In this document: one piece after another, positions 1 through 64,000 of the stretch | Position numbering within the stretch: the stretch's first letter is position 1 | Layout of the letters: the number at the start of each line of letters is the position of its first letter | Assembly (NCBI RefSeq): GCF_000331305.1 | Contig: NZ_KB217481.1 | Coordinates: 218,765-282,764 of the forward strand | Direction of reading: 5' to 3' | Length of the DNA: 64,000 nucleotides | DNA from: Calothrix sp. PCC 7103 | GTDB taxonomy: Bacteria; Cyanobacteriota; Cyanobacteriia; Cyanobacteriales; Nostocaceae | The notes under the pieces: model-generated | What the model was told of the DNA's origin: nothing | Databases searched by the model: none | Seen by the model: the letters and a program-made list of their open reading frames with translations, nothing else | Position numbers and translations under genes: made by a program

Positions 1-147
1 ATTACCAGAAAACCATGTTGCAAGACGCAATTCCAAAGGCAATCTACCCCATCGTTGCTTAAGTTGCTTTCGGCGAGGATATATAACAATAAAAGCTGCC
101 ATACTTAATCGTCTTCCATTACCTCTAGGTGGTTTTTTCCCGCTCAC
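1..147 (-). CDS. Partial unknown basic protein, continues out of window
   Basis: Reading leftward, an open frame begins at a GTG (complement 145-147) and runs 49 codons to the window edge without a stop. The product starts VSGKKPPRGNGRRLS and contains IYPRRKQLKQRWG, so it is rich in Arg and Lys. I do not recognise the family. The frame stays open upstream as far as a TAG at complement 196-198, just outside the 3' end of the group II intron, so the real start could lie anywhere in 145-195. The intron probably landed immediately upstream of, or within, this transcription unit. The remainder of the gene is needed to name it. Confidence 0.4.
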   Translation of the reverse strand, partial: MSGKKPPRGNGRRLSMAAFIVIYPRRKQLKQRWGRLPLELRLATWFSGN

Positions 148-209
148 CTTGGCCTTCCTTACTTCCAAGGCTCGATGTTTTCCAAAATACCCTCTCTACT
201 GCCTGAATT

Positions 210-2606
210 GTAAATACCTACCCTTGAAAGTACCCCCTTCCCCCCTCAGAACCGGACGTGCGCCTCGCAACGCATCCGGCTCAAGCAAGTCATAAACTAC
301 TCACTGTTCCAGAGTGAATTTGCTGATGGCAGTACAAATGAACAAGTTGTAGGTTGCCGTAATTATCCCCACCACCTTGGCTTTTTGGCTTTTTATGATG
401 AAGATGTAATTCTTCACCATTAAACAAGGATTCCCCACATATGGGACAAACATATTTTTGCCTATGGGCTATCTTTTGTTTGCTTTTAATGAGTTCGGAT
501 TTGGCTTTAGCCTCCTCGCGTTGTTTCCAGTAATCCCTGAGTTTGGGGTCATCAGGTGATGATTTTCCCTTAACTAAGACATGTCTCTCAATTTTGAACC
601 AAGCGAATTTTAACATATAGGCTCCGGTATTTTTACTACCAAAAACCCACTTATCGTTAGGTCTATCAAGATTCAGTCTTCCCCAATATTTAGCCTTACG
701 CCATTTATCGGACTTATTACGATGGGTATGTTTTATGAACCTTTTTTGCTTTTCATACGACCAATGGTCGAGGGAATTAAAAATTTCCGAGGATACACCA
801 ACTCGAAAATAGTTTGCTTCTCCCCTAATAATAGGGTTGAGCTTCTTAATAACTGCGTCAATTGGCTTACCTTTACAGTTGCGCCATTCTGTACGCAGTT
901 TATTGCGAATGTTTGACACGGATTTCTTACTTGGTTTAATTAGCAGTTTTAGCTCAGTTTTACTGGTTAAATTTTTATAGTGTCTGATGTTAAATCCGAG
1001 AAAGTCAAATCCTTCGCTTAGATGCACTATTTTTGTTTTTTCATCAGACAGGTTAAGTCCCCTTGGCTTCATCCAATCGCTCAGGATTTTCACTGCATTT
1101 TCTGCATCTTCTTTAGACTCACAAAACACCACAAAATCATCTGCAAATCTCACCAATGCCCTTGACGCTCTGAGTTCTCCCTCCTTATTATATTTAATAC
1201 CAAGGGCTGATTCCATACCGTGCAATGCTATATTAGCTAACAAAGGACTGACAACAGACCCTTGAGGAGTACCAGCATTTGTAGGATGCCATGAACCCCC
1301 CTCCATGTATCCTGCTTTGAGCCATTGTTTAATTAATTCACGAGCGGGAAAGCCCGTTAAAAGCTCTAACAGAAAATCATGAGAAATGTTGTCAAAGCAC
1401 CCCCGGATATCAGCATCTACAACCCATTTCTTCCGTTTATTTGGTCGAGCTAAGTTATATATACTAGCAATTGCATCATGGGGGCTGCGCCCAGGTCGGA
1501 AGCCATAACTAGACCGCTCAAAAGTAGCTTCCCATTCGGGTTCTAAGGCATTTTTAACCATTGCCTGTATGGCACGGTCATGTATTACTTGAATTCCTAG
1601 TGGACGTTTCTTACCATTAGCTTTTGGAATGTAAACTCTTCGTGCAGGTAATGATTGCCAAGGAGTATAGTTAGCGATTTTATCAACTAATTTCCCCCTA
1701 GCAGCAGCAGTTTTTACTACCACTTTATCTATACCTGGTGTATATTTCCCTCGATTATGCTGCGTCACTTTTCTAACGCTAACTAGGCGATTTGAGTAGC
1801 TACGTAACATTAATTTCTGGAGCGAGCGAACCTTTTTAAGGTTGCCCTCAGCTTTGGCTCATTTGATTCGCTGTCTCAAATTCTTAACAATCCGATTAGC
1901 TTTGCGCCAATTGACACAATTCCAGTCAGTTTGTCCTTTGGTTCCGTTTACAGTTGCCTGCATCTAACTTGCACCTCGGTTTAAAATTATTACATCGGTC
2001 TTTGAGAGACTCACCTGCTCCCCGTCAGCACTCTTTTGAGTTAGGCAGTTGCCTTATCCACCGGGTTATGGATTCCCCTGACCTTTCGGCATGGTGGCGT
2101 TCGCTTCTGGAAGCATCCTATACCCTCTGGAGAATTAGTCTTCCCTTGCGGGTTGCTTACTGAGAGTTTTAGGCTCCCAGACTCCATAGGGGTTATCACG
2201 TTTCGCACGGATGAGATTTAATTGGATGGTATGCCCTCTCTACGCCGGAGTATTTGGTGTCCCAGTTCAACCTACCAAGAGGTTAAACCTTGACTGAATG
2301 ATTTTGGGGCATTCAGTACATTTACTCGCCATCACTGTATCAGCCTTTTCAGTGACCTTTTCTAACGACGCCTCATCAAGGGTTCACTTATGTTCATCCA
2401 TCCAATCTTTCCTTTGCCCGGTCACATTTTTAGGCTAAATGCTTCCTTGGGCTTTGCTCTCCGCTTCACACATCACCGTTACCAGCAGTGCATGGGAAAG
2501 TTAGGAACAACCTTGGACACTGGGTTGGAGGAGACGGCTCCTCACTCATCTAAAGGAAGCTTTATCTATAGGGGCTTCCAGCCCTTCGTGCGCCTTCGTG
2601 TCGCAC
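210..2606 (-). mobile_element. Group II intron with LtrA-type protein
   Basis: The 5' end on the minus strand reads GTGCGACACGAAGG (first G at 2606), matching the GUGCG consensus of bacterial group II introns. The 3' part holds a typical domain V at about 242-284 (AGCCGGATGCG, then GCACGTCCGGTTCT), followed by a domain VI-like stretch ending TATTTAC at 210. The maturase/reverse transcriptase lies in the domain IV position. The 800 bases between 1811 and 2606 hold RNA domains I-III and no gene on either strand that I trust. Length is about 2.4 kb and it looks complete. The 3' boundary is inferred from the AY rule and could be off by a few bases. Confidence 0.85.
290..1810 (-). CDS. ltrA: Group II intron reverse transcriptase/maturase (HNH)
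   Basis: Intron-encoded protein of 506 residues that helps the intron RNA fold and splice and copies it into new DNA sites. In order it has an N-terminal RT0/RT1 region (PARRVYIPKANGKKRPLGI), RT motifs including DADIRGCFDNISH, GTPQGSVVSPLLANI and the catalytic RFADDFVVF, then a maturase X domain and a C-terminal HNH endonuclease with two CxxC-like pairs (CPICGE, then HLHHKKPKSQGG and HLYCHQQIH). The length is normal for the family and no disruption is visible. Its QG motif (TPQGSVVSP) separates it from the DGR reverse transcriptase 2.4 kb away, which has IGNLTSQ at the same place. Confidence is high that it is an intact intron protein. Confidence 0.95.
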   Translation of the reverse strand: MLRSYSNRLVSVRKVTQHNRGKYTPGIDKVVVKTAAARGKLVDKIANYTPWQSLPARRVYIPKANGKKRPLGIQVIHDRAIQAMVKNALEPEWEATFERSSYGFRPGRSPHDAIASIYNLARPNKRKKWVVDADIRGCFDNISHDFLLELLTGFPARELIKQWLKAGYMEGGSWHPTNAGTPQGSVVSPLLANIALHGMESALGIKYNKEGELRASRALVRFADDFVVFCESKEDAENAVKILSDWMKPRGLNLSDEKTKIVHLSEGFDFLGFNIRHYKNLTSKTELKLLIKPSKKSVSNIRNKLRTEWRNCKGKPIDAVIKKLNPIIRGEANYFRVGVSSEIFNSLDHWSYEKQKRFIKHTHRNKSDKWRKAKYWGRLNLDRPNDKWVFGSKNTGAYMLKFAWFKIERHVLVKGKSSPDDPKLRDYWKQREEAKAKSELIKSKQKIAHRQKYVCPICGESLFNGEELHLHHKKPKSQGGGDNYGNLQLVHLYCHQQIHSGTVSSL

Positions 2607-2787
2607 CCAAAACGGGTTTATTGTACGCTAAGGAATAAATAAAAACGCAGGAGTCCTCATCTGGTAAATGTTTCAGCACTTTATGAGAGTCACAAAAAAT
2701 TTTCACTAGGCGGCGATTGGTGTTTTTAAAAATAAAAAACAGCTTCTGGTTGAAAGCCTTACTGAGAATGACTTTTAGAAGTTGCAA
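2607..2787 (-). other. Possible 5' exon of an unknown ORF interrupted by the intron
   Basis: The stretch directly upstream of the intron is open on the minus strand for about 60 codons (KVILSKAFNQKLF, HKVLKHLPDEDSC, AYNKPVL) and runs into the intron at the codon for the Gly after PVL. Joining the predicted exon ends (..CCCGTTTTG G / AA TTC AGG CAG TAG) gives only four more codons before a TAG, so the spliced product would be short. I do not recognise it. It could equally be non-coding DNA between the DGR target gene terminator and the next gene. Confidence 0.25.
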
Positions 2788-2837
2788 AAATGTCTTAGCG
2801 TACCATTTTCCTTTTTTGGCACGTTCCTGCCTATTTT

Positions 2838-2880
2838 GCTAAAAAATCGACCGCCTAACGGCGGAGAAAAGCAAAAAAGA
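2838..2880 (-). terminator. Rho-independent terminator of first DGR target gene
   Basis: On the minus strand a GC stem (CCGCCGTTAGGCGG) is followed by TCGATTTTTT, about 70 bases past the VR1 end. The same hairpin with the loop inverted, and the same purine-rich spacer, follows the second target gene (5682-5710). The whole post-VR block therefore looks duplicated together with the VR. Confidence 0.75.
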
Positions 2881-2917
2881 AAAAGAGTAAAGAGCAATAG
2901 AGCTAAAGTATAAAGGG

Positions 2918-3838
2918 CTACTGAAGAATCCTCCCAACCCCGCAGACTACGCGAAAACCAAAATAGTAGCTGATAACGTCGCGCCCCGCCCTAAGATTGC
3001 GGTAGCGAGACGCAGAACGGCAGACTTCTGGATCGTTATACCAGGAACCGCCACGCAGTAAAGGATATTTGTTATTTTGAGAAAGATTATCATTATTGTT
3101 GTTAAGCCAAGCACTACCATCCGTTGGCGCCCCTTCGTAATTATCATGCCAATCATCAAGGCACCATTCCCATACGTTTCCATGCATATCGTATAATCCA
3201 AACGCATTTGCCACATTTGCGGCGCCCAGACTTCCTACAGGTGTTGTTTGGTTACGATATTCCCCTTTAGGACCTCGACCATAGGAGCCTGACCATTTAT
3301 TTTTTTTATCATCTGTACCTCTATAATTAGCTAAATCAGTTGTAATTGTCTCACCAAAGTGAAATGGTGTAGTTGTACCTGCGCGGCAAGCATATTCCCA
3401 TTCTGCTTCGCTGGGGAGACGGTATTGTCTTTTTGTATTTGTATAGCTAGCAAGACGCGAGCAAAATTCAACAGCATCGTTCCAAGAGACCTTCTCAACA
3501 GGTAGCTTATAACCTTTAAAATAAGATGGGTCTGGTTTCAAATCGCTGTTAACTCGCAGATGTTGCATATTCGCCACTGCTCGCCATTGTGCTTGGGTGA
3601 TAGGATATTTACCCATAAAGAAGGTTGAAACTGTAACTTGGTGTTGGGGACGTTCATTATTTCTACTACCTTCTTCCGTTTCTGGGGCGCCCATTGTAAA
3701 AGTACCACCCTTTATCAGCACCATCTCTAGTTCAACTCCATTTCCTAAGGGACTTCCAAAAATTAAATTCTCCATCGAAGTGGAACGGGCATCCTTGCCC
3801 GTTTCAAAGTTGGGCGGGCAAGGATGCCCACCCCACAA
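2918..3838 (-). CDS. DGR target protein 1 (FGE/C-type lectin fold), N-terminus remodelled by a MITE
   Basis: Formylglycine-generating-enzyme-like (SUMF1/C-type lectin fold) domain from about residue 40 to the end: MVLIKGGTFTMGAPE, then TQAQWRAVA, LPSEAEWEYACRAG, GLYDMHGNVWEWC, and LRGGSWYNDPEVCRSASR. Such domains are the usual DGR-diversified displays; catalytic FGE activity is not implied. Residues 260-302 are encoded by VR1. The first 33 or so residues, including the start MENLIF, are encoded by a MITE (3744-3877), and homology to target protein 2 begins only at VELEMVLI. Target 2 has about 270 further N-terminal residues, so this gene has probably lost its own N-terminal domain. The ATG of MENLIF or the Met in VELEM are more plausible starts than the first Met at 3838. 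It lies downstream of the TR and could share the RT transcript. Confidence 0.85.
   Translation of the reverse strand: MWGGHPCPPNFETGKDARSTSMENLIFGSPLGNGVELEMVLIKGGTFTMGAPETEEGSRNNERPQHQVTVSTFFMGKYPITQAQWRAVANMQHLRVNSDLKPDPSYFKGYKLPVEKVSWNDAVEFCSRLASYTNTKRQYRLPSEAEWEYACRAGTTTPFHFGETITTDLANYRGTDDKKNKWSGSYGRGPKGEYRNQTTPVGSLGAANVANAFGLYDMHGNVWEWCLDDWHDNYEGAPTDGSAWLNNNNDNLSQNNKYPLLRGGSWYNDPEVCRSASRYRNLRAGRDVISYYFGFRVVCGVGRILQ
2933..3059 (-). repeat. DGR variable repeat 1 (VR1)
   Basis: 127 bp, colinear and gapless with the TR at 4100-4226. By manual alignment it differs at 15 positions and each one is a T on the plus strand of the TR, that is an adenine in the sense direction. Flanks of the block (GCGGGGTTGGG at the 3' sense end, CTGCGTGGCGGTTCC at the 5' end) are unchanged. 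It encodes WYNDPEVCRSASRYRNLRAG and then RDVISYYFGFRVVCG, against the Asn-rich template version. Confidence 0.97.
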
Positions 3839-3877
3839 GAAAATTTTGGGTATTTATTTAATTGGAAGTCCCTAAGT
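3744..3877. mobile_element. MITE-like palindromic element fused to target gene 1
   Basis: About 134 bp bounded by inverted repeats: left CTAAGGGACTTCCAA (3744 on), right, as reverse complement, CTTAGGGACTTCCAA (ending about 3877). The interior contains the paired sequences GGGCATCCTTGCCCG and GGGCAAGGATGCCC. A TA dinucleotide next to each end would fit an IS630/Tc1-type target, but this is not certain. The element supplies the present 5' end of the DGR target 1 reading frame. Confidence 0.6.
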
Positions 3878-4099
3878 CTTCAACAAAATGTAGTCCTGTT
3901 TGGCGGTGTTTGGTGATTGTTAGTCCCATATTTATTTTTATAATATTGTGAAGATGAGATAACTTTTCAGCTTACTTACTAAGCTACCTCACCCAGTTTG
4001 ATTTTCGGATATCGTCACCGACATCTCAGGAACAGGCTGGACTCTTCAATTACACCCTCGACAGATTCCCACCTGCCGACTCTCGCGGTGAAGAGACAT
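3878..4099 (-). other. Spacer (Sp-like) region downstream of the TR
   Basis: About 220 bases follow the TR in the sense direction and carry no gene. In the Bordetella phage DGR the RNA just beyond the TR folds and binds the RT-Avd complex to prime cDNA synthesis, and this stretch is in the right place for that. It includes the pairing-capable segments GCGGTGAAGAGA and CTCGACAGATTCCC. No structure was computed. The left half (3880-3960) is AT-rich and may simply separate the TR unit from target gene 1. Confidence 0.45.
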
Positions 4100-4226
4100 C
4101 CCAACCCCGCAGACTACGCGAAAACCAATATTGTTGTTGATATTGTCGCGCTCCGCCCTATTATTGTTGTTGCGAGACGCAGAACGGCAGTTTTCTGGAT
4201 TGTTATACCAGGAACCGCCACGCAGT
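4100..4226 (-). repeat. DGR template repeat (TR)
   Basis: 127-bp invariant template copied with adenine mutagenesis into VR1 and VR2. Read in the target-gene frame it encodes WYNNPENCRSASRNNNN and then RAERDNINNNIGFRVVCG. The run of AAC/AAT (Asn) codons is the classic DGR design, because mutating adenines in AAY gives many residues and never a stop. The TR begins 20 bases after the RT stop codon, on the same strand. Its 3' flank (ATGTCTC in sense) differs from that of both VRs (AGGATTC and AGGACTC), as expected for donor versus recipient. Confidence 0.97.
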
Positions 4227-4246
4227 CGGGTTCGCCTATCCCCTCT

Positions 4247-5305
4247 CTACTCCCTCGACCATTCGAGTGAAGTAAATATCTGTTGGCGTAATCGCCAAGT
4301 AGCTCCATGTTCTAAATGAGCAAACCAACTTTGAATCGATTGATTTACTTTTTCCCGGCTAATTATACCACGAGCATAGTCTGATTGCAAGCGCCTAAGT
4401 CGGCGCCTTGCCAAATGCAAATTACTACTTCGCACACGAATTCTATCTGAAAACACTCTAAATCCTAAAAAAGTGGCACCGATTTTGGTTGCAAATAATT
4501 GGCTTTTAATTGGATGAACTTGCAGTCTTAATTGAGCTAAATAATTTTCTATAGCTAATCGCGCGTTGGCTAAGAAATCCCAGTCATCTGAAAATAAAGC
4601 AAAGTCATCGACATAACGAAGGTATTTCTTAGCTCTTAGTTGTTCCTTGACAAAATGGTCAAAGCCATTTAAGTAGATATTCGCAAAAAATTGACTAGTT
4701 AAGTTTCCAATTGGTAAACCGCGTCTGCGAGTAACTGGAGTGAGCAAATCATCACCAGGAAAATATTCAATTACGGCTTCTTGTTCATTACTGTTGTCTA
4801 TAATAGTCTCAATTAACCAGAGAGTATCGGAACATTTGATTTTACGAGGTAGTAATTGTTTTAATATGATATGGTCAATACTTGGAAAATACTTTCTGAT
4901 ATCGCACTGGAGTACATAGCGACTATTGCGGGCAAAGTAAGTAAATCGCTTCAATGCTCGATGAGTTCCAAAACCAACTCGATTAGCGTAAGAATCCTGG
5001 ATAAATGTAGACTCAAAAATGGGTAAAATTATATTACATAGAGCATGGTGGACAACTCTGTCTCGATATGGTGCGGCGGAAATAAGGCGACTTTTGGGAT
5101 TTGTTAAGTGAAAGGTTCGGTAATTACCAGGTTGATAAGTTTTATTTGTTAATTCTTTTTGTAAATTAATTAGTTCGGTTTCGAGATGGTAATTAAAATC
5201 TAAAACATTGTCCCGAAATCGTTTACCTCTTTGCGCCTGACGAGTGGCTAAAAGCAGGTTTGAAAACTCTACAATTTAAGGATAGAGATTACCGCGACGC
5301 TTCAT
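4247..5305 (-). CDS. DGR reverse transcriptase, in-frame TAA at codon 10
   Basis: Error-prone RT that copies TR RNA for retrohoming into the VRs. From an ATG at complement 5303-5305 the frame gives MKRRGNLYP, a TAA (5276-5278), then [20 protein letters not shown] and an unbroken RT to 4247. That is 352 codons, the usual DGR size. Motifs (counted from that ATG): CDIRKYF near 133, the DGR-specific IGNLTSQ near 200 in place of the QG motif of group II RTs, and catalytic YVDD near 231. Family members normally read NLYPQI or similar here, so one CAA to TAA change explains the stop. All catalytic motifs lie downstream, so the RT could still be made by reinitiation or a weak alternative start, or it may be dead. 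The ATG lies 6 bases past the avd stop, so the two are surely cotranscribed. Confidence 0.93.
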
Positions 5306-5311
5306 TTTTGT

Positions 5312-5647
5312 TTATCTTTTTTGTTGCTTTATCCAACCACCAAGTTCTACGCCAATTTCATCTATCAGTTTAATTATATATTCATATCGCTCGGCGCAAA
5401 TAAAATCAAAGTCAAGTAACATTCGTGTCTGATACCGTAAAATGTCTAACTGAGTGTTTAAAGACTCTAATTGAGCTAATTTATTTTTGGCATATTTAGC
5501 TTGAATCAACCCATCCAGTATACTGTACAACCCATTAATGATTCTATCTCCTAAAGTAAACTTATGAATTTTGGGCAAGCGCTCGATAACAGGCACATAC
5601 CATTTAATACAATCATAAGTCTTTTGGATGACAGATAGTTCTTTCAT
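5312..5647 (-). CDS. avd: DGR accessory protein Avd
   Basis: Basic four-helix-bundle protein of 111 residues (MKELSVIQKTYDCIKWYVP, HKFTLGDRIINGLYSILDGL, GVELGGWIKQQKR). The pattern KFxLGxRI...LxxLI.A is the hallmark of the Avd/four-helix-bundle family. Avd forms a pentameric barrel that binds the RT and the TR-containing RNA and is needed for mutagenic cDNA synthesis. It sits 6 bases upstream of the RT start, typical of a DGR operon. Length is normal and the frame is intact. The start is an ATG preceded by AT-rich sequence without a strong Shine-Dalgarno. Confidence 0.93.
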   Translation of the reverse strand: MKELSVIQKTYDCIKWYVPVIERLPKIHKFTLGDRIINGLYSILDGLIQAKYAKNKLAQLESLNTQLDILRYQTRMLLDFDFICAERYEYIIKLIDEIGVELGGWIKQQKR

Positions 5648-5681
5648 TTTTAATTATTTTTATAAATCTTAATATTTTACT

Positions 5682-5710
5682 AAAAAAATCGACCGCCGTT
5701 AGGCGGGAAA
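5682..5710 (-). terminator. Rho-independent terminator of second DGR target gene
   Basis: Sense-strand stem CCCGCCTAACGGCGG followed by TCGATTTTTTT. It lies between target gene 2 and avd, so avd-RT-TR expression needs read-through or its own promoter in the 35 AT-rich bases that follow. It is the counterpart of the hairpin at 2838-2880. Confidence 0.75.
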
Positions 5711-5759
5711 AAGAAAAAAAGAAAAAGAATAAAGGGCAATGGAGCTAAGGTATAAAGGG

Positions 5760-7328
5760 CTACTCAAGAGTCCTCCCAACCCCGCAGACTACGCGAAAAC
5801 CAATAATGCCGTCGATATCGTCGCGCTCCGCCCAATTATTGATGTAGCGAGACGCAGAACGGCAGTAGTCTGGAATGACATACCAGGAACCGCCACGCAG
5901 TACAGCATTTACTTTTCGTTGATAAACATTCTCATTCTCGTTATCAAGCCAAGCATTACCATTTGTAGGCGCCCCTTCATAATTATTGTGCCAATCATCA
6001 AGGCACCATTCCCATACATTTCCATGCATATCGTATAACCCAAACGCATTAGCTACGCGAAAAGTTCCTACAGGTGTTGTTTTACGATAGGATTTTCCTT
6101 TGGGAGCATTACCGTAAGTCTCACTACCACGATAGCTAGCTAGTTCTGGTGTAATTGTCTCGCCAAAGTGAAATGGTGTAGTTGTACCCGCACGACAAGC
6201 ATATTCCCATTCGGCTTCGCTTGGTAAAGTGTAAGTTCTGCCTGTGTACTCTGATAGACGCAGGCAAAATTCAACAGCATCGTACCAAGAGACGGACTCA
6301 GCGGGTCGGTTATCGCCTTTAAAATAAGATGGGTCTGGTTTTAGTTCTATATTTACCTGGGGTAACTGGGCTACAAATCTCCACTGCGCTTGAGTTATAG
6401 GGTACTTGCCAATGAAAAAAGGCTGTACGGTGACTCTATGTTGGGGACTCTCACTACTATGATATCCCTGTTCATTTTCTGGCGCCCCCATTTCAAAGCT
6501 TCCCCCCAGTATTGCGACCATTTCTATTTTTAATGGGGCTGGTTTACCTGGGGTTTCACTTAAATATTCGGTAAAATAAAATGCTTCTTTTTTTTCTCGC
6601 TTGATGATTTGCCCGTTTATATTGACTGTGACTGTTTCAAATTGAAAGGGTTTTAATTCTTCTGGTTCGTCGTCGGTAATAACTGCTACGTTGTATTCAA
6701 AGGGTTTTAGCTCTACTCCCAATGCTGCGGCGATTATTTGCTCTTCTTCATTGAGGGGGTGTAGTTCGTCTTTTGATAATAATGGCTTAAAGCCTCGCTC
6801 TTGTAAAAAATCGTCATACTTCTCTGACAATTCTCTCCATTCGATATCTTTTTCAGATAAGGAAAGTATTAACTTCCGCAATTTCTCCTTGAGAGTATCA
6901 AATTTTTTATCATCCGCAATTAAATATGTTAGTGGTGTCCAACGATATTCATTATCATTTTGATTTAAGCGATTGGAAATATACTGGAACATAAAATTAT
7001 CCAGTTCGTGGAGTCGTTGTTTTCCAAATTTCTCCTCTAAGCAGCGAAGTAAAGCATTTCTTGTTTCCGACTCCATCTCATACAGGTCATAACCAATAGT
7101 TTCGCACAACCCCGATAGTAAAACGTCCGCAACACCATACCAGGGACAACTGGGGACAAAGTTCTCGCGCAGACAATAAAGTAAATCGGAAGTGAGGGTG
7201 AGAGGAAAAGCGGCATGGTAGGCTAAATACAGCGTTTCTTTCCCGTAGCGTTGCTCAATAACTCGAATGCGACGGGTTGTTAAATCTTCTCTGTTGCTGG
7301 GTTGGGTTACAAATGGGGAATTTGACAT
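5760..7328 (-). CDS. DGR target protein 2 (N-terminal unknown domain plus FGE/C-type lectin fold)
   Basis: 522 residues. The N-terminal half (1-265) has a conserved-looking helical region (RIRVIEQRYGKETLYLAYHA, FPLTLTSDLLYCLRENF) whose family I cannot name. It probably couples the protein to the MoxR/vWA partners, which is inference. The C-terminal half is an FGE-like C-type lectin fold: MVAILGGSFEMGAPE, GKYPITQAQWRFVA, LPSEAEWEYACRAG, GLYDMHGNVWEWC, LRGGSWYVIPDYCRSASR. Residues 476-518 are VR2. It stands at the head of the DGR block, downstream of the conflict operon and separated from it by the IscB insertion. It is intact and the better candidate of the two for a functional diversified receptor. 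Confidence 0.92.
   Translation of the reverse strand: MSNSPFVTQPSNREDLTTRRIRVIEQRYGKETLYLAYHAAFPLTLTSDLLYCLRENFVPSCPWYGVADVLLSGLCETIGYDLYEMESETRNALLRCLEEKFGKQRLHELDNFMFQYISNRLNQNDNEYRWTPLTYLIADDKKFDTLKEKLRKLILSLSEKDIEWRELSEKYDDFLQERGFKPLLSKDELHPLNEEEQIIAAALGVELKPFEYNVAVITDDEPEELKPFQFETVTVNINGQIIKREKKEAFYFTEYLSETPGKPAPLKIEMVAILGGSFEMGAPENEQGYHSSESPQHRVTVQPFFIGKYPITQAQWRFVAQLPQVNIELKPDPSYFKGDNRPAESVSWYDAVEFCLRLSEYTGRTYTLPSEAEWEYACRAGTTTPFHFGETITPELASYRGSETYGNAPKGKSYRKTTPVGTFRVANAFGLYDMHGNVWEWCLDDWHNNYEGAPTNGNAWLDNENENVYQRKVNAVLRGGSWYVIPDYCRSASRYINNWAERDDIDGIIGFRVVCGVGRTLE
5775..5901 (-). repeat. DGR variable repeat 2 (VR2)
   Basis: 127 bp, gapless with the TR. Thirteen differences were counted, all at T on the plus strand (sense A). 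The changes differ from those in VR1, so the two VRs were diversified independently. It encodes WYVIPDYCRSASRYINNWAE and then RDDIDGIIGFRVVCG. Confidence 0.97.
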
Positions 7329-7428
7329 ATATTAATCATCAGATTACATGGTAGGTGGGAAACTCAGAGTCTTTAGACCTGAGAGGGAAGCGACCCAACA
7401 GGTTTTAACCTGTTTGAATCTTAATTTA

Positions 7429-8709
7429 TTATGAATATGAGTAACCATCTTTTTTATGGATAAGTTTGCAATATTTGTGTGAAATTCCTTGCACTAAACC
7501 TGCTTTAGTTGAGATGTTGAAACTACCAGTAGAACGTGTTGCAATTCGACCAATGTAAACACCAACTTTATTACCTGTTTTGACTATAGCTTTTACTATA
7601 TCACCAGTTTGAAACCCATGTACCAATTTGATTCGTGGTACATACCTTGTTGGAAACCCGTGTTTGTCAGTTCTACACATTTGGCGTGTACCATGACCTT
7701 TTGCAGCTATTAACAATGGCTTAACTCCTTTAATATTTAATATTGGTATCGATTTCCCAACACATGCAGCATCAATCCAATGGGTCTTACTCAAACCTTG
7801 TTGACTACGGTTAAATTTAGTTAACCCACCGCTACCAGTTTCAACAGGTAAGCCAGTTGCTTTTAATGCATTCAGTAAAGCAAATCTAGTAGTGTTAACT
7901 GCTGCTGCATCGGCTAACGGTCGCGAGCAAAGTTTGAGTATCGATTCTAGCTTTTTAGTATCTTTTTTCAAGAAATCTTTGATATCTTGAGTACCTTTCT
8001 TTAAGTTACATTTCTCACAGCTTAAGGTTAGGTTCGATATTGAATTAGATCCACCTTTTGAACGTGGGCGAATATGTTCTATTTGTAGAGGCACATGTTC
8101 TACACCACAATAAGCGCATTTTCTGTTCCATTTTTCTAGTAAATATTCACGCACTTCGTAACCAGCAAGAGTACCTTGTTGATACTCCTTGCCTTGAATA
8201 TCCGGATTCTGCATTATTTGCATATCGAATTTAACTAACTCCTGACTAATTGAATCAATCAATGCTAGTTTTTGTAAACGCTTTACCCATGTCAAAATAT
8301 TAACAATTCGACTTTGAAGACTTGGCGGTATCCATCCTTCGTTGCGCTTACGATTATTAAATCTTGGGGCACGGTAGCGAGTCTTGCGATTTCTTCGACT
8401 TCTTCGTAATTGTCTACGCGAAGTCAAAGCATCTCTAATTTGAAAACCCCTATGCTGTAGTTCTGCTGCAAAAATAACTTCACCCGTTGTGTCGTTGACC
8501 AATGCAAACCCTGTGTTTTTTGCACCTGGGTCAATCTTAATTCTTAGTGGTTGAACTTCTATATCGGGCTTCGCTTCTTTAAGAATTAAAGTGAACGGAA
8601 ACTGTCTAAATATAGCAGCTTTTTTATTTTTTAATAGCTGTCTAGCTTGTGCTGGATGGATGGGGTTAAGCGGTTTTTTGTTTGTATCAAGTAAAAATAT
8701 TTTGGACAT
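7429..8709 (-). CDS. iscB: IscB RNA-guided DNA endonuclease
   Basis: About 426 residues from the ATG at 8709, which has GGAGGGA seven bases upstream (the earlier in-frame Met at 8721 lies in that leader). IscB is the ancestor-like relative of Cas9 that uses an omega RNA guide. Visible parts: PLMP-like N-terminus (KIFLLDTNKKPLNPIHPAQA), RuvC-I (KIDPGAKNTGFAL), Arg-rich bridge helix (RRQLRRSRRNRKTRYR), HNH with its zinc-binding pair (CAYCGVEH, IEHIRPRSKGGSN, CEKCNLKKG), RuvC-II (VNTTRFALLNAL) and RuvC-III (KTHWIDAACVG), then a C-terminal PAM-interaction-like domain. The catalytic D, H and E residues appear present and the frame is unbroken. Confidence 0.95.
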   Translation of the reverse strand: MSKIFLLDTNKKPLNPIHPAQARQLLKNKKAAIFRQFPFTLILKEAKPDIEVQPLRIKIDPGAKNTGFALVNDTTGEVIFAAELQHRGFQIRDALTSRRQLRRSRRNRKTRYRAPRFNNRKRNEGWIPPSLQSRIVNILTWVKRLQKLALIDSISQELVKFDMQIMQNPDIQGKEYQQGTLAGYEVREYLLEKWNRKCAYCGVEHVPLQIEHIRPRSKGGSNSISNLTLSCEKCNLKKGTQDIKDFLKKDTKKLESILKLCSRPLADAAAVNTTRFALLNALKATGLPVETGSGGLTKFNRSQQGLSKTHWIDAACVGKSIPILNIKGVKPLLIAAKGHGTRQMCRTDKHGFPTRYVPRIKLVHGFQTGDIVKAIVKTGNKVGVYIGRIATRSTGSFNISTKAGLVQGISHKYCKLIHKKDGYSYS

Positions 8710-8714
8710 AAGTC

Positions 8715-8962
8715 CCTCCATTTCTGGGTAATGTTAGCTTTGGTAATGTTATTAGTCGGTACTATCTAAAGGACACGTTCTTAACTCAATACAAATGTTT
8801 AATCCTTCAGTTCTAGAGCAGGAAACTAGCTTCGGATTTCCTGGTAGGTCTTTAACTCTTGCTAATAACGTAAGTATCCGGAGATACTTAACCTGGTCAA
8901 CTAATCCTAAAAGTCGAGACTTCAAGCTATTGCTGGAAGCTCAGTCCCTTCAGGGCTGAGTC
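8715..8962 (-). ncRNA. Omega RNA (HEARO-type) of IscB
   Basis: About 245 bases upstream of iscB with no credible ORF but several stems: CTCAG-CCCTGAAGGGA-CTGAG at the 5' end, AAGTATCTCCGGATACTT, and AGGAAATCC / GGTTTCCT-like pairing further on. HEARO/omega RNAs occupy exactly this place and carry the guide at their 5' end. The guide would come from sequence just upstream, that is the 3' end of the vWA gene. No fold was computed. Confidence 0.75.
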
Positions 8963-10159
8963 GTTAACATTCCCCTGTGAATTTTGTTTTACTACCATTT
9001 GTAAACTGGTTGGTTCGTAGGTTAACATTTTACCATCGAGTATTTTGTGTATCTCCCAAGCAGAATTATGGCGCCAACGTTTGGATGGCAAAGGATTAAG
9101 CCAAATTAGTTGCCGAACACAAGGGGATAATTTATGTAAAAATTTCCAGATTCCCTGTATTAGTTCTTGGCTATAAGTGCCTGTTGCGGCGCCTGCATCG
9201 CTTAAGATTACAGCAATAGTGCGATTTTTATGTAATTTGGGTAAAAGATTGGTGATTAGTTCGGCTTTTGTTGGATGATGCCATTGGTACAAATATTCGT
9301 CTGGGTAACTTGTAAACCGATAAACGTTTGCGGGGGTAATGCGAGCTTGGTCAATTGCTTGAGTAAAAGGCTGGAGGGCGGCAAAAAATGGTATCATTGC
9401 CAAATTATCATCAATCAGTAATAAAAGCTCGGCTCGACGAAGTTTGACAGGTCGCATTACTATGTCACTAAAAAGACCTTCTTGCTCAATTAACTCAATT
9501 GTTGCTTCAATATCTAATTCGTATTCTCTGCCAATTGGTACTGGTCGTTTTAAAAATTTCCAAGTGTCACGAACATCTTGTTGCTTTATCGGGAAATTTT
9601 TAGGGGTAAGGGTATATTTGTTACTAGTATCTTCAAAAAGAGCTTTTTCTAGAGGATTTGAAGTAGCTTTTACCGCAGTTGGAACTTCTGTATTGTTTTC
9701 GTCTGATGGTTGAGGTGATGGTGTTCCTGGTTTTTTGGGTGTTTTTCTAGGTGGAATTTGGGGGAGGTTTGCTGCTGGTTGCACTACAGGGGGAGGATTT
9801 TTTGGTGGTGTTTCCTCTGGTTCTTTATCCATTTTGGCGCCATGCTGTTGGATATTATCTGTAAAAGCTTCAAACGCACGGTCGAAAATACTAGCATCAT
9901 AATTAGCGCTGGGTTTGACCCAAAGTAACCGACATATCCGTTTTAAGTCTTCCCATCCATTTAAACCATACCCCTGAGCAACTGCTTCTTGTAATAGTTC
10001 GTACTGTTCTAATGTTAAAGCCATTCCTGCTCTACGCAATTCTTGAAATAAATCTAATAATAAAGATTGATACTGCTCTAGGGTCAGGTAAATTCCAGTT
10101 TCTATTAATTTTTTTGGAGAAGACCTACTGGAGAAAATTTTATTTTGAGAATTATTCAT
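8927..10159 (-). CDS. vWA-like (CoxE/SAV_2336-type) conflict-system protein
   Basis: 410 residues. N-terminal helical region (LTLEQYQSLLLDLFQEL, repeated as LTLEQYELLQEAV), a Pro-rich linker at about 120-165, then a vWA-like domain from about 225 (AELLLLIDDNLAMIPFFAAL, VYRFTSYPDEYLYQW, IAVILSDAGAATGTYS, IWLNPLPSKRWRHNSAW). The metal-site DxSxS is degenerate (DDNLA). vWA proteins paired with MoxR ATPases act as adaptors or assembly factors, and in multicellular bacteria such pairs sit with DGR-diversified FGE-like proteins. The last ten codons (SALKGLSFQQ) overlap the omega RNA hairpin, so the IscB insertion appears to have supplied a new C-terminus and stop. Only a short native tail may have been lost. 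Confidence 0.8.
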   Translation of the reverse strand: MNNSQNKIFSSRSSPKKLIETGIYLTLEQYQSLLLDLFQELRRAGMALTLEQYELLQEAVAQGYGLNGWEDLKRICRLLWVKPSANYDASIFDRAFEAFTDNIQQHGAKMDKEPEETPPKNPPPVVQPAANLPQIPPRKTPKKPGTPSPQPSDENNTEVPTAVKATSNPLEKALFEDTSNKYTLTPKNFPIKQQDVRDTWKFLKRPVPIGREYELDIEATIELIEQEGLFSDIVMRPVKLRRAELLLLIDDNLAMIPFFAALQPFTQAIDQARITPANVYRFTSYPDEYLYQWHHPTKAELITNLLPKLHKNRTIAVILSDAGAATGTYSQELIQGIWKFLHKLSPCVRQLIWLNPLPSKRWRHNSAWEIHKILDGKMLTYEPTSLQMVVKQNSQGNVNDSALKGLSFQQ

Positions 10160-10200
10160 AAAGCTATTATTAATAAACTTGGCTGAAAAACTATTTTTTA

Positions 10201-11229
10201 TTATAATGATAATTTGTTAAAGAATTCTGATATTAAATCTTGTTCTTGCTTTGTTTTAATGAGTATTCCCATTAATGGCATTCTTGCAGATAAATTATCC
10301 AATTGTTCCAGCTTATACTTATCTTTTATCGCATTGATAAAATCTATAAATTCGCTTGTTCCTGGTGGTCTAGACCCAGGATTATTTTTAAGTTTATCGC
10401 GAATATCATAAAAAATATCCATAGCTTTTTCGACAAGTTTTTCTTGATTTTTGTTCAATGGACTAAATCGCTTATTAATTATTTGTTCTAATATATTTTT
10501 CTCAGGAAATTCAACATAAAAGTAAATACAGCGACGCAGGAAAGGTTCTGGTAAAGGCTTCTCGCGATTACTAGTAATAAAAATAATCGGTTGATTGTTT
10601 TCTGGTGCTGAAAATTCTTCTCTTGTTTCCGGAATCTTAAAACTAAACCTTTCTAATTCAAACAATAAGTCATTGGCAAAATCACTATCTGCTTTATCAA
10701 TCTCATCAATCAATAAAATTGGACGATAATTTTGTGATTTTGATATTTTTAATGCTTCACCAAATGAACCAAACTCTCGATAACTTTTCTTGTTTTTCAA
10801 CCGATTCTTTAAATTTTCAATTTCATCTGGCTCCAAGAATTTTTCCGAATTATTTCCTATTAATTGAACATCTCGCAATCTTTCTACAGCATCATATCTA
10901 TAAAGTCCATCACGAGCGCGCGTTGTAGATTTTATATCCCAGATATAATAAGGCCACAACTTTTGTTTGCCATTTTCATCTTTCTCATTTTTGAGATATT
11001 TTTGCGTAAATTCATAGACAACAGCTTCTGCTAAACGAGTTTTACCACAACCAGGTTCCCCTTCTAGTAGTAATGGTCGTTTGAGTGCGATGGCTAAATT
11101 TACTGCTTCTTTTAAATCGTCGCTGGGTATATATGGGTAATACTCTTGCTGGTACAAGTTACTAGTTGTGTTTTGGGGTTCTCCTGTATATTTATAATCT
11201 GGTTCTTTTTTTGTTTGTTTGTTACTCAT
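10201..11229 (-). CDS. MoxR-type AAA+ ATPase of the conflict operon
   Basis: 342 residues from the ATG at 11229 (MSNKQTKKEPDY), chosen because GGTGAG lies just upstream and the longer frame would overlap the preceding gene. Walker A LLLEGEPGCGKTRLAEA, Walker B PILLIDEIDKADSDF, sensor 1 PIIFITSNREKPLPEPF with arginine finger region LRRCIYFYVEFP, and a C-terminal lid with SARMPLMGILIKT. MoxR ATPases remodel vWA partners, and the vWA gene follows 41 bases downstream. The stop of the upstream gene lies 10 bases away, so the three form an operon. Confidence 0.9.
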   Translation of the reverse strand: MSNKQTKKEPDYKYTGEPQNTTSNLYQQEYYPYIPSDDLKEAVNLAIALKRPLLLEGEPGCGKTRLAEAVVYEFTQKYLKNEKDENGKQKLWPYYIWDIKSTTRARDGLYRYDAVERLRDVQLIGNNSEKFLEPDEIENLKNRLKNKKSYREFGSFGEALKISKSQNYRPILLIDEIDKADSDFANDLLFELERFSFKIPETREEFSAPENNQPIIFITSNREKPLPEPFLRRCIYFYVEFPEKNILEQIINKRFSPLNKNQEKLVEKAMDIFYDIRDKLKNNPGSRPPGTSEFIDFINAIKDKYKLEQLDNLSARMPLMGILIKTKQEQDLISEFFNKLSL

Positions 11230-11239
11230 AATCTCACCT

Positions 11240-12580
11240 TTACTTCCAATGTTGCCAATATGGTGCAAAGTCATCAAAACCATATTCTGATTTAAACACG
11301 ATTTTGCATATATAATCGATTACAGAATCAGGATTTTCTCCAACTTGTTCAACCTGTGTATACGTATCATCATTCACCTCATAACCTATTTGATTATCGA
11401 GTTTCTCATTTTTTATCTCATCAAGCCAATTGTTGACTTCACCTTTAGTAATTTGCGTTAATACCAATGGTTTCAGACTTTCTTGATTTGAATAATTAAT
11501 AGAACATGGAAATTTATCCATTATGAATACAACCAAACAACGTTTTCTATTAAGATTTTGAATAGAATTAATTTTATCCAGTAGTTGAGAATAAAAATCA
11601 TTTAATTTAGCTAATATCTCCGGAGATAAAGAGTCACGAGAAATAATAGAAATAACGACAGATTTGGTTGTATAAAATTCAGCCAAAGCTTCAATTACAT
11701 TTGCAGGTTCTAACTTTTTTACTTTTATATATTGTTTAAATTCTTCCCAAAAATAATCGAAGCTAGCTTTTATCCGAAAATCAATAGAGATTTTTATTTT
11801 TTGAGCTTTTTCAAAATCGCCTATGCTTTTTTCTAAAACCCATAAAAACCAAGGACGAATTTCTGTTTGTGTTTGAATTCTAAAAAATCCTACTCGATGT
11901 GTACCAATTTGACTCTTAAAATCTTGTTTCTGAGACTGACAGTTCAATCTGCGTAATAATTTTAATTTTTCTTCTGTTAAATCTTCTTTATTAATGGTTA
12001 AATGTCGATTTATATTATCTTGATTTTGGCTTGAATCTTGATAATTATTCTTCTTTTTATTGCAATATATTTTTAATTTATCTTCAACAAGCTTGTAATT
12101 CTCTTCATGCTCTTCATATTTTTTGCTCTTTAATTTAAGATTGAATTTCTGTAAACGAGGATTTTCTAATTTTCCAGCCTTAGTCCTTGGGCGTTTATCT
12201 TCTAATAATTCTAGTTCTCTTAAAAGGTATATAGCATTTCTTACTCTTTCTATTGTATAACCATCAAGCGTCATCTCTCTTTTCTGTTGGTCAGCATTCT
12301 TTTGGTATTCGTCATAACAACCCTTTGTTTTTTCCTCCAATCTAGTTTCCGTGCTGTATGTCTTGATTAGCTTAAGTAAAGCTTTTGATTCGCCAGATAC
12401 TTGCAGTTCACAACTGTTATCAGACCATATTGCCGTAACTTCTTTGTGATAAGAGTTGTTTGCATTTATATTTGATGCAAGTTCTAATAAAGCTTTAACA
12501 AGAGCCTTGACGTATAGCTGTTCTAGCTCTCCTTTAGTAGGCTTACGCCTCCCTAGTTTTTTGGTACTACTATCAATCAT
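11240..12580 (-). CDS. HTH/inactive-STAND-like protein, first gene of the conflict operon
   Basis: 446 residues. N-terminal 1-150 is helical and basic (RRKPTKGELEQLYVKALVKA, YTIERVRNAIYLLRELELL), resembling a winged HTH region. From about 220 there is a STAND-like but P-loop-less domain (LLRRLNCQSQKQDFKSQIGT, GFFRIQTQTEIRPWFLWVLE, CLVVFIMDKF). Inactive STAND modules of this kind occur at the front of MoxR-vWA conflict operons, where they are thought to relay signals. The gene starts the leftward operon behind a 480-base region containing palindromes. Family assignment rests on pattern only. The orientation, spacing and codon use match the two downstream genes. Confidence 0.6.
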   Translation of the reverse strand: MIDSSTKKLGRRKPTKGELEQLYVKALVKALLELASNINANNSYHKEVTAIWSDNSCELQVSGESKALLKLIKTYSTETRLEEKTKGCYDEYQKNADQQKREMTLDGYTIERVRNAIYLLRELELLEDKRPRTKAGKLENPRLQKFNLKLKSKKYEEHEENYKLVEDKLKIYCNKKKNNYQDSSQNQDNINRHLTINKEDLTEEKLKLLRRLNCQSQKQDFKSQIGTHRVGFFRIQTQTEIRPWFLWVLEKSIGDFEKAQKIKISIDFRIKASFDYFWEEFKQYIKVKKLEPANVIEALAEFYTTKSVVISIISRDSLSPEILAKLNDFYSQLLDKINSIQNLNRKRCLVVFIMDKFPCSINYSNQESLKPLVLTQITKGEVNNWLDEIKNEKLDNQIGYEVNDDTYTQVEQVGENPDSVIDYICKIVFKSEYGFDDFAPYWQHWK

Positions 12581-13064
12581 TAATATAAGTTATAAAAAAA
12601 TAAAAACAAAATCGAACTTACTTATGAATTATCACTTGGGAAAATTACTTCCCAAGCATTAAACCTTCATTTTAAAGTATTTCCGAGATTTGCTTGGGAA
12701 TTTATTCAGTTTCCTCCCAGGTAAAGATTCATTTAATGATAATCAGAGCTTCTAAGTATTATTTGTAATACGTGTAGATGCTTAAATACTTGATTAAACG
12801 ATAAAAATCTCAAAAATTAATGTATTTATTTATACTAATATTAAATTAAAAATCGACTTTACACGGTTATAAAGATATTTTTTGAAAGCTAGTTGGGAAA
12901 TTTGCAATGTAAATTTCCCAAACTCAGTATGAAGACATGGACAAAGAAGTTGCTTTTGGCTTGCTTGCAACATATCACACGTACAGTAAGTGCTTGCTGA
13001 TTGTTGACAGCTTCCAGGTTACACCTCAAATTCATAATCCATTTATTCACAAAAGGTAAATCGT
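12581..13064. promoter_or_regulatory. Divergent intergenic region with TTGGGAA palindromes
   Basis: AT-rich region between the leftward conflict operon and a rightward small gene. Two inverted repeats share a half-site: CTTGGGAAAATTACTTCCCAAG at 12634-12656 and TTGGGAAATTTGCA..AAATTTCCCAA at 12893-12921; weaker halves (CTTGGGAATTT, TTTCCTCCCAGG) lie at 12690-12720. They could be operators for an operon regulator. No clear -10/-35 pair was fixed. Confidence 0.4.
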
Positions 13065-13328
13065 ATGAAAAAACATCAATCTAACTCCTCTAAATATAAA
13101 AATAGTTTTGATACTGTTTTCTCCAATGTATCAAGGCTTACAGGATTTGCCATTGCACTTGCAGGCGCCTGGATGTTTGTTAACGGCGACCCAAACGCGA
13201 TAAATGCGGCGCCTATTGCTGATGTTTTTATCAAGGCATCCCAGATTAGAACCGTAGCAGCAGAGAAGGAAGATAGTTTGGTTAAACCAAAAGATAAGCA
13301 ATCTTCTGTGAAGGATGATTCCAACTAA
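13065..13328 (+). CDS. Small putative membrane protein, unknown
   Basis: 87 residues starting MKKHQSNSSKYKNSF, with one hydrophobic stretch at about 24-42 (LTGFAIALAGAWMFVNG) and a charged Lys/Asp tail. AAGG lies 7-10 bases before the ATG. I recognise no family. It stands alone, divergent from the conflict operon and followed by a hairpin and repeats. It could be anchored by its single segment with the charged tail in the cytoplasm, but the topology is a guess. Confidence 0.55.
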   Translation: MKKHQSNSSKYKNSFDTVFSNVSRLTGFAIALAGAWMFVNGDPNAINAAPIADVFIKASQIRTVAAEKEDSLVKPKDKQSSVKDDSN

Positions 13329-13540
13329 TAAACGAAGGCAGAAGGAAGAGGGCAGAGGGCAGAAGGTACGTTCAGATGGGTAATAGCGACCCCAACTGAA
13401 CGAAGACACCGTATAGACGGTGGGGTTTTATACCCTTTGTTTCCTTCGGTCACAGGCAGAGGGCAGGAATCAGAAGGGAATTCTGACGAATGCCTCCTGC
13501 CCTCTGCCTTCCTTGATCAAATAACAATGAGGGAATTGAT
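13329..13540. repeat. Cyanobacterial GGCAGAGGGCAG repeats and hairpin
   Basis: Short direct and inverted copies of GGCAGAGGGCAGAAG at 13336-13367 and 13455-13470, with the complement CTGCCCTCTGCCTTCC at 13496-13511; one further copy lies at 16081-16106. Between them ACACCGTATAGACGGTGGGGTTTTAT (first arm at 13406) is a hairpin with a T-rich tail that could terminate the small gene before it. Such heptamer-based repeats are common in Nostocales. Confidence 0.6.
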
Positions 13541-13596
13541 GTAATGATTGAGAATCTTCCTTATCACCAATTGGTATCGTGCCGAGATATGACCAA

Positions 13597-13740
13597 AAAC
13601 CTGCATTCCGGGTCTGAAAAACCTTGTCCCATATAGGTTTGAAAATTTGCTACATTAGAGTTAAAAAGGTAGTTATTTACAACGGAAAATCAAACCTTTC
13701 CACGTCCGGAATGCAGGTTTTTACACGAACCTCGGTGTAA
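13597..13740. repeat. Inverted-repeat element with CCGGAATGCAGGT ends
   Basis: Ends pair as ACCTGCATTCCGG (13597) against CCGGAATGCAGGT (13706), and the right end continues TTTTACACGAACCTCGGTG. The right-hand 34 bases recur almost exactly at 14982-15018. It looks like a small non-autonomous element plus a solo end. No coding content. Confidence 0.45.
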
Positions 13741-13931
13741 CTTAAAAGATAAAGTGGCCGTTTTTAAAGGATAAAGTGGCCGCCCAGGAAAGGCTGTAAT
13801 CCTTATTTTTCCGTTATGTACGTTCTGCATGTTATCGCAGTTCTCAAGGATAAAAATCCTCAAACATGCTTCTGTCTTGGGTTTCGTCGTGCGGTCATTT
13901 TATGCTTAAATTCCGGCCACTTTATCCTTTA
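13741..13931. repeat. Element bounded by perfect 17-bp inverted repeats
   Basis: AAAGGATAAAGTGGCCG (13766-13782) and its exact complement CGGCCACTTTATCCTTT (13914-13930) flank about 130 bases without a gene. A further direct copy of the left end (AAAGATAAAGTGGCCG) lies at 13744. This looks like a MITE or the emptied shell of an insertion sequence. Confidence 0.55.
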
Positions 13932-14054
13932 AAGTACACTCGGTGCTATGCCTATACCGCCTTTTCCTGCCAAGTTATCGTCCCAGTTACACTTATACCC
14001 CTTACTATTTTAGAGATGTCTAATGTGTAATTGAACTTTTTTGGAGAAATATCA

Positions 14055-14561
14055 ATGACTATTTCAATGTATCAAGCTTCAGTACCAGTGTGTATCCGTA
14101 CACTCAATAACCTTGTAAGTATCCTTGAAAAAGGTGCCACATATGCAGAAACCAAAAAAATAGACCCTTCTGTGTTGGTAAATTTTCGTTTATTTCCAGA
14201 TATGTTTCCACTGTCAAGACAAGTACAGGGTGCTTCTGACATTGCAAAAAGAGGCGCCGCACAGTTAGCAGGGGTAGAGGCACCAAAATTTGAAGACAAC
14301 GAAACTACGTTTTCCGAGCTTATTGACCGTACTCGGAATACTATCTCTTATTTAGAGACATTGAAGCCTGAACAATTTGATGGTTCGGAGGAAAGAACAA
14401 TTACTTTACAAGCGGGTGGTAATACCCTGTCTTTTCAAGGAATGTCTTTTCTACTATATTTTGTTTTACCGAACGTATATTTTCATGTCACAACAGCATA
14501 TGATATTCTTCGACATTGCGGCGTAGAACTTGGGAAACAAGACTTTCTTGGGAAAGCTTAA
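14055..14561 (+). CDS. DUF1993 family protein
   Basis: 168 residues from the ATG at 14055 (MTISMYQASVPVCIRTLNNL), preferred because GGAGAA stands 9 bases upstream; an in-frame start 24 bases earlier lacks one. The pattern (ILEKGATYAETKKIDPSVLV, RLFPDMFPLSRQVQGASD, FHVTTAYDILRHCGVELGKQ) is that of DUF1993, a DinB-like four-helix family found in bacteria and fungi with no fixed biochemical role. Full length. It looks like a self-contained cargo gene between repeat elements (direct repeats at 13687-13740 and 14966-15025 flank it). Confidence 0.85.
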   Translation: MTISMYQASVPVCIRTLNNLVSILEKGATYAETKKIDPSVLVNFRLFPDMFPLSRQVQGASDIAKRGAAQLAGVEAPKFEDNETTFSELIDRTRNTISYLETLKPEQFDGSEERTITLQAGGNTLSFQGMSFLLYFVLPNVYFHVTTAYDILRHCGVELGKQDFLGKA

Positions 14562-14892
14562 GTTCAAAAACATTAGCTATTTCTTAGAGACTCCGAGACA
14601 TAAAACAGGCGCCTTTGTACTCGGATGTAACAAAGCAATCACAGGAAATCCGGTGATTGAATGAAAGCTAATTAAAAATGTCCACTAATGGTGGAACTTT
14701 TTTTAACACAGTTGATTCCCTTTTTGCCCTGCATGTTTACATCTGCACGTTAATTTAAAGAATCGTTATATGGGCGCCATTTCCCTTAAAAAGTAAAGAT
14801 TTTTAACAATAGTGTTCTATCCTATAGCAATCCGGAATGACTCATGAGAAAACACCATACTCATCAAGCTTGTCATTGATCACTGGTCAGTT

Positions 14893-14960
14893 GAGCGATT
14901 ATAAGCCCAGTAAGCCTTAATTAAGCCATGAGGTAAATGCAGGAGCGAACGGGCAGTTAC
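14893..14960 (+). repeat. Long inverted repeat, left arm (partner 21265-21335)
   Basis: GATTATAAGCCCAGTAAGCC, then TTAATTAAGCCATGAG and GAGCGAACGGGCAGT, recur as the reverse complement at 21265-21335 with few differences. The arms enclose about 6.3 kb holding the first primase-helicase and the CHAT remnant. Confidence 0.65.
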
Positions 14961-15036
14961 AACATAAAATCAAGCTTTTTCAGGTCCGGAATGCAGGTTT
15001 TTACACGAACCTCGGTGCTATGCCGTAAGCGGTTTC

Positions 15037-15078
15037 ATTCGGTGTAATTTTAGATTTGCAAAAATTACACCGAATAAA
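15037..15078. repeat. ATTCGGTGTAA hairpin, copy 1
   Basis: ATTCGGTGTAA, 20-base AT-rich loop region, TTACACCGAAT. First of nine intergenic copies in the window (others at 19988, 20168, 20832, 22592, 30311, 30537, 53086 and 63243). Could act as a two-way terminator or be a REP/MITE-type element. Confidence 0.8.
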
Positions 15079-15627
15079 TTGAACTACTTTTGCTGATAAC
15101 TTCATTGAAAGGCAGGTTGTACGGATTTGAAACAAGCAGTGATTAATGGTTTGAGCAAGAAATTAATCTAAATTTTTAGCTGCAATGGTGGTAAAGGCGC
15201 CTTTTAAATTAAACACCCAGTTTCAGAAGCCGTATTAGTGACATAACTCTACAACCAGCTACTACTTATTGCTTCGTTGAAAGTTGGTGCCTCTTCAATG
15301 ACGAGTAATTTTATCTGAGATAACGGTTTTAGTGACGGTTAAATTTCTTATCTATGTTGGATTTGATGCTTGTTAGGTATCAAATTTAAATTGAGCCTGA
15401 TTATTTTTATCGTCAACACTATCAAATAGATGATATTAGAGAATATTTTAAATGACTAAAACTATTGTTATACTCGTCAAACTCAACACAGGCAAAACTT
15501 TTACTCATCACTATACCCGTAACTAGTCCATCATTTGATTATGCAAAATTATGAGCCACTAAAAAGATGAGGTGATTTATGGGCGCCGCTAGTTTGAAAT
15601 GTCAGCTGGCGCCAGTGAGTAAAACAG

Positions 15628-15945
15628 GAATGTCCAAGTTTTCTTACTGTCCAAAATTGTCCATCCACATATAAATTTCTGAAACCTATGTATAGTAAGG
15701 GTGGACACCCTGTCCAAACCGTCCTCCCCTACTAACAAGATATAAAAATATAGAGAACTAGATTTCAATAATTTATCGACACTGTAAATTAAAAATAACT
15801 GTCCAAAATTTACCCCTGGACAAAGTGGACAGCCTGGACACCCTTGTTGTGTATACGTTTTAGATTGTCCAAACTCTAAAATGTAGATTTTGGTGCCTGG
15901 ACAGGGTGGACAGTCCTGCTATGACTATATTTCAAAGTTTTTAAG
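15628..15945. repeat. TGGACA element R1
   Basis: About 300 bp with a left cluster of TGTCCA, a middle AAGGGTGGACACCCTGTCC, 100 AT-rich bases, then CCCTGGACAAAGTGGACAGC and CTGGACACCCTTG, ending CCTGGACAGGGTGGACAG. The same layout repeats at 16166 (R2), 33636 (R3), 35763 (R4, cut short) and, inside a gene, at 25110 (R5). Confidence 0.8.
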
Positions 15946-16165
15946 CGGGTTATTTTGCTTATATACAGGCGCCTCTAATTATCGCTCTTTTATTACTCTC
16001 GCCAGATAAAATTTAGAATCCCTGTTTTTACATACTTGGTTAAAAATCAGAATTTTTGACCTCGATATGGAAATTAGCTTCTGCCCTCTGCCCTCGTACT
16101 TCTGCCTTCTTGCACTAGTGTTAATGTCACGGTCTGGATATAGTTATAAATGGCGCCTGTTACAG

Positions 16166-16480
16166 GAGATATGTGTCCAAGGTTTTTGATTGTCCAATTT
16201 GTCCAAATAGATGTAAATGGCTAAAACCTATATATTGCAGGGTGTCCACAGTGTCCAATTTGTTCACCTCTTACTAAGGAACTATAAAAATATTGATAAC
16301 AAAGTTTCAAAAATTATCAATGGTAAAAACTGATAAATCCTTATCTGAAACCTATCCCTGGACAAAGTGGACAGCCTGGACACCCTTGCTGTATATACGT
16401 TTTAGACTGTCCAAACTCTAAAGTATAGATTTAGGCGCCTGGACAGGGTGGACAGTCTTACTATGACTAAGTTTCAGGTC
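16166..16480. repeat. TGGACA element R2
   Basis: Second copy, directly downstream of R1 and most similar to it in the right half (CCCTGGACAAAGTGGACAGC, then TATACGTTTTAGACTGTCCA and GCGCCTGGACAGGGTGGACA). The left half is more diverged. Confidence 0.8.
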
Positions 16481-16552
16481 TTTTTATGCCTTATAACTAG
16501 CTCGGTAAATGTACAATAAAACTAGAATACGTTTCATCGGCACGAGGTAGTC

Positions 16553-16894
16553 ATGTTCAGGAGCGAAGTTACCATAAAGTTCAGCGGTACGCTACCAGAA
16601 GCAAAACAGGGAGAAAACAAAAAAATTTTAGTTGAGATGAAAGACCAAAACGGCACACCATTTTTTGCTCTCCTCAATCCAAAGAGTTGGCGCAAGGCAG
16701 AAGCCAATGCTGCTTCTTTTGAACAATGGGGAGGCGCCATAGGAGGGAAGCTTGGTCAACAAACAAAAAGAGGTTTTGAGATTCTCGAAGCTGGTATCCA
16801 AATATTCGAGAAAAAACAATCGAAAGAAGTTAAGCAGGAAGACGCTAGCCCAGCAGATAGGAATGAACAAACTGCTACTTCGTCGGCTTGCTAA
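16553..16894 (+). CDS. Hypothetical plasmid protein
   Basis: 113 residues: FRSEVTIKFSGTLPEAKQGE, KKILVEMKDQNGTPFFALLN, PKSWRKAEANAASFEQWGGA, IGGKLGQQTKRGFEILEAGI, and a Lys/Glu-rich tail. The WRKA..A..F..WGGAIGGK..QQ.. segment looks conserved and suggests a small alpha/beta protein, but I cannot name it. GAGG lies 6-9 bases before the ATG. It converges on the primase-helicase gene and the two overlap by 4 bases at their stops, so their 3' ends may regulate one another through antisense transcription. Confidence 0.65.
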   Translation: MFRSEVTIKFSGTLPEAKQGENKKILVEMKDQNGTPFFALLNPKSWRKAEANAASFEQWGGAIGGKLGQQTKRGFEILEAGIQIFEKKQSKEVKQEDASPADRNEQTATSSAC

Positions 16895-19701
16895 AACCCT
16901 TCAATTGGTTGGGTTTCCCACAATTCAGCTTCAGCTTCGTCGGTCTGACTGGATTGACATTCATCCATACCCAACCAAGGTCGAATATGCGCGCGCTTAA
17001 CTTTCGTGCCTGCTTCTAGTTTTGAACCAATGCGAATATCGTTTGTTCTGCCACATTCCCAAATATAGACAAGTTCTCCATAGTAATCAGCTTTGGCATC
17101 GATGCTTAGGCGCCAAGATTCGTTAGCTACATCCTTTATATATTTGATTTGTTCGGGGGTGAAGTTAGCTACTGCTTGGCGAAGTTCATCAGTATCGGCA
17201 TATTTTAGGATTAATTGAGCCAAAATCAATTTATTTTGCCAATTATCAGTAATTTGCTGATTAAGTTCATCAGCTTTGTTAGTAATAGCTTCATTTTTAT
17301 GGTCGCTTGAGGCGTTCGGCGCCTCTTGATGGTTTTGCTTGTTTGAATCGACGGGTTTGGTGGCGCCTGAGTTATTTGCATCAACAACATTGCTTGATTG
17401 CTGGTGATGTTGAATATTTTGATTGCTTGAATTGCCGTTATTGCCGTCAAATCCGACATGGGTAAGGGTTTTACCCGTCATTGTATCCGTCACTTTACCA
17501 TCATTGCAAGCAACTAACTCGTCATTTGTAATTAGGCGTTGTTCGGTACTATTAGGTGAGCGTAGAGCTATACCTGAAATAAAGGCACCCTTACTATCCC
17601 TACCTTTAAACACTTCTGTTACACCCAACTGAGATTTGAGCAGGTCTAGTAAATTACGAGAAAAGCGTGTCTGAGAAACGGAATCACAATTGGCGCCGTC
17701 AGCCCAGTTACAAAAGTTGGGATATAAAAAGTACTCAGTATTCATGTTTTTGTTACCTACGTAAGTACGTGCAGTGGGTGCAATAACTAAACATTGGTCA
17801 GCCCACGCAGCAATAGGATTTGCGTCAATTAAAACTTCCGCACTAAAACTATTAAGGGAGGGTACTTTTTTATGGGTGTCGCGGACATAAGAAGTCACCT
17901 CAGAATCTGGCATTTCTATGACCCATGCCAGTAAACCCGCTAAATATGGTTTAAATTCAGTCTCAAGGTCACGCCATAAATGAGAAGGTATACTTTTTTC
18001 AAATGGCATTGATAAACGTCGGCGCCTCAACCCGCTTGTATAATCGCTTGATTGGATAACTTCGTTGCAGGCTACCCACACTATCCCTTTAAATTTAAAG
18101 CCTTTGGTTTGCTGAATAGTTTTTTTCTCGTGCCTAATATTGTCATTACCTGTAAGTTTTTTTAAGTTACTTACATCACCTGTATATTTTTCGCTGTCAG
18201 TAATAAGTATTGCTTTTTTACCGTAAAAACTGGCAGTTTCAAATCGGTTATTTTCAAGCTGTCTTAAATCAGTAACAGCAACGTTTTCCTCACCAACAAG
18301 TGATGTGACAAGTCTCAAAATAGTTCCTTTGCCGGTTCCACCAAAACCTATTAACTCAATATAACGCTGCAAAAGATGACCTTGTTCGCAAACTGTCGCT
18401 TTCATTGCCGCCCGTAAAACTTCCACCCAATCTTGTTTTCCTTCACAAATTTCAAGCAACCATTTTTTTACAGCTTCACATCCTGTGGTTCTATCGCTCC
18501 ATTTATAAGGCAACGCTGATAAAAACCTATATCCTGGCTCGTGTGGATATTCTTTACCAGTCATACTATCAACAACGCAATCCTCTAAACAGATAAATCC
18601 TTCTCGTACTTGCCAATCATTAATACGCAAATCTGACTTCAAAAATTTATAGACGCTGGACACAAAGTCAAATTTAAAATGCTGCGTGCGTGTTTCAATC
18701 TCACTGATAATTACGCTCAGAACTTCTTCTTCTGGAATTTCATCCCATACTCCCTTTTTAATAAACTCGTACCAGTACCATGACTTACTTTTAACGTGCC
18801 ACGCCAACTTTGTACGGTAGTTGCCAGCGATATCTCGCGCTATTGAGCGTTGAGAGAAAACTTGCTTTTCTTCATCCTGGGCTTTAAACTGACGCTCCCA
18901 TATGGAAAAGTCAACAACTTTAGCTAGCACCTCACGCCTAAATTTATCGGCGCCGTTCATCTGAATATAATCATCCATCCCCTTGCCCTCATCAACACTC
19001 CATAGCCCTGTAGCTATATATACAGGTACTTTAAATTTTATTAGTTGGTATGCTAATTTGCGCTGTGCATTTATTACGTTACTGTTGGTCGCCGCATCGG
19101 CATCAAAAATTATAATAAAGCCAAAACCTTCACGAGCTAACATTTCTAGAGTTTCGACCAAGTAGCGCTTACCCTGCGGGTCAAGTTTACCAGAAGTCAG
19201 TCCTTGCTCGACTCCAGCCAATGCAACGCAAGGAATATCATTCATGCAAGCCATGATTGCTTTAAATAAACCTTCTGTAATTCCAATACATGGGCGCCCA
19301 TCAATCTGCCAAGCTAGCAGACGCAAAGCAATATAATCCGTCCAGTACTGCTTATTAGTTGGATGTTTAGGAAGCATCGCATCATATTCTTCCTCCTCAG
19401 CAGTGCGGTATTTCGGCGCCTTTTTATCTTCATCAGATTTCCAAGGTTTATTCGGTCGAAATTGCCCAAACCCGTTGGCGCCTTCCAACCAAATACCTGC
19501 CGACTTTGCAGGATAGCCTAATCTCTCACTCGCTTCTTTTATATCCATCGAGCGTACATTCAGCCTTATCCACTCAGGAGCCAAACCACGCATGGTAACG
19601 CATTCCTCGTAATGCCTGTCGTTTAGGCGCCCCGTTTCATTGCCAGAAATATCCTCAACAGAATTTTGAAGATTTTGACTACTGACTATTAAAGTTTCCA
19701 T
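16891..19701 (-). CDS. DUF3854-type primase-helicase (plasmid replication), copy 1
   Basis: About 936 residues from the ATG at 19701; a Met 12 bases earlier overlaps the Shine-Dalgarno. Numbering below counts from the upstream Met. An N-terminal Toprim-like DUF3854 domain has GFGFIIIFDADAATNSN near 200. A superfamily 3 helicase follows, with P-loop GFGGTGKGT near 456-464 and Walker B AILITDSEKY near 501. Together they would prime and unwind DNA at a plasmid origin, as in P4 alpha-like proteins. A Gln/Asn-rich linker (about 730-800) leads to a C-terminal domain (DANANYY-like ADYYGELVYIWECG, KRAHIRPWLG) shared with the second primase-helicase; both end PIEGF. The 5' leader folds over the ribosome binding site (19705-19734). 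Confidence 0.85.
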   Translation of the reverse strand: METLIVSSQNLQNSVEDISGNETGRLNDRHYEECVTMRGLAPEWIRLNVRSMDIKEASERLGYPAKSAGIWLEGANGFGQFRPNKPWKSDEDKKAPKYRTAEEEEYDAMLPKHPTNKQYWTDYIALRLLAWQIDGRPCIGITEGLFKAIMACMNDIPCVALAGVEQGLTSGKLDPQGKRYLVETLEMLAREGFGFIIIFDADAATNSNVINAQRKLAYQLIKFKVPVYIATGLWSVDEGKGMDDYIQMNGADKFRREVLAKVVDFSIWERQFKAQDEEKQVFSQRSIARDIAGNYRTKLAWHVKSKSWYWYEFIKKGVWDEIPEEEVLSVIISEIETRTQHFKFDFVSSVYKFLKSDLRINDWQVREGFICLEDCVVDSMTGKEYPHEPGYRFLSALPYKWSDRTTGCEAVKKWLLEICEGKQDWVEVLRAAMKATVCEQGHLLQRYIELIGFGGTGKGTILRLVTSLVGEENVAVTDLRQLENNRFETASFYGKKAILITDSEKYTGDVSNLKKLTGNDNIRHEKKTIQQTKGFKFKGIVWVACNEVIQSSDYTSGLRRRRLSMPFEKSIPSHLWRDLETEFKPYLAGLLAWVIEMPDSEVTSYVRDTHKKVPSLNSFSAEVLIDANPIAAWADQCLVIAPTARTYVGNKNMNTEYFLYPNFCNWADGANCDSVSQTRFSRNLLDLLKSQLGVTEVFKGRDSKGAFISGIALRSPNSTEQRLITNDELVACNDGKVTDTMTGKTLTHVGFDGNNGNSSNQNIQHHQQSSNVVDANNSGATKPVDSNKQNHQEAPNASSDHKNEAITNKADELNQQITDNWQNKLILAQLILKYADTDELRQAVANFTPEQIKYIKDVANESWRLSIDAKADYYGELVYIWECGRTNDIRIGSKLEAGTKVKRAHIRPWLGMDECQSSQTDEAEAELWETQPIEGF

Positions 19702-19704
19702 TTT

Positions 19705-19734
19705 CTCTCTCATATGTTGCTGAATGTGAGAGAG
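19705..19734 (-). promoter_or_regulatory. Hairpin over the ribosome binding site of primase-helicase 1
   Basis: In the mRNA CTCTCTCA (19734-19727) can pair with TGAGAGAG (19712-19705) across a 14-base loop. The right arm contains the GAGAGAG Shine-Dalgarno four bases before ATG 19701. An upstream stem TTGGGTTAG/CTAACCCAA (19792-19816) and GCCC/GGGC (19774-19786) could form alternative structure. Confidence 0.55.
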
Positions 19735-20879
19735 GTGTATTAAACTAAAAACAAAGTAATTAATATTTCAAGTGCCCGTTCTGGGCGAGAGTTGGGTTAG
19801 TTCGTTGCTAACCCAATCTCTTTTAGTTTCATGACACCCCTAACTCCCCACAAAGAAAGTTTTTACATCTAATAGCATGGCGTCGTAAGGCAATATACAC
19901 AATATTTGTATTGTAAATAACTGTTACAGATTGTTAAGAGGCGCCTGCTTTTGCGGATTCTGCAATTTTCAGTATTTAACTACTATTTTATTCGGTGTAA
20001 GTTTTTTTAAAAACTAAAATCTTACACCGAATAATCAGACACTATTTGAGCGAGTAAACAGTTGTGAGTTTTGCACAGCTTATGGGTATAGTAGTACTTT
20101 AAAACTAGTATGCACAAATGTAGTCACTTGTTGGGTAATTAACAGGCGTCACAAAACCAGAGCAAGTTTATTCGGTGTAAATTTTGTAAAGCTTATAATT
20201 TTACACCGAATAAAGATAACCTATGTTGCTTGTCTGCATTCAATACATTGATTTTGCAAACATTCGGTAGTGACTCTGAAAGGGCGCCTGTTAATTTCCG
20301 TGTGGCTGACGTTTTATTACACCTTCATTTGAAAAAGAGAATTGGTGCCGAAAAAGCAAGTGTTATAAGAGTTTCATACCACGTCCACTAAAACTGATTA
20401 TATATGGTTATTCCAGCGAGTGTGGATGGGCGCCTCATTAATAAGTTTTTAGAGTGCTTTCATGCCCGTGGTTGTATTGGGCGGAATTAGGCATTATAAA
20501 TGCGTGATGATAAATTTTTGTGAGTATTTGCTGCTGTCCTGATGCTTCGATTATTCCATCAGTTTCTCTGTCACTTTTCTCCAAGACGGCACCGACACCC
20601 TTGGCACTTTAACTTTTATCTGGTAAAGTTCATTCGTGTTTGCTACAGAACGGCGCCGTTGCAGCCTACCCATTCGACAGGAACAATGCCGCCAAAACTG
20701 TACCGACACCTCGACTAGGTTTAAACTTTGGATTTTCATTTTAAGACCACCATTGCCCCACATCCTGCACAGCAGTTGCTATCTCCATGAGGGCGCCTGC
20801 TTTTCAAAACACCGTACAGCAATTGTTTGAGTTTATTCGGTGTAACTTTCGCAAAAACTAAAATCTTACACCGAATAAT
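19735..20879. other. Intergenic region with three GGTGTAA hairpins
   Basis: Holds GGTGTAA hairpins at 19988-20034, 20168-20213 and 20832-20879, a CGTCCAC..GTGTGGATG palindrome at 20376-20430, and five GGCGCC sites. No ORF here shows protein-like composition. Confidence 0.6.
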
Positions 20880-21137
20880 CAGGTGCCAGTCCACTAGCGA
20901 CATCTTTACTTCCAATTGTCTTGCAATGTGAAAGCAGCCCAGTAGTAAGGTTTTGCCATTTTTATCTTGCCAAAATTGTAGCTGTGCCCCTCGTAAAGCA
21001 GTTGTAGGGGACTTATTTTGCAAAACTGCTTCGTAAAATTTAGGCATCAATTGCGATGTATCGGCATCATCAATTTGCCACAGAGATACTACCGCGCGTT
21101 TTGAACCTGCATACATTAGTTCTCTTGTTAATTCCAC
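20880..21137 (-). pseudogene. CHAT-domain protease remnant
   Basis: The frame encodes ELTRELMYAGSKRAVVSLWQ, then IDDADTSQLMPKFYEAVLQN and LRGAQLQFWQDK. This is the C-terminal end of a CHAT (caspase-like, separase-related) peptidase domain, whose members serve as effectors in bacterial conflict and cell-death systems. The catalytic His and Cys regions upstream are absent and the downstream end runs into a GGTGTAA hairpin, after which the frame is unlike the family. A fragment of a chromosomal or plasmid TPR-CHAT gene, not expected to function. Confidence 0.75.
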
Positions 21138-21630
21138 CTTTTACCCTTAACATACTTGCCCAGGCTTGTTTCGCAGCCACTTAGTACAACAAGCTCGACG
21201 CCGTTATAAAGTTAAAACCGATCAAGGTACAACTTTGAGTGCGCTTAAAACCAAACCCCATCAAGCTTATGACTGCCCGTTCGCTCATTTTTTAGCTCAT
21301 GGCTTAATTAAGGCTTACTGGGCTTATAATCCAGACTAATCAATCGATTCAGGCATTTTCGGTTAGTATAGGGCTTTTAGCTATTTTACGATTTAAGCTA
21401 TCCCTATGCCTTAAATAACCGCTTAAGAGAGGCTTCTGTAATAGTCATAAATGTTACTGCCAATTCCTGATTTACTTAGAAATAGCCTTTTTCCCTTTAT
21501 ATCAAGGCTTAAATTCCCCTTTGGTTCTAAAAATAAGTGAACGCCCAGTTATGAAGCGACTACATGGTCTGCAAATAATACATTTGTGTTAACCTGTATA
21601 AACCTAAATCTTAAAATAGTAAAGTATATT
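21138..21630. other. Intergenic region, inverted-repeat arm
   Basis: Contains the right arm (21265-21335) of the long inverted repeat shared with 14893-14960, and inverted AGGCTTA/TAAGCCT-like motifs to 21440. No gene seen. Confidence 0.55.
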
Positions 21631-22371
21631 ATGGATTTACTTGCAAAAATTCAAGATGCAGCCTGTAATCAACAAATTAAATTACCTGATCTACTAAGAT
21701 TATGTAAAATTTTGGCATATCGTTTAAATTACAATCCACTCAAAATTTGGGTTGACCACGAATTAGAGGGTTATTCTAACATAGAAGAACTGCCAAGCTA
21801 CAGGGTTATAAAAGATGTTCAGTTGTATGGTGATTTTATTGGGAATCATCTCGGTGGGTTTTTAACGATTCAAAATTCACATGTTATTACTAAAAACGTA
21901 CCAGAAGAATTTAGAGAAATATTATCCACTATTTATTTTAAAGATAGTGTTGCCGGCTTAGAAAAATTGCTCGAAGTATCAGAGGATGGGAGTATAAAAA
22001 TTGGACTATCTGCTTATATATTTCGTTATTTGAGAAATTCCTATTCCAATATGGCATGTAGTGAAGCTTACCGAGCAATTAGTGTTCACTGCATAGAAAG
22101 TATGTTAGATACTATAAAAACTAGAATTTTAGACTTTTCTTTAGAAATTGAATTAGAAATTGGTGAAATATCATCAGATTCGCAAAATGCTAAACTCAAA
22201 GAAATACATACATCAAACAATGTAATAAATCAAGTTTTTTATAAGTGTATTATAAAAGACAAAGTTTCCAACTATTGCCAAGACAAGCCACAGTTTGCAG
22301 GTGGAATCGTGGACGCTCAAACAGTTCAAAGCAATCAAATAGGTGGAGATATTAATAATACAAGTAGCTGA
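21631..22371 (+). CDS. AbiTii-domain protein (abortive-infection type)
   Basis: 247 residues from the ATG at 21631 (MDLLAKIQDAACNQQIKLPD); the longer frame to 21586 lacks a ribosome site. Residues 1-60 match AbiTii: LLRLCKILAYRLNYNPLKIW and VDHELEGYSNIEELPSYRVI. AbiTii proteins are linked to phage abortive infection. The C-terminal tail (DAQTVQSNQIGGDINNTSS) resembles the short Gly/Asn-rich linkers before effector-associated domains, so a partner domain may have been lost. It stands alone 400 bases upstream of the methyltransferase/nuclease fusion, and together they look like a small defence patch. Confidence 0.75.
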   Translation: MDLLAKIQDAACNQQIKLPDLLRLCKILAYRLNYNPLKIWVDHELEGYSNIEELPSYRVIKDVQLYGDFIGNHLGGFLTIQNSHVITKNVPEEFREILSTIYFKDSVAGLEKLLEVSEDGSIKIGLSAYIFRYLRNSYSNMACSEAYRAISVHCIESMLDTIKTRILDFSLEIELEIGEISSDSQNAKLKEIHTSNNVINQVFYKCIIKDKVSNYCQDKPQFAGGIVDAQTVQSNQIGGDINNTSS

Positions 22372-22786
22372 GAGCGACTTTAGTATTGAGACCTTCTTAA
22401 TTATCAAATATTGCGAGTTTGCAAGCTAATACATTGTTAAGTACGTACTAGTACCATATAAAAACGGCGCTCTTTTAAATTATTGGTGCCGAGCAAAGTG
22501 ATTCTAGAAGTGATTGGAGTTGAACCGATTCGGAGCCTGCACTAAAGTTGTAGGGTTTGGAGCAACCACAAGAGTCTACAAAATGCTCTAACTATTCGGT
22601 GTAAATATTCAACTAAATTAAATCTTACACCGAATAAAATTACCAACAGGTGCCATCTATTAAATTCAGTATTTATGTACTAATAAGTTAAAGGCTATAA
22701 AGCTGAAAATTTTTAATAAAAATATACTACCTTGATGGATAATTATATTAATCTTTGAGCAGAGTGTTTGATTACCTGCATTTATC
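22372..22786. other. Intergenic region with GGTGTAA hairpin (22592-22639)
   Basis: AT-rich, no gene. The only structured feature is the fifth GGTGTAA hairpin. TATACTACCTTGA before 22740 may be part of the promoter of the next gene. Confidence 0.55.
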
Positions 22787-24223
22787 ATGACTTTTGAACC
22801 GACTGATGAGATTATGCAAGCAGACGATTGGGCGCCTTTTTCCGCATCATCAATTTTTTATAAGTATTTTCAATCTCTTGGTGAGACAATGCAAGCAGAT
22901 GATTGGGCGCCTTTACCTGTATCTGAAACAAGATTATTTGAAACTTCTGAACTAGGTCTTTACATGCATGATCGTATAAATCATAAAAAGACACCTAATT
23001 TTATACAATCAATGCATAATACTGTCGAACAAGTATTAAACTCGAATGAAAAGGAGAATAAGATCAAAATAAAAGATATAAATTATTTCGCATTAATACA
23101 AAATAATACTTTTTCATTAATTACTACTAATATAATTAATGGAAATTATATTGATGAATTAGAAAACTTACAACATATTATATTAAGCTTAAAGCCAGGT
23201 GGTAAGGCTGCTGTTATTGTTTCAGATCATGCTCTCAACATAAAAGGAGAAAATAACCAAGGAGCAAAAATTCGTGCGGAATTAATGAATAAATGCGACC
23301 TCCATACAATTTTTCGATTACCTGCGGGTAGTTTCGGCGCCCAAAATATAAAAGCAAATATATTATTTTTCGAGCGTGGCGCCAGTGTCAACGTCAGTGA
23401 TGAAAGCAATACATCAAACGTTTGGTTCTACGATATGCGAACCAACATGTCGCCATTTGGTAATGATATACCTCTGACGCAAGAAGATTTGCAGCTTTTC
23501 CAAAAAGTTTATTTTGAACAACCGCGCGCTGAACAAGAAGCAAATAATCGTTGGCGATGTTTCAGTAGAGAAGCAATAGCAAAGCGGGGAGATAATCTTG
23601 ATATTGTTTGGCTCTATGATACGCAAAGATTAAAAAAGAACAGACTTTCTGAAAATCCAGCCGTTTATAGAGTTGTTAATAAACAAAGTACCTCAATAGA
23701 AGATGAACTACAGAAAGTAGAAAAGCAAGATAAAAATTATCAACTTGAACTGCCTGTTGGTTTACCGATAAAGGTCGATGAATACAAAGGCTATCCTTAC
23801 AATATTCCTATCCGAGAAGTTTGGGCACTAGAAGCAGTTAATTTTACTCCCTGGCTTAATGAAAATCTCGATATATTTTATGACCTACTTGGATTAGAAG
23901 TCAATATGTCATTAACAGAAGAAAATGTCGGTTCTTTGAGAGCCGATATGATTTTATGGGATATCGCTAATAATTGTATCGTTGTTGAAAACCAACTTGA
24001 GAAAAGTGATCATGATCACTTAGGTAAAATTATTACTTATATTTTTAATAAAGACGCGAAGATAGGCGTATGGATAACATCTGAGATTCGACCAGAACAT
24101 TTGCTGGCTGTTCAAAAATTGAATAAATATATTGAAGAGAAAATCTACATTGTAAAACTAGGCGCCATCAGGATTGCCGATTCGCCGCCAATTGCAAGAT
24201 TTGAGTTAATACCGTCACACTAA
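22787..24223 (+). CDS. Fusion of a type I methyltransferase remnant with a PD-(D/E)XK-like domain
   Basis: 478 residues. (a) N-terminus with an exact peptide duplication, MQADDWAP at about residues 9-17 and 34-42. (b) 110-290: the C-terminal half of an HsdM-like N6-adenine methyltransferase (LSLKPGGKAAVIVSDHALNI, TIFRLPAGSF, IKANILFFERG, NVWFYDMRTNMSPFG). The SAM-binding and NPPF/NPPY catalytic motifs expected before it are missing. (c) 345-478: a PD-(D/E)XK-like domain typical of DUF4268-type proteins (WLNENLDIFYDLLGLEV, GSLRADMILWD, CIVVENQLEKSDHDHLGKII, KIGVWITSEIRPEH). The nuclease-like half looks complete while the methylase half cannot be catalytic. It may be a solitary DNA-targeting fragment or a decayed restriction gene. 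The frame is clean over 1.4 kb, which argues for retained function. Confidence 0.75.
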   Translation: MTFEPTDEIMQADDWAPFSASSIFYKYFQSLGETMQADDWAPLPVSETRLFETSELGLYMHDRINHKKTPNFIQSMHNTVEQVLNSNEKENKIKIKDINYFALIQNNTFSLITTNIINGNYIDELENLQHIILSLKPGGKAAVIVSDHALNIKGENNQGAKIRAELMNKCDLHTIFRLPAGSFGAQNIKANILFFERGASVNVSDESNTSNVWFYDMRTNMSPFGNDIPLTQEDLQLFQKVYFEQPRAEQEANNRWRCFSREAIAKRGDNLDIVWLYDTQRLKKNRLSENPAVYRVVNKQSTSIEDELQKVEKQDKNYQLELPVGLPIKVDEYKGYPYNIPIREVWALEAVNFTPWLNENLDIFYDLLGLEVNMSLTEENVGSLRADMILWDIANNCIVVENQLEKSDHDHLGKIITYIFNKDAKIGVWITSEIRPEHLLAVQKLNKYIEEKIYIVKLGAIRIADSPPIARFELIPSH

Positions 24224-24508
24224 AACAGCGTGGCGCCTGCGCTACTAACCTAGAATTCCCCGATAGGTTTTCTTCAGTTAATAACCCATTACTTTGAGGC
24301 TCCACTTCGCCAGCAAACTAACCGTGCAACTTACTTGCTCAAAAGTATTAGTTTGATAGTAATTAAAAGCGCCGCAACAAATCCCACACCCTAAAAATAA
24401 GGCGTTTGAGATTTATTTATATGTTACATCTGCCGCCAATAAGCCTACCAATAAAAGGTTTGAGCTTCTTAACTACAGACAGCCGATGCACAAGCATTGG
24501 TTCTAAAA
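24224..24508. other. Short gap between convergent genes
   Basis: About 285 bases, no hairpin family member, one GGCGCC. Nothing else recognised. Confidence 0.5.
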
Positions 24509-27500
24509 CTAGAAGCCTTCGATTGGTTCGCCTGGATTCGACCAGTCAAACACCCAATCAAGTTGTATTGCTTCTGGCGCCTCCTCTTCTACATTTACTT
24601 CGCATTCAGGTAAAGAACTACTTTGTGCTTTATATTCAATGCCGAGCCAGGGAGTGAGATGACAGCGTTTAACTTTGAAAAAGCTACCAGATTTGGTTCT
24701 TACTTTTGGGTTAGTACCGTAGCCAGTATCAAAAATCTCAACTCGTTCACCGTTGTAATCAGCATCGCGGTTCACACCTAGCTTCCAAACTGAGTTGGCA
24801 GCTTTTTTGATGTAGTCAATTTGGTCAGATGTACAGTTTACTGTCGCTGCTACCAAATCCGATTCTTTCAACGACAGTACCAAATTCCCCAATGTAGTTA
24901 AGTCATCCCACGCTTCAGTAATTTGCTCAGATAGGGTTAATTCGATTATGGGCTGAGTTTGGAATTGTACTGGCGCCAGAGATTTAACAATTTCTTTTTC
25001 TTCCTTGCTGAGTGCAGTCCACACGGCTTGTTTGGTTTTCTTGTCCCATTTAGCTGTTAGTTCTGCTATGTGAAGCCAACTTCTAAGAAGAATTGCTGCT
25101 TTCATCGACTCAATGTTTTGTCCAAGTGTCCAAAACTGTCCAGCCTGTCCATTTTTTGCATCTTCGCTTGAAACCTGCTCACAGTCTTGGTGTCCACCCT
25201 GTCCATCGTTGTCCCCAGCTAGATTTGAGTCAGTATTGTTCGGTGAATCTGGATTAACTGGATTTTCATTTTCAGTTTCTGAATTTTCACTGCTAAAACT
25301 TTGGGGAGGACAAACTGGACAGGGTGGACAGTCTTGCTGTACAAGGGTTTTAGATTGTCCAGGGTCTATTTTTTGTTCTTTAGGCGCCTGGACAGTTTGG
25401 ACACCTTGCTCTGTATAAGTTTCAGGCGATTTAGGCGCCGATTCTTCATTTGTTGGTGTATTTGATGGTGTATCTGGTGGTGTATCTGGCAGGGTAAACA
25501 AATCAAAATTCCAAAAATCCTCAAATTCGGAAAGTCCACCTTCAACACACTTAGATTTCAAACAATCCCAAATTTTGTTTTGTGGTGTTTGAGGATTTTC
25601 GCCGCTATCTTTGAAGCCGAGTTCTCTCGCGAAAAATATACTTGGTAATGGAACAATGCCCTCCCAATGTGCGGCTATTCTTTCACGTTTACCGTTTACC
25701 ATCGGCGCCCAGCTGCGGTCATGAAAATTTCTTGGAAGAATTGTTTTCAAGTGACTGATAAATTTGCTCATCCCAAGAGGCGAGTAACCATGTGCCTTAC
25801 AGTAGGCTGTGTACCAATCATGAAGTTGATGAGATTCAACAAATCCAAGTCTGGAATCATCCGTTGGTCGCAAGCACAAGTCAACAAAACTTTTAGTGGA
25901 ATCCCCGTAGAGTGCTGCGTCTAACGCTAAATTCTTTACTCTTTCCAATGTTGGCGGAAGGGTTAGAATTTTATCGCGTTCATCGCGCGGTATCGATAAA
26001 GCCCAACTAATTACATCAGCCTTAACTTCTTCAAGTTTTTGGCGAAGGTAAGGGTCTACGTTAACTTGCCTATTTAAAACAGGGATTGGATAAGCTCGTC
26101 GTGCCCAGCCGTCACCAGCATTTTCAATTTGAAGATGGTCCACCGACGCCAACCAAAACCTTATATTCCATTGTTGAGTGTATGATGTTGGGCTAAATAG
26201 CGCGCGCCCAGACATTTCGCCGTTGTCCAATAATTCATAGAATGTTCGTACCCCCTCGGCATAACCACCCATATCTGGGAAACCGAAAATTCGTTTACCT
26301 GTAAGGTATTGATGGCGCCCCTCTGGGGACTCAATATCAATAAAGTTGGCTGCACTACCGCTACCATCCGAACCAAATAAGCTTGACCAAAACCTTCCCA
26401 GAGTTCCTTTACCACCACCACTTTGACCGATTAAATGCGGAAACCTGCCATAAGGCGCCGTTGGGTCGAGAAACATAGCAGTAAAAGTTCGGATTATTTC
26501 GAGCATGTCGGCGCCGAATGATTCTGTAATAAATTTTTGGAACGCTTCCGGGCATTCTTTGTTTGGTTCGTAATTAAGTGGGATTAAATTTTTTAAGAAA
26601 TATTTTCTATCATGCGGCAGCATTTCACCAGTTCTTAAATCTACTACGCAGTTAAGAAATGCTAAAAGGTGAACGTTATATGGTAGTTTTTCGGCGTATT
26701 CAAGCTTGCTACGACAAAATTTAAAAGCTGATTCTTTGTAGCTGTTTGCTTCGTATGGATAATCAACTAACCAACCAAACTTATCTGTATGTTTTAATTT
26801 AAACGCTTTATCAGCAGCAGCGGCAATGAGATTCTGAACTGTTTGATCATTCACATGCTTCAAAGTTTGTGTTATCGGCTCAAATTTATAGAAAGCAGAA
26901 TTTATAACAATCCAATCATCAGCAAAAAGGTGTCGAAGAATCCAACCATCAAAGGTTTGCGCTGTAACGCAATGTTCATAAACCAAGTTCAAAGCTTCAC
27001 AGACTGGTTTATAAAAAGCTTCTTTATCAAAAGTGTTATATAAAGGCACCGCCGCTTTTTCTAATTTTTCATCGTTGCTTTGATTAAAATCATTGGCTGC
27101 TGCCTCAATCTCTAGCTCAAGACGGCGAATAAATTCTGAAAAACTCAAAATTTGAAGTATTTCTTCCAAGTCCGCTTTTTCATAATCAATGCTTACATCT
27201 CCCGGCGCCAATTCTCCGATAATATCTTGTGGGTTAACTAAAATAAGGGGAATGCCTAATTGGGCACAAACTTCAGAAAGCAGTGCAGTTTTTTTCAATC
27301 CCGCTTCGTCAGGGTCATGTAGAAAAACTATCGCAAATTCTCCACACTCCTCTTTTACAGTCGTAAGCTCCTTGATAATAAATTTCTTGTCCCAAGCACT
27401 GCCTTTAAAACTAAAGCTCGCAATAGCTTCTGCCCGCCCAATTTCAACAACCTTCTCTCCTTCTTGTAGTAATAGTGCTGGGATTCCGTTTGTTACTCGC

Positions 27501-28213
27501 TTTGCTGCTTCAATAACTTCTTCTATCCGATAAGCACGCCAGGGTTGCTTGCCTTCGTTCCACTTTATAGTGTCGGTTTTTTCTTCTATATGGCACTGAC
27601 GGCATGTTTTGTTACGACCCTTCTGCTTATGAGGCGCCTCCCAATCCCAACGTCGCACTAGCTGAGTGTCTGAGTAAGAGTAGCTAATCTCGGTTAATGT
27701 ATCAATTAAATTGATAGGCTTTGCTGTATTTAGATGTTCAGAGTGAAAATACTGCTCGTACTTTTTCTGCTCTTCTTCTATTTCCTGCTTGATAAAACTG
27801 GGGATGTAGCTGTTCTTTTTATATTGAATCCGCTCTGGGATGTCAGTTGCGCTCTCCGATAACATCGCTAACTTTAAGCCAGTTGGTACAAAAGCTTGAC
27901 GAGGCTTTTTCGATTTATTCTTCCTGCGATCAAACGGAATAAACGAGAACCGTGCGGTTCCATCGACTTTATCCGTCCAAGGCGCCACTGCTTCTCGAAT
28001 ATCCCTTGGCTGACAGTCATGCCAACATTTATAGGCGCCGTCTTTTCCAATCGTTAAGTCATTTCCATCACACACAGGGCAAAAATATCTGTTTGGGCGC
28101 CCTGTAGGCTTGAGTTTATCTATATGGTTACGAATATCGAATTTTGTGCTACTTGTATTATCTGTATTTACCGACTCGCTAATTGTTTGTGATTGAATTG
28201 TTTGAACTGTCAT
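24509..28213 (-). CDS. DUF3854-type primase-helicase (plasmid replication), copy 2
   Basis: 1234 residues. An N-terminal zinc finger (YFCPVCDGNDL, then YKCWHDC) at about 43-65 is followed by a DUF3854/Toprim-like domain (IPALLLQEGEKVVEIGRAEA, FAIVFLHDPDEAGLKKTALL) near 245-310. A D5_N-like region leads to a superfamily 3 helicase with P-loop LIGQSGGGKGTLGRFW near 600. A long linker (900-1060) has translated repeats CPPCPVCPPQ, ending in a C-terminal domain like that of copy 1 (IDYIKKAANSVWKLG, DYNGERVEIFDTGYG, VKRCHLTPWLG, final PIEGF). It is 300 residues longer than copy 1 and more complete, so it is the stronger replication-initiator candidate. GGAGG lies upstream of ATG 28213. The linker coding DNA is a copy of the TGGACA element (R5). 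Confidence 0.87.
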   Translation of the reverse strand: MTVQTIQSQTISESVNTDNTSSTKFDIRNHIDKLKPTGRPNRYFCPVCDGNDLTIGKDGAYKCWHDCQPRDIREAVAPWTDKVDGTARFSFIPFDRRKNKSKKPRQAFVPTGLKLAMLSESATDIPERIQYKKNSYIPSFIKQEIEEEQKKYEQYFHSEHLNTAKPINLIDTLTEISYSYSDTQLVRRWDWEAPHKQKGRNKTCRQCHIEEKTDTIKWNEGKQPWRAYRIEEVIEAAKRVTNGIPALLLQEGEKVVEIGRAEAIASFSFKGSAWDKKFIIKELTTVKEECGEFAIVFLHDPDEAGLKKTALLSEVCAQLGIPLILVNPQDIIGELAPGDVSIDYEKADLEEILQILSFSEFIRRLELEIEAAANDFNQSNDEKLEKAAVPLYNTFDKEAFYKPVCEALNLVYEHCVTAQTFDGWILRHLFADDWIVINSAFYKFEPITQTLKHVNDQTVQNLIAAAADKAFKLKHTDKFGWLVDYPYEANSYKESAFKFCRSKLEYAEKLPYNVHLLAFLNCVVDLRTGEMLPHDRKYFLKNLIPLNYEPNKECPEAFQKFITESFGADMLEIIRTFTAMFLDPTAPYGRFPHLIGQSGGGKGTLGRFWSSLFGSDGSGSAANFIDIESPEGRHQYLTGKRIFGFPDMGGYAEGVRTFYELLDNGEMSGRALFSPTSYTQQWNIRFWLASVDHLQIENAGDGWARRAYPIPVLNRQVNVDPYLRQKLEEVKADVISWALSIPRDERDKILTLPPTLERVKNLALDAALYGDSTKSFVDLCLRPTDDSRLGFVESHQLHDWYTAYCKAHGYSPLGMSKFISHLKTILPRNFHDRSWAPMVNGKRERIAAHWEGIVPLPSIFFARELGFKDSGENPQTPQNKIWDCLKSKCVEGGLSEFEDFWNFDLFTLPDTPPDTPSNTPTNEESAPKSPETYTEQGVQTVQAPKEQKIDPGQSKTLVQQDCPPCPVCPPQSFSSENSETENENPVNPDSPNNTDSNLAGDNDGQGGHQDCEQVSSEDAKNGQAGQFWTLGQNIESMKAAILLRSWLHIAELTAKWDKKTKQAVWTALSKEEKEIVKSLAPVQFQTQPIIELTLSEQITEAWDDLTTLGNLVLSLKESDLVAATVNCTSDQIDYIKKAANSVWKLGVNRDADYNGERVEIFDTGYGTNPKVRTKSGSFFKVKRCHLTPWLGIEYKAQSSSLPECEVNVEEEAPEAIQLDWVFDWSNPGEPIEGF
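25110..25425. repeat. TGGACA element R5, inside a coding region
   Basis: Same order of motifs as R1-R3: TGTCCAAGTGTCCAAAACTG, GTCCACCCTGTCCATCG, AAACTGGACAGGGTGGACAG, TTTTAGATTGTCCAG, GCGCCTGGACAGTTTGGACA and CCTTGCTCTGTATAAG. It encodes a low-complexity linker between helicase and C-terminal domains of primase-helicase 2 without breaking the frame. Confidence 0.8.
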
Positions 28214-28616
28214 AATAATGCCTCCAAAGGTTTGTTGTTTTCTTTGGAGCAGGCTTCAAACCTTTGCTGCTACAGCTTTCTGACACAGCTTCCTGGCGCC
28301 GCTTTCTATCTTAAAATACGTTTGCATCACAAGTCCTTCAAAAAATTTTGAAAAAAATTTGCAAAACAATCCTTATTCCAGCTCAATTTCAGCCTTTTAA
28401 GGTGTAAGATGAGTGTACGCGGTGTCAAGGTGGTTGGTAGTTTTGAGAAAGAACTGAAAGCTTCGCTTTGAGACAGTTTTGGCTTTTTGTTCTAACTGGC
28501 TACTTTGCCCGCCCCAAATTTGATTTAATTGAATACAGCACTAAAGCTGCGTAGTATACAGTTATTGTACAGCCAACGCGACATTTTTTAGCGCTCCATC
28601 AAAAAATTTGAGAAAA
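28214..28616 (-). promoter_or_regulatory. 5' leader of primase-helicase 2 with hairpin at the ribosome site
   Basis: A perfect 10-bp inverted repeat, CAAAGGTTTG (28266-28257 in mRNA sense) and CAAACCTTTG (28233-28224), ends at the first G of the GGAGG Shine-Dalgarno. The remaining 350 bases upstream are AT-rich with no gene. The parallel with the hairpin before primase-helicase 1 suggests shared translational control. Confidence 0.5.
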
Positions 28617-29132
28617 TTAGTGTTGATTTAGTGCGCGCGCTGCATAGCATTTTTTATCATCAAAAAGGTCTGCAAGCGAATTTGCAACTAAAATTGCGTG
28701 CTTAAGTTCGTCATATCTTGCACAAGTATACACTTTTCCTGGATAGATATAAATATATCCTTGATTATCACTTTCGTCGTTCCACGGAATAAAATTCATT
28801 CGCTTGCCAGGGATACGACCATTTAAGATGTCCATTGCTTTTATGCGACCATAATCTGACATTTGTTTATCGCCAACTAAAGTAGAATGCCAATCCATTT
28901 CAACAAAATATCTGCCAACTTCGTAATTAAAATTAGAGCCTACTAATAAACCAGGTCTTTTACTTTTAATTAACCTAGATTCAATGTTTCTATCTCTTGC
29001 CTCGTCTTCGTATAAGGAAAACGGTAATCTATATTTGACCAAAGAGTGAAAGGATGACATTATTTCATTTAAGTTTTCTCGTATAAGCTCAAATTCGCTA
29101 ACATGCTCTGGTTTTATTTGTTGCATCACCAT
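28617..29132 (-). CDS. Hypothetical protein
   Basis: About 170 residues (MQQIKPEHVSEFELIRENLN from the second Met). It has a mixed helix/strand pattern with aromatic-rich strands (FNYEVGRYFVEMDWHSTLVG, MNFIPWNDESDNQGYIYIYP) and no membrane segment. I do not recognise it. The C-terminal helix HAILVANSLADLFDDKK is amphipathic. It lies in the same direction as the primase-helicase upstream gene order but 400 bases away, so probably has its own promoter in the very AT-rich 29133-29270 region. Composition and length support a real soluble protein. Confidence 0.6.
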   Translation of the reverse strand: MVMQQIKPEHVSEFELIRENLNEIMSSFHSLVKYRLPFSLYEDEARDRNIESRLIKSKRPGLLVGSNFNYEVGRYFVEMDWHSTLVGDKQMSDYGRIKAMDILNGRIPGKRMNFIPWNDESDNQGYIYIYPGKVYTCARYDELKHAILVANSLADLFDDKKCYAARALNQH

Positions 29133-29295
29133 AAAATTTTAAATTCGTATTTGTACTATATATTAGTATAAACTAACAATTTAAAAAAAATATATCTATA
29201 TTTTTTATTATTATTTTGAATTTATCTTTATTTTTATAAGTATTTCTTATTTAAGATTAATTGAGTACAGCAGGCGCCTACCTGCTATTTTAAAA

Positions 29296-29616
29296 TTAAG
29301 GCGCCTCATTATTCTTGCGAATCAACTGTACAAGTATCGCTTCAAGTGACTGCAATGCAGCATTACTTGTTCTTTGCTGTTCGTTAAAATTGTGCTGCAT
29401 GGTTTCATGACTATCACGCAGTTCTAGTAATACGTCGTCAAGTACTGCACTTCTAGCTAACACGCGCGTTACATCGTTAGTAAGTGAACGTAGCTGCAAT
29501 TGTGTTTCCTGTAGTTGTAGCTGTGTTTCTCGAACTGAAGCATCTGTCTGCATTTGGCGCCGAACTAATTCTGACAATAATGAGCGAAGTTCGTCGTTAT
29601 TATTTGAATCTGTCAT
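29296..29616 (-). CDS. Small coiled-coil protein, unknown
   Basis: 106 residues, almost entirely predicted helix with heptads of Leu (LRSLLSELVRRQMQ, LQLQETQLQLRSLTNDVTRV, LQSLEAILVQLIRKNN). A strong AGGAGGT lies 6 bases before the ATG, so the start is secure. Proteins like this on cyanobacterial replicons are unnamed. The coiled coil suggests self-association or a scaffold role. It stands alone, divergent from the MGEAKRRK gene to its right. No sign of truncation. Confidence 0.7.
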   Translation of the reverse strand: MTDSNNNDELRSLLSELVRRQMQTDASVRETQLQLQETQLQLRSLTNDVTRVLARSAVLDDVLLELRDSHETMQHNFNEQQRTSNAALQSLEAILVQLIRKNNEAP

Positions 29617-29878
29617 CTTACCTCCTGTTTTGTAACATTTTATAAAAAAATGTTTGTAGTAAGCATGTAGTCGAATATATCTTTGATATACATAATATCA
29701 TCAAGTTTGAAAAATATACCCATTTAATCATAAAATAAACTTTATAGATTACTAAAACTACTCATTAAAAATAAAATAAGCAAGAAAAAACAAAGTTTAC
29801 AATAATATAAATAAATAGATAGATGTAGAATGCTGACATGATTTAAAATAGAGCGAAAAAGATAAGGAGATAAAAACG

Positions 29879-30241
29879 ATGGGGGAAGCTAAAAGACGCA
29901 AGTTGCTAGACGCTAATTATGGGAAACAACCGGAGTGGTCAATCTTAAATCCAAGTGATGAATGCTATAGTACTGCTCAAAATTTAATAGAAACTGTTTA
30001 CCCAGATAAACAAATTGTGTATCCAGTAAAAATTACTTACTCGCTAAAAGAAGCGTATATCGGCGCCGTCTACATGTTTTTGCAAGGTAAAAAGATTTGT
30101 GGTGAATGTGTATGGGTTAGTGAAGATGAGATTGAAAAGCCTCGAAGTGGCAAAGAATTACAAAATGTTGTCTTAAAGCCTTTAGCACAAAAGCTTAAAG
30201 ATGAAATGAGTGCGTCTGATGTCGTTCTTATCCATAGTTAG
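29879..30241 (+). CDS. MGEAKRRK-type hypothetical protein
   Basis: 120 residues beginning MGEAKRRKLLDANYGKQPEW, a conserved N-terminal signature of small proteins of unknown function. The middle has hydrophobic strands (DKQIVYPVKITYSL, EAYIGAVYMFLQGKKICGE) and the end is helical (LKPLAQKLKDEMS). AAGGAG lies 9 bases before the ATG. The stop TAG is directly followed by a GGCGCC and, 70 bases on, by a GGTGTAA hairpin that could terminate transcription. Function unknown. Confidence 0.7.
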   Translation: MGEAKRRKLLDANYGKQPEWSILNPSDECYSTAQNLIETVYPDKQIVYPVKITYSLKEAYIGAVYMFLQGKKICGECVWVSEDEIEKPRSGKELQNVVLKPLAQKLKDEMSASDVVLIHS

Positions 30242-31214
30242 GCGCCGTTTATCACCAAGCTTTACAACAAACTATTGCGTAAATAGCAGATATAAAGTGC
30301 CTTACAGCGGTTTATTCGGTGTAAAAAATACTAAATAAAAATCTTACACCGAATAATTTTCATCATGAGCAAGACGACCCTACAATGCGGCACCACGTCC
30401 ACGCTCATTTGTATATCTGCGTATAGGTTAAGTGGACGGATGTGAGTTTTTATTCTCTACCCAAGGAATCAATCAAGGAATTGAACACGTGGTGGCCCGG
30501 CCCGTCTACTCGTCGTCTTCCAAGGAATCCGCATATTTTATTCGGTGTAAAATTTTTATAAGTTAATTTTTTACACCGAATAAAGGTAATAGCGGCGCCT
30601 TGAGTTGCACTGCTCAAAGTCACTCACCTATCCAGAATTTTATATAGCTTGAGGCCGTTGGTGAGCCATTACTTATTTTGGCAACCCGGAGGTTTGGTTG
30701 TCGGCGGTGTCGGTTTCCGTCCATGAAAGCAGGTGGATCGACCTGGCGCCTGCTGCTTGGGTGACTGAACTTTGCGTCCATCAGGAAAAGTTGCTAAAAT
30801 TTTGCGTTTCCAAACAATCAGCACCAATTCTCCAAAACTAGAACTTCCCAATCTGCATTTTGTAGCATCACCATTTAGGTTCAACAGTTTGCCGCTTTAA
30901 GTTTGAGAGTGTCTACGTGCGAAGAGAATTTTGCGTTCCCGATTTTTTCCGCCAAGGTTCGGTAGGTCTCTCCATTGAGCGGACTGCGTGGACACTGGTC
31001 TGAAGAAAGGCAACTATTTTACACGCGCTCCACCCTTTCAGTTCTTTATTACTTTGACAAAGCAGAAGGCTTTGTTAGTTTGCCAGAAAGTAATGACTCT
31101 TTACAAGCTTTCTTTCTTTTAATTTCGAGTTTATGCATATCGATAATTAATTTAGTCACTTTAATTAGGATACTAATCGTATCTAAATCTATTTTGTGAA
31201 AAGTGAATTTTAAG
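30242..31214. other. Gene-poor stretch with two hairpins
   Basis: GGTGTAA hairpins at 30311-30356 and 30537-30584 and a CGTCCAC..GTGGACG palindrome at 30391-30438. Two open frames (30669-30884 leftward, 30975-31199 rightward) are low-complexity and overlap repeat-like DNA; I do not support them as genes. Confidence 0.5.
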
Positions 31215-32636
31215 TATATATACTCAAAAGGCTAAATTAGCCTAATGTAGCCTAAGTTAGACTAAATTAGCCTAAGTTAGGCTAATTTTGGATTACAGCA
31301 CTTAGAGGAATTAAGGTATAAAAATGTTGATAATTATATACGGTTAACCGTACCTTTATGGTGTAGTAGATGTTATTAAAATGCCGTAAGCGAGTTAATA
31401 AAAAGGTATTTTAATTGAGACATACTTAGCTTGTATGTTTCCTCTCCTTTTGTTTTATGAATTTCATGGCTAATTTAAATGAAATTCTATGTTCTTTATT
31501 GTAAATTTGTAGCAGTACACCAAAGCTTACCTACTCAAACTCGGCTGTGGCAAGCTTTATCAAAAAGAAAGGCATTGTTACTATTGACATTAAACTTATC
31601 TACATGAAGTATGTTATTGGCAAGATTTAACTACCTTATATGTTAAAACTAATCCTGTTAATTAGCTAATAATATTGCTATACAAAAGGCGCCTGTAATT
31701 AGATGATTATTTGCACAAAGCTATTTTTTATAAATTACTGATTATTTTCTTACTGTGACGATTAAGCAAGAGCGAAAAACAAGCCAACACTTTGCGGAGA
31801 GAAGTTGGGATGTTCCCTGCGACAAACTTCGGGGGTTGCCTCTGTTGTAGTGACTGGTGACAGGCACATTATAAAAGCGCACATGTTTGTGTGCCTACTC
31901 TAAAATCGGCATACCCTTGCTATATAAGGAAGCGCAGCCTCTGACATCAAAAGCGCACCCCCAAGCGCAGCGCTTTTCTAAAAAGCGCACATTTTAAGTG
32001 CGCTCAAGGTGCGCTTTTTCAAAAGCGCACATTTATATAAAATAAGGCGCACCCTTGTTGTATAAGGAAGCGCAGTCTCTACCCAAAACAAGAATACTCT
32101 AAAATATAAAGCTACAAGATGCATCAGAACGCATTTTAGCCACTACCAGAGCGCTACCAAAAAGCGCACATTTATATAAAGTGAGGGCGCACCCTACTGT
32201 ATAAGGAAGCGCACCTTTTAAATAGTATCTTATAAATTATATTTTATTTATCGGCGCCCATTCATCTGATAACCAAACCAAAAAGTTATTCCTCCTCTCA
32301 ACTAATGAGTTTATGATTGAAAAAATATAATTAACAGGCAGCAGTTCTTAATAATAAAAAATTTACCAAAATAAACAGCACATTATCTTTCGTCAATTAC
32401 ACCATCAGTTGTTCAAATCTTTTTTATATTATCTGTGTAAAATCCTCGCTATTAGCAACATAACTTATTTTGACAGCCTCTATGTAGACCTGTTAAATCA
32501 TTAAAAATTTTGTTCGGTTTATACGTAGATAGTAACTAACTTACCCAAAAATAGTGCTAATCCACAATTAGCCTAACTTAGGCTAATTTAGCCCAACTTA
32601 GACTACATTAGGCTAATTTAGGCTTTTAAGTATAAA
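31215..32636. repeat. Element A: inverted blocks of 10-bp repeats enclosing a GCGCAC array
   Basis: The left block (31232-31290) is six consecutive 10-mers such as GCTAAATTAG, CCTAATGTAG, CCTAAGTTAG. The right block (32565-32626) is six in the opposite orientation (AATTAGCCTA, ACTTAGGCTA, ATTTAGCCCA). Both blocks are edged by ACTCAAAAG / CTTTTAAGT-type and ATTTTGGATTA / TAATCCACAATT-type sequence, making arms of about 85 bp. Inside are a palindrome ACGGTTAACCGT (31340) and the GCGCAC array (31870-32215). No ORF. A diverged copy is element B. Confidence 0.8.
31870..32215. repeat. GCGCAC array of element A
   Basis: AAAGCGCACAT and its complement ATGTGCGCTTT recur many times, interleaved with the longer unit CCCTTGCTATATAAGGAAGC GCAG (three times, varied). 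Neighbouring direct and inverted copies can form stems such as AAAGCGCACATTTTAAGTGC GCT. The matching array in element B is 57265-57545. Confidence 0.75.
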
Positions 32637-32644
32637 TGCTTATT

Positions 32645-32780
32645 TTTATTTTTATATCGATACAGTAAGTATTATATTTAAAATTTAAACGATACTTGTA
32701 GTAGCGTAAGTAAAATATTATAGATACGGCAAGTATTGCAATTAACAGAATAAGAATAGTATCGATACGATGTGTATTGA
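32645..32780. repeat. CGATAC repeats beside element A
   Basis: Degenerate copies of CGATACttgTAGTAGCGTAAG and ATCGATAC with period near 50, placed just outside the right 10-mer block. The same set lies outside the right block of element B (62760-62910) and at 56725-56780. Confidence 0.6.
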
Positions 32781-32789
32781 ATAAAATAG

Positions 32790-33161
32790 CTATGATGTAG
32801 CGGCGCCTAAAGCTTCCTGCACCTTGTTATATTTTTTTTGCAAATTGATTTTAAGGTGTGGTGAGGAGTTGCTGGGAACGCTAATATTTCTGAGGCACTT
32901 ATTGAGGAGATATTGTTTTTGACAAAGCAACGCTTGAATCAAGTTTCCCATTGCTTCATGTTTCAAGTTTGAAAGTCTGATAAAGGTGCCGATATAATTT
33001 TTGCGAGTATAAAGTGGAGTAATCACACTTGCGACAACGCCTGAGAGTAAACTATCAACCCTAAAGGTTGGCAAATAAATTAGTGATGGTCGAAGGGTGG
33101 ACGGGCGCCGCATAACAACGGACACTACGGGCATGTAAAATTTAAAATTATTTTTAGTCAC
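32790..33161 (-). CDS. Doubtful small ORF
   Basis: Frame of 123 codons (VVSVVMRRPSTLRPSLIYLP, NLIQALLCQKQYLLNKCLRN). Composition is basic, I know no relative and there is no clear ribosome site (preceding bases are ATTATTTTTAGTC). It starts beside repeat DNA and the equivalent position after element B is not open. Listed because it fills an otherwise empty stretch. Confidence 0.25.
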   Translation of the reverse strand: MTKNNFKFYMPVVSVVMRRPSTLRPSLIYLPTFRVDSLLSGVVASVITPLYTRKNYIGTFIRLSNLKHEAMGNLIQALLCQKQYLLNKCLRNISVPSNSSPHLKINLQKKYNKVQEALGAATS

Positions 33162-33249
33162 GCGAAGTAAGAAAGCCAGCAGTGGCGTGGCGCCACTGTT
33201 CGATTTTTCAATTATTTTATCTGGGTGGGACTTTCCAAAGAGTGAGCGT

Positions 33250-33306
33250 CCGCGTCCATTGAAAGTGTGTTTACTATATATATACAGAATTAGTGGACGT
33301 GGCGCC
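33250..33306. repeat. CGTCCAY..RTGGACG palindrome (family of about six)
   Basis: CGCGTCCATT, about 30 AT-rich bases with TATATATA, TTAGTGGACGTGGCGCC. Similar units at 20376-20430, 30391-30438, 35571-35632, 37082-37150 and 52889-52937; several end in GGCGCC. Confidence 0.6.
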
Positions 33307-33458
33307 TGGTTGTTTCATTTTAAATTCATGCCGCCAAAGTGCAGAGCGCGCGCTTAAGAACTCCCGGTTGCATAGGCGCCTCGGTTATTGGTAGATGCTT
33401 CACCTACTAACTTTTCAAGTGGGCAAAGTAATAACTCACTAAATGCAAGCAGTTATCT

Positions 33459-33573
33459 CAATACTGCTTGGTTAAGAATTTTTTGCGTTGATTTCGGGTA
33501 CGTAGAGACGCGATTAATCGCGTCTCTACAAGGTTTATCGTTCTATAGAATTTTCTTAACCGAGCAGTATTGG
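33459..33573. mobile_element. 115-bp MITE with 9-bp target duplication
   Basis: Terminal inverted repeats CAATACTGCTTGGTTAAGAA and (complement) CAATACTGCTCGGTTAAGAA. The centre is the palindrome GTAGAGACGCGATTAATCGC GTCTCTAC. CAGTTATCT is present on both sides (33450-33458 and 33574-33582), a clear 9-bp target site duplication. Confidence 0.85.
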
Positions 33574-33635
33574 CAGTTATCTATATATATGGTCACGAGT
33601 GGTAGTGGACGTTTCGCGTCTCAAGTATCGAAACT

Positions 33636-33945
33636 GTCCAGCCTACAATTGCTGTCCAAAAACTGTCCACTTTTTTAAAATTACTCAAACCTTTGTGTAG
33701 CAAGGGTGTCCATCCTGTCCACACTGTCCATCGTATCTAAGAAGTTATTAAAGCATCAAAATAATAGTCGATAAATTTTTAGGCGCCTTTATTCCTTAAT
33801 TTTCGATCTCGAAACTTACCCCTGGACAAAGTGGACACCCTGGACACCTTTGCTATGACTACCTTCCAGCCTGGACAGGGTAATTAAATCGCGTTTTCTT
33901 AAGCTGGACACCCTGGACAGTCCTACTATGTAAGGTGTTGATAGG
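33636..33945. repeat. TGGACA element R3
   Basis: CTGTCCAAAAACTGTCCAC at the left, GCAAGGGTGTCCATCCTGTC in the middle, CCCTGGACAAAGTGGACACC to the right. It carries one extra TGGACACCCTGGACAG tail and a GGCGCC in the AT-rich centre. Confidence 0.8.
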
Positions 33946-34084
33946 TTCTAGCTGTTACATCTCTAATGTGAAAGTGGACAATGCACGTTTTGGGTGATTT
34001 GGTTTGGACGAAGTTGACGTGGCGCCTCTAACGTGGTTACGGTTTTAGAAAAGCTACAATATCTTGAATACAGCAGGCGCCGAA

Positions 34085-34345
34085 CTCAAAAAGTTGCTAG
34101 TTGTTGGAATCAACGTAAAATTTTGGCTTGCTTTCTGATTACCAGTGATAAGTTGTGTCCACTAATATTCATGTCCACGCTTGGTGATGTTAATTACTAC
34201 AAGCAATTGGATTAACGGATTCGAGTTCGCCAAATTTATTGATAAGGTTACGGGACGAACGATTATACGGATTCGATCTGAGTAGTATTATTTAGCTGCA
34301 CAGCGTCTTTAATCGGCGCCTATATCCGAAAATCGGAACATAACC
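34085..34345. repeat. Segment duplicated at 63290-63490
   Basis: ATTTTGGCTTGCTT..GATTACCAG..GATAAGTTG, GTCCACTAATATTCATG and GGCGCCTATATC..GGAACATAA recur in the same order at 63290-63480. With elements A and B this shows that a segment of about 3 kb was duplicated. Confidence 0.6.
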
Positions 34346-34528
34346 TTTACTTTGACTTAGTTCCTGCTTGTTTTGTACTTCCCCCCAAGCAAAAAGAGCT
34401 AACTGTTGTCCAGAGCGAGTTTCAACTTTTTTTGATTCGCTCTTACTGGGTACAAATTGCCAAAGGGTCTTGCGTTCGCGCAGCATGTCGCCTTGCGACT
34501 CAGCGAATTTGAAGCGTTGAACCCCCAT
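34292..34528 (-). CDS. Small hypothetical protein
   Basis: 78 codons from ATG 34528: MGVQRFKFAESQGDMLRERK, LWQFVPSKSESKKVETRSGQ, QLALFAWGEVQNKQ. The composition is protein-like and hydrophilic; the last third (YVPIFGYRRRLKTLCS) falls in the segment duplicated near 63.4 kb. I recognise no family. Upstream GGTAAGATAAAA offers only a weak ribosome site. May be a short intact gene or the remains of a longer one. Confidence 0.4.
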   Translation of the reverse strand: MGVQRFKFAESQGDMLRERKTLWQFVPSKSESKKVETRSGQQLALFAWGEVQNKQELSQSKGYVPIFGYRRRLKTLCS

Positions 34529-34678
34529 TTTTTATCTTACCACGGATGTGCTAATCCTGCTCTTGCTTACATGGGTACACATATCTTGGCGTTAAAAGCT
34601 AGATTCTTTAGCTAGCAAGGGTTAAAGGGGTGTTTAGTACACCAGCACCGGGGGAAGTTCAGATTAAGAAGGTCAACC

Positions 34679-35431
34679 ATGTCTGGTAAAAAATCTCCCT
34701 CCGACCCACAATTAAATTGTGACAGTGATATGGCTGGGTTAATTCCAGTATCGGGATGTGAAAATCCTAATCGACTGGGGGATGTAATTTTTGTACATGG
34801 TTTAGCTGGTCATGCATGGAATACCTGGCACTGGCAGAATCCAGCAGATGAAAATTATAAGAGAGATAATTGCTGGTTGAATTGGTTGGGGGGAAATTTA
34901 GATGTTGGGGTTTGGACTTTTGGCTATAGTGCGGCACGGTTAAGAGCGAATGGTTCTGTTATGCCTCTTTTTGACCAAGCCAGTAATTTATTAGACGATC
35001 TAGAAAATTTTGGCATCGGCAGACACCCTATTGTTTTTGCCACTCATAGCATGGGCGGCTTGCTTGTCAAAAAAATGTTAAGTACTGCGGAGAATTTTCC
35101 ACGAGATAAAAGGAAAAAGGCGGTGATTGAATACTACCAAGGGAATTGTTTTCTTATCAACTCCCCATGTAGGCTCTGACCTTGCTCAATGGGTAAAAAC
35201 TCTAACGGGGTTTTGACTACGGTTAACGTGGAAGAACTAAAAGCTCATGCTCCACAGTTACGCGAACTTGATGAATGGTATCGTCAACATGTGGGAGAGT
35301 TTGAGATTGCGACAAAAGTTTATTATGAAACCAGACCGACTAGCGGCGTTTTAGTTGTAAACGAAAGCAGTGCTAATCCCGGTATTACAGACGTAAAACC
35401 AGTTGCAGTCGAAGCTTTCCTTCCCGTTTGA
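34679..35431 (+). pseudogene. Alpha/beta hydrolase, two frameshifts and lost C-terminus
   Basis: First frame (34679-35179): lipase-like N-terminus with VIFVHGLAGHAWNTW (oxyanion region) and nucleophile elbow IVFATHSMGGLLVKKML. Near 35132 the frame shifts: the next frame reads TKGIVFLSTPHVGSDLAQWV then KTLTG and stops. Near 35205 it shifts again: GVLTTVNVEELKAHAPQLRE to FLPV at 35431. Family members continue to an Asp/His pair (typically near a DHISI-like motif) that is missing here. The gene is therefore decayed. Its preserved codon pattern between shifts suggests recent inactivation or sequencing error in the homopolymer-like GGGG TTTT. Confidence 0.85.
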
Positions 35432-36522
35432 ATAAAATACAACAATTGAAAGGTTAACGTGCCTAAAAGGGTTGAATGCACGTTAAAAGTAACTTAAAAA
35501 GTCCCGTAAGTGGACGTGATGTCGCTAAGAGTGATTTTTCGATTGCTTTGTTTGGGCAGGACTTCGTTCTTAGTACCTGCGTCCATTAAAAATATATTTG
35601 GTATACATACAGTTTTGGTGGACGTGGCGCCTCTATAAAATCTCCAAAGGCATCAACCCTGTTCTAAGTTATACATAATCTGACTGATTGTTAATTTTTT
35701 ATTGACAAAGCTAGCAAGTGGACTATAGGCGCCTGAAGGTTTAAAACTTTCCACCCATTTGAAGTTGTCCAAATTTTTCCACTTGCTTTTAAATCGCTCA
35801 GACCTTTATATAACAAGAGTGTCCACTCTGTCCAAGTTGTCCATTGTACAAGCGAGACTTATTTCAATATCAAAATAATGCCTGGTAAAATTTCCGGCAA
35901 ACTAACGAACCCAGAGGGTGATTTGTACATGTACAGATCAGGAAAGCCTGCGGTGGACATGGCACCTTTAACTTGCTCGGTTGCCTATTCACAACGACTC
36001 ATTTATTTTCTACTGACAACCTTTGGGGTTGGCAATTAAATGATAAAGTCAGCAAGTGGACATGGGCGCCTGCTCGATGAAAGCTGCGTTTGGGTTTCGC
36101 CGACGTAACCAAGTTTCCGATGTTCGGTGCCTGTTTTTGTAACAGTTAAGACTTTAGCCTGAATATTATTTAATTGTGTTAGCAAGTTTTTGATTGCCAA
36201 ATACTAAGCTAATATATGGAAATCGCTACACCCGTTCAGGATGCCGGAAGATGGAACCCTTAAAATAATTTGTTGCGGTGCCATGAAACTTTTCAAAATT
36301 TTTAGGCATAAATCTACCGCGACTTCCTTTATATTAGGAAACCGTCCACTTTCCAATTAATATGTGCCGACTTTGGCTTCCAATTGTTTTACAGTCTTGC
36401 TGTAAAGAGCGTTACCTTTCTTCGGTTTCCATTCTAGCAAAAAGCGCGAACCTAAAAAGTAACTGGGTTTGGTGGATGTAAGTGTACCGTGAGTAACAGG
36501 CGCCAGAACTGCGATTAGGAAA
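35432..36522. other. Repeat-rich non-coding stretch
   Basis: Contains a CGTCCAT..GTGGACG palindrome (35571-35632), the truncated TGGACA element R4 (35763-35860), a small dispersed repeat (35890-35917) and four GGCGCC sites. No ORF that I trust. Confidence 0.6.
35763..35917. repeat. TGGACA element R4, truncated, followed by a small dispersed repeat
   Basis: Left half of the TGGACA element (TTGTCCAAATTTTTCCACTT, AACAAGAGTGTCCACTCTGT CC) ends in AT-rich sequence and then GCAAACTAACGAACCCAGAG GGTG, which is the reverse complement of the insertion seen at 53114. The right half of the element is missing. Confidence 0.65.
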
Positions 36523-36840
36523 CTATTTTTTTAGTAATAGTAGATTTATGCCTAACCGGACAGTTTCAATTGCAGCTTTAATTATTTCTTCTGGCTCCAT
36601 GTTATCGTCACCAGAAAATCCTTTTTTTACAGTGTCGAATCCTTCACTGTGATCAAGCTCAACACAAACGCAAATCAATTCGGTCTCGTCTATGTTGTAG
36701 CTGACAGTAAGCGTACCGTTAAATTCTTCATGCACTAAAATGCTGGTAAAAGAGAATAACTGCTCGTCTTCAGATGATAATTCCTCTGCTTCCTCCCAAC
36801 CGTCTTTTTTAATTCGTCCGTAATTGCTCTGTGAGCGCAA
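36523..36840 (-). CDS. Hypothetical acidic protein
   Basis: 105 residues, acidic: WEEAEELSSEDEQLFSFTSI, FNGTLTVSYNIDETELICVC, VELDHSEGFDTVKKGFSGDD, IIKAAIETVRLGINLLLLKK. Beta-strand-rich middle and a C-terminal amphipathic helix; a cytosolic alpha/beta fold is likely. I do not recognise the family. It is isolated in a long repeat-rich region with no operon partner. The clean frame and protein-like composition support a gene. Confidence 0.55.
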   Translation of the reverse strand: MRSQSNYGRIKKDGWEEAEELSSEDEQLFSFTSILVHEEFNGTLTVSYNIDETELICVCVELDHSEGFDTVKKGFSGDDNMEPEEIIKAAIETVRLGINLLLLKK

Positions 36841-37081
36841 TCAGCGACTGTTCTATTTATAGCTAAGTTGCTAAAAAATCCCATACTGCTTTCCTTTTAT
36901 ATAATGTCGGCGCCTGTGAATGCCAGCTAGCTTTTAGGCGTGTGCCAATCATATTCATATGCTGTGATCCACTTCTGGATGAAATTAAATAATTCATTAC
37001 TGGTAACGTGCGTTTTTTACAGGCACCACGTATTTTATTTTTTCATCTGCTTAGAGCTTATAGGGTGTTAAAGTATTTGCG

Positions 37082-37150
37082 TCTGTCCACTCCAAATTAT
37101 ATCTATATATATACAATTTTGGTGGACGTGCTGATGTAGTGGACGCGGCG
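37082..37150. repeat. GTCCACT..GTGGACG palindrome
   Basis: CTGTCCACTCCAAATTATAT, TATATATA, ATTTTGGTGGACGTGC, then a second AGTGGACGCGGCGCC. Same family as 33250-33306. Confidence 0.55.
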
Positions 37151-37612
37151 CCGCGCGTCATATTTTTAGGCATTTCAGATGAAATTTATTTCCGTCCAGT
37201 AAAACTTGATTAACCCTGAAACCATTGCTAATGTTATAGTCCAGCACTTTTATATGAAACACACACGCAGTTTTAGTTACAGTTATCCCCAAATCAGGGC
37301 TGAACAATTAGCGCAGGCGCCGGAGCGTAACTTTTTTCAAAGTTAACTTATATATAGTTAGTTCTCACTCTCACGCTATTGACTTTGCCAAGCTACCAGT
37401 AGATAAGGCGCCATTCTCCACCTAGAGCTAAACCTAACTTTTTAGGTGTTGATTGAGAACTTTACCATCAATACCAAACAGTGGTTTATCCTCCCAACAA
37501 CCAGAAATTTACTGTAAAATACCCAGAAAGTTTGGCACAGGCGCCGCGTTGTGAAATGTATAAGTTTACCTGAACTAATCGGTTTTGCTTATATACAATG
37601 GTAGTGGCGCCT

Positions 37613-37725
37613 CTTAGCCCCGCAGGGCGAACGAAACAATTTTCTCCGAGCGAAGCGATGGATGCGCGAAGCGCACCGAAGGGGAAATTGTGTAGTGAGT
37701 ACACGAGAGGTATCAAAACAACTAC
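37613..37725. repeat. Dispersed cyanobacterial repeat
   Basis: AGCCCCGCAGGGCGAACGAA, CTCCGAGCGAAGCGATGGAT, GCGCGAAGCGCACCGAAGGG, with inverted ends ACAATTTTC/GGAAATTGT. GC-rich against its surroundings. The small open frame across it (37598-37792) is a by-product. Confidence 0.5.
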
Positions 37726-37799
37726 GAAAATATACAAACAGTTTTGCAGTAGAAGAGCGCAACAAAAAGCAAAATCGTCAAACACCAAATAACTTAGCA

Positions 37800-38335
37800 T
37801 AAATTCTAAAAGAAATACATGTTAAACCGCAAAAAGCTTAACATGCATTTTATAACTATTAAAAAATAGAAGCATCATTTATAATTTCTGCGATAATAAG
37901 AGAGTAATAAGGATAAAAGAAAGTAAAAGTAAGTAAATAAAAAAGATATAAAGAGAAGAGAAATAGAGAAAAAAGCTTAAATCAAAATATTTAATAAATT
38001 ATTCTTATTTACATATATTAAGAAGTGACGTAAATTAAAGAAAGTTCAAACAATAATAAGTCAAAATTATTATAAAAAGGAAACAGGAGTCAAGTTATAA
38101 ATAGACAAAAATAGTTGTTAAAAAGACAAATTAAAGTATATAGTAATAATTCACTATTAAAAAAAGTAATAAGTTAAGAATAAAATAAAGGTTAGATTAA
38201 CAAAAACAAATAGAAATGATAAATAGAGAATAAACTATAAAAATAAAAAAAGAAAAAATTTAAAAAGCGTCAGAAAATAAATGAAGCTGAGATGTAATAA
38301 AGATTACATAAAAATAAAAGGAGTGAAGTTAAGTA
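37800..38335 (+). promoter_or_regulatory. A-rich leader of the partition operon
   Basis: 535 bases, almost all A, T and some G on the plus strand and nearly free of C (AAAGTAAAAGTAAGTAAATA, AGAGAAGAGAAATAGAG). Recurrent TAAGTAA and AATAAA words. Ends in AAAAGGAGTGAAG before the ATG. Such a tract could be an unwinding element, a curved promoter, or the centromere bound by the operon's DNA-binding partner, as parC precedes parM in R1. Confidence 0.5.
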
Positions 38336-39454
38336 ATGACCATAGAAAATGAAAATCATATTTTAATGGGTCTAGATTATGGGGGTTCCTTAACCAAAGG
38401 TTTCTACAAGGTTAAATCTAAAAACGAGTTAAGCTTGCTAGCTATGGAAGCTGACATAGCAACACTTAGCCATTCAACAGTAGAAACTTACGAAATTGAT
38501 AGACTAGGCACGCCGTTACCAGAAAACTGTACTTGGGTTTCAATAAATAATAAGGAAAGCGAAGAGTACAAAGCAGTAGGGTTTCTAGCACAACGTTTCA
38601 ATGGAGAACCAGGACTAAACGAGCTAAAGTACGAACGTGCAGTATATAAAACCCTAGCAGCAATATGGGTGTCTTACCAAAGACTGAAGTTAAAGGGTAA
38701 CAAGTTAAGGTTATCACTATGCTGTGTTTTACCATCAGGAGAATATAAGGATAAAGACAGATTTGAGAAAAAGCTCAAAACGGCATTACGTGATTTTGGA
38801 ACTCCTAGTGGTCGCCTGTCGGTAGAGCTGACAAAATTTATGTGTCGCCCAGAAGGGGCTGGTATTCACATGCTTTATGAACGCTCAAACAGTCACAAGG
38901 TGTTAACTTCCAATATTTATGTACTGATGTTGGGTTTTAGAAATGTATCAATATTATCTTCACATAGAGGAAATATAGAGCCAAGCCATAACTCAGATTT
39001 TGGGTTTATAAAAATGATTGAAGCAATGAGCCATAAAGTAAGTGGGCTAAATATACAACAGGCACCTTCAGTAATAGCATCAGCAGGATATCCAGTAGAC
39101 CAACAAAAGCTGAAGAGTCTTGTCAGGAGTCGCTCAGAAAAAGGTAAGAAAGAAGATTTACAAATATTATACGAAGGGCTACTGTCTGCACAAAAAGATT
39201 ATTTGAGTAATTTGCTAGCTTGGTTAGACAACTATATATATAGTCCTAAAGGCAAAGGCGCCGAAGTTATATTGATAGCTGGTGGTACAGGAGAGTATTT
39301 TTTATTAGAGATTAGTCGTAGATACGGAGAATTAGAGGTTCATTCAAGTTCTAATTTTAGTAAAGTTCCTAATTTAGTAGGTAAAAAAGGGTTTTCATCA
39401 AGGTACGACGATATATATGGTTTATTCACTTACTTTTTAGCAAAGGTAAAATAA
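38336..39454 (+). CDS. parM: ParM/StbA-like actin-family plasmid segregation ATPase
   Basis: 372 residues. Actin-fold signatures: phosphate 1 MGLDYGGSLTKGFYKV at 11-26, a connect/phosphate 2-like segment (LMLGFRNVSILSSHRGN), adenosine motif VILIAGGTGEYFLLEI at about 313-328 and a C-terminal FSSRYDDIYGLFTYFLAK. ParM polymers push plasmid copies apart once attached through an adaptor bound to a centromere. Length fits the family (320-380). AGGAG lies 12 bases before the ATG. It heads a four-gene operon; the next ATG directly abuts its stop. Confidence 0.85.
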   Translation: MTIENENHILMGLDYGGSLTKGFYKVKSKNELSLLAMEADIATLSHSTVETYEIDRLGTPLPENCTWVSINNKESEEYKAVGFLAQRFNGEPGLNELKYERAVYKTLAAIWVSYQRLKLKGNKLRLSLCCVLPSGEYKDKDRFEKKLKTALRDFGTPSGRLSVELTKFMCRPEGAGIHMLYERSNSHKVLTSNIYVLMLGFRNVSILSSHRGNIEPSHNSDFGFIKMIEAMSHKVSGLNIQQAPSVIASAGYPVDQQKLKSLVRSRSEKGKKEDLQILYEGLLSAQKDYLSNLLAWLDNYIYSPKGKGAEVILIAGGTGEYFLLEISRRYGELEVHSSSNFSKVPNLVGKKGFSSRYDDIYGLFTYFLAKVK

Positions 39455-39901
39455 ATGAATGTAAGAGCTGAAAAGACAAAGTACATAGTGGTACGTTTCA
39501 AATACAAAGCTGGAAGCAGCGAAAAACAGATATTAACGTACTTAAAGAATAACTCATCGATTAGCCTAGAAGAGAATTGCATGATACTAGTGCGTGCATA
39601 CTGGGAGCCATTGGTACTAGTAGAAGGAGGGGCGCCTGCTGATATTAGTAGACTAGCAGCAATGAACAGCATTTACTTTTTGCAAGCTCAAATCGATAAT
39701 TTACGAACTAAGTTTAGTCTACCTCAACCATATAGGGAAATTCAGACAGGTCAGCAAATAGGTTCTAACGCAAACCAAGTAGATAATGTACAGCACAAAA
39801 GCAATAACTTAGAAACCGAAAATAACAATACTAGCCCAGAAGTAAATAACTGGAATTCGGTATGGGATGATTTCGACAAAACTTATACCACAAGAGGATA
39901 A
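39455..39901 (+). CDS. Partition operon protein, ParR-position
   Basis: 148 residues. The N-terminal 70 are basic with a strand-helix look (TKYIVVRFKYKAGSSEKQIL, TYLKNNSSISLEENCMILVR, AYWEPLVLVEGG), the rest is polar and Asn-rich (NNLETENNNTSPEVNNWNSV). A basic DNA-binding N-terminus plus a flexible tail ending in a conserved-looking WDDFDKTY is what a ParR-like adaptor looks like: the tail would contact the ParM-like filament. This assignment rests on position and shape, not on recognised homology. It starts directly at the parM stop, so translation is coupled. Confidence 0.6.
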   Translation: MNVRAEKTKYIVVRFKYKAGSSEKQILTYLKNNSSISLEENCMILVRAYWEPLVLVEGGAPADISRLAAMNSIYFLQAQIDNLRTKFSLPQPYREIQTGQQIGSNANQVDNVQHKSNNLETENNNTSPEVNNWNSVWDDFDKTYTTRG

Positions 39902-39913
39902 AAATACAAATGT

Positions 39914-40840
39914 ATGGCGGCTAAAACAAGGAAAGAAAAACCAACAGGATCGACAGAAAATAAAAAAGCAGAAATATCTAGTAATATAAGTATGAATGAA
40001 GACAATAAATCAAATAAAAATACTGAAATAGCAAAGGAAGATACAATCAAGGAGATATTATCTAGTACAGAAAATGATACAAGTTTAGAAAAAAAAGAGA
40101 TAAATGGTACTATAAGTAGTACAAAAAGAGGCTTACAAAAAGCACAAACTTACCTGCATTTAATAGATGGAGAGAAAGGGGGAGTTGGGAAATCGTTTTT
40201 TGCACGTGCTTTATGTCACTACTTTGAAAACGAATCAGATACAAGAGTATCAGTAGTAGATGCAGACGCAACTAACCCTGATGTTTTCAGAGTTTATGGT
40301 GGTCAAGAAATAATATTCTCAGAAGATGAACAAAAATCTTTTGATGCAGACGAGATATTTAATATAGCGCTGTCTCAATCCGTACTAGTAAATCTTCCTG
40401 CTCAGATATCTAACGTAGTAAATTCTTGGTACGAAAGGAATAATATATTAGAACTAGCAAAGCAACCGGAAGTTAACATAAAAATCTGTAAGTGGTTTGT
40501 TTCTACAGGCGCCTTCGACAGTATAGAGTTATTCAAAAAATCTCTTTCAAGTTACGGAGGAATGATACAGCACATTCTAATACAAAATTTAGCTTTTAGG
40601 GATGAGTGGAAATCAGTAGCTGACGAACTAAAAGAAGAAACCGAAAAATATAGTGTTTTAAGACTAGACTTTCCAAAGCTAGCCTATAAAGAACGCGACT
40701 TTATACTAAAAGAGCAACTAAAGTTTGAAAATGCGAGAGTAGCTGAAGAAATAGGTATATTAGGGCGCCAGCGTGTAGAGACTTTCATTAAAAGCTTTGT
40801 AAGTTCCATCAAAAAAGTTGAGGAGAACTTACATAAATGA
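39914..40840 (+). CDS. ParA-like P-loop ATPase
   Basis: 308 residues. Residues 1-70 are disordered, Lys/Asn/Glu-rich. Then a deviant Walker A typical of ParA/MinD, HLIDGEKGGVGKSFFARALC, at about 76-95, a Walker A' VSVVDADATNPDVFRVY, and a Walker B-like VLVNLPAQISNVV. ParA ATPases position DNA or protein cargo on the nucleoid. Having one in the same operon as an actin-like ParM is uncommon. The disordered head is unusual and could bind DNA. AAGAGG precedes the start, and the stop overlaps the next ATG by 4 bases. Confidence 0.85.
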   Translation: MAAKTRKEKPTGSTENKKAEISSNISMNEDNKSNKNTEIAKEDTIKEILSSTENDTSLEKKEINGTISSTKRGLQKAQTYLHLIDGEKGGVGKSFFARALCHYFENESDTRVSVVDADATNPDVFRVYGGQEIIFSEDEQKSFDADEIFNIALSQSVLVNLPAQISNVVNSWYERNNILELAKQPEVNIKICKWFVSTGAFDSIELFKKSLSSYGGMIQHILIQNLAFRDEWKSVADELKEETEKYSVLRLDFPKLAYKERDFILKEQLKFENARVAEEIGILGRQRVETFIKSFVSSIKKVEENLHK

Positions 40841-41355
40841 GTAAATTAGAAAAAAGTATAATTGCTGATTTAATGGAATCTTCTTCTCCAGAGTTTAGAA
40901 GTAAAATTATCGATGTAATGAATCGTGCAGGGTACAACCAGGATGACCCGTTATTTGTACTACTTCTCGCAAACAAGCAATTAGAGTTGATGCTTTATCA
41001 GACACCACAAGCTCTTGAGAAAATATTTGATAATTGGTTGATAGAAATGCGGTCTTGTCATGAGCTTGCAGAAAGGGAATTGATTAACCGGCAAAAAGCT
41101 GCCATTAATGAGTCCTTAGCTCAACTTTTAAAAAACAAGCATAATATCCAGGGTGATTCAGGCGCCGCAATTGACTGGAATAAACTTTTTAGTGCAAGTA
41201 TACTAACATTTGCCTCAATTTTTACTTTAGGGGTAATTTGTGGCTATTTTTTAAAGGCTTACACAAACTTTGAACCTCAAAACAGGGTTAAACAGGAAGT
41301 AGTTACTCCCACATTGGCGCCTACTCCAAACATAATTAAGCCAAGAAAAAAGTAA
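40837..41355 (+). CDS. Membrane-anchored partition operon protein
   Basis: 172 residues. Helical cytoplasmic N-terminal part (SIIADLMESSSPEFRSKIID, FVLLLANKQLELMLYQTPQA), then one transmembrane segment at about 121-142 (LFSASILTFASIFTLGVICG YF), then a Pro/Lys-rich tail of about 25 residues. Its ATG overlaps the parA-like stop (ATGA). A single-pass protein here could tether the segregation machinery to the membrane; this is inference. The same architecture (ParA-like plus small TM protein) recurs on cyanobacterial plasmids, but I cannot name the family. Confidence 0.65.
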   Translation: MSKLEKSIIADLMESSSPEFRSKIIDVMNRAGYNQDDPLFVLLLANKQLELMLYQTPQALEKIFDNWLIEMRSCHELAERELINRQKAAINESLAQLLKNKHNIQGDSGAAIDWNKLFSASILTFASIFTLGVICGYFLKAYTNFEPQNRVKQEVVTPTLAPTPNIIKPRKK

Positions 41356-41376
41356 ACCCGTGCAAAGCACAGGTTA
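41352..41376. terminator. Hairpin between convergent operons
   Basis: AAACCCGTGCAAAGCACAGG TT forms an 8-bp stem (one G-T type mismatch) with an AAA loop right at the stop of the partition operon and 25 bases from the stop of the leftward gene. A bidirectional terminator is likely. Confidence 0.6.
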
Positions 41377-41400
41377 GTTTATATGTTAATTGTTTATATA

Positions 41401-41706
41401 TTAAACAGGGAAATAAAAAGATTGGATAAGGTATAAAACGCGCGTTCTTTCAGTACCAGTATCTTCATTAACAACTTTTTCAGTTGTCAACTTACCAACC
41501 GCAATACCTGAAACACCTTCAGCAATTTGATGCATGTTACGACGAAGAGTTTTGAAACGAATAGGCGCCGAAACAATCTTATCTTCAGTGTCAGCGTTTC
41601 CGTCATAATGCTGAAAAAGAGCATATCCAGTTACCTGAGAAATGTTACCATCAGCGTCAAACATGGTGTTAGCAGATTTAATCTCAAGAGTATGAGTGAC
41701 TTGCAT
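41401..41706 (-). CDS. Hypothetical protein next to SSB
   Basis: 101 residues from ATG 41706 (MQVTHTLEIKSANTMFDADG), chosen because AAGGA stands 9 bases upstream; an in-frame Met 78 bases earlier lacks a site. Strand-rich: NISQVTGYALFQHYDGN, KIVSAPIRFKTLRRNMHQIA, VSGIAVGKLTTEKVV, RVLYLIQSFYFPV. Probably a small beta or OB-like protein. It follows the SSB gene by 100 bases in the same direction, suggesting a role in DNA replication or repair on the plasmid. Family not recognised. Confidence 0.65.
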   Translation of the reverse strand: MQVTHTLEIKSANTMFDADGNISQVTGYALFQHYDGNADTEDKIVSAPIRFKTLRRNMHQIAEGVSGIAVGKLTTEKVVNEDTGTERTRVLYLIQSFYFPV

Positions 41707-41806
41707 AGATTTAGTCCTTAATAAATTTGTTCTACAAAATTTGCGACGGAGGAGCCTACTGTTATAGTGAGCAAGAGGAGGCATAAGTTAATAGGACGAA
41801 ATAAAC

Positions 41807-42160
41807 TTAAAATTCATCTTGAGGGGTAGGCGCCGACTTGGAAGGCTTGGAAGAATTCTGCTTGGCAGACTTATACTCAAAGTACTTAGCATTAATAGTA
41901 AATTTACTACCAGTACTTTTTTCATTAGACCAAGTTTCTAGTTGAAGTTCACCTGAAGTTTCTATCATGTCGCCAACTTGAAGTTGGACTGCACGTTCAG
42001 CTACATCACCCCAAAACTTGAGAGTAAAATAATCTACAGCATTCTTACGGTTGATTGCAATGTTAAGTTCACAAACTGAGGCACCTGATTCAAAGAACTT
42101 TAAAGTAGGTTTGATTGAAACGCGACCAGTCATGCAAACTTCGTTTAGATAAGTAGACAT
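41807..42160 (-). CDS. ssb: Single-stranded DNA-binding protein
   Basis: 117 residues, a compact OB fold: NEVCMTGRVSIKPTLKFFES, GASVCELNIAINRKNAVDYF, TLKFWGDVAERAVQLQVGDM, IETSGELQLETW, then a Ser/Pro/Lys linker and an acidic tip ending PTPQDEF. The end resembles the acidic DxxF tail through which bacterial SSBs recruit partners. Shorter than chromosomal SSB (about 120 against 170), as common for plasmid SSBs. It would coat ssDNA during replication by the primase-helicases. AGGAAA precedes the ATG. Confidence 0.85.
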   Translation of the reverse strand: MSTYLNEVCMTGRVSIKPTLKFFESGASVCELNIAINRKNAVDYFTLKFWGDVAERAVQLQVGDMIETSGELQLETWSNEKSTGSKFTINAKYFEYKSAKQNSSKPSKSAPTPQDEF

Positions 42161-42372
42161 AGCAATTTTTTCCTAAATAAATGTTTCTACATTAAAAGAG
42201 CGGAACGCTCGTTAGGACATGAAGCTATTAAAATCGGGTATTATAAAAAGTCAATTTCCATGTTCCTTAGCGACGAAGGAGCCAGAATCTCAAACAATAA
42301 AAATGTTCAGACAGGTTCAGACAGATAGTTATACCTGAAAAAATTCGATAAACAGCAAGATGAGTTGTAAAA

Positions 42373-42594
42373 CTAAGGCACAGGAGGAGTAATCTCTAAA
42401 ATTTTGAAACGTACTTGTCCTTCATCCCGATACCATGAAATTTTTGTAGTTTGTCCCCCAGCAATGGGAGCGTCTGTGAATGAAAAAACTCCTTCAGTTG
42501 CTGAAATTCCGTTTTCATCCACAACGGCGCCGGGGATTACTGCCGCAAAAGCTGGAGTATCATCGCAAATGCCACATAAAGTGTTGTACCTGAT
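42373..42594 (-). CDS. Open frame without a usual start (73 codons)
   Basis: The frame after TAA (42595-42597) reads IRYNTLCGICDDTPAFAAVI, PGAVVDENGISATEGVFSFT, ISWYRDEGQVRFKILEITPP and stops at 42373. The composition is convincingly protein-like with a GGCGCC inside, but no ATG, GTG or TTG is near the beginning. Either an unusual initiation codon, a sequencing error near 42595, or a truncated gene. It lies in the SSB direction, 200 bases upstream of ssb. Confidence 0.45.
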   Translation of the reverse strand: MRYNTLCGICDDTPAFAAVIPGAVVDENGISATEGVFSFTDAPIAGGQTTKISWYRDEGQVRFKILEITPPVP

Positions 42595-42668
42595 TTAGTT
42601 ATAAATAAAGTATTAAAAAGGCGCCAATAGCGCAAAATACAAAAAAAATTAATCAAAGTAATAAACAC

Positions 42669-42833
42669 CTACGCTGCTTTTGGCGGCGCCTCAAAATATA
42701 AACTTATGGTTGCTTCTTCTACCCGATTATCAATACCAAGAGTTTGAAACATCGCATAATAGCTGAAAGCTTCTGAACGCACGTCAAAATCTTTGCAGCA
42801 CTGCCACGCAGGGTCTCTAAAAATATAAATAGA
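42669..42833 (-). CDS. Open frame without a usual start (about 54 codons)
   Basis: Between TAG (42834-42836) and TAG (42669) the minus strand reads SIYIFRDPAWQCCKDFDVRS, EAFSYYAMFQTLGIDNRVEE, ATISLYFEAPPKAA. Protein-like, again with no start codon in the first part; a Met occurs only half-way (MFQTLG). Together with 42373-42594 it may be one or two decayed genes of the SSB operon. Confidence 0.35.
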   Translation of the reverse strand, partial: SIYIFRDPAWQCCKDFDVRSEAFSYYAMFQTLGIDNRVEEATISLYFEAPPKAA

Positions 42834-42991
42834 CTACATAGTTTATAGTGAAAAATACAAACTATATTCTTAGGCGCCAAAGGCGCGATTTAACCAAAAG
42901 AATGGGAGCATTTTTGTAGTCTAATAATCTTGTAATAAATTAGATAAATTATTATGATAAATATTTATTTTAGATTTATATTTTAACTGTT

Positions 42992-43129
42992 ATGAAGTAC
43001 GCACTTATATTTTTAGAAAAAATTATAGCTTGGTTAAAAAGTGAACAGAAACAACGAAAGAAAAATAAAAAGAAGTTGCTTGAAGAAATGTTGAGAGAAA
43101 AAAGGCGCCGAAAAGGAGGGCGATTTTAA
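42992..43129 (+). CDS. Very small basic peptide
   Basis: 45 codons: MKYALIFLEKIIAWLKSEQK, QRKKNKKKLLEEMLREKRRR, KGGRF. An amphipathic or membrane-touching helix (ALIFLEKIIAWL) followed by a strongly basic helix. Could be a membrane-active or nucleic-acid-binding small protein. No clear Shine-Dalgarno (TTTTAACTGTT precedes the ATG), and it contains a GGCGCC, so it remains tentative. Confidence 0.4.
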   Translation: MKYALIFLEKIIAWLKSEQKQRKKNKKKLLEEMLREKRRRKGGRF

Positions 43130-43332
43130 GAATATAGGTGCCAAAGTTCTTTCCAGAATTTACTACAATTGCTCAAGGATTGTAATGAGCGGTCTGTAAA
43201 CTGCTGCCAAGCATTCTAACGTAAGTTTATTTGCAGCAACTGACTTAAGTACCTGGACAGAAATAATTACATCTTAAGTTCTAGGCTGGGTAAAGGTTTC
43301 AAGCCCATTTTTTTGTAATTAATTTTATCTGA

Positions 43333-43956
43333 CTACTTATTATCCAAACTCAATAGCCATAGTCTTAGTTTTTCTGAATTAATCGACTCGTAAAAAGCAG
43401 GAGAATTCGTATCTTTACCACCTGCTAACCTCGAATTGATGCTTTTCGATATGTAATTTAATTGAGAAACTAACAAACTTCCTAATTCAATAATTAAAAA
43501 CTCTCTAATTTCACTTTCAGATATTTCTGAGTAACCACTACCGACCCAACACCCTTCATACCAAAAGTAGTAGATATGTTTACAATCTGAACTGGCGCCT
43601 TCAATCACATAATAATCTTCGCAAACAGCACACCAATGCGGTTCGGTTTCAGATTGCCAAGAATCATCTAAGTATTTGCTTAACTCCTCGATACTACATG
43701 GAAGCTCGATTTGTTGTGGGGTGCCTGTTTTAGAAAATTCGTCTATTACTTTCGCCTGTTCTTGTGGGCGACAGTAGTCAAGCCAAATATGATTTCCTTC
43801 ATAACCTTGATTTACAAAATACACGGACTCTTTTTTAGACCAAGTAAAGTGATAACTCCCCTTTTCGGTGTGCAAGTAAGCGATTTTATTATCCACAAAC
43901 TGGATAACAATCACTTTTTCACCGTTATATTCGATTTGATTATCTGATGTTTTCAT
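43333..43956 (-). CDS. Hypothetical protein with a CxxC
   Basis: 207 residues: N-terminal small beta domain (VIVIQFVDNKIAYLHTEKGS, YHFTWSKKESVYFVNQGYEG), a middle part with HWCAVCEDYYVIEGASSDCK HIYYFW holding two or three possible metal-binding Cys, and a helical C-terminus (IREFLIIELGSLLVSQLNYI). No membrane segment. I do not recognise it. The high aromatic content and clean frame support a real gene. It is isolated between the SSB region and the AAA_35 cluster. Confidence 0.6.
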   Translation of the reverse strand: MKTSDNQIEYNGEKVIVIQFVDNKIAYLHTEKGSYHFTWSKKESVYFVNQGYEGNHIWLDYCRPQEQAKVIDEFSKTGTPQQIELPCSIEELSKYLDDSWQSETEPHWCAVCEDYYVIEGASSDCKHIYYFWYEGCWVGSGYSEISESEIREFLIIELGSLLVSQLNYISKSINSRLAGGKDTNSPAFYESINSEKLRLWLLSLDNK

Positions 43957-44047
43957 AAATATTTTATAAAATTATATATTTAATATATGTTAAAATAGCA
44001 AGTGTCAATATGTCTTATTATATCAGTAATTATTGTAAAAAATAAAA

Positions 44048-45187
44048 TTAAAAAGTCTTTACTTTTGCATCAAAACCACGAGTTTGTAGTAACTTAGCTA
44101 AACTATCAGCAAGGGAGCGTTCGTGATAAGTTCCAGCATTGACATAATTACCTGAAGTTGATTTGGCAGCGAACGCGGTGGGGACAAGTTTGCGTACTTC
44201 AAAAAGTGTATTACTGTTAGTAATGGGCACGACTACTATATAACGCGAGTCTTGTTGTATGGTTCCTATATTATTCACTGTTGAAGGATTTTTTGCAACA
44301 AGAGGAATAGAATTAGAATTAATATTAATATTACCAGCTTCTCCGATTGATCTAATATTTGCTCTAGCTCTTAACAGTTTTAGATCGCTGGAATTAATTA
44401 TGATATTGCCTCCATTTCCATTACCTAAGTTTATATTTTCTGTAGGGCGAATAGGAAGACTACCACTTCCCTTTATGATGAATTCGTTAGAATTATCAAA
44501 TATATTGTTATTATTTTTACCAATAATATCAATTATCGTACTAGTAGCGTCAAAAGTAATTTCTTCATTTGCCCTAATCGTAAGATTTCCTACGTAGCTA
44601 CCTTTCATATAGCGGTTCCTAACTTTAAGATGAGCGTCATTATGAATTCTCAGTAAATTAGTATTAATCTGAATATCTCCAGCACGACCAGAACTTATAT
44701 CTGCTTGTGAAAAGGTGCCATTATCAAGTGTCGCTAAATTAGGATTAATATAAATGTTTCCAGCATTTACAGAACCACTAAAGCTCTGTTTATTCTCACA
44801 TAATTTTAATGCTTTTTCTGGGTTGGCAACAAATTTAACTGGTGAAGCAGAAACTTCTAAAAATCTTTTTACTGCTTTTCTTGTTAAATTATCATATCTT
44901 CCGGTTATTGAACTTTCAAGTAAGCCTTGATTATTCAAACAAATTTGCAAGCTAGCAATTGTATTTGTATTAATTAAGTTAACGTTTGATGAAGGTTGAG
45001 TGTTAAAACTTAATAATTTTATACCCGATTGAATATCATTAATTTTACTGAATATTTCCTGACTTTTATTTTCTGTTTCTTGATTTATGATAAAATTACT
45101 GCTTGAATTTTGTATTAACTGTGTTGTATCAATTTTTAATGTATCTAATAATTCTTGCCACCTTGATAACTCTAGTGTAAATTGCTG
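44048..45187 (-). pseudogene. C-terminal part of AAA_35 sensor gene, cut off by in-frame TGA
   Basis: The frame continues without shift after the TGA that ends the upstream ATPase: QQFTLELSRWQELLDTLKID, then a linker, then a peptidoglycan-binding-like segment (LQICLNNQGLLESSITGRYD NLTRKAVKRFL), Asn/Ile-rich strands resembling haemagglutinin/TPS-type repeats (GNIYINPNLATL, GDIQINTNLL, GNGGNIIINSSDLKLL) and a C-terminal SPOR-like piece (VNAGTYHERSLADSLAKLLQ TRGFDAKVK). About 380 codons in all. These would be extracytoplasmic or ligand-sensing parts of one protein of about 1020 residues. Alone they have no good start. Either the gene is dead or the stop is read through. Confidence 0.7.
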
Positions 45188-47110
45188 TCATTGCTCATCA
45201 ATTCGTTGAAGCTCTTCGGCTGTTCTTGCTATTAATATATTTTGTTTTTGTATTTCCATTTCTTGTGTTTGTATCTTTGATTTTTGTGTCTGTATCTCTG
45301 CAATTTGCTCATTTACATTGCCATCTCTGAGGTTTTGTTCATACTGCATATTTTCAAGTTTATTTTGAAGCTGAATATTTAATACACCTTGTGCTTGGTT
45401 TTGCTCTTTGATTTTACTTAATTGAGATAAATTATGATTTAAATCTGTTTGCGTCTTAGATAATTTATATTTGACAGCAACTTCATTTTTATATGATAAC
45501 TGATATTTATTATTTATTTCATCTAACTGTTTGTCTGCGCTTGCAATTTTGACCTGATATTCTTTATTTTTATTTGCTAAAAGTTGATTTTCGTGACGAG
45601 TGGATTTTAATTGTAACTGCGCTTGCTGAAAAGCAAATGCGGTGATTGCAGTTATAATAGTCGCACTACAAACAGTTAAAAACATAATCATTTTTGACTG
45701 ATGCTTTGCTAATTTTAGAGATTGTTGCGCTTTTTCTTGAGCAATTGATAAAATTTGATTGACTTTTTTTTCTACTTCTAGCGCTTTTTGTACTTCTCTT
45801 TTTTCTAAATCTCCGCTCTTTCCTAAAAATTTATAATCATCGTCACTCAAGCTTTTGCCCTCAGCCCAAATAAGAGCATCGTGTAAAGCTTTACCTCTAA
45901 GTAAACGAGAATCATCTTGATATTTACTATCTACCCAAGTTTTTAATATTTCAGCATAGGGGCGTAAATTAGCTAATTCTCTTTCAACCCAAGCTAAATT
46001 AAAAATACAAGCATATATTTTATTATAAACTTTTAGTTTACCTTGCTTTTCTACTACTAAACCGCTAAGACGTAGTTTGATTTGTTCCATTGTATCATCA
46101 GCAATGATTTCTCCTTTTTTTAATATTTGCTGATACAATTCTAATAAGCGACCAGCATATTGCTTATTAACAATGATTCTGTCGCGTATAGTCCTTAAAT
46201 GCTCAGGCTCATCCTGCGATTCCCAATGAGTAACAATTTTGGTTTGAATGACTTTAGCTACGTAATTCTTTATAAAAATATCAGCTAAATTATTTTTTCC
46301 ACTATCTATACACTTATCTGTTATATTTATAAACTTTTCATCTATCACAATAATTCTACAAATTTTCTGTGTTAAAAGAGGTTGTCCACCTGTCCAAGCT
46401 AATATTTCTTTCACTACAGCTTGAGGGTTTTCTACCTTTTCACTTAAACCATAAGTTAAAGGTTCAATTTCGTTTTCCTTAAAACCATACAGTTGAATTG
46501 CTTGACCTATATTAAATGGTGTTCTATTTTTATCAGGAATTAAATCAGATGGTGTCGCTACGCCAATAAGAACAAAGGTTAGGCGCCTATATTCGGGATT
46601 TTGTGAACGTTTTTCATAACAGCTTCTAATAAAAGCAAAAAAATCGCTTCTGCTAAATTCTAGGCTAAGAGTGCTATCAATCTCATCAATAAAAACAACT
46701 ATGTTATTTCTAACCCTTGGTAGCATTAATTCTTCAATAAATTTCCCCAAACGTTGTATGGGAGAAATGTTAACGCGCGCATCCCACCATGTAAAAAAGT
46801 CCAGCGGTTCAATAAAATTAAGTTCTGTTACTAAGCTATAGGCAATACTTGTATACCACTGTTCAATGTTAATTTCCTGACTGCCCTGTCCGGAAATATC
46901 AATTGTGGTACATGCGAATTGTTCAGCTTGTAGGCGTTTCATTGTACGAACTTGCAAGCTTGTTTTACCCATTTGCCGAGAGTTAAAAACATAACAAAAC
47001 TCCCCTGCCTTAATTGCTTCGTAAAGGTCAGAGTCGGCTTGTCGCATAACATAGCTGGGTGCGTCAATCGCTAAACTACCGCCTACCTTATACTCATAAT
47101 CATTTGTCAT
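45188..47110 (-). CDS. AAA_35-type ATPase with coiled coil, probably truncated by TGA
   Basis: 640 residues from ATG 47110 ([20 protein letters not shown]); the longer frame upstream lacks family similarity. AAA_35 domain: P-loop [20 protein letters not shown] near 43-60, Walker [17 protein letters not shown], sensor region [13 protein letters not shown], and a winged helix [20 protein letters not shown] segment near 470-490 ([20 protein letters not shown]) is followed by a long coiled coil rich in Gln/Lys. It stops at TGA (45188-45190) in the middle of that coil (RIDEQ stop QQFTLELSRW). A TGG to TGA change would explain it. Such ATPases are cyanobacterial signalling proteins of unknown target. 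Confidence 0.85.
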
Positions 47111-47297
47111 AGCTTGATAACCAATAGATAAATAGTGTAGATAAATAGTAGCTATCTCTATCAAAACGTTATTTGACCGGACTTGCAATCGGAGAATATT
47201 GAGTATTCATTGACTTCTCATCGACTTCGCTATATAAGTAATTTTGATTTAATCTAAATAATGTAAAAGCTTTTAGTAATAAATTTTATAGTTGTCA

Positions 47298-48698
47298 ATG
47301 TCACGTTCACTGAGACTACGTATAGAGTCTGAATCACAGGTTAGACTGGCTTTACGGCGCAATGGCTACATCAGCCAGAGGCTATTAGCAGAGGATTTGG
47401 GCATTTCTCAATCCACAGTAAGCAATTTTCTCACCTGTAAGCCAGTAGATTTTTCCTATTTTACGGAAATTTGCGATAAATTGGCACTTTCATGGAAAGA
47501 TATAGCCGATTTAGAGGTGCCACTTGTAGACGATTCAGAGGCGCCACTCATGGAAGCACTTGAACAAAGTTCTAGCTCATGTAGTACAGTAGTGACAAAT
47601 GAAGTTACAAGCACATTACTTTCTTCATTGACCGTAGTGGACTACTTGCTTGAATATCCAGAGGGAGAAGTATCGCTTTCATCACCGTTTTATATTGAAC
47701 GGGCGCCTGTAGAGTTGCGTTGTTACGATGAAATCAAGAAACCAGGCTCGTTGATTCGCATCAAAGCTCCTCAGCAAATGGGAAAATCTTCACTGCTTAC
47801 GCGAACTCTTCGAGAAATCGAGAAAGCGGGGGATGTAACGATAACTATCGACTTTCAGCTAACTGGAGAAGAGTTTTTTAGCAATTTGAATACTTTTTTA
47901 CGTTGTTTTTGTGCCAGTGTCAGCCAGGAGTTGACTAAAAATAATCCCGAATTACAACTTTCAATTCTAAATAAATTAGATGGGCATTGGCATTTAGCCG
48001 AACGTATAGGTAGTATGAGAGCCTGTAAGGACTATTTTGAGCGGTACTTATTTCCCGAAATCGACAAGTCATTGACTTTAGGTTTAGAAACAGTTGATAG
48101 GCTCTTTGAGTATCCAAAAATTTATAAAGAGTTTTTTGGTTTGCTGCGCTCGTTACATGAGGAGAGTAAACGACGGGATATATGGAAAAAGTTGCGGCTA
48201 GTAATGGTACATTCAACAGAAGCATATGTACCATTAGATATTAATCAATCGCCGTTTAATGTTGGCTTATCAATAGAATTACCAGAGTTTACTCATGAGC
48301 AAGTTTTTGATTTAGCTCAACGTCACAAGCTTGATTGGAACGACATAGAAGTTAAAAGCCTCGTAGAAATGATCGGCGGACATCCCTTTTTAGTACGTTT
48401 AGCTCTATATAAAATCGCTAACAGAGAAATATCTTTATCTGAGTTACTGCAAACGGCGCCTACTGCTGCTGGAATTTATAGCAATCACTTGCAGTATCAA
48501 GACTCAATTTTACATAAACAACCAGAACTAGAAAGCGCGATGCGAGAAGTTGTATCAAGCAATGTACCAGTACTATTAAAAACGGCGCCAAGGTTTAAGC
48601 TGCATAGTATGGGATTGGTAAAATTACAAGGTTCGGAAGTTGTACCAAGATGCCAACTGTACCGTCAATATTACCAGGATAGTTATAACTCATATTAA
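47298..48698 (+). CDS. HTH plus AAA_35 ATPase
   Basis: 466 residues from ATG 47298 (MSRSLRLRIESESQVRLALR). N-terminal DNA-binding-like HTH (GYISQRLLAEDLGISQSTVS NFLTCKPVDF) at 20-60, as found in cyanobacterial conflict NTPases. After a linker follows AAA_35: IRIKAPQQMGKSSLLTRTLR near 155, a Walker B-like LRLVMVHSTEAYVP near 315, sensor/winged part EMIGGHPFLVRLALYKIANR. The second acidic residue of Walker B is not obvious (HSTEAY), so hydrolysis may be weak. It is divergent from the split AAA_35 gene (107-190 bases apart), followed by a sigma-like gene 95 bases away, so both may be one unit. Confidence 0.85.
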   Translation: MSRSLRLRIESESQVRLALRRNGYISQRLLAEDLGISQSTVSNFLTCKPVDFSYFTEICDKLALSWKDIADLEVPLVDDSEAPLMEALEQSSSSCSTVVTNEVTSTLLSSLTVVDYLLEYPEGEVSLSSPFYIERAPVELRCYDEIKKPGSLIRIKAPQQMGKSSLLTRTLREIEKAGDVTITIDFQLTGEEFFSNLNTFLRCFCASVSQELTKNNPELQLSILNKLDGHWHLAERIGSMRACKDYFERYLFPEIDKSLTLGLETVDRLFEYPKIYKEFFGLLRSLHEESKRRDIWKKLRLVMVHSTEAYVPLDINQSPFNVGLSIELPEFTHEQVFDLAQRHKLDWNDIEVKSLVEMIGGHPFLVRLALYKIANREISLSELLQTAPTAAGIYSNHLQYQDSILHKQPELESAMREVVSSNVPVLLKTAPRFKLHSMGLVKLQGSEVVPRCQLYRQYYQDSYNSY

Positions 48699-48792
48699 AA
48701 ATAGATACAACTAAATAAACTCGATAGTTTCTCCAGCCAGAACTCATAAAACAGTAGTGTTTGATGGAGTTATTGAGTTTAACGCAGCGAAT

Positions 48793-49500
48793 ATGTTATC
48801 ACAACAACAAATTCCAGTTTCTTACACCACTAATAAAAACTTACAACGACATGTTAATAAAACCAAATACTCTGTAAATGAACTGGATATAAAGCTTGAA
48901 GAATTAGCTCGAATTGCTCAAAAGTCTCCGGCAAAAAGTTTGGAAAGACAACTCGCTTTGACAAAACTTATATCTAGCATCCAGCAATCAGGAAAGTTGT
49001 TTTGTAGAAAGTATAATTACTCCGATGATATATATAATGAAGCATTGCAAGAAACATGGCTTTATATTTCTCAAAAAATAGAAAACTATAAGCCGGAGCT
49101 TGGTAAAGTCCTCGCCTGGGTTAACTTTATCTTGGATAAACGTTTTAAAGATGCAATCAAACGCAATACAAATACATTCAAATCTTTAGACGAACCAATC
49201 TACCTTGAAGGAGATTTAGGAAGTAAAAATTTAACTCTTTTGGATACGATTATACAACAAACTCAGTCGGATGATGTAGAAATTTTAAAAATGGCTTTAG
49301 AAGAAGACTTAAAAGGTTTATTTAGTCGAGAGCATATCAAACATCATCCAGAGGCAAATTTTCGAGAAATTTTATTACGTAGGTTAAGTAAACAGTCTTG
49401 GAAAGAGATGTCCATTGAATGGGGCATTAGTATACCAACATTAAGCAGCTTTTATCGGCGCTGTATTCAAAACTCAAAAATACTGCAATACTTGTGTTGA
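48793..49500 (+). CDS. Sigma-70-like (ECF-type) factor
   Basis: 235 residues from ATG 48793 (MLSQQQIPVSYTTNKNLQRH); an in-frame GTG 36 bases earlier is possible. Region 2-like: YSDDIYNEALQETWLYISQK IENYKPELGKVLAWVNFILD KRFKDAIKR, which is the promoter-melting part of ECF-like sigma factors. Region 4-like HTH at the end: LSKQSWKEMSIEWGISIPTL SSFYRRC. It probably directs RNA polymerase to plasmid or conflict genes. Its place between HTH-AAA_35 and AAA_35-CHASE2 suggests regulated expression of this cluster. Confidence 0.75.
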   Translation: MLSQQQIPVSYTTNKNLQRHVNKTKYSVNELDIKLEELARIAQKSPAKSLERQLALTKLISSIQQSGKLFCRKYNYSDDIYNEALQETWLYISQKIENYKPELGKVLAWVNFILDKRFKDAIKRNTNTFKSLDEPIYLEGDLGSKNLTLLDTIIQQTQSDDVEILKMALEEDLKGLFSREHIKHHPEANFREILLRRLSKQSWKEMSIEWGISIPTLSSFYRRCIQNSKILQYLC

Positions 49501-49790
49501 AAAACTAAAGAGGCAACAAAGGCGCCTGCCTAAATGTTTTGCTCATAAGTTAAGACTCGTGGTTGAGCTATTATAGATGCGGCGCCTTACTATATTATTT
49601 GTTAATTAGTTAACATACAATATCGATTGTCTACCAAAAAATATACATAAATATACAAATAAGCATCAAAACTCTTTTTATTGTAAAGTCGATAATAAGT
49701 AAATAAATACCCAATATTCTCTCGTTGAAAGCCCAGTCAAATATTGGTTTGATAAAGAGAACTACTATTTTTTCTATTAATTACAAAATT
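49501..49790. other. Intergenic, AT-rich with two GGCGCC
   Basis: Promoter region of the CHASE2 gene. Nothing else seen. Confidence 0.4.
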
Positions 49791-52619
49791 ATGACGGAAG
49801 ACTACGAGTATAAAGTAGGTGGGAGTTTGGCAGTTAACGCTCCTAGCTATGTAGTACGGCAAGCAGACTCTGACCTTTACGAAGCAATCAAGGCGGGGGA
49901 GTTTTGTTATGTTTTCAACTCTCGACAAATGGGTAAAACAAGTTTGCAAGTTCTCACTATGAAGCGACTGCAAGCAAAAGGCTTTGCCTGTGCCACTATT
50001 GATATTTCTGGGCAGGGCAGCCAAGAAACTAATCTTGAGCAGTGGTACACAGGTATTGTGTACAGTCTAGTTACAGAACTAAATTTTATCGAACCCTTAG
50101 ATTTTTTCGCTTGGTGGGATGCGCGCGGTTCGATTTCTCCAGTGCTGCGTTTAGGAAAATTTTTTGAAGAGCTAATGCTACCCAATGTTCAAGAAAATAT
50201 TGTTATTTTCATTGATGAGATCGATAGTATCCTGAGTTTAGACTTTAAAAGCGATGATTTTTTTGCTTTAATTAGAAGTTGTTACGAAAAGCGCTCTATC
50301 AAACCTGAATATAGGCGCCTGACTTTTACTTTAATTGGGGTAGCAACACCCTCAGATTTAATTGAGGATAAAAGGCGGACACCATTTAATATTGGTTGTG
50401 CTATTCAACTTTATGGTTTTAAAAATTCAGAAATAGAGACTTTAGCAAAGGGATTGAAGGGAAAAGTTAACAATCCCCAGGCTGTAGTAGCTATTGTTTT
50501 GGATTGGACAGGAGGACAACCTTTTCTAACACAAAGAGTTTGTCAATTACTTCTTGAATCATCTTTACCTACTACTTCTACAAATATCTCACTCAATAGC
50601 ATAGCGGATTGGGTAAAAAAAATTGTTACAAGTAAAATCATTAAAAATTGGGAATCACAGGATGAACCGCCTCATCTAAAAACCATAAGAGATAGAATTA
50701 TTATGGACGAACTGATTGCTGGTCGTCTATTAGGCTTATATCAAAAAATCTTACAATGTGGGGAGATTTCTATTGATAATAGTGCCGAGCAAATGAGATT
50801 ACGTTTAACTGGTTTAGTGGTAGAACAGCATGGCAAGTTAAAAGTTTATAACAAAATCTATGCATCTGTTTTTAATTTAAATTGGGTTGAAAAACAAGTT
50901 GATAACTTAAGACCTTATGCTGAAGCTTTCAAAGCTTGGACGCAAAGCGAATATCAAGATGAGTCACGACTATTGCGAGGTCAGGCTTTGCTGTCTGCTC
51001 ATGTTTGGTCAAAAGATAAAAGTTTAAGCGATGATGATTACAGATTTTTTGCAGCTAGTGATGAATTTAGTAGAAGGGAAGTAGAAAAAGCCTTAGATGC
51101 AGAAAAAAGAGCTAGACACTTAGAACAACTTGAAGCTAGTGTGGCTCTAGAAGCAGAAAAAAAAGCTAAACAGGCGACAGATCAGGCAAACTTAATTTTG
51201 GCAGAAGCCAGACAGGAAGTCAAAAATAAAGCTAGACGGCGTTTGACTTCCATAGATATAAAACGAAAAATAAGTATTACTTTGTGTTTTACGTGCTTGC
51301 TATGGTTAATCTGGAGTTTAGGGTTACTACAATCTTTAGAGTTAGGATGGCTAGATTTATTTTTTAACTTACGTCCCAAAGAAAATTTAGAAGAGCGAAT
51401 TACAATTGTTAGTATCGATGAATTTTTTTTGAGAAAAGTTGGGACATGGCCTATTCCTGACAATGTTATTGCTGACTTGTTGACAAAATTAAATAAATAT
51501 AACCCGCGTACAATTGGCTTGGATATTTATCGAGATTTTCAAGTCAATCCTGGTAATGCACAACTACAAGCTATCTATAAATCCACATCAAGCTTGATTG
51601 GCATTGAGAAGCTATCACAGACATCAGAAAACCATGTATTGGCGCCAATGGGTTTGAACCCAAGCCAAGTTGGTTTTAACAATATAGTGCTTGACAGTGA
51701 CGCAAAAGTAAGGCGAAACTTATTATACTGGCATACATCTAACAAACAATACAAAAGTTTTGCACTTAAAATCGCCGAGCTTTATTTACGATCATCCGGG
51801 ATTTTACCATTAGCAGCACAGAGTAATCCAGAATATTTGCAGCTTGGAAAAGCAGTTTTTCCTCGCTTTTTACCGAACGATGGTTCGTATGTGGGAGCGG
51901 ATAATAGAGGGTATCAAATTATATCTAATTTCTCTAAACCTAGCTGTGTAACTTGTTCTCCTGATAATTGGGGTTTTCGCAAAGTATCGTTAAGTAATGT
52001 TCTCAACGATAAAGTTCCGGAGAACTGGATTAAAGACCGTATTATCTTGATTGGTTCTACAGCGCCTTCTTTACAAGATTACGTGCAAACACCATATTCT
52101 ACTCAATTTATTGGTCACACAGCCAAAAGAATACCTGGGGTTGAGTTGCAAGCTTACTTTATTAACGAAATAGTTAGCGCTGCTCTTGATGGAAGACCGT
52201 TGCTTCACTACTTACCTGAGAGTATAGAATTGTTATATATTTTTGTCATTTCCTATATCAGTGTAGGTATTAGTCGTAAACACCTTTCTCCATTTAAGTG
52301 CATTATATATATTTTTTTGCTAGGAGTTAGTATTGTAGTAGTATCATACTTAGCATTATTATCAGGTTTATGGCTACCAATGGTCTTACCTCTACTCTGT
52401 TTAACGATAACTATAATTGTTACACAAATAGTAATCTCCTATCAATTAGAACGTCTTCAACTTTGTCAGATTTTGGAGCATATTGAGGAAGTATATAATA
52501 CTAATCCTGCGGCGGCTCAAATAGCAATTGAGTACTTAAAACGTTCTGAAAATCAACAAAGTCAAATATTGATAGAACGATATAAAAAAGCTCATTTTAA
52601 TCCCTATAATTTAAAATGA
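49791..52619 (+). CDS. AAA_35 ATPase fused to CHASE2 sensor
   Basis: 943 residues from ATG 49791 ([20 protein letters not shown]), aligned with the paralogue start. AAA_35: [74 protein letters not shown]. Coiled coil near 440-490, then TM ([20 protein letters not shown]) and an extracytoplasmic CHASE2 domain ([73 protein letters not shown]). Three further TM helices ([53 protein letters not shown]) close the protein. CHASE2 senses unknown external signals; the output is the cytoplasmic ATPase. Intact, and a close paralogue (N-terminal 400 residues) of the split gene. Confidence 0.92.
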
Positions 52620-53204
52620 AGGAATTTAAAATTAAAAAATAAAGGTGAAATTGAAGATAAAACACATAATTTATAACTAGCTTGAAATAGCTAACAACAT
52701 GTTTTACTATTGTGGCTATTATGAATTGCAACACTTCTGTATATTTCAGCCTCATTCACTAAAAATTATAATGGACATAGGCGCCTGTCTAAATAGTTTG
52801 CATAAGAGTCAAAATTGGTAATGCCTTCTAGGGTGTTACATCTTCCTTAATCCCTTTTTGGTGTGGTCAGTGCTGATAAATTATCTACGTCCACTAAAAC
52901 TGGAAATATATAGATATACATATTTAGTGGACGGGTACGCCCCTTCAAAGAAAGCTTTATTGTTTTGGAACGTGCTGTCTGTCTACGGTTAGCTTGAGGC
53001 GCCAAAAGTCAAGCTGAAGGTTTATGGGTAGTGGCGCCGAGATTATATATTCTTTAAGGTTTAGGCTTGCAGCTTATTTTTCAGCTATTCGGTGTAAGAT
53101 TTTTAATTTTCAAAATTTTACACCCTCTGGGTTCGCCAGTTTGCCGGGACGGAGACCGACTCCGGCAACTAGCAGCACCGAATAAACTTAAAGCTGGTGC
53201 CAAT
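52620..53204. other. Repeat-bearing intergenic region
   Basis: GTCCACTAAAACTG..TTTAGTGGACGGG palindrome (52889-52937) and the eighth GGTGTAA hairpin (53086-53186), interrupted by a small insertion. Three GGCGCC. No gene. Confidence 0.6.
53086..53186. repeat. GGTGTAA hairpin copy 8, interrupted by a small dispersed repeat
   Basis: ATTCGGTGTAAGA ... TTTTACACC | about 52 bp | CACCGAATAAA. The insertion reads CTCTGGGTTCGCCAGTTTGC, then CGGGACGGAGACCGACTCCG, and duplicates CACC at the junction. A related piece lies inverted at 35890-35917. It resembles the small dispersed repeats described in Nostoc. Confidence 0.8.
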
Positions 53205-53492
53205 CTACTTATTGTCATCATCAAGTTCGGGCAAGATTTTATCAAGTCTGTCGTTAGCATCTTTGGCAAGTTGGATGCTGCGGACACTAGAAACTAAACC
53301 TCCAGCAGCAATCACGCTTCCTTCAGGAATTTTATTTGATAGGAGTAGTCCGGCGCCTGTAAGGCTAACTAAAAAAGAAGCAGTAGTTGCAACTAGAGCA
53401 AGGTTGAAACTGTAACGCGCTTGGCGTAAGCGTTCTTGGGCTATCCACAATTCGATGGTAGAGTGAAAAATGGGTGCTGGTTGGTTGTTCAT
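53205..53492 (-). CDS. TRADD-N-associated two-TM membrane protein
   Basis: 95 residues from ATG 53492 (MNNQPAPIFHSTIELWIAQE). Helical start (RLRQARYSFNLALVATTASF LVSLTGAGLLLS) leading into two hydrophobic segments, at about 22-42 and 50-66 (GSVIAAGGLVSSV), then a charged end (AKDANDRLDKILPELDDD). This matches my memory of the cyanobacterial TRADD-N-associated two-transmembrane family, small membrane partners encoded beside TRADD-N-like proteins. The neighbour, divergent by 165 bases, is just such a protein. Likely a membrane anchor or effector for it; this is inference. Confidence 0.6.
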   Translation of the reverse strand: MNNQPAPIFHSTIELWIAQERLRQARYSFNLALVATTASFLVSLTGAGLLLSNKIPEGSVIAAGGLVSSVRSIQLAKDANDRLDKILPELDDDNK

Positions 53493-53657
53493 GGTTTTTG
53501 CTCTTTGTATAAATTTCATACTTCCAATATCGAGCTAAAACCCTGAAACCCTGACTAGGCAATGATTGTATTGTAAATAATTTGTGACTGTTTTATGATT
53601 ACTTTATGCCCAAGCTTTGCTTGTGTAAGTAATTCCTCTTAAAACTACAGCCCTAAT

Positions 53658-56510
53658 ATGACAGAACTTAGCCAAGGCACGAAAAAGAAGAGAATAACTT
53701 ACGTAGCTTCTCCATTGGGTATAGAAAAAGCAGAAAAAGCTTTGGTTAGGTTTGGGTTTGAGTCAAAAATCAGTTTTGCACAATCTACACTTATATCTCG
53801 CACTACCGTTACTAAATTTTTTCAATGCCAGCCAATTCAGCTTGACTCATTTAAAAGGATATGTAAAGAACTCCAGTTAAATTGGAAAGAGATAGCAGGG
53901 ATAATAGAAGAAGTACCGGAGCGGTTAAAAATACAAGATTGCAATACTTCAGTGGCATTGAAGGTGAAGGAGGAGGGGCAAGTGCAAACAATGATACGTA
54001 AAGTTACTATTGTAGATAAACAAAGTCTAAAAATTAAAGCTCTCATCACATTAGAAGGTGATATAAATTCAGTGGACAATTTAAAAACTCTTGAATTTAT
54101 TTTACGACAACATTCAGGAAATACTATCACGATTAATGATATTAGAGAAGGCAGTATAAAATTATTTATAGATGGTTCTTCAGAAGATATTGAACAGCTT
54201 GTATACAGCGTCATAAATGGAGAATTACAAGAATTAAATGGTTATCCTATTAAAAATATTGAATATTCAAGTGAAAATTGGGATGAGGAAAGTAACGAAA
54301 TTAGTAATAAATGGAATTTAGTTAAAGAAATTGTTGACACCCCAGTCGAAGGGCGAAATTTAAGTGGGGTTGATTTAAGTGATACTGATTTGACTGGCGC
54401 CGATTTAACTGGTGCCGATTTAACTGGCGCCGATTTAACTGGCGCTGATTTAACTGGCACAGATTTAACTGGCGCCGATTTGACTGGTGCCGATTTAACT
54501 GACGCTATTTGGAGCGACAGGAATTTGATTAATTTGCTAGAAGCACTTGATAGCGCCAGGGAAATTCAGAATGATTATCATCGCGCTGATGTTCTAATAG
54601 TATTAGCGGGGAAACTATCGCCTAAGTTGTTAACAGAAGCACTTGCTGTCATCAGGGAAATTCAGGATGAGATGTCTCGCACTGATGCTCTGATAGCACT
54701 AGTGGAGAAACTGCCACCTGAGTTGTTACCAGACGCACTTGCTGTTGCCAGGGATATTCAAGATAAAAGGTATCGCGCCAATGCCTTGATAGCATTAACA
54801 AAGAAGTTATCACTTGAGTTGTTGCCAGAAGCACTTGCTGTCGCCAGAGATATTCGGGATGAGTATTATCGTGCCAATGCCCTGATAGCATTAGTGGAGA
54901 AACTGCCACCTGAGTTGTTCCTAGAAGCACTTGTTGTCGCCAGAGATATTCGGGATGAGTATTATCGCGCCAATGTCTTGATAGTATTAGTGGAAAAACT
55001 GCCACCTGAGTTGTTGCCAGACGCACTTGCTGCTACCAGAGAAATTCAGGATAAAAGGTATCATGGCAATGTTCTGATAGCATTAGCAGAGAAAGTAGCA
55101 CCTGAGTTGTTGCCAGAAGCACTTGCTGTCGTCAGGGAAATTCAGGATGAGATGTCTCGCACTGATGCTCTGATAGCATTAGTGGTGGAGAAACTGTCAC
55201 CTGAGTTGTTGCCAGACGCACTTGCTGTTGCCAGGGATATTCAAGATAAAAGGTATCGCGCCAATGCCTTGATAGCATTAACAAAGAAGTTATCACTTGA
55301 GTTGTTGCCAGAAGCACTTGCTGTCGCCAGAGATATTCAGGATGAGTATTATCGTGCCAATGCCCTGATAGCATTAGTGGAGAAACTGCCACCTGAGTTG
55401 TTGCCAGAAGCACTTGCTGCCGCTAGGAATATTCGAGATGAGTATTATCGTGCCAATGCCCTGATAGCATTAGTGGAGAAACTGCCACCTGAGTTGTTGC
55501 CAGACGCACTTGCTGCTACTAGAGAAATTCAGGATAAAAGGTATCATGGCAATGTTCTGATAGCATTAGTGGAGAAACTGCCACCTGAGTTGTTGCCAGA
55601 AGCACTTGCTGTCGTCAGGGAAATTCAGGATGAGATGTCTCGCACTGATGCTCTGATAGCATTAGTGGAGAAACTGTCACCTGAGTTGTTGCCAGACGCA
55701 CTTGCTGTTGCCAGGGATATTCAAGATAAAAGGTATCGCGCTAACGCCTTGATAGCATTAACAGAGAAGTTATCACTTGAGTTATTGCCAGAAGCACTTG
55801 CTGTCGTCAGGGATATTCAAGATGAAAGGGATCGCGCTAATGCACTGATAGCATTAGCGGAGAAAGTAGCACCTGAGTTGTTGCCAGAAGCACTCGCTGC
55901 TGCCAGGAATATTCAGGATGAGTATTATCGCACTAATGCCCTGGTAGTATTAGTAGAAAAACTACCACCTAAGTTGTTGCCAGAAGCGCTTACTGTTGCT
56001 AAAGATATTTGTGATGATTCTTATCGCGCCTATGCCCTAAAAACGTTAGTGGAGAAACTGCTACCACATCATGGTAATTTGAAGGAAGCTAGTCAAAGTT
56101 TTGCTAAACTCAGCCATGCAACCTTGATTTATGCTTACTTCAGCGAAGCTGAATTGAGACGCGCTAATCTTAAAAAAACGAACTTGAATTATGCTAACCT
56201 GAGTCGAGCTTTTCTTAGCCGTGCTGATTTGAGCAATGCAAGCCTGATTGAAGCTAACTTAATTGCAGCCAACTTGAGGGATACAAATTTGATAGGTGCC
56301 AATTTAATCGGCGCCAATTTAAGTGACGCGAACTTGATAGGCGCCAATCTAACTGATGCTGACTTAAGCGGTGCAAATGTACAAAACGCAAAATTTGGAC
56401 ATAACCAAGGAATTTCAGACGAACTTAAACACGACCTCAAACAGCGAGGCGCCATATTTGTTGACGAACCACCGACTCAAGATTCAAAAATTTTAGTAGG
56501 TGTCCGGTAG
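53658..56510 (+). CDS. HTH/TRADD-N-like/pentapeptide protein with 16 HEAT-like 32-residue repeats
   Basis: 950 residues in four parts. (1) 1-85: HTH (FESKISFAQSTLISRTTVTK FFQCQPIQLDSF), like that of the HTH-AAA_35 protein. (2) 110-205: a small alpha/beta domain of TRADD-N type (TLEFILRQHSGNTITINDIR, GSIKLFIDGSSEDIEQLVYS). (3) 230-285: pentapeptide repeats (LTGAD times eight). (4) 290-800: sixteen tandem repeats of 32 residues, consensus ALAVARDIQDEYYRANALIA LVEKLPPELLPE, predicted two-helix HEAT-like. A second pentapeptide array (NLIGANLSDANLIGANLTDA) closes it. Repeats bind protein or ligand and the HTH/TRADD-N part is typical of cyanobacterial conflict and apoptosis-like systems. Intact frame; repeat number may vary. 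Confidence 0.85.
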   Translation: MTELSQGTKKKRITYVASPLGIEKAEKALVRFGFESKISFAQSTLISRTTVTKFFQCQPIQLDSFKRICKELQLNWKEIAGIIEEVPERLKIQDCNTSVALKVKEEGQVQTMIRKVTIVDKQSLKIKALITLEGDINSVDNLKTLEFILRQHSGNTITINDIREGSIKLFIDGSSEDIEQLVYSVINGELQELNGYPIKNIEYSSENWDEESNEISNKWNLVKEIVDTPVEGRNLSGVDLSDTDLTGADLTGADLTGADLTGADLTGTDLTGADLTGADLTDAIWSDRNLINLLEALDSAREIQNDYHRADVLIVLAGKLSPKLLTEALAVIREIQDEMSRTDALIALVEKLPPELLPDALAVARDIQDKRYRANALIALTKKLSLELLPEALAVARDIRDEYYRANALIALVEKLPPELFLEALVVARDIRDEYYRANVLIVLVEKLPPELLPDALAATREIQDKRYHGNVLIALAEKVAPELLPEALAVVREIQDEMSRTDALIALVVEKLSPELLPDALAVARDIQDKRYRANALIALTKKLSLELLPEALAVARDIQDEYYRANALIALVEKLPPELLPEALAAARNIRDEYYRANALIALVEKLPPELLPDALAATREIQDKRYHGNVLIALVEKLPPELLPEALAVVREIQDEMSRTDALIALVEKLSPELLPDALAVARDIQDKRYRANALIALTEKLSLELLPEALAVVRDIQDERDRANALIALAEKVAPELLPEALAAARNIQDEYYRTNALVVLVEKLPPKLLPEALTVAKDICDDSYRAYALKTLVEKLLPHHGNLKEASQSFAKLSHATLIYAYFSEAELRRANLKKTNLNYANLSRAFLSRADLSNASLIEANLIAANLRDTNLIGANLIGANLSDANLIGANLTDADLSGANVQNAKFGHNQGISDELKHDLKQRGAIFVDEPPTQDSKILVGVR
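54535..56060 (+). repeat. Tandem 96-bp coding repeats with a five-unit super-repeat
   Basis: Sixteen units of 96 bp (one of 99). The variable hexad in each unit runs EMSRTD, KRYRAN, EYYRAN, EYYRAN, KRYHGN, and this order returns at units 2-6, 7-11 and, partly, 12-15. The array thus grew by copying blocks of about 480 bp. Confidence 0.9.
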
Positions 56511-56809
56511 GCGCCTGAAGTAACTGCACCAAAATGTCCTCAACTAGGAAACCGTAAGACAGTTCAAGCATTCCAATTTATCTTTTGCAATTTTACGCAT
56601 CCTATATATATAGATGTAGCAACGAGATAACTTTTCAAGCTTGGACAGGCGCCAAAAAATTTAAGTCAAGGTAAGTGGGGCGAGGATATATCATCTTCGT
56701 CCCATAAATTTCATATTGAGTCATCACGTATCGATATTGCAAAAGTAGTTTTAAATTATGATACGCTGTGAATCGATATATTTTTTATAAAAGGTGTGTT
56801 TGAGTAAAT
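56511..56809. other. Intergenic with CGATAC motifs
   Basis: Two GGCGCC, and ACGTATCGATATTGC, TATGATACGCTGTG, AATCGATATATT at 56725-56790, the outside-repeat set of elements A and B. Confidence 0.5.
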
Positions 56810-57264
56810 ATACTCAAAAGACTAACTTAGGCTAATTTAGCCCAACTTAGGCTACATTAGTCTAACTTAGGCTAATTTTGGATTAGCTTATACTGATAAT
56901 TTAATATACAGCTAAATGATTAGATTAGTACGTTTAACCGTACAGTTTGGACATAGTAAATAATATCCAAATAGTTTAGAGAAGACTAAATAAAAGTTAT
57001 TGTTACTCAAAATCTATATTTAGATAAAGTACGTATTAAATGTGAAAGAGCAAGTAAAATTTGTAAGTTGTGAAGTTTAACGTCTGATAGTGAATATGGC
57101 GCCAATTCTAAGACTAGTTTGAGAGATAAAAAATTTCAATGCTTATCATGCTTCAAGAATAATAGGCGCCGTTACGCCATAGGATGTGTGAAGCCAACGG
57201 AATTATATTGTTTACAATTTGCTGATTCAAGCTTTTGTTGTGTGGTCTTACTGCATCTAAAAAA

Positions 57265-57545
57265 GCGCACATTCAAAAGCGCACCTCCTGGTTTTATATA
57301 CGGCTAAAAAGGGGTGCGCTTTTATAGCGCACCTAAAAAGCGCACATGGATATGCGCTTACCTAAAAATCGGCGCACCCTTGCTGTATAAGGAAGCGCAG
57401 CCTCTCACATGGAAAGCGCCCCCCCAAGCGCAGCGCTTTTTGTGAAAGCGCACATCTAAAGGTGCGCTTTAGTTACGCCCTCATAGTGCGCTTTTTTCAG
57501 ACCGAAATGAAGGCGCACCCTTCTGTACAAGGAAGCGCACCTTTT
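57265..57545. repeat. GCGCAC array of element B
   Basis: AAAAGCGCACATTC, GCGCACCCTTGCTGTATAAG GAAGCGCAG, CCCAAGCGCAGCGCTTTTTG, and complements TGCGCTTTTAT, GGTGCGCTTTAG. Same order of unit types as 31870-32215. Confidence 0.75.
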
Positions 57546-57924
57546 TGATACCTTTTATTACCTGGATTTGCATCAACACCAATAGAACTATAAAATTACT
57601 GGTTGATTGATAGGTTTGACAGGCACCTGTTCTTAATCATTAATAAAACCTTTCTAAGTTTAGAGATTCATAATGAAGAACTTACTTGACGTACCTGCTA
57701 TGCTGTTAGATTTGTATTAAAGATTGAAATTGCTTTGAGGCACCTGTGTAAAAATCTTCTTGTACAAGTAGATTGGTAATACTTAAAAATGGCAAATTAA
57801 GGTCATAATTTTATTTACTACTTTGTTCGGTTTATAGGGGTAAATATAGCGAAGCTGTCATGAAGTGCAAACTAAACCGTTTAGTTTAGTATGTAACTCA
57901 TACTGCAACTGGCTTTTGAGATTT

Positions 57925-60900
57925 TCATGCCGCAGTTTCAATCGGCAACCTTTCATCCATATCCAACTGAAAAGTGCCGTAGGGATTGACGTGTTCCCAA
58001 ATTAAAGGCGAAAGCGCACGCAAATCCTCATCCTTCATCAATTTCATCCATTGCGGCTGAGATAACACTTGCTGGATAATTAACGTATTAATATATACCA
58101 GAGATATCTGTAATAAATGTAGAGCTAAAACAGATAATTCTTGGTCTGACAGGCGATTGGTCGCAATCTCGCCACTCTTGCCGTAAAAAATAAAACTATT
58201 GGCGCCATTCCAATTCTCCACAACATTCAAGCCTGCATTGATTTCTTGTCGCAGTTCAACTGAGTGAAGATATTTACATAAAAATATAGTTTTTATAGCT
58301 TTACCTAGTTCAAGTAAAGCTTGATAAGTAGGGTGTAATAAATTACCCTTAGTAAAGCGCTTCAATATAGCTTCAGTCTCTGCTGTTCCCAACCGAAGCG
58401 CGGTTGCATATTTTATCATTTGGTCATATTGTTGGCGAATCAAATCCCAATTTATCGCGCGGGTTAAAATAGGTTGTAAGTTAGGATAATCATCATTATT
58501 TCCAGTTGAAGGGCGGTATAATTTCTGTACATTGATACGTTTGAGACGCGGCATTAATTGAAAACCGAGTAAATTGCAGAAAGCAAAAGCTACCTCATTC
58601 TGACCGTGACTATCTACGTAATTTTTCTCGATTTTCATTTCTGTACAATGGCGTAGCAATCCTTCAATCATTGCTGCCACTTCACTACTTGAGCAAGCTT
58701 TTAACTGTGAATAAATACAAACAGAGTGTTTTTCAACGTGCCAATAAATCATCACACCGCGTCCACCATAACGGATGTGCCATTCAGTCATTAAATTTTG
58801 GTCCCAAGCACCGAACTTTTTCGAGTCGGAAGCACATGTAGTTGTACCTTCCCCCCAAATAACAGGTTTTCTAACATTAAAAATTGCATTTGCAACCGAT
58901 GCGATTGCGTTTCGTAACTGGTCTTTCTGAATAAAATGACGCTTTACATGTAGTAAATTATGGTAGTTATCACCTTTAAGTTCATCACTTAAGCGTTTTA
59001 AACCTGTATTTGTTCCTAAGCCATATAGACAGAGTAGCAAGCGTTTCTGTAATACATAAGGATTTAGAGCTTCTCGAGTTGAAACAGTTTGAAAATGTGA
59101 TGTAAAATTAACTCGTAAATCAGTCTCTTTTAAAATATCTAAGAGGCTAGTCATACGCCAACGTTTTGTAATTTCCGTTTTGAGCCTTTTTAAATTAACA
59201 GGTTCATTTTGAGGGTTTAAAGGTGAAAGTGAAATTCTAGAATTACCTGTTGTCTTGATTTTAACATGTGTATTTTTTGGTAAACCTTTGTCGAATAATT
59301 TTAATCCTTCATCCATCTGCATTTGTAAATCAGTAATAAATGTTTCTACATTAGATGGTTGTTTTAAAGCTTGAAAGTACTCTATCCTTCGTGCCTCAAA
59401 ATCAGTAGGTAAATCTTCTTCTGGGTTTCTGTAACGGTTAGCTCCCACAACCCAAATTTCTTTACATCTCAGCTTTTCTCTTAATGCTTGAAGTACACTT
59501 AACTCGTAATTAATGCGGTTAACTTTGATTGAACCGTCTTCTTCTGTTTCCAATATAATATCTTGCCATCCAGGGGGCAATACTCCTCCAATTGGTATCT
59601 CTTCTCCGGAGTCATAGTAGCGTTGTTGACTATCCGCATACTTTTTAAGTAATTCTAAAGCCTGGATAACTGGACGATGAACTTCATTATTTGAACGGAA
59701 TTCAAGCTGGGATAAAATTAATGGTAAAATTCGACGATAATATGAACTGTAAGAAGAGCGCATAACCGTATAAACTTTCTCACGATAAGCATTACCTGAA
59801 GACTTATACTCTTTTACCAAATTCTTAAGAGTCACTTCAGAAGCAACCGGGAAAATTACATCTTTGATTGTCCCATCTGGTGTTTTTAAAGAAGCTTCTG
59901 CAATTTGATATAATAGATTGTTCTTTCCATGTACCCGTTTAAAATCTTTTATAAGCTCTTTATCTACACGTTTTTCTGCGTTTTTACTGATGCGATGTAC
60001 TATTTGAATAAGTAATTCGACTAAATTATCTATAACTTCTTGGCTTCTGAGCCAACAAAAAGCTGCAAACAGAGCATATCGCGTAGATTCTGGATGACGA
60101 CGTATATCACGAGGATGTTCAACAGCTACTCGACTTTTATAAACTTGGAGAACTTTGGTGGGTATTTTCTTAAATAAATCTGCTGGTAATTCTAATTGTT
60201 CAAAAAATTCTAATTTAGCCGCTTCACGTTGAAAACTTTCTATTCCAATTCGACCTGGGTCAGCTTTTAATTCCGCCCATGTTGATATCACGACTTTCGC
60301 ATTAATATCGAATGTAAATGTTGATGAAAAATCTTGTTTATCTATATTTTGAGTCGGATTTGCTTCTTGCTCCTCACATTCTTTTTCTTCAGCTTTTGTG
60401 TTTAAAAAATCATCTATTTGCTCTTTAGATTCTATGGATAACTGTGAGCTAATATCATTAAAAAATTTCGATTCAAAATTACGAAGAGCGGAACGTATAA
60501 TACGTTCTAATCTTAAATCTGTAGGTGGTTCAATTTTTAAGTCTCGCAGTCTTGCAATTGCAGCAAGTTGTAGCTGCTCAAATTTTAATTCGTAAATTAA
60601 TGCTTGAGACGCTAACCAAGCGGTCAATTCTTTGGCATCGGGAACTTCTGCTTCTCGAAATCCAAAAAACTTTCTGATTTGAGTGCGGTGGTATTTTACA
60701 GTACGCCCTTGCCAATCATAATAATCGTATTTTTTCGGTGATATACCCAGAAGCTTGGCAACATAATTAACAACAGTTGATGAAATTTCTTTCTGAGTCT
60801 CTGGAAACCTAGCGTAAAGTTGAAAAAATTTGAGCAACAGGGCGAAACCCAAGCGATTTTCATCACTTGTTTGGGTAATTAGAGCTAATTCGTCTGGAAT

Positions 60901-60960
60901 CAGCGTCCAGCACTCTACTAATTCTTCTGGTGTCCAAGTTTTTTTCACTATGCATCTCAC
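57925..60960 (-). CDS. tnpA: Tn3-family transposase
   Basis: 1011 residues, normal for the family. N-terminal DUF4158 DNA-binding domain ([30 protein letters not shown]-like [12 protein letters not shown]). Catalytic region with DDE candidates: D in [17 protein letters not shown] in [17 protein letters not shown] in [20 protein letters not shown]. The enzyme binds the 38-bp-plus ends and does replicative transposition through a cointegrate. It starts 122 bases from the recombinase gene stop and is read in the same direction, so the space between (60961-61082) or that beyond the recombinase could hold the resolution site. Frame intact. Confidence 0.96.
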
Positions 60961-61082
60961 TGTTTTACCAAACAGTATTCTACGTTCTTTAGGTTACATA
61001 GTTACTAAAAATTTGCGCGATAAGCTTTTACTCTGCATTTTGTGAATATATATGTGTACCAAAATCTAATATATAAGAAAGC

Positions 61083-61985
61083 TTATAATGATGTATTCAT
61101 TAAAACATCTAATGCATGACGTGCAGCTTCTTCTGCTTTCTGTGATGTGACTTTTTGGTAGCGTAAAGTTGTTTGAATACTTTCGTGTCCCATCAATGCT
61201 CTTAGCTGTTCAATACTGATTAAACCTACTCTCTCCGTAGCAAATGTATGCCGCAAATCGTGAATGCGGACTCCTTTTATATCAGTATAATTACTAGTGT
61301 ATTCTCGCCAATAATCATGCAGTGTATGGTAGCTAATTCGACTTACTTTCAACGTGACTGGATGCTGTGCTGTGAACAACGCGCGATGTTTTTGATGCCT
61401 GGTATGGTTAATATAGTTCAATAGTACAATCGCTGCATCTGAACTGTAAAAACACCAACGTTGCTTGTTTCCTTTTCCAAGTACTTGAAATTTTTGATTT
61501 TTAAGGTCTACGTCTTCTAAATTTAATGCTAAAAGTTCACTAATCCGGCATCCTGTACGGTGTAGTAAATGCACAATAGCATTCATACGAGTATCATGCT
61601 TTACTGCGTTATACAGTATATTTAGCTGTTCTGGCTTTAAATACCTTATTTCTTCATCCGTTTTGTGTTCGCCCAATTCCGTTCGAGCAGGAAGTTGTTT
61701 CAATCCTCTTATTGGATTTGATTTTATATATCCTTGAGATACAGCAAAGTTAAGTAGGCTTTGTAGTACTGCTTGATACTTACGATGGGTTGTGTACTTT
61801 AAATGATGTTTAGAAGAAAGATACTCAACCAATGTTTGCTTGCTGATAATTTCTATTGACCAACTTCCATACTCTGATAGCAGCGAACCGAGTGTAAGTT
61901 CATATGTCTCCCTGGTTGTTGGCGCCAAACCGGGACGCTCTAAAAATTCAGTAGTTACGGTGGCTAAAGTTACAGCGTTTTTCAC
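61083..61985 (-). CDS. Tyrosine recombinase (TnpI-like resolvase)
   Basis: 300 residues. Core-binding SAM-like N-domain (ATVTTEFLERPGLAPTTRET, VEYLSSKHHLKYTTHRKYQA VLQ) and catalytic domain with the R-K-H-R-H-Y set: HRTGCRISELLALNLEDV (Arg), LGKGNKQRW (Lys), IHDLRHTFATERV (His, Arg), LMGHESIQTT (His), LRYQKVTSQK (Tyr). In Tn4430-type Tn3 elements TnpI resolves cointegrates at a site beside its gene. Its position between tnpA and a divergent regulator fits. It could instead be a passenger integrase, but the transposon has no serine resolvase, so this is the likely resolvase. Confidence 0.9.
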   Translation of the reverse strand: MKNAVTLATVTTEFLERPGLAPTTRETYELTLGSLLSEYGSWSIEIISKQTLVEYLSSKHHLKYTTHRKYQAVLQSLLNFAVSQGYIKSNPIRGLKQLPARTELGEHKTDEEIRYLKPEQLNILYNAVKHDTRMNAIVHLLHRTGCRISELLALNLEDVDLKNQKFQVLGKGNKQRWCFYSSDAAIVLLNYINHTRHQKHRALFTAQHPVTLKVSRISYHTLHDYWREYTSNYTDIKGVRIHDLRHTFATERVGLISIEQLRALMGHESIQTTLRYQKVTSQKAEEAARHALDVLMNTSL

Positions 61986-62050
61986 CTATTTTGTCGTGTT
62001 TATATCAAGGTTAAAAGCTCTTAAATTATATATCTTTTATAGATGAATAA
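61986..62050. promoter_or_regulatory. Divergent promoter of recombinase and regulator genes
   Basis: 65 AT-rich bases shared by two divergent genes inside the transposon (TTATATATCTTTTATAGATG). The most likely place for autoregulation by the XRE protein. Confidence 0.4.
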
Positions 62051-62515
62051 ATGTTGATTTTCATGGATACTTTTAAAACTCCCCAACCAAAAGAATCCCT
62101 TGCTGCCTATGTTTTGCGGGTTAGAAAGGCACTGCATCTAACTCAGTTTGAGCTAGCGAACGCTGCTGGTATCCATTTAGTCTCAGTAGGGAAGATTGAA
62201 AGAGGACTGACAACAAAGCTGAACCATAAAACTATTCGTGGACTCGCGGTTGGGTTGGGGGTGCCAGTTGAATATTTAGAGGCTTTAATAAAAGGTGAAG
62301 AAGTTAAAACAACGCAGTCAGGGATCAAATTTTGCCCAAAATGCTGGAATCCTGGTAGTGCTGCTGACCCTATGTGGGGTAATATTAAAGCTAGGTATTG
62401 TTATTTATGCGGAGCAAAACTTAGTTCGAGTTGTGCTAAATGTGGCGAATTAATCGTATCTTTGAGACATCGCTTCTGTCCAATATGTGGTCATCCCTAT
62501 AAAAACATAGTATAA
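62051..62515 (+). CDS. XRE-family regulator with zinc-ribbon tail
   Basis: 154 residues (a second ATG at 62063 is equally likely). HTH_3 domain at about 18-80: YVLRVRKALHLTQFELANAA GIHLVSVGKIERGLT, then AVGLGVPVEYLEALI. The C-terminus has four CxxC pairs (FCPKCWN, YCYLCGA, SCAKCGE, FCPICGHP), that is two zinc ribbons of the double-zinc-ribbon kind. It is a transposon passenger, probably the repressor of tnpI/tnpA. Palindromes of AAACTAAACCG type lie immediately inside both transposon ends and could be its operators; this is inference. Confidence 0.85.
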   Translation: MLIFMDTFKTPQPKESLAAYVLRVRKALHLTQFELANAAGIHLVSVGKIERGLTTKLNHKTIRGLAVGLGVPVEYLEALIKGEEVKTTQSGIKFCPKCWNPGSAADPMWGNIKARYCYLCGAKLSSSCAKCGELIVSLRHRFCPICGHPYKNIV

Positions 62516-62754
62516 ATTAGGCGCGTTAATATTAAGTAATTTGTAACAATACATAACAACTATTTTTTTTCAACTACTAAACTAGACGGTTTAGTTTGCA
62601 CTTCATGACAGCTTCGCTATATTTACCCCTTATACGGGGATAAAGACTGACTTGCTCCAAAATAACGCTAATCCATAATTAGCCCAAGTTAGACTACATT
62701 AGCCCAAGTTAGACTAAATTAGCCTAACTTAGGCTTTTGAGTATAATTGCTTAA

Positions 62755-62915
62755 TTATCAAAAAGTATCGATACGATATGTTTTAAAATTAAAACCACAA
62801 ACGATACTTAAAGTAGCGTAATAATTTAATATCAAGACGGTAAGTTTCATATTTGAAAATAAAACGATACTTTTAGTAGCATAATTCCGATTAAAATCGA
62901 TATAATGTGTATTGA
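62755..62915. repeat. CGATAC repeats beside element B
   Basis: AAGTATCGATACGATATG, ACGATACTTAAAGTAGCGTA, ACGATACTTTTAGTAGCATA, ATCGATATAATGTGTATTG. Three or four degenerate copies about 55 bases apart, matching 32645-32780. Confidence 0.6.
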
Positions 62916-63714
62916 AAATAAGTTGAAGTTTTTGGGAAAAGTTACACTCTGTTGTGGCGCCTTCAAGAGACGTAGTTAGTGGACGCGACCAGTAGCGGTT
63001 TTTTGGATTACGTTCAACTGGAAACCAAAAGGGCATGAACTTTGCAAAAAAATTTGTTGGTGAGTATGTTCGTCCAGTGCAACTTCTCTGGACGTGGCGC
63101 CTCGCATTTCTTATTACCTAGTATAGGCAGGGTGTCCAAACTTTTCATGTTATCCACCGCATCTAATAACTTGTCACGATACAGCGGCTGAAATTTTTTA
63201 CTCTCCACGTTGGCACGGTTTGCTTGTTGGAAGGGTGCCTAACTATTCGGTGTAATATTTTAATTTTTGCAAAACTTACACCGAATAGTTCTCGTGAATT
63301 TTTGGCTTGCTTTGGTGATTACCAGTTGATAAGTTGCGTCCACTAATATCCATGCCCACGTGCAGCGATGTTAGAGATTTAATTTGTGAGGATTATAGGC
63401 AAGGGCGTGCCAGGAATTGAAGCTGGCCTAGCAGGCGCCTATATCTGTAACTTGGAACATAATCTTTACTTTTATTTAGTGGACGTGCGCCTCCTACTTA
63501 GACAAAAACACACTAAAAACTTAAAAGTAATTCCAGTGTTTATATTTAGGCTATTTGTTCAAAAATGAAACCGAAAAAAATTCTTAGTAAAAATTGCTGT
63601 AAATCATACACAGTAAACAATCCAGTCGGTGACTGAACTCATTTTTTACTTATATAAAAATATCAGTCAGTCACCCTTCGATTTAGCCAGATAAAGGTAG
63701 TAAAATTAACACAT
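62916..63714. other. Non-coding stretch
   Basis: GGTGTAA hairpin 9 (63243-63289), partial GTCCA-type palindromes at 63064-63098, the segment duplicated from 34085-34345 (63290-63490), and an inverted repeat GGTGACTGAAC/TCAGTCAGTCACC at 63627-63675 that may end transcription. No gene seen. Confidence 0.55.
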
Positions 63715-63998
63715 TATCCTAGCACTAGGTTATGCGAGAACTTTCGTTCTGGTGACATCCACGCATTTCGCTCCTGTGATATAATCTTAGATAGCGGACG
63801 GGTACAGTCAGATGCTATCAAGTGCCCGGTGTTAAGTGCGGTCAATGCGTACAGTGGTGAAGATTGAGCAGGTAACTGTCCCTGCGAAAGCGCATTACAA
63901 AAGCGCGAACGGTTAAAAACCACCAAGGCGGTTGAAACAAGCAACTGGCATCGTTAACAAACCCTTGAGACTTTAGTAGTTAGGGGCAACATAAAAAC
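63715..63998 (+). ncRNA. Probable omega RNA of an IscB/IsrB gene beginning at the window end
   Basis: About 285 bases that avoid long plus-strand frames and contain many stems (GGTTAAAAACCACC..GGCGGTTGAAACC-like pairing, GCGCATTACAAAAGCGC, GATAGCGGACGG..CAGATGCTATC). The window ends TAGTTAGGGGCAACATAAAA ACAT, that is a Shine-Dalgarno followed by AT that may become ATG with the next base. This layout matches the RNA-then-gene order of the IscB element at 7.4-8.9 kb. A leftward open frame here (63714-63944) is not believable as protein. Confidence 0.5.
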
Positions 63999-64000
63999 AT

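What the first reader, a model, noticed from the sequence alone, without database searches (positions are those of the whole stretch)
2918..7328. A diversity-generating retroelement with one template and two variable repeats
TR 4100-4226, VR1 2933-3059 and VR2 5775-5901 are each 127 bp and align without gaps. All 15 VR1 and 13 VR2 differences, by manual alignment, fall at sense-strand adenines of the TR, the fingerprint of DGR mutagenic retrohoming. The TR encodes an Asn-rich C-terminus while the VRs encode different residues at those codons. Avd and a DGR-type RT (IGNLTSQ, YVDD) are present. One cassette therefore feeds two separate receptors.
Basis: partly seen in the sequence, partly recalled or inferred. 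Interest (0 to 1): 0.95.

Follow-up and report, generated by a model that had tools for sequence, protein, structure and literature searches.

The report
Two-target mutagenic retroelement, probably recently crippled
A cyanobacterial genetic device that rewrites two receptor-like genes from one template is really there and seems to have worked recently, but its copying enzyme now carries an early stop; comparing it with relatives suggests how such devices may tell target from template.

Summary
Avd, a DGR-type RT and two CLec/FGE-fold targets lie beside MoxR, vWA-like and EAD4 genes. This is a new member of the known cyanobacterial DGR kind.

Both VRs carry two template-lineage substitutions, so both were probably rewritten after the split from relatives. 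One cassette fed two targets; whether it still does is doubtful.

New lead: just past the copied segment, VRs carry a triplet (usually GGA) complementary to the template RNA's spacer in 71 of 90 VRs, against 1 of 64 TRs. A like contrast holds in 47 of 55 BPP-1-like phage pairs, not generally in a third phage clade or ten other phages. It may be an RNA-read address that makes homing one-way. Key DGR papers are not held, so its novelty is open.

The parts
4100..4226 (-). Template repeat (TR), 127 bp
   Evidence: downstream spacer conserved in 64 loci
2933..3059 (-). VR1, 3' end of target gene 1; 15 differences from TR, all at TR A
5775..5901 (-). VR2, 3' end of target gene 2; 13 differences from TR, all at TR A
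2918..3838 (-). Target 1 (VP1), FGE-sulfatase/CLec-only protein; the native start region (as in L051, L052, L053) is separated by the MITE-like repeat, so translation needs a start inside or after the repeat
5760..7328 (-). Target 2 (VP2), helical N-terminal region without a Pfam match plus FGE-sulfatase/CLec domain
4247..5305 (-). DGR reverse transcriptase gene; in-frame TAA at 5276-5278 (codon 10); intact in L051 and L052
5312..5647 (-). Avd
   Evidence: Pfam bAvd, NCBIfam NF033474
3941..4099 (-). Spacer part of the DGR RNA, 3' of TR: covarying structure (40 predicted pairs in 39 sequences, 30 with compensatory changes); stem P1 pairs 4090-4095 with 4042-4047, with a U-U mismatch at 4096/4041
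   Evidence: no Rfam family at gathering level here
4038..4041 (-). Spacer UCC (4041-4039) beside P1, then A4038, a possible priming adenosine by analogy with BPP-1 (inferred)
2929..2931 (-). Candidate address triplet GGA of VR1, just past the copied segment (TR has TGT at 4096-4098)
5771..5773 (-). Candidate address triplet GGA of VR2
2851..2917 (-). Pyrimidine-rich tract after the VP1 stop codon, then hairpin 2851-2864 (terminator-like)
5693..5759 (-). The same kind of tract after the VP2 stop codon, then hairpin 5693-5706
8927..10159 (-). vWA-like protein (Pfam match below cutoff); its last codons run into the IscB element
   Evidence: relatives L051, L052
10201..11283 (-). MoxR-like AAA ATPase
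11240..12580 (-). EAD4 effector-associated-domain protein; the gene in the same place in relative L053 is trypsin plus iSTAND
7340..8970 (-). IscB (7429-8721) plus HEARO/omegaRNA (8728-8968) element inserted in the vWA/VP2 overlap; absent from that site in L051 and L052
3750..3870 (.). MITE-like repeat with terminal inverted repeats, many copies in the genus, inserted in the start of VP1

Best explanation
This is a diversity-generating retroelement of the cyanobacterial kind on a 322-kb contig of an 11.6-Mb cyanobacterial genome. Shown: one TR, two VRs in FGE/CLec-family targets, adenine-only differences, two TR-lineage substitutions present in both VRs, a stop at codon 10 of the RT frame, and mobile elements in the locus. 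Inferred: both VRs were rewritten from the present TR since the split from the nearest relatives; the TR RNA was copied by RT-Avd with errors at A and the cDNA replaced the 3' ends of both targets (established DGR biology); the targets probably sense ligands for the neighbouring MoxR/vWA/EAD4 gene set; mutagenesis is now most likely reduced or lost, and recently. Proposed, with comparative support: a VR is recognised because the few bases just past the copied segment (GGA...) are complementary to the spacer strand of the DGR RNA, while the TR is mismatched there. That would keep transfer one-way and let one cassette serve several targets, including distant ones.
For: A-only differences. Orthologous cassettes in L051, L052, L049 and L050, and a remnant in L053. 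Two derived substitutions (C to T, not at template adenines) in the window TR are carried by both window VRs (4 of 4), while the aligned TRs and VRs of relatives have C (one gap, L051 VP1). RT stop; intact RT in L051 and L052; 10 amino-acid changes unique to the window RT against 3 (L052) and 5 (L051). Address: 71 of 90 VRs fully complementary at the triplet against 1 of 64 TRs; slid registers give 0-1. TR and VR agree at index 18 in 89 of 90 rows even where it varies, but VR does not follow TR at 20-21. Loci with spacer U at the middle position have VR A in 4 of 5; loci with spacer C have only-A VRs in 0 of 59 (Fisher 8e-6, not corrected for relatedness). BPP-1: 9-nt perfect VR-spacer match that the TR lacks; BPP-1-like phages 47 of 55. 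Second set of places: GGA in 33 of 45 VR-class and 0 of 19 TR-class.
Against: Pairwise RT dN/dS with the window is still 0.09-0.13, so the RT may work through an unusual start, or the stop may be an assembly error; no reads were available. Two other DGR RTs with open frames in the genome (67-68% identical) could act in trans. The address rule was not general in a third phage clade or in ten diverse phages; 19 of 90 clade VRs do not fit. Shuffling spacers among loci still gives a mean of 52 fits against 67, so most of the fit is shared sequence; it could come from one ancestral difference. Independent covariation is limited to a few lineages, and in L071, L079, L082 and L104 the TR itself already has the VR's base at the covarying position (the L071 TR is fully complementary).
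Confidence: 0.82

Rival explanations
1. The cassette is fully active today: RT is made by initiation at a non-standard codon after the stop, or another genomic DGR RT (L020 or L021 locus) copies this TR in trans.
For: VRs show no non-adenine change against TR over 127 bp. The RT frame after codon 10 is otherwise open, with dN/dS 0.09-0.13. Two related RTs with open frames exist in the genome, and a remote VR (L024), 3.2 Mb from the L020 cassette, differs from the L020 TR at 15 adenines and 2 other bases, so distant targets can be rewritten.
Against: No ATG/GTG/TTG before codon 118. 77 of the 80 homologue matches listed begin at RT residue 1, so the lost N-terminus is conserved. No cross-use of TR and RT is demonstrated.
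Confidence: 0.3
2. A fossil: the DGR died long ago and VR1/VR2 are frozen receptors kept by selection.
For: Stop in RT, MITE-like repeat in VP1, IscB between vWA and VP2. Sister loci also decay: deletion in the L051 TR, loss of RT, Avd and TR in L053, twin targets without a nearby RT in L022 on the same contig.
Against: Zero non-adenine differences in 2 x 94 positions, and two TR-lineage substitutions present in both VRs, argue for homing after the split from relatives.
Confidence: 0.25
3. The triplet complementarity is not an address but shared ancestry or coding constraint: VRs inherited one C-terminal sequence and TRs another.
For: VRs and TRs are each homologous families; most rows carry one spacer triplet (TCC in 82 of 90); the rule is not general.
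Against: Loci with spacer UUC mostly use GAA where loci with UCC use GGA. In 47 BPP-1-like phage pairs the VR 7-mer is one sequence (partly by selection) while TR shows 13 different 7-mers, none equal to it. Unrelated sequences in the two clades show the same relation.
Confidence: 0.4
4. Not a DGR: chance repeats or ordinary gene conversion between duplicated genes.
For: VP1 and VP2 are paralogues with similar 3' ends.
Against: Adenine-only differences against a TR beside RT and Avd.
Confidence: 0.01

Closest known systems
Cyanobacterial DGRs, clade 5E (Vallota-Eastman 2020, PMC7517822, passages; Dore 2024, PMC10907252, abstract, sections 6 and 7, section 11 part 1 of 2)
   Same: RT cassette, CLec targets, remote variable proteins, MoxR/vWA/effector-associated neighbours; the Fischerella NIES-4106 plasmid DGR named in PMC7517822 (AP018301) is one of the relatives found here (L049).
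   Different: RT carries an early stop; IscB element and MITE-like repeat in the locus. Clade placement here is by similarity, not by a tree.
Thiohalocapsa PB-PSB1 and clade 5A DGRs (Dore 2024, same sections)
   Same: Two-target loci (short CLec-only plus long N-terminal extension), transposon-damaged cassettes, ternary-type neighbours.
   Different: Different bacteria; the mobile elements described in the sections read are transposons and MITE-like arrays, not IscB.
BPP-1 DGR (Guo 2011, PMC3240598; Unlu 2026, PMC12875486; passages of both)
   Same: A-directed copying, IMH/IMH* difference, GC hairpin after VR, structured spacer that primes cDNA.
   Different: Gene order; no pyrimidine tract; in phages the hairpin lies 4-34 bp from VR, here about 70 bp.
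TvpA, Treponema denticola variable protein 1 (PDB 2y3c)
   Same: VP2 residues 364-515 match it at E 4e-16 by sequence, and the model at E 3e-13 by fold.
   Different: Different host; 24% identical in the fold alignment. The best match in both searches is PvdO (5hha), not a DGR protein.

Membership tests
Diversity-generating retroelement | TR/VR near-repeats differing only or mainly at TR adenines | tested here: met
   15 of 15 and 13 of 13
Diversity-generating retroelement | DGR-type RT in cis | tested here: met
   91% identical to the L052 DGR RT, 67-68% to the two other genomic DGR RTs
Diversity-generating retroelement | Intact RT reading frame | tested here: not met
   TAA at codon 10; it is a DGR by descent, its present activity is in doubt
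Diversity-generating retroelement | Accessory protein (Avd) | tested here: met
   NF033474, E 1e-40
Diversity-generating retroelement | VR at 3' end of a CLec-fold target | tested here: met
   family for VP1 and VP2; fold for VP2 only
Diversity-generating retroelement | Ongoing mutagenic homing | not testable with these tools
   needs reads or cultures; past homing inferred
Clade 5E cyanobacterial DGR | RT falls in clade 5E by phylogeny | not tested
   no reference tree built; 75 of the 80 loci kept from the homologue scan are cyanobacterial by record title
MoxR/vWA ternary conflict system | MoxR ATPase, vWA protein and EAD or VMAP partner side by side | tested here: met
   AAA and EAD4 above Pfam cutoffs; vWA below cutoff in the window (17.0 of 26.4 bits) but above it in the fused L021 homologue
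MoxR/vWA ternary conflict system | Canonical VMAP domain or anti-phage activity | tested here: inconclusive
   no hit named VMAP; activity not testable here
IscB/omegaRNA element | IscB with RuvC-HNH layout plus omegaRNA, empty site in relatives | tested here: met
   NF040563 E 3e-137, HEARO RF02033, empty sites L051 and L052

The most novel reading that the evidence does not exclude
DGR targets carry an RNA-readable address. By analogy with BPP-1, the spacer strand next to the priming adenosine is joined to the 5' end of the cDNA; it is perfectly complementary to the VR just past the copied segment but mismatched to the TR. Spacer RNA plus cDNA would then form one continuous antisense strand for the target, which would explain one-way homing, the IMH/IMH* difference, and how one cassette serves several and remote genes. 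In the cyanobacterial clade the address is followed by a pyrimidine-rich tract of mostly 7-8-nt period, absent after TRs.
Probability: 0.45. Interest if true: 0.85.

Novelty: new member of a known kind. Interest (0 to 1): 0.58.

Why it matters
How the mutagenised cDNA gets into the VR is called incompletely understood in a 2026 paper (PMC12875486, passages read). A pairing rule seen in two distant DGR lineages would make that step, and the one-way transfer from TR to VR, directly testable, and would let genomes be scanned for hidden targets. The locus also shows, beside an intact relative, how a DGR can lose its engine while its diversified targets remain.

Tried and rejected
I first thought the IscB element had split one fused vWA-CLec gene, because the L021 homologue is fused. 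Relatives L051 and L052 already have two overlapping genes, so the element lies in the overlap. I considered L022 (twin CLec targets on the same contig) as a trans-target of this TR: it has 18 and 19 non-adenine mismatches against the window TR, so no. L023 has 15 adenine and 15 non-adenine mismatches against the L020 TR and was not counted as a live target. The third TR difference from L052 (A to T) was dropped as uninformative, because an A in TR may change in a VR anyway.

The unguided longest-run test of VR-spacer pairing gives runs of 7 or more in 46 of 55 phage pairs (157 of 1100 shuffles) and in 39 of 90 clade pairs (217 of 1800 shuffles). In the clade the best run is often not at the fixed register, and in 22 of 90 the TR pairs as well there, so the fixed-register test is the one used. 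The first version of the second-set test had a register fault and was replaced.

Rows dropped: L140 (1 of 65 loci, 1 of 91 pairs; judged by eye to lack the shared spacer); 4 of 67 phage loci with partial RT matches not scanned (L201, L203, L205, L208); 6 of 37 loci of the third clade not given to (L209, L210, L220, L237, L238, L239). TR-VR pairs were picked by A-bias (70% or more; 60% or more in phages), so A-bias in those loci is not independent evidence. In one search the 47 loci are those in which VR TGACCA and spacer GGTCAGCC were found, so VR identity is partly by selection; TR non-identity is not. In one search VR-class means a pyrimidine-rich 3' flank without spacer motif; four places stayed unclassified (three with GGA).
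Full report
Observation. All 15 (VR1) and 13 (VR2) differences are at sense adenines of TR; the chance of this is 9e-11 and 3e-9. The window sits on a 321,658-bp contig (C10) of an 11.58-Mb genome in 12 contigs.

Anatomy. Reading along the minus strand: EAD4 protein, MoxR-like AAA, vWA-like protein, an IscB/omegaRNA element, target 2 (VP2) with VR2, Avd, RT, TR with its spacer, target 1 (VP1) with VR1, then a group II intron gene. VP1 and VP2 carry FGE-sulfatase domains (E 1e-53 and 5e-54). VP2's best solved match is PvdO (5hha); it also matches the Treponema DGR variable protein TvpA by sequence (E 4e-16) and fold (E 3e-13). The model has mean pLDDT 66: residues 1-220 are low (block means 30-65), 221-380 are at 75-96, and 381-520, which include the VR, at 54-88.

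Relatives. Orthologous cassettes were found in two genomes of the same genus (L051, L052) and on plasmids of Fischerella NIES-4106 (L049) and Nostoc UHCC 0926 (L050); a remnant is in L053. L052 looks intact. L051 has a deletion inside TR. L053 has lost RT, Avd and TR, with VP2 running into TR-flank sequence, as expected from recombination between VR2 and TR.

Recent activity. Against the L052 TR, the window TR has three substitutions. Two are C to T at positions where all aligned TRs and VRs of L051, L052, L053, L049 and L050 have C, apart from a gap in L051 VP1 at one of them. Both window VRs carry T at both positions. Copying from the present TR into both VRs after the split is the simplest reading.

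Damage. The RT frame starts with ATG at 5303-5305 and meets TAA at 5276-5278 (codon 10). L051 and L052 have a sense codon there and 352-residue RTs. After the stop there is no ATG, GTG or TTG until 4954. In 77 of the 80 homologous loci listed, the match begins at residue 1. The window RT has 10 unique amino-acid changes against 3 (L052) and 5 (L051); dN/dS between it and three relatives is still 0.09-0.13, which fits a recent lesion or residual function. A MITE-like repeat of about 120 bp, with many copies in the genus, interrupts the start of VP1. The IscB element (about 7340-8970) lies in the vWA/VP2 overlap and is absent from that site in L051 and L052.

Other DGR parts of the genome. Two more DGR RTs lie on contig C7 (L020, L021; 67-68% identical). 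A kinase-CLec gene (L024) 3.2 Mb from the L020 cassette differs from the L020 TR at 15 adenines and 2 other positions; the latter two lie at the 3' end. Remote targets, including kinase ones, are already reported for cyanobacteria (PMC7517822, passages). Twin CLec targets lie on the same contig as the window (L022); no DGR RT was found near them and no closely matching TR in the genome.

Wider comparison. A scan with seven aligned RTs counted 417 relatives and kept 80 loci. With five further loci, 65 of 85 gave 91 TR-VR pairs; L140 was dropped, leaving 64 loci and 90 pairs. (a) The region 3' of TR folds into a conserved RNA: in the 39 of 64 sequences given to the fold, 40 predicted pairs, 30 with compensatory changes. 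In the window no Rfam family reached threshold there. (b) After VRs, but not TRs, lies a pyrimidine-rich tract: 78 of 89 VR flanks (one of the 90 too short) are at least 70% pyrimidine, against 0 of 64 TR flanks and 18 of 805 flanks of mechanically defined ORFs of 100 codons or more in the same 84 loci; motif spacings of 7 or 8 nt make 218 of the 366 listed. A GC-rich palindrome follows in 45 of 89, against 1.8% of shuffles.

Address rule. Align TR and VR at their 3' end and call the last copied base index 19. Index 18 agrees between TR and VR in 89 of 90 rows, including 20 rows where it is not G. Index 19 is A in TR in 76 rows and differs in VR in 7, of which three (L086, L110, L138) are poorly aligned. 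At index 20-21 VR does not follow TR. At index 20-22 the VR is fully complementary to the spacer triplet beside stem P1 in 71 of 90 rows, the TR in 1 of 64 loci; slid registers give 0-1, and shuffling spacers among loci gives a mean of 52 and a maximum of 62 in 5000, against 67 observed in the 86 ungapped rows. So most of the fit is shared sequence and only part is locus-specific. Where the spacer has U in the middle (L071, L079, L082, L118, L122), the VR has A in four loci and G (wobble) in one; where it has C, no locus of 59 has only A. This is not corrected for relatedness. In L071, L079 and L082 the TR shares the A, and in L104 (spacer UCA, VR TGA) the TR shares the T, so L118 is the cleanest case.

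Prototype and phages. In BPP-1 (L141), VR TGACCACCT is a perfect 9-nt complement of the spacer ending at its 56th base, an A; the TR has TGCCCATCA there. That A56 is the priming adenosine is recalled, not from a call; that an internal spacer adenine primes cDNA is stated in PMC12875486 (passages), and that the 21-bp IMH element sets directionality in PMC3240598 (passages). Of 67 BPP-1-like viral loci 63 were scanned and 55 gave one pair each. In 47 of 55 the VR motif and the spacer motif were both found: VR is TGACCAC in all 47, the spacer is its complement over 7 nt in 45 and over 6 nt in two (L190, L191), and the TR shows 13 different 7-mers, never TGACCAC. In the other eight the VR motif was not found in the stretch examined; in six of them a spacer motif was. 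The rule was not general in a third clade (31 of its 37 loci plus L206 given; 4 gave no pair): five loci (L206, L211, L212, L213, L225) share a 6-nt match that the TR lacks, and no such shared match is seen in the rest. Among ten diverse phages, two (L251, L253) show a 7-nt match at the boundary that the TR lacks, which is about what shuffles give (7 or more in 157 of 1100).

Second set. From 60 family genomes I took 99 places: 4 weak or unaligned, 22 already in the first set, 5 repeats, 68 new and distinct. VR-class places have GGA in 33 of 45, TR-class in 0 of 19 (Fisher 2e-8). Several misses look like one-codon misregister. Three VR places read GAA or a shifted GAA (L292, L329, L339); their spacers were not looked for.

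What is known. Dore 2024 (PMC10907252; abstract, sections 6 and 7, section 11 part 1 of 2 read) describes clade 5E cyanobacterial DGRs as diversifying likely sensors of MoxR/vWA ternary systems, and, for other clades, two-target loci and transposon-damaged cassettes. Vallota-Eastman 2020 (PMC7517822, passages) names the Fischerella plasmid DGR and remote targets. So the locus is a new member of a known kind. Among the papers listed by the searches (some lists were cut), no title or abstract start states VR-spacer complementarity, and the passages read do not mention it. The most relevant mechanism papers (recalled: Naorem 2017; Handa 2018, 2021, 2025) are not held, so its novelty is open.

Noticed in passing
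window 7340-8970: IscB plus omegaRNA element inserted in the overlap of the vWA and VP2 genes; by general IscB knowledge (recalled) its guide would match the vWA flank just upstream, which is similar in the empty sites of L051 and L052.
   Followed up: partly
window 2851-2864 and 5693-5706: Terminator-like hairpins after VR1 and VR2 share stem CCGCC/GGCGG but have loops TAAC and GTTA (plus strand), each the reverse complement of the other, as if one hairpin had been flipped.
   Followed up: no
window 201-1810: Group II intron domain and RT/maturase-HNH gene downstream of the VP1 gene.
   Followed up: no
L022 (G000:C10:48000-62000): MoxR plus two CLec targets with VR-like ends and pyrimidine-rich flanks, but no DGR RT nearby and no closely matching TR found in the genome: probably orphan DGR targets.
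   Followed up: partly
L020 9594-12125: The cis target of the L020 DGR seems broken: the long ORF stops before the VR, while the VR still differs from its TR mainly at adenines (15 of 18).
   Followed up: no
L053 6444-8286: VP2 runs into TR-flank sequence and RT, Avd and TR are missing, consistent with deletion by VR2 x TR recombination.
   Followed up: partly
window 3941-4115 and the 38 other sequences of alignment A3: Covarying DGR spacer RNA with no family match in Rfam 15 for the window; a candidate RNA family.
   Followed up: partly
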